DNA from: Lachnospiraceae bacterium
GTDB taxonomy: Bacteria > Bacillota_A > Clostridia > Lachnospirales > Lachnospiraceae
Direction of reading: 5' to 3'
Assembly: GCA_024684065.1 (NCBI GenBank)
Contig: JAIKXO010000133.1
Coordinates: forward strand, 1 to 31,834
Length of the DNA stretch: 31,834 nucleotides
Part shown: positions 1 through 31,834 of the stretch, piece after piece
Numbering within the stretch: position 1 is the stretch's first letter
Layout: each line of letters starts with the position of its first letter
Notes under the pieces: generated by a model
What the model saw: the letters and a program-made list of their open reading frames with translations, nothing else
What the model was told of the DNA's origin: nothing
The model's database searches: none
Program-made: the position numbers and the translations under genes

Positions 1-1
1 C

Positions 2-319
2 ATAGATATGTTGTTCTATAATATAACCCTGCACTGCTATGTTGTGATTGAGGTTAAGATCAGAGCCTTTGAGCCGGGGGATATGGGACAAATAGGTACA
101 TATGTAGCTGCTGTTGATGGAATTCTTCGGAAAGAGGGAGATGCACCAACAGTGGGGCTTCTTGTATGTAAAAACAAGGATAATGTTCTGGCACAATATG
201 CGGTAAATAGTTCTAATGCTCCGGTAGGGATATCAGAGTATGAATTGTCGGATCTTATGCCAGAGAATTTCAAAGGAACATTGCCATCCATTGAAGAAAT
301 TGAACGTGAGTTGAGATGA
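2..319 (+). CDS. YhcG/DUF1016-type PDDEXK nuclease domain protein, C-terminal part (5' end outside window)
   Basis: The reading frame is open to the window edge (ATA GAT before the first ATG at 8), so this is the end of a longer gene and not a 103-residue protein. The visible part reads IDMLFYN, then VVIEVKIRAFEPGDMGQI, VGLLVCKNKDN and ends LPSIEEIEREL, the typical C-terminal half of YhcG/DUF1016 proteins, which carry a PDDEXK-type nuclease fold. The E-x-K of VIEVK fits the catalytic strand of that fold. YhcG proteins often occur near restriction or mobile loci, but that context lies outside the window. The true start is not visible. Family assignment is fairly sure; cellular role is unknown. 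Confidence 0.82.
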   Translation: MDMLFYNITLHCYVVIEVKIRAFEPGDMGQIGTYVAAVDGILRKEGDAPTVGLLVCKNKDNVLAQYAVNSSNAPVGISEYELSDLMPENFKGTLPSIEEIERELR

Positions 320-330
320 AATCGTGATTT

Positions 331-373
331 GCCCGTGGTTATCTACTTATGTGGACAACTGCGGGCTTTTTTT
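331..373 (+). terminator. Rho-independent terminator after the YhcG-type gene
   Basis: GCCCG at 331-335 pairs with CGGGC at 361-365, extended by GTT/AAC after a two-base mismatch, and is followed by a run of Ts from 366. It starts 12 bases after the stop codon. The loop is long, so strength is uncertain. Confidence 0.6.
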
Positions 374-562
374 ATCGTGAATTGCTGTTTACTGCAAATA
401 AACTACCATTCACTACATAAGACTACAAAAAAGTAAATTATATGAAGTTGTCAAGGAGCAAAAAACACAGTATATGAGGGGTACCTTTTGACCCCTAAAT
501 CATTCTATTGTTGCGAATTAATTTGGCAAAAATCAACCATTATTTATGACAGAGCCTAAAAC
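374..562. other. Intergenic stretch with one short hairpin
   Basis: No coding potential is visible between the two terminators. The only structure seen is AGGGGT (477-482) and ACCCCT (491-496) around an 8-base loop ACCTTTTG. It has no T run on either side, so it is not an obvious terminator. Its TTTTGACCC core recurs in the repeat copy near 19818. Confidence 0.4.
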
Positions 563-592
563 AAAAAAGACCCGGCCACCCGGATCTTTTTT
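563..592 (-). terminator. Terminator of the YjfB-like gene
   Basis: Six As plus GA, one mismatch, CCGG, a four-base loop, CCGG, then TC and six Ts. The stem CCGG/CCGG is flanked by complementary A and T runs, so it could act in both directions. It lies 20 bases after the minus-strand stop codon at 612. Confidence 0.8.
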
Positions 593-611
593 CGCAATTC
601 ATTCTCCCGTC

Positions 612-809
612 TTAAACGTTCACATCGATATTTCCGCCTAATTCAGGAGTAACGGAATTTTCCATCATCTTGACCATGCCTTCCCCAATATCCTCAGCTG
701 TATCAAGCGACTTGGAAAGCATCGCTGTACCTATCTCATTTCCGATATTCCATTGGGACATTGACATTGACAATGCGGGGATATCAATACCGCCATAATT
801 CGTATCCAT
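612..809 (-). CDS. yjfB: YjfB-family putative motility protein
   Basis: A 65-residue protein. The segment DIPALSMSMSQWNIGNEIG, the helix SLDTAEDIGEGMVKMME and the C-terminal PELGGNIDVNV follow the pattern of the YjfB family, named putative motility proteins, whose exact function is not known. I start it at the ATG at 809, because AAAGGGAG lies 7 bases upstream. An in-frame ATG at 842 would add 11 residues but has no such site. No signal peptide or membrane segment is visible. A perfect sigma-D-type minus-10 octamer lies about 67 bases upstream, which fits co-expression with flagellar genes elsewhere in the genome. A terminator follows, so it is probably monocistronic. Confidence 0.82.
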   Translation of the reverse strand: MDTNYGGIDIPALSMSMSQWNIGNEIGTAMLSKSLDTAEDIGEGMVKMMENSVTPELGGNIDVNV

Positions 810-875
810 AGCATCACTCCCTTTCACAAGCTGCGTCAGCAATGTGTTTTAATGATATTCTACCTTTCGATAATT

Positions 876-883
876 ATATCGGC
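876..883 (-). promoter_or_regulatory. Sigma-D-like minus-10 element for the YjfB-like gene
   Basis: The minus strand reads GCCGATAT, an exact match to the minus-10 consensus of sigma-D/FliA motility promoters. The expected TAAA minus-35 fifteen bases upstream is poor (TTAT). The same bases run on into TATAAT (878-873), so a sigma-A minus-10 is also possible, but no good TTGACA-like box is seen at 17 bases. Confidence 0.55.
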
Positions 884-937
884 ACACAGCAGCAAAAAAT
901 AACTGCCTTAGCTTCATTATCATAAAATGGCCACAGG

Positions 938-1438
938 TCATTCAAAATATTTTGATACAAGCTCGTTTTCAATCTCGTCGGCCATTTCCGCCCTCTTCAT
1001 CGGGTGGAACATAAGGCACCCATCCTTCAGGCTTTTTTTATCCTCTCTTGAAAGATTCTTCTCTATAAGCCTGACCCGTTCCCTGTAGCGTAAAAAAGCA
1101 ATTATATAAATGCCGGCGCCGACAAGCAGAAGCGCGCAGATGACGACCCATACCACGGGAGCCTTTTTATTCTTCGCTCTTTCCGGAGCCATTGCCAGTG
1201 GGACCTCTTCATCCTCTAACACGACAAAGTCATAGTCCTCCACTTCTTCCGCGGCTTTGGCCTCGGCCTCCTTAGCTATCGCTTCGGCTCTGTCCTCTTC
1301 AATTATGTCCCTTGCCTTTTTCCCTTCCCGGGCATCAATGCTTTCAGGCGCGGCAAAAACAAAAACCGCCCCCACCACAGATAATGCGGCAAAGAACATT
1401 ACCATCCTTCTAAAAAGAAGCTTTCCCAAGTTTTTCAT
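938..1438 (-). CDS. Small membrane protein of unknown function
   Basis: A 166-residue protein I do not recognise. Residues 1-30 form a basic start and a hydrophobic stretch (about 12-29) that could be a signal peptide or anchor. Residues 38-70 are charged and Ala/Glu-rich, likely helical. A second membrane segment spans about 94-116. The tail 117-166 is basic then acidic, with R-Y-R-E-R and a C-terminal helix, presumably cytoplasmic. The start ATG at 1438 has AGGGGAA upstream and a good promoter at 1470-1498. It is divergent from the regulator at 1654, and the YjfB-like gene follows on the same strand but has its own promoter. Function unknown. Confidence 0.7.
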   Translation of the reverse strand: MKNLGKLLFRRMVMFFAALSVVGAVFVFAAPESIDAREGKKARDIIEEDRAEAIAKEAEAKAAEEVEDYDFVVLEDEEVPLAMAPERAKNKKAPVVWVVICALLLVGAGIYIIAFLRYRERVRLIEKNLSREDKKSLKDGCLMFHPMKRAEMADEIENELVSKYFE

Positions 1439-1469
1439 ATCATTCCCCTATAGCTAAATTACACGCTCC

Positions 1470-1498
1470 ATTATATAAGACTTTTCTCTAAAGGTAAA
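1470..1498 (-). promoter_or_regulatory. Sigma-A promoter for the membrane-protein gene
   Basis: On the minus strand TTTACC (1498-1493), a 17-base spacer and a perfect TATAAT (1475-1470), about 32 bases before the start codon at 1438. Confidence 0.65.
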
Positions 1499-1572
1499 TG
1501 GTCCAGTATCAGAATAATAATATTTTTATAATTAAAAAGTCAGGCAATGTCCGTAAAAAAAGGGTTTTAATT

Positions 1573-1601
1573 TTGTTACATTTGTATTACAATATTTTAA
1601 T
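1573..1601 (+). promoter_or_regulatory. Possible promoter of the CdaR/PucR-like regulator gene
   Basis: TTGTTA (1573-1578), a 17-base spacer and TTTAAT (1596-1601), about 52 bases before the chosen start. Both boxes are imperfect and the region is AT-rich, so this is tentative. Confidence 0.4.
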
Positions 1602-1653
1602 AATGCGTGTCGGTAAAGCCCGGGGGCGTTTCACGCATGGAGAAGGTAAAAAA

Positions 1654-2751
1654 ATGATATCAAACCAGATAATACAGTCAACGATCGCGGGGCTCAGGGA
1701 GATCACCAGGGTCGATCTGGCTGTTATTGATGTTGAAGGAAATATACTGGGCACTACGTTTAACGGGCTCGAATCCGGTCCGTTGATGACTGCGGTTTCC
1801 GATTTCATAAGATCGGAAGCCGAAAGCCAGGAAATCCAGGGGTGTCAATACTTTAAGGTTTTTGATGACCAGGTGCTTTCATATGTAGCTATAGCCAAAG
1901 GAAGCAATGAAGAGGCCTATACTGTCGGAAAGATAGCGGCCTTCCAGCTGAAAAATCTTCTGATAGCTTATAAAGAGCGGTTCGACAGGGATAATTTCAT
2001 CAAGAATCTTCTTCTGGATAACCTTCTTCTGGTAGATATATATAACAGATCGCAGCGCCTTCATATCCCCATGGATGAAAAGCGGGTGGTCATAATAGTC
2101 GAGAATCCGGGGAATAAGTTTGCGGGGCTCCTTGAAGAGATAAAAGAACTTTTCTCCGAAAGAAAAAACGATTTTGTCACCGCGGTGGATGAAAACCACG
2201 TTATCGTTGTCAGGGAAGTCAGCTCCGAAGAAGGTTATAAGGATATCAACGAAGCGGCGGCAAAGATTTATGATCTGACGAGCGGCAGATCAGGCGGGAC
2301 ATGCCATGTTGCTTACGGCACCATCGTGAGTGAAATAAGGGAAGTAAGCCGTTCCTACAAAGAGGCCAGGATGGCCATGGATGTGGGAAGGATTTTCTTC
2401 ATAGAAAGAAGTATTTTTGCCTACAGCGAACTTGGGATCGGAAGGCTTATCTATCAGCTGCCTATTCCTCTCTGTAAGATGTTCATCAAGGAGATTTTTG
2501 AGGGAAGATCTCCTGATGATTTCGATGAAGAGACTATAGTTACGATCAATAAGTTTTTCGAGAACAGTCTCAATGTTTCGGAAACCAGCAGGCAGCTTTA
2601 TATCCACAGAAACACCCTCGTATACAGGCTCGACAAGCTTGAGAAAGCAACCGGCCTTGATATAAGGGTCTTCGAGGATGCCATTACGCTCAAAATAGCG
2701 CTGATGGTCGTCAAGTACATGAGTTACATGGAGGATCCAAATTTTTCGTGA
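1654..2751 (+). CDS. CdaR/PucR-family transcriptional regulator
   Basis: A cytoplasmic DNA-binding regulator of 365 residues from the ATG at 1654, chosen because GGAGAAGG lies just upstream. The longer in-frame reading from 1498 adds a low-quality lysine-rich stretch without a ribosome site. The N-terminal part (QIIQSTIAGLREITRVDLAVIDVEGNILG) resembles the sugar-diacid recognition domain of CdaR proteins. The C-terminal 50-60 residues contain the PucR-type helix-turn-helix, with LNVSETSRQLYIHRNTLVYRL. Family members sense small acids or act with purine or sugar-acid genes, but no such genes lie beside it. The next genes are ftsE and ftsX, 162 bases downstream. A perfect inverted repeat covers its stop codon. 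Ligand and targets are unknown. Confidence 0.8.
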   Translation: MISNQIIQSTIAGLREITRVDLAVIDVEGNILGTTFNGLESGPLMTAVSDFIRSEAESQEIQGCQYFKVFDDQVLSYVAIAKGSNEEAYTVGKIAAFQLKNLLIAYKERFDRDNFIKNLLLDNLLLVDIYNRSQRLHIPMDEKRVVIIVENPGNKFAGLLEEIKELFSERKNDFVTAVDENHVIVVREVSSEEGYKDINEAAAKIYDLTSGRSGGTCHVAYGTIVSEIREVSRSYKEARMAMDVGRIFFIERSIFAYSELGIGRLIYQLPIPLCKMFIKEIFEGRSPDDFDEETIVTINKFFENSLNVSETSRQLYIHRNTLVYRLDKLEKATGLDIRVFEDAITLKIALMVVKYMSYMEDPNFS

Positions 2752-2768
2752 AACGAAAAATTTGGATC
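2734..2768 (+). repeat. Perfect 16-bp inverted repeat spanning a stop codon
   Basis: Bases 2734-2749 and 2753-2768 are exact reverse complements around GAA. The TGA stop of the regulator gene (2749-2751) sits at the stem end and loop. No T run follows, so it is an atypical terminator; an mRNA 3'-end stabiliser or protein site is equally possible. Confidence 0.75.
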
Positions 2769-2913
2769 AGTCGAACAAAGTCATCATGTTTTAGAGTTTC
2801 TTTAATGTTGATTGACTTTGTGAGACCCTTTCATGAGTGTGGTGGGGCAAAGCCCAAAAAGTCTTTTTGAAGGGTAACAGACTAACAGTTTTTTAAGGGG
2901 ATGAGGAGAGAAT
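2769..2913 (+). other. Leader region of ftsE with two inverted repeats
   Basis: ACAAAGTCA (2775-2783) pairs with TGACTTTGT (2813-2821), and GGGC (2845-2848) pairs with GCCC (2852-2855) followed by As. No clear sigma-A promoter is seen. GGAG precedes the ftsE start by about 9 bases. Confidence 0.45.
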
Positions 2914-3600
2914 ATGATCAGTTTGGAGTCAGTAAGCAAATCTTACTCCAGCGGTGTGCCTGCCCTTACCGATGTAAGCTTGAACATCGAAAAGGGCGAG
3001 TTTGTATTTATCGTTGGAGACAGCGGATCGGGAAAATCAACTTTAATCAAGCTTCTTCTTAGGGAGATCACTCCCACGTCAGGGAAGATCATAGTGAACG
3101 ACTATGATCTGTCTAAGATAAGCCACAGAAAGGTTGCGCGTTTCAGGCGGAACATCGGTGTCGTATTCCAGGATTTCCGTTTATTAAAGGACAGAAATGT
3201 ATACGAAAATGTTGCGTTTGCGCAGCGTGTTATCGAGGTGCCGACAAGACAGATCAAGCAGAACGTTCCCGCAATGCTCTCGCTTGTAGGCCTTGCCGGA
3301 AAATACAAGGCAAAGACCAGGCAGCTTTCGGGAGGAGAACAGCAGAGGGTGGCTTTGGCAAGAGCCCTCGTCAATAATCCTCCGATCCTTTTAGCTGACG
3401 AGCCTACAGGAAATCTGGATCCCAGAAATTCATGGGAGATCATGAAGCTTCTTGAAGAAATAAACAAACGGGGAACTACAGTGCTTGTGGTAACTCATAA
3501 CCGCGAGATAGTGAACGCCATGCGTAAAAGAGTTATTACGATAAAGAAGGGCGTCGTTATAAGCGACGAGGAGAAGGGTGAATATATAGATGAGGATTAG
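2914..3600 (+). CDS. ftsE: Cell-division ABC ATPase FtsE
   Basis: The 228-residue ATPase half of FtsEX, which sits on the inner face of the membrane and drives peptidoglycan hydrolase activation at division or elongation sites. Walker A is GDSGSGKST at 35-43, the signature is LSGGEQQ at 138-144, and Walker B with D-loop is [12 protein letters not shown] at 158-169. The switch histidine is in VVTHN. The F-Q-D-F-R-L-L segment after the Q-loop is typical of FtsE. Length is normal. The stop overlaps the start of ftsX by 11 bases, so the two are translationally coupled. The partner hydrolase is very likely the M23 protein encoded after ftsX. Confidence 0.97.
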
Positions 3601-4489
3601 TACGTTAGTCTATACCTGTAAGCAGGGGTTCAAGAATATCTTCAGGAATAAGATGTTCTCGCTGGCTACCATAGCCACGATCGCCTCCTGCGTATTTCTG
3701 TTCGGAGTGTTCTATTCGCTTGTAGTCAACATACAGTCAAGCGTAAGGGCCGCCGAATCGAGCATAGCGGTGACGGTCTTCTTTGACGAGGATCTGGATC
3801 CTTCCCGGATCCAGGCTATCGGCGAGGAGATAAGCTTAAGGCCTGAAGTATCGAGTATGGTCTTTGTTTCTGCGGAAGAAGCCTGGGAATCTTTTAAATA
3901 CGACTATCTCGGGGAATATGCCGACGGCTATGAGGGTGATAATCCGCTTGAAGGCAGCGAGCATTTTGAGATTTACATGAACGACGTCGCTGATCAGAGC
4001 GCCCTCGTGTCCTATCTTGAAACGGTAGACGGAGTAAGGGATATCAACCGTTCCGACACGACGGCAAGCATCCTTTCGAATATAAATACCGTAATAAGCT
4101 ATGTTTCGCTTGCGATCATCGGAATACTGCTTGCGGTATCGCTCTTCCTTATAAGCAACACAGTTGCCATGGGTATTGCGGTAAGGCGTGAGGAGATCGC
4201 GATAATGAAGCTGATAGGGGCAAAGGATTTCGTGGTGCGCTCGCCCTTTGTCATAGAGGGTATGATCATAGGGCTTATAGGCGCCGCTCTTCCTTTGATA
4301 GCGATCTATTTCATCTATTCCAATCTGATCATCTATGTTAAACAGGAGTTTTCCATACTTGAGGATCTGATCAGGTTCATGTCCGTACAGGACATATTTG
4401 CAAAGCTTATCCCGATAGCGCTTATTCTGGGTGTAGGTCTCGGCTTTTTAGGAAGCATGCTGACCGTTCACAGGCATCTTAAAGTATAG
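3590..4489 (+). CDS. ftsX: Cell-division permease-like protein FtsX
   Basis: The 299-residue membrane partner of FtsE. It has a first membrane helix at about 20-45, a large outer loop of about 125 residues that in this family binds the coiled coil of a peptidoglycan hydrolase, and three further helices in the last 140 residues, in the usual FtsX/MacB topology. The segment around VRREEIAIMKLIGA is the conserved cytoplasmic loop that contacts FtsE. The start overlaps the ftsE stop. The next gene encodes a secreted coiled-coil M23 peptidase, which matches known FtsEX-hydrolase pairing (EnvC, CwlO, PcsB). Start choice is firm because of the overlap. Confidence 0.96.
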   Translation: MRISTLVYTCKQGFKNIFRNKMFSLATIATIASCVFLFGVFYSLVVNIQSSVRAAESSIAVTVFFDEDLDPSRIQAIGEEISLRPEVSSMVFVSAEEAWESFKYDYLGEYADGYEGDNPLEGSEHFEIYMNDVADQSALVSYLETVDGVRDINRSDTTASILSNINTVISYVSLAIIGILLAVSLFLISNTVAMGIAVRREEIAIMKLIGAKDFVVRSPFVIEGMIIGLIGAALPLIAIYFIYSNLIIYVKQEFSILEDLIRFMSVQDIFAKLIPIALILGVGLGFLGSMLTVHRHLKV

Positions 4490-4492
4490 GCT

Positions 4493-4527
4493 TATAGTAA
4501 ACGCGCTTATTTTGTGCGTTTACTATA
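4493..4527 (+). repeat. Perfect 12-bp inverted repeat after ftsX
   Basis: TATAGTAAACGC (4493-4504) and GCGTTTACTATA (4516-4527) are exact complements around an 11-base loop. The right arm runs into TATAAT (4526-4531), but no matching minus-35 is seen. It could be a weak terminator for ftsEX or an operator over a promoter for the M23 gene. Confidence 0.65.
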
Positions 4528-4534
4528 TAATGAT

Positions 4535-4641
4535 CAGGGCGTCAGAAGCACATGATAAAGTCAAACGGCTTATCAGGCAGGCCTGAACGCCGTTTGTACT
4601 TTTGACGCCTGTATCAAATGACGAGTTTACCGTAAACCTCG
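4535..4641 (+). promoter_or_regulatory. Nested stem-loop leader upstream of the M23 peptidase gene
   Basis: Three nested stems are visible. The outer is CAGG(G)CGTCA 4535-4544 with TGACGCCTG 4603-4611, the middle CAAACGGC 4562-4569 with GCCGTTTG 4589-4596, and the inner CAGGC 4574-4578 with GCCTG 4581-4585. A separate hairpin (CGAG-TTTAC / GTAAA-CTCG, 4622-4641) lies just before the ribosome site at 4650-4657. I do not recognise a known riboswitch. Confidence 0.6.
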
Positions 4642-4664
4642 ATATTACAAAAGGGGGTAATATT

Positions 4665-5891
4665 TTGAGGGGTATAAATACAAGATCAATCGCTGCCGCA
4701 ATGGCTGTGACTCTTGCTTTGGGGATGGCAGGGTCCAGAGCTTTACCAGTAAAGGCGACGTCGCTGACTAATGATCTTATCGAAAGCAGCGAAAAGGAAA
4801 AAAATGAGGCAGAGGCCAGCAAAAGCATTTTAAAAAGCGGCCTGACCAATGTCCAGTCGCTTATAGAAAGCCTTGAAAAGGAAAAAAACGACCTTCAGGG
4901 ATATATTACAGAGCTCGATTCGGATCTTTCCGTTATAAACGGAAAGATAGATGACCTTACAGAGCAGATAGGCATTAAAGAGCAGGAAATAGAAGAAAAA
5001 GGTAAAGAGCTCGTAGAAGCGGAAAGAGTTGAAAGTGAACAATACGAGCTTATGAAAAGGCGCGTAAAGTTCATGTATGAAAGAGGCGAGAAGAGCAGCC
5101 TTGAAATGCTTCTGACCTCCGATTCTTTTACCGATTTTCTGAATAAAGCCGAGTTCATAGGAAGGGTGACTGCTTACGACAGAAAGCTCTTAGACCGGTA
5201 TATCGAAGCAGCGCAGGCTGTCGCCGACAGAAAGGCAGAGCTGGAAGAGCAGAACAGGCAGCTGATAGAGACGCAGGACGATCTCAAAAACGAGCAGGAT
5301 GCCATGGAGACGCTCATCGCCCATAAGGAAGAGGAGATCCATAATTACGAGACGGATATAAACAACAAAGAGGCGGCCGTAAGGGAATACGAAGCAGAGA
5401 TCGCTGCCCAGGATCAGATAATCAAGGATCTGGAAGCCACGATCCTTGCCGAAAAGAAGAGGCTCTTAGAGCAGAATAAAAAAGCGATCGTCTATGACGG
5501 AGGAAAATTCGCCTGGCCGGCGCCTGATTACACAAGGATATCCGATGAATTCGGAATGAGGGTCCACCCTACTCTCGGCATAGAAAAGTTCCATAACGGC
5601 ATTGACATGGCGGCGCCCACGGGATCGAGGATACTGGCCGCCTATGACGGGGAGGTCATCGCAGCCTCATATTCTTCGACCATGGGCAATTATATCATGA
5701 TAGACCACGGCGACGGCCTCATATCGCTGTATATGCATGCCTCCGCCGTGTCAGTCTCGAAGGGACAGCTTGTCGTCAGAGGACAGCAGATCGGGAAGGT
5801 AGGGTCTACGGGAAGAAGCACCGGTCCCCATCTTCATTTCGGGGTCCGCAAGGACGGAAGCTACGTTAATCCGTGGAATTATCTGGGGTGA
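4665..5891 (+). CDS. Secreted coiled-coil M23 (LytM-type) peptidoglycan peptidase, likely FtsEX partner
   Basis: A murein hydrolase of 408 residues from a TTG start at 4665, chosen because AAGGGGGT lies 7 bases upstream and a signal peptide follows at once (hydrophobic core about 9-24, cleavage near VKA-T). Residues about 35-270 are a long charged coiled coil (EKEKNE, EEKGKELVEAE, KEEEIHNYE). The C-terminal 130 residues are an M23 domain with all expected zinc and catalytic residues: H310 and D314 (HNGID), H358 (YMH), H389 and H391 (HLH). Unlike E. coli EnvC, whose LytM domain is degenerate, this enzyme looks active. Position after ftsEX suggests that FtsX binds the coiled coil and controls cleavage. 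Confidence 0.93.
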   Translation: MRGINTRSIAAAMAVTLALGMAGSRALPVKATSLTNDLIESSEKEKNEAEASKSILKSGLTNVQSLIESLEKEKNDLQGYITELDSDLSVINGKIDDLTEQIGIKEQEIEEKGKELVEAERVESEQYELMKRRVKFMYERGEKSSLEMLLTSDSFTDFLNKAEFIGRVTAYDRKLLDRYIEAAQAVADRKAELEEQNRQLIETQDDLKNEQDAMETLIAHKEEEIHNYETDINNKEAAVREYEAEIAAQDQIIKDLEATILAEKKRLLEQNKKAIVYDGGKFAWPAPDYTRISDEFGMRVHPTLGIEKFHNGIDMAAPTGSRILAAYDGEVIAASYSSTMGNYIMIDHGDGLISLYMHASAVSVSKGQLVVRGQQIGKVGSTGRSTGPHLHFGVRKDGSYVNPWNYLG

Positions 5892-5950
5892 TCTGTCATT
5901 GCCGAAAATAATTTAAAGGAAAGACTTTTATAACGGGATAGATCTTATCG

Positions 5951-5981
5951 CCGAAAAGTTCCAGACTGCGGAACTTTTCGG
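5951..5981 (+). repeat. Perfect 12-bp hairpin between the M23 and S41 genes
   Basis: CCGAAAAGTTCC (5951-5962) and GGAACTTTTCGG (5970-5981) are exact complements around AGACTGC. The T-rich stretch after it (TTACACTGTTTT) is broken, so it may be a partial terminator or an RNA processing or stability element. Confidence 0.6.
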
Positions 5982-6013
5982 TTACACTGTTTTAGAAGGT
6001 CAGTAATTTCTGT

Positions 6014-7264
6014 ATGGAAGAAAGAGAACGTTTACTTGAAATATTACGTAGGGAAAAAAACCGCGGCAGAGTACAGGGTGCTTTTATAGGCATCGCTGTC
6101 TTTGTTGTATTACTTATAAGCGCGGTTGTATGGCTTGGGATAGGCGCCGGAGTGTTCCGTTACCTCACCACGGGCGCTGCTTTCAGAAAAAGCAACGTGA
6201 TTGGAACGAAGGAAGCGGATAAGCTTTCTGTCCTGAATGACATAATAGAAACCTACTATCTTGAGGAATATGACGAAAACGAACTCAAGGAAAACATGTA
6301 CAAGGGCTATGTCAGAGGCCTTGATGATCCCTATTCCCAGTATTTCACAAAGGATGAGTTTTCCGAGCTTGTGGAGGACAATAACGGTACCTTCGAAGGT
6401 ATCGGTGTTTATCTGAGCGTTAACCAGGAAAACCAGACCCTTGAGGTCATAAATCCGATCGAAGGCTCCCCCGCGGAAAAAGCGGGGATAATCTCCGGAG
6501 ATATCATTGTGGAGGTCGACGGAGAAGACGTGATCGGAATGGACAGCGATATAGTCATCAGCAAAATGCGGGGCGAAAAAGGGACAAAAGTAACTGTCGG
6601 CGTCGCAAGGGAAGGCGAAGAAGATATCCTGCGTTTTGATATAATCAGGGATGTGGTGGAAAGTGTAACCGTCACTTCTAAAATGATATCTGATGACATC
6701 GGTTATCTGTCTCTCAGCGAATTCGCCTCGGTTTCCTATGACCAGTTCAGGCTTCAGTTAAACGACCTGATGGAGCAGGACATGAAGGCTCTTATCTTTG
6801 ATCTGAGAAGCAATACCGGAGGTGATTTTGATATAGCGGTGAAGATCGCCGACAAATTCTGTCCTGAAGGACTGGTTGTCTATATAGAGGACAAAAACGG
6901 GGAAAAGGAAGAGTATTACTCCGATAAGGATATGCTCGGAATTCCGATGGTCGTACTCGTAAACGGATATTCGGCCTCCTCCTCCGAGATCGTGACCGGA
7001 GCAATAAAGGATTACGGGGTCGGTACTATCATGGGAACTACTACCTATGGAAAGGGAGTCGTACAGAGGGTGCTTCCTTTAGGCGACGGCAGCGGAATGA
7101 AGGTCACGATCGCAAAATATTATACCCCAAATGGCTACAATATCCATGGGGTGGGTATAGAACCTGACGTTACCGTGGAATGGGATTATGATCTGTATAA
7201 GGAAAAGGAGATCGATAATCAGCTTGAAGCCGCAGTCGAATATCTTGAGAAGGAGCTGAAATAA
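6014..7264 (+). CDS. S41 family C-terminal processing protease (CtpA/CtpB-like)
   Basis: A membrane-anchored serine protease of 416 residues that acts outside the membrane. A basic N-terminus is followed by one membrane helix at about 22-47. A PDZ domain at about 125-205 includes the GIGVYLS carboxylate-binding loop and SPAEKAGI. The protease core contains the expected Ser-Lys pair: S322 in NGYSASSSEI and K347 in TTYGKGVVQ, 25 residues apart as in CtpB. Such enzymes trim or degrade envelope proteins and often act on peptidoglycan hydrolases, so placement after the M23 gene suggests it processes or turns over that enzyme. That link is inference. The ribosome site (AGAAGG) is rather far from the ATG. 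Confidence 0.94.
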   Translation: MEERERLLEILRREKNRGRVQGAFIGIAVFVVLLISAVVWLGIGAGVFRYLTTGAAFRKSNVIGTKEADKLSVLNDIIETYYLEEYDENELKENMYKGYVRGLDDPYSQYFTKDEFSELVEDNNGTFEGIGVYLSVNQENQTLEVINPIEGSPAEKAGIISGDIIVEVDGEDVIGMDSDIVISKMRGEKGTKVTVGVAREGEEDILRFDIIRDVVESVTVTSKMISDDIGYLSLSEFASVSYDQFRLQLNDLMEQDMKALIFDLRSNTGGDFDIAVKIADKFCPEGLVVYIEDKNGEKEEYYSDKDMLGIPMVVLVNGYSASSSEIVTGAIKDYGVGTIMGTTTYGKGVVQRVLPLGDGSGMKVTIAKYYTPNGYNIHGVGIEPDVTVEWDYDLYKEKEIDNQLEAAVEYLEKELK

Positions 7265-7296
7265 GGCTTTAACCGATTATTTTGCATTAATGGGCC

Positions 7297-8028
7297 ATGC
7301 TGAAAAGGAAACTTGAGGAGATCGGTTCAATATTATACAGAAGGCTGGTATTCCCGTTTAAAAGAATTAAGACAGAGGCCGGGACCGGAAGTGTTCTGAA
7401 GCAGGGCTCCTATATCAACAAGGGAACGGTGCTGGAAGGGAAAAACTATATCGGCAAAGATACTGTCCTGTCAAATGTAAGGCTGGGCTTTGGCAGCTAT
7501 GTTTCGGATGACGGAGACATGTCCAATACCAGGATAGGGAGATATACCTCTATAGGGCCCGAAGTCAGAACAGTGCTCGGGAAGCATCCCGTAGACAGTA
7601 AAAGAGCGGCTCTTCATCCTGCGTTTTACTCCGGTGCGGGAGCCATGGGATATACCTATCTGGATGCTTCCGATGATAAAGGAGCAGGGTTTGAGGAAGC
7701 GGCATATCTTGATAAAGAAAACGGAATACAGATCGTTATAGGCAATGATGTATGGATAGGCCGGGGAGTAATGATCCTCGAAGGGGTGACCATCGGAGAC
7801 GGAGCGGTGATCGGCGCGGGTACGGTAGTGACAAAAAACATAGATCCATACGGAATTTATGCGGGAGTCCCTGCAAGGAAGCTCCGGGACAGATTTGATA
7901 AGGATATTGCGGAAAAGCTCCTTGAATATCAGTGGTGGAATAAAGGCGAAGCATGGATCAAAGAACATATATCGTGCTTTTCTGACGCTTGGCGGCTTAT
8001 TTCGGTTCTGGAAGAAGAAAAGGAATGA
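7297..8028 (+). CDS. CatB-like hexapeptide-repeat O-acetyltransferase
   Basis: A 243-residue acyltransferase with a left-handed beta-helix. Hexapeptide repeats are visible at about 38-70 ([22 protein letters not shown]) and again at 147-190 ([36 protein letters not shown]). The central [18 protein letters not shown] matches the catalytic-histidine loop of CatB-type enzymes, which move acetyl from acetyl-CoA. Placed among glycosyltransferases, it most likely O-acetylates a sugar of a surface glycan rather than an antibiotic. It starts 32 bases after the protease gene and its end overlaps or nearly touches the next gene, so it may share their transcript. No strong ribosome site is seen at the ATG. 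Confidence 0.88.
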
Positions 8029-8039
8029 AAGGTGCAGGC

Positions 8040-9176
8040 ATGGATGGGACAGCCATCGTCGTTATAGCATACAATCGGGTTAAGCCTCTTAAAAGGCTTA
8101 TTGATTCACTTCTTATGGCGGATTATCCGGCCGGAAAGGATATACCGCTTATCATTTCCATAGATAAAAGCGACAACAGGGAAATAATAAAAGTTGCTGA
8201 GGAATTTGAGTGGAAATACGGCAAAAAGCGTATAGCCACCCATGAAGAACAGCTCGGGCTTAAGAAGCATGTTTTGGAATGCGGAGATTATTCCAGGGAG
8301 TACGGAAGCGTGATACTGCTTGAGGATGATCTTTTTGTTATGCGGGATTTTTATAATTTTGCTCTTTCAGCGCTTGACCATACAAAGGACGACGAAAAAA
8401 CCGGGGGGGTCTCCCTTTACAGCCATCGTCTGAACGTCCACGCAAGGGAGGATTTTTCCGCCATAGACGACGGGTTTGATAATTATTACATGCAGTTTGC
8501 GTCCTCCTGGGGACAGGCATATACAAAAGCGCAGTGGCAGGGTTTCAGGGACTGGCTTGAGAATAAGGAAAGCCTTCCGGGTGACGGTATTCCGGAGAAT
8601 GTAAGGTCCTGGTCGGAAAGCTCATGGCTTAAGTTCAATATCGCGTATCTGATCGAAAAGAATATGTACTTCCTTTATCCGAGAAGCTCGATGACCACAA
8701 ACTTTATGTCAAAGGGAGAGCATTCATCAAGTGAAAACTTTGACCTGCAGGTTCCCTTAGGTATTTTTTCGGGGAAACAATACAGATTTTCAAAAACGAA
8801 CGATTCAGGTTCTAAATATGATGCCTTTTTCGAAAACACTGCACTCAGGGAACTCATTTCGGAAAGGCTTTCCCTGCCCCGGAAAGAGCTGGTCATAGAT
8901 CTGTACGGATGCAGGGGCGTGATAGAGGGAAAGAGATATCTCCTCTCGTCGGAAGCCCTTCCCTTCAGGATACTTAAATCTTACGGAAGAAGCTTAAGAC
9001 CGGTCGATGCGAATATCATCTATGATATCGAAGGCGAAAGCCTCTTTCTGTATGATACGAAAGAAACGGCAAAGGCGCCGAAGCTTGATAAGGCTGAAAG
9101 ATGCCTGTATAATTACAGGGCGCTGAGTATGAAGAAAATGCTTGAGATCATAAAATACAGGGTAAAGAATCGTTGA
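8040..9176 (+). CDS. Glycosyltransferase of GT2/GT13-like fold
   Basis: A 378-residue enzyme. The N-terminal strand AIVVIAYNRVKPLKRLIDSL is the nucleotide-sugar binding start of a GT-A fold, and ILLEDDLFV supplies the acidic DxD-type metal site. SSWGQAYTKAQW and the C-terminal half are less conserved. The acceptor and sugar donor cannot be read from sequence. I start it at the ATG at 8040, which has AAAGG 7 bases upstream. An ATG at 8025 that overlaps the previous stop is an alternative and would add five residues. It is cytoplasmic with no membrane segment. Tight linkage to the acetyltransferase and AsnB-type genes supports a role in one glycan pathway. Confidence 0.8.
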   Translation: MDGTAIVVIAYNRVKPLKRLIDSLLMADYPAGKDIPLIISIDKSDNREIIKVAEEFEWKYGKKRIATHEEQLGLKKHVLECGDYSREYGSVILLEDDLFVMRDFYNFALSALDHTKDDEKTGGVSLYSHRLNVHAREDFSAIDDGFDNYYMQFASSWGQAYTKAQWQGFRDWLENKESLPGDGIPENVRSWSESSWLKFNIAYLIEKNMYFLYPRSSMTTNFMSKGEHSSSENFDLQVPLGIFSGKQYRFSKTNDSGSKYDAFFENTALRELISERLSLPRKELVIDLYGCRGVIEGKRYLLSSEALPFRILKSYGRSLRPVDANIIYDIEGESLFLYDTKETAKAPKLDKAERCLYNYRALSMKKMLEIIKYRVKNR

Positions 9177-9205
9177 TCACACAGATCTTTTAATCCCCGT
9201 AGCGT

Positions 9206-9235
9206 AGCGGAATATATAAACAGCGGAATATATAA
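9206..9235 (+). repeat. Tandem 14-base repeat just before the asnB-type start
   Basis: AGCGGAATATATAA occurs at 9206-9219 and 9222-9235, two bases apart, ending one base before the ATG at 9237. The second copy supplies CGGAA, the only ribosome-site-like bases. Confidence 0.7.
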
Positions 9236-9236
9236 T

Positions 9237-11096
9237 ATGTGCGGAATTTTTGGGATCATAAATGAAAAAACAGAACCGGAGCTTGCTTCGGAATGCATTA
9301 ACACCCTCTTTCACAGGGGACCCGACGACGGAGGGCTCTGGCAGGACGAGGGTATAACCTTAGGACACAGAAGGCTAGCGATCTTTGATCTGTCCGAAAA
9401 AGGCAGGCAGCCCATGCCGGGGCTCGGAGGAAGATATCAGCTCGTATATAACGGGGAGATATATAACTTCTTAGAGATAAGGCAGGAGCTTATTAAGAAG
9501 GGCTACCGTTTCGAAAGCGAATCGGATTCGGAGGTCATCATTGCGGCCTATGACTGCTACGGACCTGCCTGTCTTGACCTTTTCAACGGAATGTGGGCAT
9601 TCCTCTTATGGGATACAAAGGAGAAGAAGCTTTTTCTGAGCAGGGACCGTTTCGGCGTAAAGCCATTATACTATACAAAGCTGTCAAAAGGCGGCATAGC
9701 CTTTGCTTCTGAAATGAAGGCCCTTTTTCCGCTTATGAAGGAATTGCGTCCAAACCGCAGCCTGGTCTGTGACCCTTCAAGAACGGTATTTTACGAAAGC
9801 ACCGATGAATGCGTGATAGAAGGGATCTTTCGCTTTCCGGCCGGGAGTTATGCCTGTGCGGATCGTGACGGGATGCGTATTGAGCGTTTCTGGGACACCC
9901 TTGATAACCTGGTATCACCGGCGGCAGCTTATGAAGCGCAGGTCGAGGAATTCAGGGAGCTGTTTCTTGATGCCTGCAGGCTGAGGATGCGCTCGGACGT
10001 TACAATAGGAACAGCGCTTTCCGGAGGGCTTGATTCCTCGGCGGTGATCTGCTCCATGGCCCATATGGCCGATTCAGAGAATGAACGGGCAAACAGGGAC
10101 TGGCAGCACGCCTTTGTAGCCACCTTTCCCGGAACAACGATGGACGAGAGCGCCTATGCGAAAAAAGTCACCGATTTTCTTAACATAAACGCCGATTTTA
10201 TAGAGATAGATCCCCTTAAGGCTGTCGACAGGCTTGACGAAATGGTCTATCTTTTCGAAGATGTCTACCTGACGAGCCCGATACCCATGATGCTCTTATA
10301 CGGAGGGCTCAGGAAAAACGGCGTTATCGTCACTATAGACGGCCACGGTGCGGATGAGCTTTTCGGGGGCTATACCTTTGATTTCATTAACGCGCTCAGG
10401 GATGTAAAGAACAAAGACGAGCGTGATATGGTATTAAACGCCTATATCGAAAGCTTTCCGAAGGACGGAAGCAACATGGCTCTTAAAAACAGCTCCAAAA
10501 CAGGCGTCTACCTTTGGTTTCTGAAAAGGCGTCTCAAAGATGCCTTAAGTTCGGGCGGAGAAAAATATAAGCGCGTCAGGGCCGCCGGAAGGCCGGAATA
10601 TAAGGCCATGGACTCCTTAAACAAGATCCTGTACGCCTCCTCCCATGAAAACATCCTTCCCACCCTGTTAAGGAATTATGACAGATACAGCATGGCAAAC
10701 GGCGTTGAGATAAGGATGCCTTTTATGGATCACAGGGTGGTCAGCTACGCCATGTCGATCCCGTGGCGCTCAAAACTCCACGGAGGCTTTTCAAAATCCA
10801 TAATAAGAGACGCGATGGCTCCGTTTATGCCGGAGGAAATAGCCTACAGAAGGACGAAGCTTGGCTTTAATACGCCTATAGTTGAGTGGATGAAGGGACC
10901 CTTAAGGGAATATTTTGAGGATATGGTTTCTTCAAAGAGCTTTAAAGAATGTACTCTTATCGATCCGGCTGAAACAGAGGCATGCATACGAAAAGTTATA
11001 AATAATGATGACGCATCATTCCGGGATGGAGAGAAGGCATGGAGCCTTCTGTACCCTTATCTCTGGGAGAAAAACGTGATAAAACGGGCGGTTTGA
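9237..11096 (+). CDS. asnB: Glutamine-hydrolysing asparagine synthetase-type amidotransferase (AsnB family)
   Basis: A 619-residue two-domain enzyme. Cys2 of MCGIFG is the glutaminase nucleophile, followed by HRGPDD, HRRLAIFD and YNGEIYN typical of class II amidotransferases. The synthetase domain has the pyrophosphate loop SGGLDSS at 262-268 and, later, DGHGADELFGGY. It should make an amide from glutamine, ATP and a carboxylate. True AsnB makes asparagine, but family members in polysaccharide loci amidate sugar acids or other glycan carboxylates, so both roles are open here. It lies within the glycan block, between a glycosyltransferase and the flippase gene. The ribosome site is weak and lies in a tandem repeat. 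Confidence 0.9.
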   Translation: MCGIFGIINEKTEPELASECINTLFHRGPDDGGLWQDEGITLGHRRLAIFDLSEKGRQPMPGLGGRYQLVYNGEIYNFLEIRQELIKKGYRFESESDSEVIIAAYDCYGPACLDLFNGMWAFLLWDTKEKKLFLSRDRFGVKPLYYTKLSKGGIAFASEMKALFPLMKELRPNRSLVCDPSRTVFYESTDECVIEGIFRFPAGSYACADRDGMRIERFWDTLDNLVSPAAAYEAQVEEFRELFLDACRLRMRSDVTIGTALSGGLDSSAVICSMAHMADSENERANRDWQHAFVATFPGTTMDESAYAKKVTDFLNINADFIEIDPLKAVDRLDEMVYLFEDVYLTSPIPMMLLYGGLRKNGVIVTIDGHGADELFGGYTFDFINALRDVKNKDERDMVLNAYIESFPKDGSNMALKNSSKTGVYLWFLKRRLKDALSSGGEKYKRVRAAGRPEYKAMDSLNKILYASSHENILPTLLRNYDRYSMANGVEIRMPFMDHRVVSYAMSIPWRSKLHGGFSKSIIRDAMAPFMPEEIAYRRTKLGFNTPIVEWMKGPLREYFEDMVSSKSFKECTLIDPAETEACIRKVINNDDASFRDGEKAWSLLYPYLWEKNVIKRAV

Positions 11097-11119
11097 TGCG
11101 GTAAGGATTTATTTACCAT

Positions 11120-12913
11120 ATGGGCATTATAAATAAACTGAGTTATATCTTCTCAAAAAAACAGAAGCTTGGCTCCGTGCTTTTATGCATAGGGCTTTTT
11201 ATAGGCGCCCTTTTTGAGCTCATGGGCATTTCCCTGATCACGGGGCTCGTCTCCATAATCACCGATCCCTCGAAGATCCACAGCAATCCTGTATTTAAAG
11301 GTATCTACGAAACCCTCGGCATGAAGTCCGACAGGCAGTTTTTTGCCCTTATGACGGCGGGGCTCATACTTATCTACGTCATTAAAAATCTGTATCTTTT
11401 ATGGCTCGACTATATGCAGTACAAATTTATTTTTGACAATCAGATCCTTATTTCAGGAAGGCTCATAGACTGCTATCTCAAAAAACCCTATACCTATCAT
11501 CTTGATAAGAATTCGGCGGAAATGGTCCGGAACGTTATGCTCGATTCGGAAAGAATGTTCCAGATGCTGCTAAGCGTCTTCTCTCTTATTTCGGAAACCC
11601 TGGTATGCCTGCTGTTATCAATATATCTCTTTGTGGTCGACTGGTTCATAACTGTCTTCGTGGTCTCCATCCTGCTCCTTTTTACCGTTATTTATATGCT
11701 TTTATTCAGGAATAAGGCAAAGGAATACGGAAGGATAAACCAGATCTATGACGGAAAGATGCACCAGTCCATAAACCAGGCTCTCGGAGCCGTCAAGGAT
11801 ATAAAGATCCTGCACAGGGAAAAATATTTCGTAAAAGCCTTTACTTCCTACGGAAGCAAAAAAATGCGGGCGGTACGGAACAACAATATCCTTGGAAATG
11901 TTCCGAAATACCTTATCGAAACTGTCTGCATAGGAACCATCCTGTCAGTGCTCTTAATAAAGATAAATCAGGGCACCGACCTCGGAACGATGATCACTGA
12001 GCTTTCAGCCTTTGCTGTCGCCGCCTTCAAGCTCCTCCCGTCTGTTTCAAAGATCAACAACTACGCAAACCTCATTGTTTTTCTGAAGCCTTCGGTGGAT
12101 CTTATCTACAGGGATATAAAAGATACGGAGGATATGAAGGATTATGAGATAAGCGATAAGGAAGGATCACAGGCCGTACCGGCATCCGTTTTACAGGATA
12201 CCGGGACCGGTTCGGGCAGGGAAGGACAGGAAACCAGTATAAAGATCGAAAATGTTTCATATACTTATCCTGGGAGCAGCACACAGGTTCTTGAAGATGT
12301 AAGCTTTGAGATCCCTCTCGGATACGCGGTCGGGATCGTGGGATCGAGCGGCGCCGGAAAATCCACCATGGCGGATGTGATCCTCGGGATACTGACGCCG
12401 ACCTCGGGAAGAGTCCTTTACGGGGATATGAACGTACACGAGAATCCCCTGAAATGGTCTAAAAAGCTTGCATATATCCCGCAGTCGATATATCTCTCCG
12501 ATGAATCGATAAGGAACAACGTGGCTTTCGGAATAGATGACGAGGCTATAGACGAGGACAAGGTCTGGGAAGCGCTTAAAGAGGCCCAGCTTTACGACTT
12601 TGTCAAAGGACTTCCAGAGGGGCTTGATACAATGGTCGGGGAACGGGGAGTCAGGCTTTCCGGAGGCCAGAGGCAAAGGATAGGTATCGCAAGGGCGCTT
12701 TATGACAATCCGGAGATCCTGGTGCTTGATGAAGCCACCTCGGCGCTTGATAACGAAACGGAGGCGGCGGTCATGGAGGCCATTGAAAGCCTGATGGGAA
12801 GAAAAACACTTATCATAATAGCACACAGGCTTACTACCATTGAAAACTGCCAGATAATCTTCCGGGTAGAGGATGGAAAGGTTACAAGGGAAACCGGCAT
12901 CCTTAACAAATAG
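11120..12913 (+). CDS. ABC transporter, fused membrane and ATPase domains (PglK/MsbA-type flippase)
   Basis: A 597-residue half-transporter that probably works as a homodimer. Six membrane helices occupy about residues 18-330. The ATPase domain has Walker A GSSGAGKST at 408-416, signature LSGGQRQRIGIARAL, Walker B ILVLDEATSALD and the switch histidine in IIAHR. The arrangement is that of PglK and MsbA, which flip lipid-linked sugars across the membrane. Given the neighbours, export of a lipid-linked oligosaccharide is the likely role. A polar, glycine- and aspartate-rich linker at about 336-372 (DTGTGSGREG) between the domains is longer than usual. The next gene begins 23 bases later. Confidence 0.9.
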   Translation: MGIINKLSYIFSKKQKLGSVLLCIGLFIGALFELMGISLITGLVSIITDPSKIHSNPVFKGIYETLGMKSDRQFFALMTAGLILIYVIKNLYLLWLDYMQYKFIFDNQILISGRLIDCYLKKPYTYHLDKNSAEMVRNVMLDSERMFQMLLSVFSLISETLVCLLLSIYLFVVDWFITVFVVSILLLFTVIYMLLFRNKAKEYGRINQIYDGKMHQSINQALGAVKDIKILHREKYFVKAFTSYGSKKMRAVRNNNILGNVPKYLIETVCIGTILSVLLIKINQGTDLGTMITELSAFAVAAFKLLPSVSKINNYANLIVFLKPSVDLIYRDIKDTEDMKDYEISDKEGSQAVPASVLQDTGTGSGREGQETSIKIENVSYTYPGSSTQVLEDVSFEIPLGYAVGIVGSSGAGKSTMADVILGILTPTSGRVLYGDMNVHENPLKWSKKLAYIPQSIYLSDESIRNNVAFGIDDEAIDEDKVWEALKEAQLYDFVKGLPEGLDTMVGERGVRLSGGQRQRIGIARALYDNPEILVLDEATSALDNETEAAVMEAIESLMGRKTLIIIAHRLTTIENCQIIFRVEDGKVTRETGILNK

Positions 12914-12936
12914 AAAACAGGCTAAGGAAAGAAGCA

Positions 12937-13926
12937 TTGGAAATAAAACTGAGCGTTATCTTCATAACCTATAATCACGAAAAATATGTTGAAAAAGCAT
13001 TGAGAAGCGTGCTTTCCCAGAAAACGGATTTTGTTTTTGAGGTCGTTATCGGGGAGGACTGCTCTACCGATTCCACAAAGGATATAATATTAAAAACCAT
13101 AGAGGACTATCCTGACAGAAAGGATCATGTAAGGTTCGTCCCGAGAGAGAAAAACACGGGCCATCCGACCCTTAATGTATATGAGACCACAAAGGAGTGC
13201 AGGGGAGAATATCTGGCTTACCTTGAAGGGGATGACTACTGGAGCGATGATTGCAAGCTTCAAAAGCAGGTGGATTTTCTTGAAGAACACAGCGAGTACA
13301 TAGCATGCACCCATTCCTGCGTGATGATAGATGAAAACGGCGAAAAGATCACGGATCCCGGGATCTTAAAAATCGGGGAGCTCTATGACTGGTCCGGAAG
13401 GTTTACCTTTGAGGATTTCAAGTACTCGGAAAGGTGGCCGGGGCATTATGCGACTCTGGTTTCAAGAAACATCTATCCGGAAGAGAAATATGATTATACT
13501 ATTCTCTACAGAGCCCATGATTTTGTGGATGACGCGGTAATCCTCCTGTTCCTTCTGATACAGGGCGATATTTACAGATTCGGCGAAGCAATGAGCGCAT
13601 GGCGGTATGTAAGGAAAACGGGCGCGGGAAACTGGAACTCGATCTCAATGGAAAGGGATAATATCAGGGACGACTGCTATCTTTCACAGACGATCATGAA
13701 ATGGGTCGAAAAGGCGGTAGGGCTTTCCGAATACTCAAAGATACGGGCAGACAAGGACTTCGGGATGGCTCTCAAGATCTTTTTAAAGAGCCCGAACAGA
13801 AAAAATTACCGCTTTCTTAAGGATATGTACGACTATAATATCAGGGAAGTAGTCATGAAGGGCAGAAAGACCACGCTTGCCGGTTATGGCATGAGGACGG
13901 TATTCAGAAAGATAACAGGAAATTAA
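12937..13926 (+). CDS. Family 2 glycosyltransferase
   Basis: A 329-residue GT-A enzyme. SVIFITYNHEKYVEKALRSV starts the nucleotide-sugar fold, EDCSTDST follows, and YLEGDDYW at 95-102 holds the D99-D100 metal site that is typical of the subgroup. The rest shows conserved aromatic and basic segments (WPGHYATLVSR, AWRYVRKTG) seen in enzymes that build capsule or O-antigen-like repeats. The start is a TTG at 12937 with AAGGAA 7 bases upstream; no ATG fits. There is no membrane helix. Donor and acceptor are unknown. Confidence 0.9.
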   Translation: MEIKLSVIFITYNHEKYVEKALRSVLSQKTDFVFEVVIGEDCSTDSTKDIILKTIEDYPDRKDHVRFVPREKNTGHPTLNVYETTKECRGEYLAYLEGDDYWSDDCKLQKQVDFLEEHSEYIACTHSCVMIDENGEKITDPGILKIGELYDWSGRFTFEDFKYSERWPGHYATLVSRNIYPEEKYDYTILYRAHDFVDDAVILLFLLIQGDIYRFGEAMSAWRYVRKTGAGNWNSISMERDNIRDDCYLSQTIMKWVEKAVGLSEYSKIRADKDFGMALKIFLKSPNRKNYRFLKDMYDYNIREVVMKGRKTTLAGYGMRTVFRKITGN

Positions 13927-13956
13927 CCTGATAAAGATATAAACGGGCAGATAAAT

Positions 13957-14982
13957 ATGTTTATAGTAAGGATCACGAGCGGACTTGGCAATCAGATGTA
14001 CCAGTATTGCTTTTATCTGCTGTTAAAGAAGCTGTATCCGGAAGCTGCCGTCAGGGCAGACCTTACCTGGTTCTATGCGAATAATGACCATTTCGGGTAT
14101 GAGCTTCAGAGAATATTCGGAAAAGGCGGTTTTCTCCTTGAAGAAGCGGGCCCGGGCGAATTATTTAAGGTCACGGGGCTTATCCCGAATCTTTTTATGC
14201 CTGATGAGATGCTTTCCTTTAAGAACGGGAAAGAATACAGGGGGAGATTCAGCGTAAAGAGCGCAAAACGTTTTGAGGAGATAAGGCGGTATCCGAACAG
14301 GATCATCCGGGAATTTACGCTGAAAAAAAGGCTGCCGTATCTGATCGATGAAACCGGGGTGCTCTGGGAAAACGGACCCGTTTTAAATAACGACGATATT
14401 TATAAGCTGGTATCCTCCCTGGATACTACAAAGAATTACTATTTTACCGGCTTCTGGATAAAAGAAAGATATTTCGGACAGGTTTTAAACGAGGCGGTGA
14501 AAGCCTTTGCTTTCCCGGAATTTGAGGATGAGGAGAATATAAGGCTCGCAGAGGACATTGTTTCTTCTGTCTCCGTGGGGATCCATGTACGGAGGGGCGA
14601 TTATCTTACCGCCTATAAGAACAGCTTCATAAGCCTTCCCGTGGACTATTATAAAGAGGGGATCGATGCTGTCTGCAAAGGGACCGGGATTGACAGGGAT
14701 GGGCTTAAGTTTTATATTTTTTCGGATGACCCTGAATATATCGAATCGGCATTTGCATTTTTAGAAAACAAGCGCGTAGTGGCTCATAATAAAGGAACTG
14801 ACAGCTTTCGCGACATGCAGCTTATGTCCTTATGCAGGCATAACATAATCGCAAACTCAACCTTCAGCCAATGGGCGGCGCTGTTAAATAGAAACAAAGA
14901 ACATCTGACCGTCTATCCTAAGCTCTATATGAAGGATGAGGACAGCGAGGTCAAGACTTTGAAAGGGTGGATAAGATGCTGA
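13957..14982 (+). CDS. GT11 alpha-1,2-fucosyltransferase-like protein
   Basis: A 341-residue enzyme with all GT11 marks. The N-terminal motif is SGLGNQMYQY at 8-17, the donor-binding motif is HVRRGDY at 210-216, followed by FYIFSDD at 252-258, and the C-terminal motif is NSTFSQWAALL at 300-310. GT11 enzymes transfer fucose from GDP-fucose to the 2-position of galactose or a similar acceptor and occur in O-antigen and capsule loci. This implies a fucosylated surface glycan, possibly similar to host H-type structures. GDP-fucose synthesis genes are not in the window. Only 8 bases separate it from the adenylation gene, which ties the glycan block to the Dlt-like cassette. Confidence 0.92.
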   Translation: MFIVRITSGLGNQMYQYCFYLLLKKLYPEAAVRADLTWFYANNDHFGYELQRIFGKGGFLLEEAGPGELFKVTGLIPNLFMPDEMLSFKNGKEYRGRFSVKSAKRFEEIRRYPNRIIREFTLKKRLPYLIDETGVLWENGPVLNNDDIYKLVSSLDTTKNYYFTGFWIKERYFGQVLNEAVKAFAFPEFEDEENIRLAEDIVSSVSVGIHVRRGDYLTAYKNSFISLPVDYYKEGIDAVCKGTGIDRDGLKFYIFSDDPEYIESAFAFLENKRVVAHNKGTDSFRDMQLMSLCRHNIIANSTFSQWAALLNRNKEHLTVYPKLYMKDEDSEVKTLKGWIRC

Positions 14983-14990
14983 ACTGACAT

Positions 14991-16496
14991 ATGGAAACGA
15001 ATATAATCAATTATCTCAGGGCTTCCGCAGAAAGCTTTCCTGAAAAAACCGCATATTTTGACGAAACAGACATATATACCTATAAAGAACTGTATAAGGA
15101 TTCAAAGGCTATCGCGGTAAAGCTGATCAAAAAGCTTAATACGGTATGCAGGCCGGTGCTCATTTATATGGACAAGGCCCCAAGAGTTTTAGGGGCGTTT
15201 TTCGGAACGGTGATGAGCCGCAACTTCTACGTGCCCTTAGATACGGCAATGCCGGAATACAGACTGTCGCTCATTGTCGAAAACCTTAAGCCTGCTGCCG
15301 TGATAACGGATATCTCACATTTTGATGCCGCAAGGACTTTTTCCTCAAATGTTTATATCTATGAGGAGATGATCGAAACGGAAACTGAAGAAAGCCTGCT
15401 TTCCGAAAGGCTTGACCAGGCCATAGATACGGATCCGGTTTATGTATTATATACCTCGGGCTCCACGGGGATCCCGAAAGGGGTGGTGGTATCACACCGC
15501 TCCCTCATAGACTATATAGATCATTTCACGCAGGAGATCGGCATCACTTCCGAAGACGTGATAGCCAATCAGGCGCCTTTTTATTTCGACGCTTCGCTTA
15601 TTGATATCTACTGTACCTTAAAGATGGGCGGGAGCATGGGGATAGTCCCCGCCGAATATTTCTCGATACCCCTTAAACTGCTTCAGTTTCTTGAGGATCA
15701 TAAGATCACCACGATAAGATGGGTACCTTCAGCAATGAAGATCGTGTCGACCTTTAAGGGCTTTAAGTCGATACGCCCCGGATGCCTCAGAAAGATCATA
15801 TTCGGGGCTGAATCGATGCCTGTCAAATGTTATAATTACTGGAAGGAGAATTATCCGGAGGCTGTCTTCGTCCAGATATACGGACCTACCGAGATCACCG
15901 GGGTCTGCACATATCATATCGTGGACAGGGAATACGGCGACGATGAGACGATCCCGATCGGAAAGCCCTTTAAAAACACCGAGATCCTTTTGCTTGACGA
16001 AGAGGACAAGCTGATACGGCGCAAAAACGTGACAGGGGAGATCTGCGTAAAGGGAAGCTGCCTGGCACTGGGCTATTATAACTCTAAGGAACGTACCGAA
16101 GAGGTATTTGTCCAGAATCCGCTGAATCCCTATTATCCGGAAAAAATATACAGGACGGGGGATCTGGCAAAGTATAATGAAAGGCAGGAGCTTGTTTTTG
16201 TATCCCGCAAGGATTTTCAGATCAAGCATATGGGGCACAGGATCGAGCTCGGTGAGATCGAAACTGCCGTTTCCTCTCTTCCCGGGATAAAGGATGTATG
16301 CTGCCTTTTCGAGCCGGTAAAATCGAAGATCGTTTTATTCTATGAGTCGCCGGAGCATGACGAGATCGAGCTTACCGGGCTCTTAAAAAAGAAGCTCGTG
16401 CATTATATGATGCCCAACGTCCTTAAAAGGCTTGAAGCCCTGCCCCATCTTCCAAACGGGAAGGTTGACAGGGTAGAGCTTAAAAAGATGTTATAA
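14991..16496 (+). CDS. Amino-acid adenylation enzyme, DltA-like but without the D-Ala cysteine
   Basis: A 501-residue stand-alone adenylation enzyme. It should activate an amino acid with ATP and load it on the carrier protein encoded next. Core motifs are complete: YTSGSTGIPKG at 154-164, FDAS with the amino-binding D200, YGPTEI at 297-302, YRTGDL at 387-392, HRIELGEIE at 416-424 and the C-terminal lysine K491 in PNGKVDR. In DltA the pocket reads F-C-G-E, with a cysteine that selects D-alanine; here it reads F-G-A-E (271-274). By eye, R243 falls at the pocket position that is lysine in NRPS domains for Asp or Asn. The substrate may therefore be an acidic or polar amino acid. Gene order and motifs are sure; substrate is inference. 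Confidence 0.88.
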   Translation: METNIINYLRASAESFPEKTAYFDETDIYTYKELYKDSKAIAVKLIKKLNTVCRPVLIYMDKAPRVLGAFFGTVMSRNFYVPLDTAMPEYRLSLIVENLKPAAVITDISHFDAARTFSSNVYIYEEMIETETEESLLSERLDQAIDTDPVYVLYTSGSTGIPKGVVVSHRSLIDYIDHFTQEIGITSEDVIANQAPFYFDASLIDIYCTLKMGGSMGIVPAEYFSIPLKLLQFLEDHKITTIRWVPSAMKIVSTFKGFKSIRPGCLRKIIFGAESMPVKCYNYWKENYPEAVFVQIYGPTEITGVCTYHIVDREYGDDETIPIGKPFKNTEILLLDEEDKLIRRKNVTGEICVKGSCLALGYYNSKERTEEVFVQNPLNPYYPEKIYRTGDLAKYNERQELVFVSRKDFQIKHMGHRIELGEIETAVSSLPGIKDVCCLFEPVKSKIVLFYESPEHDEIELTGLLKKKLVHYMMPNVLKRLEALPHLPNGKVDRVELKKML

Positions 16497-16592
16497 TAAG
16501 GGAAAACTGAAAATATCACCTGTAAACTGATAAAAGAAACAATATTTATATTACGTCAGATCACTGATACACGGATCAGATTGGAGAACATA

Positions 16593-16820
16593 ATGGAAGA
16601 TGTTATTGAAATCCTGCGATCGGTTCACCCGGAAATCGATTATGAAACGGAGACAGGGCTTATCAACAAAAAGATATTCGATTCCTTCGATATCGTGACC
16701 CTGGTCGGGGAGCTTATGGACGAGTTTGATATCGAGATAACGGCAGAGCATATGGTGCCGGAGAATTTTAATTCGGCTCAGACGGTCTATGAACTGGTAC
16801 AGACCCTGATGGAGGAATAG
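16593..16820 (+). CDS. Acyl carrier protein, DltC-like
   Basis: A 75-residue acidic carrier protein. DSFD holds the serine that would receive phosphopantetheine, as in the LLDSF motif of DltC. The surrounding helices (DVIEILRSVHPEID, TLVGELMDEFDIEIT, AQTVYELVQTLMEE) match a four-helix carrier. I start it at the ATG at 16593, with GGAG 7 bases upstream; a TTG at 16581 would place that site inside the gene. It is expected to carry the aminoacyl group from the adenylation enzyme to the membrane acyltransferase encoded 50 bases downstream. Confidence 0.9.
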   Translation: MEDVIEILRSVHPEIDYETETGLINKKIFDSFDIVTLVGELMDEFDIEITAEHMVPENFNSAQTVYELVQTLMEE

Positions 16821-16870
16821 GCGGCTCAGGCCGAATATAAGCCTATCCGGAATCTGACGAAAGATTTGCT

Positions 16871-18466
16871 ATGTCATTTATTACACTGAGATTTGCAGGC
16901 TTTGTGATAATTGCTGTCCTGCTTTATTATGTTGTTCCCAGAAAATGGCAGTGGGTAGTTCTTTTAGCCGCAAGCTGGTATTTTTATCTGTGTACCGGGA
17001 TCACAAGGATCTTCTATATTCTTTTTACGACGGCTTCCACATTTTACACTGCCCTTCTCCTGGAAAAGCGAAATATAAAGCAGAAAGCCTATATAAAGGA
17101 TAATAAGGATACCCTCTCAAAGGAAGAGAAAAAAGAATATAAGGCTGCTGTTAAGAAGAAGCAGAAGCGGCTGTTGTTTTTATGTCTGTTAATAAATTTT
17201 TCCATACTGGCATTTTTTAAATACGCTGATCTCTTCATAGCATATTTCAATCTTTTCAGGCTGAACCACTTTGGAAACACTGATTTTGTCCCGTTCCTTA
17301 ACCTGCTTCTGCCGCTCGGGATCTCCTTCTACACTTTCCAGTCGATGGGATATCTGATCGATATTTACTACGGTAAATATGACGCAGAGCATAATTTCTT
17401 CAGGTTCGCTCTTTATGTCTCCTATTTCCCCCAGATAATACAGGGGCCGATCAGCAGATTCGGGGAACTCGCGCCGGAATTATACAGATCCGCGGATTTT
17501 GATCTTTACAGGATCAAATCAGGGTTTATCAGGATAATGTGGGGACTGTTTAAAAAGCTTGTCATTGCGGACCGCCTTGCGGGATATGTACAGGCATCCA
17601 TCTCCATGAGGGAGAGCTATACGGGCTTATATCTGCTCCTTACTATCTTCTTCTATTCAATGCAGATCTACGGGGATTTCTCAGGGGGCATAGACGTGGC
17701 GCTCGGGGTCAGTGAGCTGTTCGGGGTAAGGATAACGGAGAATTTCGAACGTCCATTCTTCTCAAAAAGCATCGCGGAATACTGGCGGCGCTGGCACATT
17801 ACCCTCGGGACCTGGTTCAAGGACTATATCTTTTATCCGCTGTCTGTCGCAAAATGGATGCTTAAGCTCTCTAAATGGGCAAAGACCCGGATAGGGGAAG
17901 GGATCGGAAAGAGGCTGCCTCTTTATCTCCCCATGCTGATCGTATGGACGCTTACGGGAATGTGGCACGGCTCGCAGAGCAGGTATGTGGTCTGGGGGCT
18001 CTTAAACTGCTTCTTTATCATTCTCGGGACCGAACTGGAGCCCCTGTCGCTCCGTATAACCGAAAAGCTCAAGCTGTCGGAGAAAAGCTTCGGCATGAGA
18101 CTTTACAGGACGGCCAAAACCTTCTGGCTCATGGCCTTTTTGAGGGTGTTTGATATATCAACGGGAACGCGGGCGGCCTTTGAAACTATAAGAGATGTTT
18201 TCAGGAACTGGAAAGGCTTTGACTGGGAAATCGTGTTTTCACAGCTTTCTCTTCCGAAGGAGGAGCTCATTGTAGGCCTTGTGGCAATCCTCGTCCTCTT
18301 CTCTGTAAGCCTTATCCAGAGAAAAGGAAGCGTCAGGGAAAGGATATTCAAACTTCCCGTGCCCGCGCAGTGGGCAGTGATGTGCGCGCTCATAACGTGC
18401 GTCATTGTATTTGGAAGCTATGGGATGGGGTATGATGCGAAGGCATTTATTTATCTGAATTTCTGA
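16871..18466 (+). CDS. MBOAT-family membrane O-acyltransferase (AlgI/DltB-like)
   Basis: A 531-residue polytopic membrane protein. The opening (SFITLRFAGFVIIAVLLYYVV) and the second helix with AASWYFYL are typical of the AlgI branch. The MBOAT core shows YFPQIIQGPISRF, YGDFSGG, YWRRWHITLGTWFKDYIFYPL with H309, and LTGMWHGS with the conserved catalytic H366. MBOATs of this kind move an acyl or aminoacyl group through the membrane to an outer polymer. It is longer than typical DltB (about 400 residues) and nearer AlgI in length. Between a carrier protein and an SGNH protein it fills the DltB place. A charged loop at about 66-100 is cytoplasmic. Confidence 0.92.
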   Translation: MSFITLRFAGFVIIAVLLYYVVPRKWQWVVLLAASWYFYLCTGITRIFYILFTTASTFYTALLLEKRNIKQKAYIKDNKDTLSKEEKKEYKAAVKKKQKRLLFLCLLINFSILAFFKYADLFIAYFNLFRLNHFGNTDFVPFLNLLLPLGISFYTFQSMGYLIDIYYGKYDAEHNFFRFALYVSYFPQIIQGPISRFGELAPELYRSADFDLYRIKSGFIRIMWGLFKKLVIADRLAGYVQASISMRESYTGLYLLLTIFFYSMQIYGDFSGGIDVALGVSELFGVRITENFERPFFSKSIAEYWRRWHITLGTWFKDYIFYPLSVAKWMLKLSKWAKTRIGEGIGKRLPLYLPMLIVWTLTGMWHGSQSRYVVWGLLNCFFIILGTELEPLSLRITEKLKLSEKSFGMRLYRTAKTFWLMAFLRVFDISTGTRAAFETIRDVFRNWKGFDWEIVFSQLSLPKEELIVGLVAILVLFSVSLIQRKGSVRERIFKLPVPAQWAVMCALITCVIVFGSYGMGYDAKAFIYLNF

Positions 18467-18490
18467 CCATGGAAACATCCGGCACCGATA

Positions 18491-18558
18491 TGCCGCTTTA
18501 CGGCACGCGGCCGGCACGTACTCATTAACGAAACGGCAGGCCATTTCGTTAATGAGTA
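18491..18558 (+). repeat. Two hairpins between the MBOAT and SGNH genes
   Basis: TGCCG/CGGCA at 18491-18505 forms a small hairpin. TACTCATTAACGAAA (18519-18533) and its exact complement (18544-18558) form a 15-bp perfect stem around a 10-base loop. No T run follows. The gap is otherwise non-coding. Confidence 0.7.
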
Positions 18559-18640
18559 TAATAAGGCATTCAGCGGATAATCATGATTTTATGCGTCAGG
18601 TGCTTTGGACGCTATAACACTGTTATCAGAAAATATTAAA

Positions 18641-19717
18641 ATGAAAAGCAGAGAAGATCACGGAAGGATAAATCACATACTGCTCCTTTTATTTAAGACT
18701 GTTCTGGCGGTGCTTTTGTTTACTGTGCTAAACAGGGTCTTTATGCCCAAATACGTGAGCGAGAACCCGGACGGCCATATCACGGAGGATTTTTATAAGG
18801 AAAAGCTTCCTTTAGATGTTATTTTCGTAGGCTCTTCCACCGTATACAGCGCCGTATCCCCTCCGGTATTGTGGGAAAGGCAGGGCTTTGCCTCCTATGA
18901 CAGGGGTAATGCTTCCCAGCCTATGTGGATCTCCTACTATATGATAGAGGATGCGTTTAAAAGCGGAAGGAAGCCTGAGCTGGTGGCTCTGGATGTGGGC
19001 TTTATCAAATATGATGACAATTTCGTCGAAGAGCCTTCAAACAGAAAGGCTCTTGACGGAATGAGGCTTTCTCGCGTAAAGCTTGATGCCGTCAAAGCGG
19101 CTAAGGGAGAGGATGAAAAGGTGATCGATTATATCTTCCCCATATTAAGATTCCATACAAGGTGGAAGGAGCTGTCACTCGAAGATTTCGAATATGTATT
19201 CAGGAATGCTTATGTGGATCATAACGGATACCTGATAAACTATAACGTGACCGATTCCCTGCCCGAGAGGGATGGGCCGCGATATATGAACGAGGATATC
19301 GAGATCTCTAAACGAAACAGGGAATATCTGCTTAAGATCATAGAGCTTTGCAGGGATAACGGTACCGGGTTGTTTTTGATGAAGGTCCCGAGCTATTCAA
19401 ATAACTGGGGGTACCATTTTGACGACCAGATAAGGGAAATAGCAGAGCCATACGGGATAGACTATGTAAATTTCGATGAATCCGCAGATGAGATAGGACT
19501 TGATTACAACATTGATTCCCCGGATAACGGGAATCACCTGAATACTTACGGCGCGGAAAAATTCAGCGCTTATCTGGCCGATTATCTTAAAGCCCATTAT
19601 GAGCTTTCTTCTCATAAGGAGGATGAAAAGTACAGAAAAGTATGGGATGAAAAGCTTGAAAGATATGAAGCGGATAAGAAAACCGGGATGGGATCAGCCG
19701 GTCCTGACGGCTGCTGA
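18641..19717 (+). CDS. Membrane-anchored SGNH-type protein in the DltD position
   Basis: A 358-residue protein from the ATG at 18641. A TTG at 18605 is in frame and would add 12 residues; neither start has a good ribosome site. One membrane helix at about 13-33 anchors it with the rest outside. VGSSTVYSAVSP (about 63-74) is the nucleophile block of SGNH/DltD proteins, and NHLNTYGAEKFS near the end holds the histidine. The acid residue is one place further from that histidine than usual (D-N-G-N-H). DltD-type proteins complete the transfer of an aminoacyl group to the outer polymer. It closes the A-C-B-D cassette. The last 35 residues are charged and poorly conserved. Confidence 0.82.
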   Translation: MKSREDHGRINHILLLLFKTVLAVLLFTVLNRVFMPKYVSENPDGHITEDFYKEKLPLDVIFVGSSTVYSAVSPPVLWERQGFASYDRGNASQPMWISYYMIEDAFKSGRKPELVALDVGFIKYDDNFVEEPSNRKALDGMRLSRVKLDAVKAAKGEDEKVIDYIFPILRFHTRWKELSLEDFEYVFRNAYVDHNGYLINYNVTDSLPERDGPRYMNEDIEISKRNREYLLKIIELCRDNGTGLFLMKVPSYSNNWGYHFDDQIREIAEPYGIDYVNFDESADEIGLDYNIDSPDNGNHLNTYGAEKFSAYLADYLKAHYELSSHKEDEKYRKVWDEKLERYEADKKTGMGSAGPDGC

Positions 19718-19734
19718 TCGTAACCACACGGATT

Positions 19735-19763
19735 TTGCAGGCAAGCAGGAAGCTTTTCATAAT
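19735..19763 (+). promoter_or_regulatory. Possible promoter of the aminomutase gene
   Basis: TTGCAG (19735-19740), a 17-base spacer and CATAAT (19758-19763). The minus-35 is weak. It would place the repeat element at 19771 in the 5' untranslated region. Confidence 0.35.
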
Positions 19764-19770
19764 GTCATAG

Positions 19771-19816
19771 TATGATATCAGGGGGGAAGCCTGAACCCAC
19801 AGCAAGCCTGATATCA
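19771..19816 (+). repeat. Intergenic repeat element, copy A
   Basis: TGATATCAGG (19773-19782) and CCTGATATCA (19807-19816) form a perfect 10-bp stem. The left 37 bases, TATGATATCAGGGG to GCAAGC, recur with few changes at 30874-30911. Confidence 0.75.
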
Positions 19817-19857
19817 CTTTTGACCCTCACATCATAGTATAAGATCGAGGTAAAGAT

Positions 19858-21099
19858 ATGGACAAAAAAAGAGAGATATCCTTAGAGAGAGCCCGGGAAC
19901 TTTACAGTGAAATAGAAGATTTCTTAAGCTTTAAGGAGGAGTTTTTAAATGAGACCTCCCAGAAAAGAGATGTGATCTCAAAAAATCATAAGAAAGAGAT
20001 CCTTGAATACTTTGGAGCGTCCGAAGAGAACTGGAACGACTGGCACTGGCAGCTTGCCCACAGGATAAGCTCAGTGTCTATCTTAGGTAAATTTATAAAG
20101 CTTTCCGATCCCGAGATCAGGATGTTTCAGGAAATATCGAGAAAATACAGATGGGCGACGACCCCGTATTACCTGTCCCTCATGGATTATGAGGATATGA
20201 CCTATCCCATTAACATGATGGCTCTCCCCTCTGCCGCCGAGAACAGCCCGGAAGGCGAGCTCGATCCCATGGGGGAAGAATATACAAATCCCGCCCCGTG
20301 CATAACCAGAAGATATCCAAACAGGCTCATAGTAAACGTAACCAGCTCCTGTGCCATGTTCTGCAGGCATTGCCAGAGAAGAAGATGCATCGGGGAAGCT
20401 GACAGGATCGAATCGGAGGAAAACATAAGCGCCGCGATCGAATACATAAGGAACACTAAGGAGATCCGTGACGTGCTCATCACGGGAGGGGATCCGATGA
20501 TGCTGCCTGACGAGCTTCTGGAAAGCATAATAAAAAGAGTGCGGGAAATCCCTCATGTAGAGATAATAAGGATAGGTACCAGGGTGCCGGTCACCATGCC
20601 GCAGAGGATCACTGAAGAACTTGCCTCGATGCTTAAGAAATACCATCCTCTTTTTATAAATACCCAGTTCAACCACCCCGGTGAGCTTACTGAAGAAGCC
20701 GTAAAAGCATGCACAAGGCTGTCGGATGCCGGAATCCCTCTGGGAAACCAGATGGTATTTTTAAAGGGTATCAATAATGACAAATACATTGTCCAGCTTT
20801 TGAACGAAGGGCTCTTAAAGGCAAGGGTGAGGCCGTACTATATCTTCCACCCCAAGCAGGTAAAGGGCACCGGGCATTTTGAGATAACCGTGGATGAGGG
20901 CCTTAAGATCATGAAGTACCTGAGGGGCCATACATCCGGGCTTGCGATACCGCAATATATAGTAAACGCGCCAAACGGATACGGAAAGATACCCCTTCTT
21001 CCCAATTACATCGAAGAAAGCGATGAATACCATGTGAAGCTTAAGACCTGGGAGGACAGGGAGGTCGAGATAACCTACGGGCATCATTATGAGGGCTGA
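19858..21099 (+). CDS. eam: KamA-family radical SAM aminomutase, glutamate 2,3-aminomutase type
   Basis: A 413-residue PLP- and iron-sulfur-dependent enzyme. C165, C169 and C172 (CAMFCRHC) bind the 4Fe-4S cluster, R174 corresponds to the carboxylate-binding arginine of lysine 2,3-aminomutase, and K377 in APNGYGK is the PLP lysine. In lysine aminomutase two aspartates 37 residues apart hold the lysine side chain. Here they are K333 (FHPKQVKG) and N370 (YIVNAP), also 37 apart. This Lys/Asn pair is the one reported for Clostridioides difficile glutamate 2,3-aminomutase. The product would be beta-glutamate, known as an osmolyte. GAGG precedes the ATG by 7 bases. It is convergent with the esterase gene and probably transcribed separately from the cassette upstream. 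Confidence 0.88.
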   Translation: MDKKREISLERARELYSEIEDFLSFKEEFLNETSQKRDVISKNHKKEILEYFGASEENWNDWHWQLAHRISSVSILGKFIKLSDPEIRMFQEISRKYRWATTPYYLSLMDYEDMTYPINMMALPSAAENSPEGELDPMGEEYTNPAPCITRRYPNRLIVNVTSSCAMFCRHCQRRRCIGEADRIESEENISAAIEYIRNTKEIRDVLITGGDPMMLPDELLESIIKRVREIPHVEIIRIGTRVPVTMPQRITEELASMLKKYHPLFINTQFNHPGELTEEAVKACTRLSDAGIPLGNQMVFLKGINNDKYIVQLLNEGLLKARVRPYYIFHPKQVKGTGHFEITVDEGLKIMKYLRGHTSGLAIPQYIVNAPNGYGKIPLLPNYIEESDEYHVKLKTWEDREVEITYGHHYEG

Positions 21100-21152
21100 C
21101 AGAACCCTGCCGGACTTTACAGGGCGCCGGGGCTCAGTATAACCCGGAAGGC

Positions 21153-23633
21153 TCAGTCAGCCATGTCCTTCATTACAAAGGCGAACGAATCTATGACATA
21201 GGGCAGATAAAACGCACTGTCATGTCCGCCCTCTCCCAGCTCGAAATAATGAGGGATATCCTTTTCCCGCAGGTTCCTGTCAAGGTCGACCGCCGGTATC
21301 CCGAATTTGTAAAGATCCCTGTTTCCGGCAATAAAGAACTGCCTGAAACGGGAAAGCTCCTCTTTATCCATCCTTCGGGCTTTCAAAAGCGGATTCGCGC
21401 CCATATTGATCGCTCCGAAATAACTGATTATGCCACTGAACAGTTCCGGATGAGAAAGCCCTATGCTGTATGCCCCGCATCCGCCCATGGAAGCGCCCGC
21501 GCAAAATCTGTGCCCGGGGTCCGCTATCGTACGGTAGCGGCTGTCCACATAGGGAAGTATCTCCTCCGTTACCATCTTCTCCCAGTCTCCCATCCAGAAA
21601 CCGTCTTCATTGCTGTCAGGAGCTATCATGATAAGCTCCGGAAGCTTTCCGGAAAGGATCGCGCCGGTTACGAGCCTGTCGATCCCGTCAATCCTGTATG
21701 AGTTAGCCGTGCTGTTCAGCTGGTGAAAAAGATAAGCCGTTGGATAACGCTTTCCCTTATTTTCCGGATCAAAATATCCGGCCGGAAGATAGACAAGAAA
21801 GCTTTCCGGTACGGTCTTTTCCTTTTCATTCAGCGCCAGGGCCCGGAAAGCGGAATCAATCTCCATTTTGAAAAACCTGCCTTCCTGCTCCTTTTCCTCT
21901 TCTTCCTGCGCATCCGGATCAAGAGCAGCGTACGCTGCTTCGGTATAAAGCCCGGGATGCCCCGTATACCAGCCGCCGTCTCCCGAGATGTTATGGGTCA
22001 GGATGATCACGCTGTTAACCCCGCCGTAATTAAGCAGCTCCCCTGAAACCATATAAACACGTTTCGTATCCCAGAAGTCCTTAAAAGGCTGCCAGGTATC
22101 CGTATCCATACCGGTAGATCCCACCGGCTTTCCGTTAACGAAAACAATATCCGTTTCATCAAAGCATCCCACGGGAAAATACACTGTCTCCCTGGGGAAA
22201 TCCTCCGGCACCTCAAATTCCTTCACATACCAGGCATAACCTGTATAGGCTTTCATGTCTGTCTCTCCGGAAAAATCAGAGTCCCACCATTCAAGGGCCG
22301 GAAGCACATCCTCCCAGGCCTCGTACTCTGAAGCCTTAGGAAGCCGGCCGGGCTCAATGTCCTTTACCGCCTTGAACCTCCATTTCCCCATCAGGTCGAT
22401 AAAGCGGCCCTCTTTGATATCCTCCGCTGACTGTATCCGGACAAGCGGCTCGTCGCAGAGCTTTACCCGGGCTCCCAAAAGCCCGGCATAAAGAGTTACG
22501 ACAGCGCTTTGCCCGTTAACAATATTTGAGATCCCGACAGGATCCGGTCTGTTATCTATAGTCCCCGCAGAAACACCTATCTCCTTTCCCGAAGCTTCAG
22601 AAAGAACTGATCCGTCAGACGGATCGGTTATCTCAAGATAAGGTATGAGCTCTATCTCCTTATCCTTCGCGTATTCCAAAGCCTCCTGCGACAAAGTGAC
22701 CTCATAGACCGCTTCGATCTCTGAAACATTCTTATCCGCAGCCTGAGGGGAAAGCATAAGCTTTCCGTCTATAAGGGATGAAAACATCCGTCCCGTGAAG
22801 CCTGTGAGCATTCTCTGCACGGCATCCTTCCTGTACGCCCCGTCGTCCTCCCCGTTCTTTACGGTCAGGGACAGCATGGTTTCATCACCGTTGCCGTAAT
22901 AATCATAATACATCCCCGCATAGGCCGTGCCCTTAAGGATAAGAAAAGAGATGACATCATTCACTCCTCCCGCAATATAGGAAAGCGGATCCTCCGAAGC
23001 CGCAGTCATAAAGGTATAAAACTGCGACAGGAAAGGATTGGACATTTTCCGCTGGTTACTGACCGAAAGAAGGCTTTCATATCTGTCAAGCCAGGGATTA
23101 TCCTGCGACACATAATCCCCGCTTATGCTTCCGGAAAGCCCGAACAGCCCGGGCTCATATAAAAGTTCTCCGTTTTCATCGGTAAAGGTGAGCATTGAAG
23201 CTAAAAAGCCTCCGCAGCCGGCGCCTGCTGCCGCCCGTCCCCATGGATCTTGTATTGTCCTGTAGCTTTTATCCACCTCTTCTACGAGAGCCCTCAGGCT
23301 CTCATGAGCGTTGGCGGACTTATCCGATGTAGGGTCCGGCAGGTCGGGACAGACTATGATCATATCCATCACGCTGTCTGTGTCCATAGCTGAAAGATAG
23401 TCTTTCACCGACTCTTCTGTTTCCGCATGTATACCGTCCTCCGGAAGGATATATACCGTCGGATAGAAGCGGCCGCTTTCTTCATAGCCTTTTGGCAGAA
23501 ACACCTGATAAGAAGGCGGCCCGGACAGAGCCGGTCCGGTTTCGCTTAAGACATTATTTCCCGGGAAGTTAGCGCATCCCGCTATGCAAACGGCTAAAAC
23601 GCATACGATCATATAAAGTATTTTCCGCCTCAT
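21153..23633 (-). CDS. Lipoprotein with two esterase-like domains around a beta-sandwich; first domain has Cys for Ser
   Basis: An 826-residue secreted lipoprotein. A signal peptide ends in the lipobox IAGC (C20). The N-terminal domain (about 35-250) looks like an esterase of the Esterase D/feruloyl esterase type, with YRTIQDP followed by GAGCGG at 137-142, where C140 replaces the nucleophile serine. A middle beta-sandwich with YAWYVKEFEVP and DIVFVNGKPVGS resembles the sugar-binding domain of GH2 enzymes. The C-terminal domain repeats the plan: YRTIADP, then GASMGG with S715, D773 (GNRDLY) and H804 (GGHDS), a full triad. It probably removes acyl or feruloyl groups from glycans outside the cell. 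The start is the ATG at 23633, six bases after GGAG; an ATG at 23639 abuts that site. Confidence 0.86.
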   Translation of the reverse strand: MRRKILYMIVCVLAVCIAGCANFPGNNVLSETGPALSGPPSYQVFLPKGYEESGRFYPTVYILPEDGIHAETEESVKDYLSAMDTDSVMDMIIVCPDLPDPTSDKSANAHESLRALVEEVDKSYRTIQDPWGRAAAGAGCGGFLASMLTFTDENGELLYEPGLFGLSGSISGDYVSQDNPWLDRYESLLSVSNQRKMSNPFLSQFYTFMTAASEDPLSYIAGGVNDVISFLILKGTAYAGMYYDYYGNGDETMLSLTVKNGEDDGAYRKDAVQRMLTGFTGRMFSSLIDGKLMLSPQAADKNVSEIEAVYEVTLSQEALEYAKDKEIELIPYLEITDPSDGSVLSEASGKEIGVSAGTIDNRPDPVGISNIVNGQSAVVTLYAGLLGARVKLCDEPLVRIQSAEDIKEGRFIDLMGKWRFKAVKDIEPGRLPKASEYEAWEDVLPALEWWDSDFSGETDMKAYTGYAWYVKEFEVPEDFPRETVYFPVGCFDETDIVFVNGKPVGSTGMDTDTWQPFKDFWDTKRVYMVSGELLNYGGVNSVIILTHNISGDGGWYTGHPGLYTEAAYAALDPDAQEEEEKEQEGRFFKMEIDSAFRALALNEKEKTVPESFLVYLPAGYFDPENKGKRYPTAYLFHQLNSTANSYRIDGIDRLVTGAILSGKLPELIMIAPDSNEDGFWMGDWEKMVTEEILPYVDSRYRTIADPGHRFCAGASMGGCGAYSIGLSHPELFSGIISYFGAINMGANPLLKARRMDKEELSRFRQFFIAGNRDLYKFGIPAVDLDRNLREKDIPHYFELGEGGHDSAFYLPYVIDSFAFVMKDMAD

Positions 23634-23732
23634 TGCCATCTCCTCTCTTAAAATACAAAGGAAAAACCGATTATCAGCGTCTCCCTGTGCAATCCCGTTT
23701 TTACATGAAATGATATTTTGTATCCGGTCACT

Positions 23733-23761
23733 ATTATACGCATAACTGAGGAGATTGTCGA
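23733..23761 (-). promoter_or_regulatory. Sigma-A promoter of the esterase gene
   Basis: On the minus strand TCGACA (23761-23756), a 17-base spacer and TATAAT (23738-23733). It predicts a leader of about 90 bases before the start at 23633. It is divergent from the kinase promoter at 23926. Confidence 0.75.
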
Positions 23762-23795
23762 GCTGCGCAATGATCGGAAAACCACAGATATCAAA

Positions 23796-23818
23796 GGCTT
23801 TCGGGCTTTCGGGCTTTT
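23796..23818 (+). repeat. Short 8-base tandem repeat in the esterase-kinase gap
   Basis: GGCTTTCG occurs twice and a third time as GGCTTTTA. It lies between the two divergent promoters. The remainder of 23640-24034 shows no credible gene. Confidence 0.55.
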
Positions 23819-23891
23819 AACCCCGGCCCGGACTGATCTTTGCATATGATACAGCAAAGCAGGATCCCGATCCGCAGCCTCCGTCACAGCT

Positions 23892-23913
23892 TTTACAGAG
23901 TCTTTACAGAGTC
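23892..23913 (+). promoter_or_regulatory. Perfect 11-base direct repeat, likely OmpR/PhoP-type operator
   Basis: TTTACAGAGTC is present twice head to tail (23892-23902 and 23903-23913). TTTACA-N5-TTTACA with an 11-base period is the form of binding sites for OmpR-family regulators such as PhoP. It ends 12 bases before the minus-35 of the kinase promoter, a usual activator position. Confidence 0.65.
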
Positions 23914-23925
23914 TTTTTATATATA

Positions 23926-23954
23926 TTGCAATTTTCAGCTTTCAAACCTATAAT
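23926..23954 (+). promoter_or_regulatory. Sigma-A promoter of the hybrid sensor kinase gene
   Basis: TTGCAA (23926-23931), a 17-base spacer and a perfect TATAAT (23949-23954), about 80 bases before the GTG start at 24035. Confidence 0.7.
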
Positions 23955-23965
23955 CAGATATATAT

Positions 23966-23990
23966 GGGAACCGTCCAGATGATGGTTCCC
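23966..23990 (+). other. Hairpin at the 5' end of the kinase transcript
   Basis: GGGAACC (23966-23972) and GGTTCCC (23984-23990) form a perfect 7-bp stem with an 11-base loop, close to the predicted transcription start. It may stabilise the mRNA; no T run is present. Confidence 0.6.
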
Positions 23991-24034
23991 TATTAAGGTT
24001 TTCATATTGATTTTCCTTACAGGAGTATTATACA

Positions 24035-26713
24035 GTGAAGTCCCTGCAAACTAAAATCGTACTTGTCATAACCTTCATAATGATCGTGGTCACTCTTGCC
24101 TTCGGACTGACGGCCATTCAGCGCACCAACCGTATCCTGGACGAGGATTCGGACCGTATTTTAAACCTTACCGCAGAGCAAAGCTCCCGGGATATTGATG
24201 ACATCTTAAGCTCTGTCGAACAGTCTGTCGGGACCATATACAACTATGCCGAAAAGCGTGCCGAAACCTATGAAAATTTCCTTGAGGACGAGGAGGAACG
24301 CGAACAGTTCAACTACGACATTTCAGAGCTGGGAAAGAGCATAGCCGAAAAAACGCCCGGCGCCATATCCGTTTATCTCCGGTATAATCCCGAGGATTAT
24401 GAACCGACAGCCGGCTTCTGGTACACCTACAACGTAAATGACGGAGTCTGGGACTTAACCGAACCGACGGATATAGACATTTATGACAGGGATGACCTGG
24501 ACCACGTGGGCTGGTATTATATCCCCGTCGAAACGGGAGAGCCTTTTTGGATGGATCCTTATTACAACGAAAATATCAATGTTGAAATGATCAGTTATAT
24601 CATTCCTTATATACATGACGGATATACAGTCGGCGTTATCGGAATGGATATCGATATCAGGCTGCTTCGGAATTTCGTATCCGATATTATCGTATATGAC
24701 AGCGGAAGAGCTTATCTGGTCTCTTCCCAGGGCGATATAGTCTTTCACTTTGATTATCCTGAAGGAGTCAGCCGCAAGGATCTTACGGACAACCTCCTGC
24801 TCTTTGTAAACAGCGTGCTTGAAAGCTCTGTTGATGAAGTCCGCACGCTCACCGGCATAGACGGGGTGAAACGGAAGATCATCCAGAAAAGGCTCAGTAA
24901 CGGCATGATCTTAGGGCTTAACACTCCTGTAGATGAGATCAACGTACCGCAAAGTACCCTGACAAGAGAGCTTCTGATCGTTTCTATCCTTATTTTAGTC
25001 ATGGCGATCGCGATATGCCTTTCCTGGATACGGACGCTCATCTCGCCTCTTAAGCGCATGACTCAGGTTGCCGAGCATTACGCGAACGGAGATTACAGCG
25101 ATATCATGAATACCGACAGCGCCGATGAGATCGGCATCCTGTCCCGCTCCCTTGAGACCATGTCCACCTCGCTTAAGAAACAGATCGAGATCGCGGATAC
25201 GGCAAACCGGAAAAAGAGTGTGTTTCTTGCGAATATGTCACATGAAATACGGACTCCCATAAATGCCATACTCGGCTTTGATGAAATGATCCTAAGAGAG
25301 AGCAGTGAGAAAGCTATCCTTTCCTATGCCGCCAATATAAAAGGCAGCGGACAGACACTGCTTGCGCTTATAAATGAGATCCTGGATTTCTCAAAAATAG
25401 AATCCGGCAAGCTTGAGATCATTCCCGTAAATTATGATACTGCCGGGCTCATAAATGACATGCTGGATATGATCGAATTCCGGGCTCTGGAAAAAAAGCT
25501 TGCGGTCAACTGCCACATAGACAGAAGGCTCCCGTCAAAACTCTGCGGCGACGATATCCGTATTCGCGAGATTCTTACAAATCTGCTGACCAATGCCGTA
25601 AAATATACAGAAGCGGGAAGCGTGACCCTCTCAATACATAAGCTGTCCGCAAACGGTTCTTCGGTACGTCTTCATATCTCGGTAAGTGATACCGGGATCG
25701 GTGTAAGGGAGGAGGATAAGGAGCATCTCTGGGATTCCTTCCAAAGGCTGGACGAAAAGCATAACCGCGGGATCGAGGGCACCGGACTCGGCCTTGCCAT
25801 TTCTTCCAAATATCTTGAGCTCATGGGAAGCAGGCTTCAGGTTGAGAGTACCTACGGGCAGGGTTCAGATTTCTATTTTGATCTTGAGCAGGAGATCATC
25901 GATCCCAAGCCTATAGGTGATTTTGAGAGCGCGCGTAAAGCCAATCTTAAGAATATAGATGTTTACAGGGAGAGCTTCGAGGCTCCGGAGGCGCATATTC
26001 TGGTAGTAGATGACGTGGACTTAAACCAGCTCGTTATAAAAGGACTTTTAAAGAATACAAAGATCCGGATAGACACTGCAGACAGCGGAAAAGAAGCGAT
26101 CGAAAAGATACGCCTGACTCACTATGACCTGATCCTTTTAGATCATATGATGCCGGAAATGGACGGAATAGAAACATTAGCCCATATCCGCTCGGATGAA
26201 AGGATCCCGGAAACCAACAAAAACATTCCTGTCATTGCACTGACCGCCAATGCGATCTCAGGCGCCCAGAAGACCTATCTGGAACACGGTTTCTCGGATT
26301 ACCTCAGCAAACCTGTCAACCCCACACAGCTTGAAAAGCTTTTAGTCGAATATCTTCCCGAAGAGAAAATCAGGAGAACAGGCGATGTCATCGATATGGA
26401 CAAGGGGCTTGACCATTTCGGCGGCGAAAAAGAAATCTACGAAACCGTACTTAAGACCTATGTCCGCGATAACTATGCGGGAAGGCTCCAGAAAGCCTGT
26501 GATGAGGAGAACTGGAAGGAATACGAGACCGTCGTCCACGCGGTCAAATCCTCTTCCCAGACCATCGGCGCTTTAAGGCTGTCCGAACTTGCGATGAATG
26601 TGGAATATGCCCTGAAAACAAACGGAGATATCGAATATGCGAAAAAAAAGCATAATGAAGTGATCAGGCTTTTAAACACCGTGACCGAAGAGATTGAGAA
26701 ATCGGTAGAATGA
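24035..26713 (+). CDS. Hybrid sensor histidine kinase with receiver and Hpt domains
   Basis: An 892-residue membrane sensor. Helices at about 8-28 and 312-331 flank a 280-residue outer domain of probable double-Cache type (WYTYNVNDG, GWYYIPVETGEPFW, IPYIHDGYTVGVIGMDID), which usually binds a small ligand. A HAMP domain follows (335-385). The kinase core has H403 in SHEIRTP, the N-box LTNLLTNAVKYT, G1 DTGIG at 552-556 and G2 GTGLGLA at 582-588. The receiver has D659-D660, the phospho-acceptor D703 and K759. The Hpt domain has H835 in VHAVKSS. The start is a GTG with AGGAG 9 bases upstream. Phosphate should pass H403 to D703 to H835 and then to a separate regulator, which is not encoded beside it. 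Confidence 0.94.
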   Translation: MKSLQTKIVLVITFIMIVVTLAFGLTAIQRTNRILDEDSDRILNLTAEQSSRDIDDILSSVEQSVGTIYNYAEKRAETYENFLEDEEEREQFNYDISELGKSIAEKTPGAISVYLRYNPEDYEPTAGFWYTYNVNDGVWDLTEPTDIDIYDRDDLDHVGWYYIPVETGEPFWMDPYYNENINVEMISYIIPYIHDGYTVGVIGMDIDIRLLRNFVSDIIVYDSGRAYLVSSQGDIVFHFDYPEGVSRKDLTDNLLLFVNSVLESSVDEVRTLTGIDGVKRKIIQKRLSNGMILGLNTPVDEINVPQSTLTRELLIVSILILVMAIAICLSWIRTLISPLKRMTQVAEHYANGDYSDIMNTDSADEIGILSRSLETMSTSLKKQIEIADTANRKKSVFLANMSHEIRTPINAILGFDEMILRESSEKAILSYAANIKGSGQTLLALINEILDFSKIESGKLEIIPVNYDTAGLINDMLDMIEFRALEKKLAVNCHIDRRLPSKLCGDDIRIREILTNLLTNAVKYTEAGSVTLSIHKLSANGSSVRLHISVSDTGIGVREEDKEHLWDSFQRLDEKHNRGIEGTGLGLAISSKYLELMGSRLQVESTYGQGSDFYFDLEQEIIDPKPIGDFESARKANLKNIDVYRESFEAPEAHILVVDDVDLNQLVIKGLLKNTKIRIDTADSGKEAIEKIRLTHYDLILLDHMMPEMDGIETLAHIRSDERIPETNKNIPVIALTANAISGAQKTYLEHGFSDYLSKPVNPTQLEKLLVEYLPEEKIRRTGDVIDMDKGLDHFGGEKEIYETVLKTYVRDNYAGRLQKACDEENWKEYETVVHAVKSSSQTIGALRLSELAMNVEYALKTNGDIEYAKKKHNEVIRLLNTVTEEIEKSVE

Positions 26714-26729
26714 AGCGTCACCAATAGAT

Positions 26730-26760
26730 AAAAAAACCGGTCAGGACATTCCCCGGCCGG
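26730..26760 (-). terminator. Terminator of the DUF4342-RR-HK operon
   Basis: On the minus strand CCGG-C-C and G-A-CCGG form a short stem with one mismatch, followed by seven Ts (26736-26730). It lies between convergent genes, 35 bases after the minus-strand stop. Confidence 0.6.
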
Positions 26761-26794
26761 ATGCTTAAGGCAAAAATGATCTGACCCGTTTATC

Positions 26795-28048
26795 TCAGGC
26801 CTGACAGTCATATGCTTCCGGATCCGTTTCCGGCAGTACGATACGAATGCGGGTACCGAGATCTTTACGGGAAAGCACTTCAAAATGGGCTCCATGCTTG
26901 TCAATGATCCATTTGGCAATGGAAAGACCGAGACCGGTCCCCTGGAAGGAGCGCACATCCTCTGACCGATAAAAACGGTCAAAAATATGGGCTACATCGG
27001 ATTCCTGTATCCCGCGGCCTGTATCCTGTACCTGGAGCCAGGTTTTCCCCGCGCTCAGCATTATCTCATCTCCCTCACCCGTATATTTGGCGGCATTATC
27101 AACGAGGATCCTGACCGCCTGTTTTAAAAGCCCCTTATCAGCCATACAGTATACCGGTGATCCCGAATCGGCGGCGTAGCGGTATATATGCTTTTCATCG
27201 ATCATAAGGGATTCCTCGTAGATCTCCCTCATAAAATCCGTAAGCTCTGTTTTTTCCGGCTGAAGCTTGGTACGGCCGGAATCACCGCGGGCCAGAAACA
27301 GAAGCTGCTCGACGAGCCTGCTCATATGCGCCGCTTCATTTCGTATTGCTTCTATCGACTCATTAAGTACCTTTTCGTCTTCCTTGCCCCAGCGGGCCAG
27401 CATATCGGCATACCCCTGAAGCACGGCGATAGGGGTCCTGAGTTCATGAGAGGCGTCATTGACAAAACGGGCCTGCTGCATATTGGCTTCCCGCATCCTC
27501 CTTAACAGGTTATTCATGGCCGCTTCAATGCCTCTTAAATCCTTGTCGCCAAAGGAAAGCATCTCAGACTGGTCGACCTGGATCCGTTCGATGGCATTCT
27601 CGATCTGCCCGTATTTATCCTCTCCGAAGGACATCCTGTTTAACTCATCCGCCTTAAGGGCAATATCCATAAGAGGGCTCAGGATGCGCATTATCCTTCT
27701 TCGCTCCGCAAACCAGCACAGAAACATAAGCAAGAACTGGAGGGCCAGAAGTCCCGCCACAATGTACAGCGCAGAATAAACCAGCCCGGAGGCATCAGTC
27801 GAAAGAATGAGCGCCCCATCCTGTTTTGTAACCGTGTATTTAAGTGTTTTGTCAAACATGCGGATGCGAAGCGGTTCAAAAGATCCGGCGGCCTGATATT
27901 CCTGCCAGAACAGGGCGGAAACGATCATCAAAAAAAAGGCCAGAAGGTCTTCTTTCAGATAAAATCCGATCTTTTTCTGCATATAGGTATGATGAAGCCG
28001 GCCCGTGATCGAGCTCATCCGTTTATTTTGCGTCTGAATAGATGACAT
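26795..28048 (-). CDS. Two-component sensor histidine kinase
   Basis: A 417-residue membrane kinase and the likely partner of the response regulator encoded just before it. Membrane helices lie at about 34-52 and 91-113, with only about 40 residues outside, so it may sense membrane or envelope state. A HAMP-like linker follows. H201 in ASHELRTP is the phospho-histidine. The ATPase domain has VRILVDNAAKYTG, DTGRGI, FDRFYR and GTGLGLSIAK. The start ATG at 28048 lies inside the regulator gene (26-base overlap) with GAGGAG 6 bases upstream, which supports it over the ATG at 28018. Signal unknown. Confidence 0.93.
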   Translation of the reverse strand: MSSIQTQNKRMSSITGRLHHTYMQKKIGFYLKEDLLAFFLMIVSALFWQEYQAAGSFEPLRIRMFDKTLKYTVTKQDGALILSTDASGLVYSALYIVAGLLALQFLLMFLCWFAERRRIMRILSPLMDIALKADELNRMSFGEDKYGQIENAIERIQVDQSEMLSFGDKDLRGIEAAMNNLLRRMREANMQQARFVNDASHELRTPIAVLQGYADMLARWGKEDEKVLNESIEAIRNEAAHMSRLVEQLLFLARGDSGRTKLQPEKTELTDFMREIYEESLMIDEKHIYRYAADSGSPVYCMADKGLLKQAVRILVDNAAKYTGEGDEIMLSAGKTWLQVQDTGRGIQESDVAHIFDRFYRSEDVRSFQGTGLGLSIAKWIIDKHGAHFEVLSRKDLGTRIRIVLPETDPEAYDCQA

Positions 28049-28766
28049 AACCGACTCCTCTGACAGTCTGGATCATTTTTACATTGAAAGCCTCATCGAT
28101 CTTCGTTCGCAGATACCGGACATAAACATCGATGATGTTGGTCTCTCCCACATAATCGTAACCGCAGACCTTTGAAAGAAGCGAATCCCTTGACAGCACT
28201 ATATCCCTGTTTTCAAGAAGTGTAAGAAGCATAAGAAATTCCCGGTTCGTAAGCGGGATCTCCGTCCCTGCATAGGTCACCCGGTGCTTTTGTTTATCGA
28301 GCGTCAGGTCCCTCCAGCTGAGAAGTTCGCTTCCCTTATTTCCTGAAGCTCCTTCTGCCGCTTCCCTGCCTGACCCATGAAGCTTTAAGGCCACCCTGAT
28401 CCTTGCAAGCAGCTCTTCGATAGCAAACGGCTTTGTTATATAATCCACGGCGCCCGCATCGAGGCCGGCCACCTTATCCATGACCTGGTCACGTGCGGTC
28501 AAAATAATAACAGGTGGTATTTTTATGTCCTGTTCCTTTTCCATTATACCCAGGCGCCTCAACACCTCCATGCCGTTTATTCCCGGAAGCATGATGTCAA
28601 GAAGCATCAGATCAAAGGGCGCTTCCCCGGGAGCCTTTCCGGAAACGATCTCACAGGCCGTAAGACCGTTTCCGGTTTTTTCCACCTCATATCCCTCATG
28701 GATAAGCTCCAGCTCTATAAAGCGGGCAAGTTTTTCTTCATCCTCGACTATCAAAAGCTTGGCCAT
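28023..28766 (-). CDS. OmpR-family response regulator
   Basis: A 247-residue DNA-binding regulator. The receiver has the acid pocket in VEDEE (residues 8-11), phospho-acceptor D57 in LMLLDIMLPG, the T of LTARD and K of TKPF. The C-terminal winged helix shows LTNREFMLLTLLENR-like residues, GYDYVGETNIIDVYVRYLRTKID and VRGVGYVI. A small insertion (GKAPGEAP) precedes the D57 strand. The start is one base from the stop of the DUF4342-type gene, so translation is likely coupled, and the kinase gene overlaps its end. OmpR-type proteins bind 11-base direct repeats, and such repeats occur upstream of this operon and before the hybrid kinase gene. Confidence 0.95.
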   Translation of the reverse strand: MAKLLIVEDEEKLARFIELELIHEGYEVEKTGNGLTACEIVSGKAPGEAPFDLMLLDIMLPGINGMEVLRRLGIMEKEQDIKIPPVIILTARDQVMDKVAGLDAGAVDYITKPFAIEELLARIRVALKLHGSGREAAEGASGNKGSELLSWRDLTLDKQKHRVTYAGTEIPLTNREFLMLLTLLENRDIVLSRDSLLSKVCGYDYVGETNIIDVYVRYLRTKIDEAFNVKMIQTVRGVGYVIYSDAK

Positions 28767-28767
28767 A

Positions 28768-29286
28768 TTATTTCAACTCACTTTTCATATTATCAGCCAT
28801 ATCTCCCGCCCTGTTTAAGATCTCGTTGACATTGGGCATATCCTTTTCCCCGACTATATTATAACGGAAGCCGAAGAACAGAAGCACGATCATAACAGGA
28901 ATGATGGCTCCGAAGCCTGCAAATATAAGGACCACCAGAAGGATAAGGGGCACCTTTAAAATCTCCTGCCCGTTTTTATCCTTCATGGACACCGAATTAT
29001 CTACGAGAGTTCTCCAGATCACTGACATAAAATGCTTAAGGCGTTCGAAAAATCCCCTCCCGGTGGGTTCCTTCTCGAAATGATCCTCAACGCGCTCGTA
29101 GCCGTTTTGTTCCTCATATTCGGTAGAGTAGACTGACGGCGCGGGCCTTGTCATCTTCCCCTGCTTCTCAAGATACACTATCGCGTCCAGCAGATCACCG
29201 TTTGATGCCCTGAGCGCTTCTCTGGCCTCCTCATAGCTGACGCCTGCGCTTTCTCTTAATTTTTCAACCTTTTCTAATTCTTCCAT
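28768..29286 (-). CDS. DUF4342 protein with UBA-like N-terminal domain and membrane segment
   Basis: A 172-residue protein. Residues 1-42 (VEKLRESAGVSYEEAREALRASNGDLLDAIVYLEKQG) form a three-helix UBA/TS-N-like domain. A polar linker follows, then a segment typical of DUF4342 (KDKNGQEILKVPLILLVVLIFAGFGAIIPVMIVLLFFGFRY) with a long hydrophobic stretch at about 113-140 that probably spans the membrane. The start is the ATG at 29286, with GGAGGAG upstream; a longer reading to 29379 has no ribosome site. It is the first gene of an operon with a response regulator and kinase, an arrangement I know from other Firmicutes, and may modulate the sensor. Function is not established. Confidence 0.85.
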   Translation of the reverse strand: MEELEKVEKLRESAGVSYEEAREALRASNGDLLDAIVYLEKQGKMTRPAPSVYSTEYEEQNGYERVEDHFEKEPTGRGFFERLKHFMSVIWRTLVDNSVSMKDKNGQEILKVPLILLVVLIFAGFGAIIPVMIVLLFFGFRYNIVGEKDMPNVNEILNRAGDMADNMKSELK

Positions 29287-29353
29287 GATATTCTCCTCCT
29301 CTGTTAAAAGGTTTCCTGTCTGATGAGCCCATAATACAGGAGCCAGCTTAAGA

Positions 29354-29386
29354 AATCTTTCAGAAAAGATTAAAATCACATTAAAA
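29354..29386 (-). promoter_or_regulatory. Operator-like repeats upstream of the DUF4342-RR-HK operon
   Basis: AATCTTT and AAAGATT (29354-29360, 29365-29371) form an inverted repeat. On the minus strand TTTTAAT occurs twice with an 11-base period (29386-29380 and 29375-29369). They lie upstream of a possible minus-10 TATTAT (29336-29331) with no good minus-35, as expected for an activator-dependent, perhaps autoregulated promoter. Confidence 0.5.
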
Positions 29387-29387
29387 A

Positions 29388-29401
29388 CAGAATATATTCT
29401 G
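29388..29401 (-). terminator. Possible weak terminator after the MATE gene
   Basis: CAGAATATATTCTG is a perfect palindrome starting directly after the stop codon and is followed on the minus strand by five Ts. The stem is AT-rich and short, so read-through into the next operon is likely. It could instead be a regulator site. Confidence 0.4.
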
Positions 29402-29402
29402 A

Positions 29403-30791
29403 TTAACCGATATCTTCCGTCAGGTTATTCATCCAGGCATTCTTTTTTACCAGTATCAATCCAAATACTGATTTGATGATCTCAGCGAGGTTGACCAGCG
29501 CGTAAACCGCCACTATATGAAGCGAGGTATAGCGGCTCAGGAAATAAGCTACCGGAACCGAGACCACCCACACGAACATACAGTCAAAGACAAATGTTAT
29601 CCCGGTCTTTCCGCCGGAACGTAAGGTGAAATATGTCGTATGAAGGAGCGCGATCTGCGGCGTAAAGACAGCATGTACCAAAAGGAAATTCTTAGCCAGG
29701 TTTTTTACGATATCCGAGGTATTGTATACCTGAGGGAAGGTAAATGCGAGCACAACAAGAAGCAGCGACGATACGCAGCCCAAAAACACCGCAAAAGCAA
29801 TTATCTTATTATCAGCATCCTTTGCTTCCTTCATCCTCCCGGCTCCCAGGAGCTGTCCGACAATGATCGCCACCGCATCTCCCATGGCAAAAAAGGTGAT
29901 GTTTACCACGTTGCTGACGGTATTTGAAATGTTCATTCCCGCGATCACCTCAAGCCCACGCACGGAATAACACTGCATAAGGACCGCCATCCCCATGCTC
30001 CAGAGTATCTCGTTCAAAAGAAGCGGCGTCCCCTTTTTGGTGATCTCTCCGGTAAGGCTTTTCGGGATAAAAAGCGTCCGGTAGACCCCCTTCATGTAAC
30101 GGAGTATGTCTTTATGCGTATGACTGTAGATAACGACTACCATAGCCTCTACATATCTCGCGATCACGGTAGCGATCGCGGCGCCTGCCACGCCAAGCTC
30201 CGGGAAGGGGCCCAGGCCAAAGATCAGAAGGGCATCTAACACAAGGTTCGTAAGCACCGCTGTGATGCCGGCAGCCATTGGAACGGTGGTCTTACCGCAG
30301 TCGCGCATAGTACCTGAATAGACCTGCGTTACCGTAAAGCCCGGCAGCCCCAGAAGATTGATACTCATATAAAGCAGGCCGTATCTGAGGGTGGCGTCCA
30401 CGTCACCGATACTGGAATCACTGCTTAGATAGAGCATCATGAGCTGCCTGCCATACATCGTAAAGATCACTATCGCAGCCACAACAATGATCAATCCCAT
30501 CCAGACCTTATAACGGAAAGTATTCCTGACGCCTTCGTCATCGCCGCGTCCGTAATACTGGGCGGTGAAGATCCCTGCTCCCGCAAGGCCTCCGAATATC
30601 GCGAGGAAAAACACGAAAAAAAGCTGGTTGGCTATGGCTACTCCGGTCATCTGTTCGGTGCCGACCCTGCCCACCATAATATTATCCAAAAGGCTCACAA
30701 AATTGGATATCGCGCTCTGAAGCATGATCGGCACCGATATCCTGAGAAGCCTTCTGTAGAAATTTCTGTCGCCTATATATTTCCTGAACAT
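29403..30791 (-). CDS. MATE-family multidrug/toxin efflux transporter
   Basis: A 462-residue polytopic protein of the usual MATE length with about 12 membrane helices in two similar halves. The opening LLRISVPIMLQSAISNFVSLLDNIMVGRVGTEQMTGVAIANQL is the standard first-helix pattern of the family, and GQLLGAGRMKEAKDAD in the second half matches the repeated G-x-x-x-G-A-G motif. Such proteins export cationic drugs or metabolites with sodium or proton exchange. No regulator gene is adjacent. A promoter with an extended minus-10 lies 46 bases upstream. The ribosome site (GGGGGT) is 14 bases from the ATG, longer than usual. Substrate unknown. Confidence 0.94.
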   Translation of the reverse strand: MFRKYIGDRNFYRRLLRISVPIMLQSAISNFVSLLDNIMVGRVGTEQMTGVAIANQLFFVFFLAIFGGLAGAGIFTAQYYGRGDDEGVRNTFRYKVWMGLIIVVAAIVIFTMYGRQLMMLYLSSDSSIGDVDATLRYGLLYMSINLLGLPGFTVTQVYSGTMRDCGKTTVPMAAGITAVLTNLVLDALLIFGLGPFPELGVAGAAIATVIARYVEAMVVVIYSHTHKDILRYMKGVYRTLFIPKSLTGEITKKGTPLLLNEILWSMGMAVLMQCYSVRGLEVIAGMNISNTVSNVVNITFFAMGDAVAIIVGQLLGAGRMKEAKDADNKIIAFAVFLGCVSSLLLVVLAFTFPQVYNTSDIVKNLAKNFLLVHAVFTPQIALLHTTYFTLRSGGKTGITFVFDCMFVWVVSVPVAYFLSRYTSLHIVAVYALVNLAEIIKSVFGLILVKKNAWMNNLTEDIG

Positions 30792-30836
30792 TATTATTTT
30801 TAATTACCCCCGAAAATTCTTTTTTCGATTCCTATT

Positions 30837-30864
30837 ATTCTACCATAAGCAAAAATACATACAA
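30837..30864 (-). promoter_or_regulatory. Promoter of the MATE gene with extended minus-10
   Basis: On the minus strand TTGTAT (30864-30859), a 16-base spacer and TGG-TAGAAT (minus-10 at 30842-30837). The TGN extension helps offset the weak minus-35. Confidence 0.55.
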
Positions 30865-30943
30865 GGTCATATTTATGATATCAGGGGCAAAAGCCTGAAC
30901 CCACGGCAAGCTTGCTTGCCGGTGGGTGAAAGGCTTTATGACC
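30865..30943. repeat. Intergenic repeat element, copy B
   Basis: Shares TATGATATCAGGGG, AAGCCTGAACCCAC and GGCAAGC with copy A at 19771. Here the element folds further: GGTCAT (30865-30870) pairs with ATGACC (30938-30943), AAAGCCT (30890-30896) with AGGCTTT (30931-30937), and CCCAC-GGCAAG with CTTGCCGGTGGG inside. Confidence 0.75.
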
Positions 30944-31084
30944 CGCCACAATATGAGCAAGAAGTGGGGAAGGGGCCCCACGGATTGCGAATATTGGGGA
31001 GCGTAGTGGAAGTGCGAAGCACGGAACCACGTTTAATATCATTTTGACATTGACTATAAACATAGAAAACAAATGTTTTACGAT
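30944..31084. other. Non-coding stretch with two further hairpins
   Basis: GTGGGG (30964-30969) pairs with CCCCAC (30976-30981). GTGG-AA-GTGC (31006-31015) pairs with GCAC then CCAC (to 31030). Small minus-strand readings here show no ribosome site or recognisable domain. The rest is AT-rich. Confidence 0.5.
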
Positions 31085-31130
31085 AAAAAAACTCCGGTGA
31101 GAACACATCAGAGGATCGTTCCCACCGGAG
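31085..31130 (-). terminator. Strong terminator of the alcohol dehydrogenase gene
   Basis: On the minus strand CTCCGGTGGGAAC (31130-31118) pairs with GTTCTCACCGGAG (31104-31092) with one mismatch, followed by seven Ts. It lies about 40 bases after the stop codon. Confidence 0.88.
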
Positions 31131-31167
31131 CCTGCATTTTTTCACTCAGATAAGCTGCAGATACAGA

Positions 31168-31834
31168 TTACACCATCATCTTATATATATTCGTGCAATC
31201 CTCCTTGTCAAGAGTAACGAATCCGTATACTTTTCCGTCCCGCCCGTTACCGAAGCACAGATTCTCAACTAACGTCGGAATATCTTCCTCCTTAGCGCAA
31301 AGCCCCGCAAAATCATCCGGCATTCCAAGTGAGGTAAGAAAGGCTGAGAAAGCATTTATCCCTTCAAGAGCAGTTACCTCAGGATGTTCAAAATCCATGC
31401 TGCAGCCCCAGACTCTTACCGCAACCTGCGCAAAACGCATGACATTATGCTTCATCACATACTTAAATACCGCAGGCATCGTAACTGCAAGACCGGCACC
31501 ATGGGCACAGTCGTATAATGCCGAAAGCTCGTGCTCGATATCGTGGCTGCTCCAGTCCTGGGAACGGCCAACACCGCAGGAATTGTTATGCGCCATCATT
31601 CCCGCCCACATAATATTGGCTCTCGCCTCGTAGTTATCGGGATCTGCGATGACGCGCGGACCCTCGTGCTTCATCGTAAGAAGAAGCGCCTCGATAAGCC
31701 TGTCGGTTACCTCAACCTCAGTCGAATTGGTCAGGTATCTCTCATAAAGATGAGCCATGATATCCGTTATTCCTGCTGCTGTCTGGAAAGGCGGCAGTGT
31801 CTGTGTAAGAGCGGGATTTAAGATACTGAACTTC
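31168..31834 (-). CDS. Iron-containing alcohol dehydrogenase (BdhA/YqhD type), C-terminal 221 residues; start outside window
   Basis: The frame is open to the window end and reads KFSILNPALTQTLPPFQTAAGITDI before the first internal methionine, so about 170 N-terminal residues with the NAD(P) site are missing. The visible part holds the metal-binding set of this family: D and H in TDIMAHLYERY, the H of HDIEHELSA and the H of CAHGAGLA. MMAHNNSCGVGRSQDWSSH is typical of butanol dehydrogenase and YqhD-like enzymes, which reduce aldehydes to alcohols in fermentation or detoxification. A strong terminator follows. No other gene of the pathway is visible. Confidence 0.93.
   Translation of the reverse strand, partial: KFSILNPALTQTLPPFQTAAGITDIMAHLYERYLTNSTEVEVTDRLIEALLLTMKHEGPRVIADPDNYEARANIMWAGMMAHNNSCGVGRSQDWSSHDIEHELSALYDCAHGAGLAVTMPAVFKYVMKHNVMRFAQVAVRVWGCSMDFEHPEVTALEGINAFSAFLTSLGMPDDFAGLCAKEEDIPTLVENLCFGNGRDGKVYGFVTLDKEDCTNIYKMMV

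Follow-up and report, generated by a model that had tools for sequence, protein, structure and literature searches.

The DNA analysed here (the window: 31,834 nucleotides, positions 1-31,834 on the forward strand of contig JAIKXO010000133.1 from Lachnospiraceae bacterium, GCA_024684065.1) carries what appears to be a five-gene machine, Dlt-like in build, that makes its own β-glutamate and attaches it to an extracellular polymer. We consider it probable that these genes form a dedicated β-glutamylation cassette for a cell-envelope polymer. The original prediction described four of them, and the ORF coordinates confirm that the adenylation enzyme (A-enzyme), carrier, MBOAT and SGNH genes lie in this order on one strand at 14991-19717 (Table 1). 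It did not include the gene 140 bp downstream of the SGNH gene, which encodes a KamA-family protein resembling glutamate 2,3-aminomutase (EAM). Because this gene is present, β-glutamate, previously just one substrate to test, becomes the leading substrate candidate. A promoter and terminator scan was unremarkable (17 promoter-like sites against a mean of 12.4, sd 4.0; 3 terminator-like sites against a mean of 7.3).

Table 1. Genes of the cassette and of the upstream glycan locus in the window.
Feature	Position	Strand	Basis
Asparagine-synthase-like amidotransferase	9237-11096	+	TIGR01536 435.8 bits, over cut-off
ABC transporter resembling oligosaccharide flippases (PglK/MsbA type)	11120-12913	+	NF050066 322.1 bits, below cut-off
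GT2 glycosyltransferase	12937-13926	+	PF00535; glycan locus context
GT11-family glycosyltransferase	13957-14982	+	PF01531; 8 bp upstream of A; outside conserved cassette
Stand-alone amino-acid adenylation enzyme (A)	14991-16496	+	501 aa; TIGR01733 over cut-off
Carrier protein	16581-16820	+	79 aa; weak AmcB/DltC NCBIfam matches, below cut-off
MBOAT acyltransferase	16871-18466	+	531 aa; PF03062; C-terminal FIYLNF
SGNH acyltransferase with N-terminal helix, DltD/PatB-like role	18605-19717	+	370 aa; AlphaFold and Foldseek fold
EAM-like radical SAM enzyme, proposed β-glutamate supplier	19858-21099	+	TIGR04368, K/N residues, tree

TIGR04368 is the best family model for the EAM-like protein by 174 bits, yet the score of 600.7 bits is below the curated cut-off of 650; the lysine and arginine models reach 426.7 and 367.4 bits. 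K333 and N370 replace D293 and D330 of the lysine 2,3-aminomutase 2a5h (D293 to K, D330 to N), which we take to be the sites that separate glutamate from lysine 2,3-aminomutases in substrate specificity. This K/N pair instead of D/D rules out a lysine-type aminomutase that makes β-lysine. In the tree, the protein falls into one clade with all other K/N sequences and apart from the D/D sequences (support 100/99), and this clade includes EAMs above the TIGR04368 cut-off. The cassette enzymes differ from the known EAMs in forming a separate lineage, with 62-85% identity to the EAM of the window compared to 51-55% for solo K/N enzymes. From these sequence features, we propose that the enzyme converts L-glutamate to β-glutamate, the glutamate 2,3-aminomutase activity reportedly described by Ruzicka and Frey in 2007. 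Action on another amino acid, e.g. glutamine or arginine, and attachment of a different β-amino acid would fit the score under the TIGR04368 cut-off. Given the K/N pair, the clade shared with above-cut-off EAMs and the scores of the arginine and lysine models, we see only a slim chance for this.

The A-enzyme scores 332.6 bits against TIGR01733, and its AlphaFold model (pLDDT 84.5) has structural matches to TycA, ApnA, LgrA, GrsA and DltA. With the DltA equivalog TIGR01734, it reaches 276.1 bits at a cut-off of 559.85. Five clostridial DltA controls (L191-L195, all with a downstream DltB that exceeds the cut-off of its model) score 501-549, likewise under this cut-off, and the A-enzyme is approximately 225 bits short of a real DltA. 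The group 3 A-enzymes with FCGE were rejected as true DltA, as L031, the one tested, is also under the cut-off. D200, R243 and F271-G272-A273-E274 are present as claimed, and the pocket code (residues 200, 201, 204, 243, 270, 272, 296, 304 and 305) reads D-A-I-R-I-G-I-G-V. R243, G272, A273 and E274 are invariant across 39 aligned relatives; R243 and D200 are conserved in 120 of 120 homologs among the matches listed, of 8000 candidates scored. In the alignment with DltA, R243 (code position 278) pairs with V or I in the five controls. At code position 301, the selectivity site, the A-enzyme has G272, while C occurs in two controls, V in one and I in the other two. The predicted lack of cysteine is therefore borne out, although this residue is not a universal mark of D-alanine. 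The pocket is not of the D-alanine type: R is invariant at 278, and Cys is missing from 301. The same four protein kinds would also make up an ordinary system for esterification with D-alanine (or glycine) whose DltA has diverged, and the A-enzyme shares its fold with DltA. Such a system is hardly probable in view of R in place of V/I at 278, the missing Cys (also missing in three of the five controls), a DltA model score of half its cut-off and an aminomutase that would be superfluous.

The part of the original prediction that an acidic amino acid could be activated is plausible, as R is invariant at 278 and the adjoining gene looks like the maker of an acidic amino acid. This amino acid might be of the α type (L-Asp or L-Glu), with the EAM acting independently, for example to make β-glutamate as an osmolyte, and chance or co-regulation keeping the two genes side by side. 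R243 aligns with the code position occupied by Lys in Asp/Asn-activating NRPS domains, and the pocket retains a loop of the α type, with small residues at both 236 and 301. The predicted α-amino acid was based on D200, and this argument does not hold, since β-amino-acid enzymes such as VinN retain the same Asp, where it holds the β-amino group, according to passages of PMC11253843. The same passages name as hallmarks of VinN-type enzymes a β13-β14 loop shorter by one residue and bulky side chains at positions 236 and 301. The A-enzyme has A201 and G272 and no loop gap relative to DltA, which counts against β-glutamate as the substrate.

At an identity of at least 58%, the A-enzyme is found in 6 of 397 genomes of the family. 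The EAM (at least 63% identity) occurs in five of these six and in none of the other 391 (Fisher 7.5e-11, kinship ignored); with 5 of 397 genomes, it is too rare to serve the family as general housekeeping. Among 37 species of the genus, 31 have the A-enzyme, and the EAM accompanies it in 27 of the 28 with the canonical pocket and in none of the three with a variant pocket. Linkage is tight: in the 34 EAM-positive genomes, the distance between EAM and SGNH genes is at most 150 bp in 23 and 1.2-2.2 kb in nine (2.2 kb in G003), and the other two have no SGNH gene on the stretch that carries the EAM. The EAM-less, variant-pocket A-enzymes form a clade that nests within the EAM-bearing clade. They show six fixed differences in 501 positions, two of them, I204V and I296N, in the pocket (hypergeometric p 0.004, or 0.014 with only conserved positions as background; identical sequences counted once). 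Pocket and supplier change together, which makes the substrate prediction directly testable. An acidic α-amino acid is unlikely for the same reason: almost all genomes checked for both, among them those of 35 of our 80 surveyed loci, combine the EAM with the A-enzyme, and the EAM is missing where the pocket changes. Besides, L-Asp or L-Glu would require no aminomutase in the operon.

Besides the EAM score under the TIGR04368 cut-off, some further observations count against the β-glutamate reading. The three species with the variant pocket represent one evolutionary event. For EAMs of the wider K/N clade, all ten neighbourhoods examined are without a cassette and the ten genomes are without such an A-enzyme. 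The EAM therefore has other uses, and these solo enzymes also fit the independent EAM that an acidic α-substrate would imply. L163 (G501), a divergent K/N enzyme that is sister to the cassette EAMs, was checked for a second cassette, and none was found in the 15.6 kb examined. In G885, carrier, MBOAT, SGNH and EAM genes are present and no A-enzyme was found. This clustering would also fit a scheme in which α-glutamate is loaded and then rearranged on the carrier by the aminomutase; alternatively, β-glutamate might be modified before transfer, e.g. amidated, and the window, L001 and L006 all have an AsnB-like amidotransferase gene upstream. The substrates of KamA enzymes are free amino acids, and conservation of the cassette does not extend to the AsnB gene, so that we regard both variants as very unlikely.

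For β-glutamate as the activated amino acid, the remaining proteins suggest a route to the cell surface. The carrier gene starts with TTG, with an alternative ATG at 16593, and, where the contig is long enough to tell, mostly adjoins A. Its product has no Pfam match and contains, read by eye, the attachment motif DSF. The MBOAT is AlgI-sized as predicted, since the five DltB controls have 381-395 aa; it reaches 142.7 bits with the DltB model TIGR04091 (cut-off 375; controls 435-500). Its C-terminus, FIYLNF in the translation, fits FXYXXF, and of the 12 MBOATs in the clade whose C-terminus is complete, 10 have FIYxxF and the remaining two (L008, L009) FIYGNI. The predicted lack of a separate DltX-like ORF, seen among the listed ORFs of at least 60 aa, is explained by this motif on the MBOAT's own C-terminus. 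For the SGNH protein, with ATG at 18641 as the likely start, no Pfam or NCBIfam match was obtained. Its AlphaFold model (pLDDT 89.1) retrieves SGNH/GDSL hydrolases in Foldseek (best E 1.8e-4; PatB E 5e-3, probability 1.00), and DltD is not among the 50 matches listed. Alignment places a Ser in GSST (block I) and D-x-G-x-H. The radical SAM enzyme would turn L-glutamate into β-glutamate (3-aminoglutarate), which the A-enzyme would adenylate and load onto the carrier; in its pocket, R243 would bind the free distal carboxylate and D200 the amine. Via the MBOAT, the acyl group would cross the membrane and reach the tyrosine in the C-terminal tail of this protein, and the SGNH partner would accept it on serine and esterify the extracellular polymer. 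The resulting ester would be zwitterionic, compared to a cationic ester for D-alanine.

AlmEFG, the system for glycylation of lipid A, uses glycine and another transferase than the cassette. Both employ a dedicated A-enzyme and carrier to put an amino acid on a surface glycolipid in the case of AlmEFG (for AlmE, passages of PMC11253843) and presumably on a polymer here. Dlt teichoic-acid D-alanylation (DltA, DltB, DltC, DltD and DltX), which adds D-alanine to Gram-positive cell walls, shares with the cassette an adenylation enzyme, a carrier, an MBOAT with its SGNH partner and the acyl-Tyr shuttle motif, and probably the carrier thioester as donor. The cassette differs in gene order, pocket, the aminomutase in the operon, Dlt family scores below cut-off and the MBOAT, which is larger and bears the shuttle as a C-terminal fusion. 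FXYXXF is the DltX-type acyl-shuttle motif, and PatA/AlgI-type MBOATs bear it at their own C-terminus and work with an SGNH partner (PMC12148441). These O-acyltransferases use acyl-CoA and no carrier protein (PMC12148441), whereas the cassette is fed with an amino acid by its A-enzyme and carrier. In the incednine starter pathway (IdnL4/IdnL3/IdnL1), as far as passages of PMC11284099 describe it, a putative EAM, IdnL4, for which no activity was seen in vitro, β-glutamate as an intermediate and a stand-alone β-amino-acid A-enzyme that loads a carrier are likewise combined. There, β-glutamate is decarboxylated to 3-aminobutyrate for a polyketide; the cassette pocket is not VinN-like, and no decarboxylase or polyketide synthase is found among the window proteins scanned.

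The survey comprised the best 80 of at least 598 pattern matches. Outside the clade there are 66 loci; the absence of the EAM is well tested only in the 37 of them that are complete for the four genes and extend 2 kb or more beyond SGNH. A sister cassette has another pocket and Cys in place of Ser in the SGNH protein. By direct search, an amino-acid racemase is present in 45 of its 54 loci, in 40 of them at most 200 bp before A (41 of 54 by clustering of ORFs of at least 100 aa). Within these best 80 loci, the racemase is found in none of the 26 others and the EAM in none of the sister-cassette loci. By analogy, a built-in amino-acid supplier looks like a recurring theme among such cassettes. 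Glycan genes are not a defining partner: among the best 80 loci, GT11 is beside the cassette only in L001 and L006, the same two that have the AsnB-like gene (71-74%). In six loci inspected for their surroundings, the neighbours of the cassette are genes of housekeeping type, a further point against the β-glutamate reading.

To our knowledge, envelope aminoacylations use D-Ala, Gly and similar α-amino acids, and the open-access literature searched contained nothing relevant on β-glutamate (3-aminoglutarate) on glycans or an aminomutase with Dlt. We lean, somewhat more than not, towards esterification of an envelope polymer with β-glutamate served by a dedicated radical SAM aminomutase, as a branch of a wider family of carrier-fed, shuttle-fused MBOAT cassettes whose branches bring their own suppliers of non-protein amino acids, an aminomutase here and a racemase in the sister cassette. 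If true, a β-amino-acid envelope ester would be a previously undescribed modification class. The coat would be zwitterionic and possibly more resistant to hydrolysis, and some glutamate 2,3-aminomutases would gain a function. β-Glutamate has been measured in gut samples, according to passages of PMC12502400, and such esters could be a possible bound pool of it. The cassette also points to a natural combination of the carrier-fed (Dlt) with the shuttle-fused (Pat/AlgI) design.

Reading of the open frames bore out the four consecutive plus-strand genes of the original prediction, with their coordinates and their order of adenylation enzyme (A-enzyme), carrier, MBOAT and SGNH protein. The cassette comes after glycosyltransferase and flippase-like genes. 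Family-model searches identify the first product as an amino-acid adenylation protein, with DltA models far under their cut-offs, and the MBOAT matches PF03062 with a score under the DltB cut-off. The SGNH protein gave no match in Pfam or NCBIfam searches. Its AlphaFold model, based on a 35-row alignment (mean pLDDT 89.1, one long helix at the start), matches SGNH/GDSL hydrolases in seven rows at E <=0.001, three of them designed scaffolds, and PatB is among the structural matches (E 5e-3, probability 1.00).

The original prediction did not contain a further gene, which starts 140 bp past the SGNH stop and encodes a KamA-family radical SAM protein. Its best model is TIGR04368 (glutamate 2,3-aminomutase) with 600.7 bits at a cut-off of 650; the lysine and arginine models reach 426.7 and 367.4 bits. 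D293 and D330 of lysine 2,3-aminomutase 2a5h align with K and N in the window protein. We take the two aspartates (D/D) to bind the side chain of lysine, with K/N as the mark of the glutamate enzyme. A tree of 61 aminomutase rows groups every one of the 25 K/N enzymes in a single clade (support 100/99), separate from the D/D rows. Within that clade, the cassette-linked glutamate 2,3-aminomutase-like proteins (EAM) make up 13 rows (98/93). K/N was read in all 31 EAM-positive genomes in which these residues are covered. A long-branch K/N aminomutase, L163 (genome G501, locus L196), is sister of the cassette EAMs (99/96) and lies downstream of ABC-transporter-like genes.

Features of the window and of related loci
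Feature	Location	Coordinates	Strand
Asparagine-synthase-like amidotransferase	window	9237-11096	
A-enzyme	window	14991-16496	+
Carrier protein	window	16581-16820	+
MBOAT	window	16871-18466	+
SGNH protein	window	18605-19717	+
EAM	window	19858-21099	+
828-aa lipoprotein-like protein, C-terminal esterase domain PF00756, convergent with EAM	window	21153-23639	-
Two large lipoprotein-like genes (HAD-type; weak GH43 match) between A-enzyme and carrier	L002	11585-15648, 17645-18418	
Inositol-monophosphatase-family gene between MBOAT and SGNH	L002		
Large hybrid histidine kinase with GGDEF domain directly after the aminomutase	L147	13853-16861	
Large hybrid histidine kinase with GGDEF domain directly after the aminomutase	L148	4499-7513	

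We propose that EAM would turn Glu into beta-Glu, which the A-enzyme would adenylate and load onto the carrier. The acyl group would then move to the MBOAT tyrosine and be handed over to the SGNH serine, and an ester would be formed on an extracellular polymer. A precedent in which beta-Glu supplies a pathway with a stand-alone A-enzyme comes from incednine (PMC11284099), where IdnL4 activity was not shown in vitro. The open-access literature searched gave no account of an envelope polymer that bears beta-glutamate.

The A-enzyme alignment yielded 80 loci, the best 80 of at least 598 pattern matches. In 14 of these the A-enzyme is at least 55% identical, always with the R243 pocket, and EAM follows SGNH in eight (in L002 after one intervening gene); four contigs stop too early to show it, and L008 and L009 are complete cassettes without EAM. 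None of the 66 loci with A-enzymes at 46-49% identity contains EAM; in 37 of them the sequence covers the complete set of four genes plus 2 kb or more past SGNH. Genome-wide, EAM is present in 11 of the 14 genomes and was not found in G008, G009 and G013, the last with a contig that stops inside SGNH. A K/N enzyme occurs in just one of 21 further genomes, G018, with no cassette in its neighbourhood. Within 397 family genomes, the A-enzyme (>=58%) occurs in six and EAM (>=63%) in five, all among those six; 18 other aminomutase matches are at most 50% identical (17 D/D, one R/S).

At genus level, the A-enzyme is present in 31 of 37 species, and EAM in 27 of the 28 with the canonical pocket DAIRIGIGV, the exception being G899, whose contig stops inside the MBOAT gene. 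Six species are without A-enzyme: four lack both, and two have EAM, namely G909, whose contig begins at the carrier gene, and G885. In the latter, genes that resemble gpsA, plsY and der (by eye) come before the carrier, and EAM and transfer genes are present with no A-enzyme detected. Solo EAMs in ten genomes have no cassette in the stretches examined and no A-enzyme at E 1e-60. Both G885 and the solo EAMs count against beta-glutamylation. EAM lies within 150 bp of SGNH in 23 of 34 EAM-positive genomes and at 1.2-2.2 kb in nine; G004 and G890 show no SGNH in the stretch examined. A tRNA-synthetase-like gene separates the two in L002 (PF00579), L149 and L247 (both by eye), in L149 together with an RmlD-like gene. 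The cassette stands among housekeeping-type genes in L008, L009, L146, L147, L148 and L247 (by eye in translations).

In the A-enzyme, D200, R243 and F271-G272-A273-E274 read as predicted. R243, G272, A273 and E274 are invariant across 39 aligned relatives, and all 120 homologs listed (best 120 of 8000 scored) retain D200 and R243; D200, R243 and the FGAE-region residues are family traits. We placed the ten-residue NRPS code by motif. Window residues 200, 201, 204, 243, 270, 272, 296, 304 and 305 correspond to code positions 235, 236, 239, 278, 299, 301, 322, 330 and 331 and read D-A-I-R-I-G-I-G-V. As DltA controls we used five clostridial proteins (L191-L195), each with a DltB next in line that passes its cut-off; at 501-549 bits the controls also score under the DltA cut-off of 559.85. 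They align without gaps in the pocket region and carry V or I at code 278 and, at 301, C in two of five and otherwise V or I. In this alignment the window A-enzyme has no Cys at the selectivity site, in keeping with the predicted departure from D-alanine. The step from D200 to an alpha-amino acid is invalid, because VinN-type enzymes hold a beta-amino group with the same Asp (excerpts of PMC11253843). The window pocket lacks the VinN-type hallmarks of beta-amino-acid adenylation given in these excerpts, which counts against beta-Glu.

In G008, G009 and G886, three species of this genus, the four-gene cassette is complete, EAM is missing and the pocket reads DAVRIGNGV. The only aminomutase of G008 and G886 is of D/D type at 42% identity. 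The tree, which does not include G886, shows the variant-pocket rows as a clade (8 rows, 100/99) that branches from within the EAM-bearing clade. Six residues are fixed differences between six variant and 125 distinct canonical A-enzyme sequences. Two of these six, 204 and 296, belong to the pocket (hypergeometric p 0.004, or 0.014 when the background is limited to conserved positions). Fisher values are not to be taken at face value, since the variant clade is one evolutionary event. Single changes occur in the listed homologs P0073 (N296) and P0095 (V204).

According to PMC12148441, DltX bears D-Ala on the Tyr of FXYXXF, in PatA-type MBOATs two additional helices at the C-terminus of the protein itself bear this motif, and PatA-type pathways are said to be without carrier protein. 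The window MBOAT ends in FIYLNF; of the 12 clade MBOATs whose ends are complete, 10 have FIYxxF, and the two variant-pocket ones end FIYGNI. In contrast to Dlt with its DltX, the motif here sits on the MBOAT itself as in PatA-type systems, but the window cassette has a carrier. This carrier-fed cassette with its C-terminal FIYLNF thus joins Dlt-type feeding to a Pat-type shuttle.

A sister group, including L017, L027, L033, L044, L047 and L068, makes up 54 of the best 80 of at least 598 matches; in its pocket, position 239 is K or R and position 278 is C (DAKC.../DARC...). An amino-acid racemase gene is present in 45 of the 54, within 200 bp before the A-enzyme in 40, and in none of the 26 other loci. 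All four racemases tested pass TIGR00035 (aspartate-type) as well as NF052483, a model for cysteate racemase. Aspartate, glutamate and cysteate are therefore possible substrates. PF01177 was matched by all three racemases tested for it. In 40 of the 54 loci the racemase is preceded by a surface protein, which in the two tested has Ig-like and transglutaminase domains; EAM occurs in none of the 54. Sister SGNH proteins read G-D-C-E (S-D-C-E in L023) where the window group has G-[SAP]-S-T; the nucleophile position is Cys in each of the 22 sister rows aligned and Ser in each of the 12 rows of the window group. The sister cassette is likely a D-amino-acid decoration system.

A third A-enzyme group (L024, L031, L036, L037, L052, L062, L074, L075, L080) has an FCGE motif, F278 and Cys at the DltA position; cluster analysis finds an MBOAT in only two of its nine loci, and L024 and L036 are labelled Treponema. 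Asparagine-synthase-like amidotransferases lie near the window cassette, in L001 and L006, and near sister cassettes L043, L065, L069 and L071 (28% identity); they may amidate the attached acid or a sugar.

The racemase of the sister cassettes suggests a recurring pattern in the superfamily, in which a cassette brings its own source of a non-protein acidic amino acid; this pattern favours EAM as the source of the substrate here.
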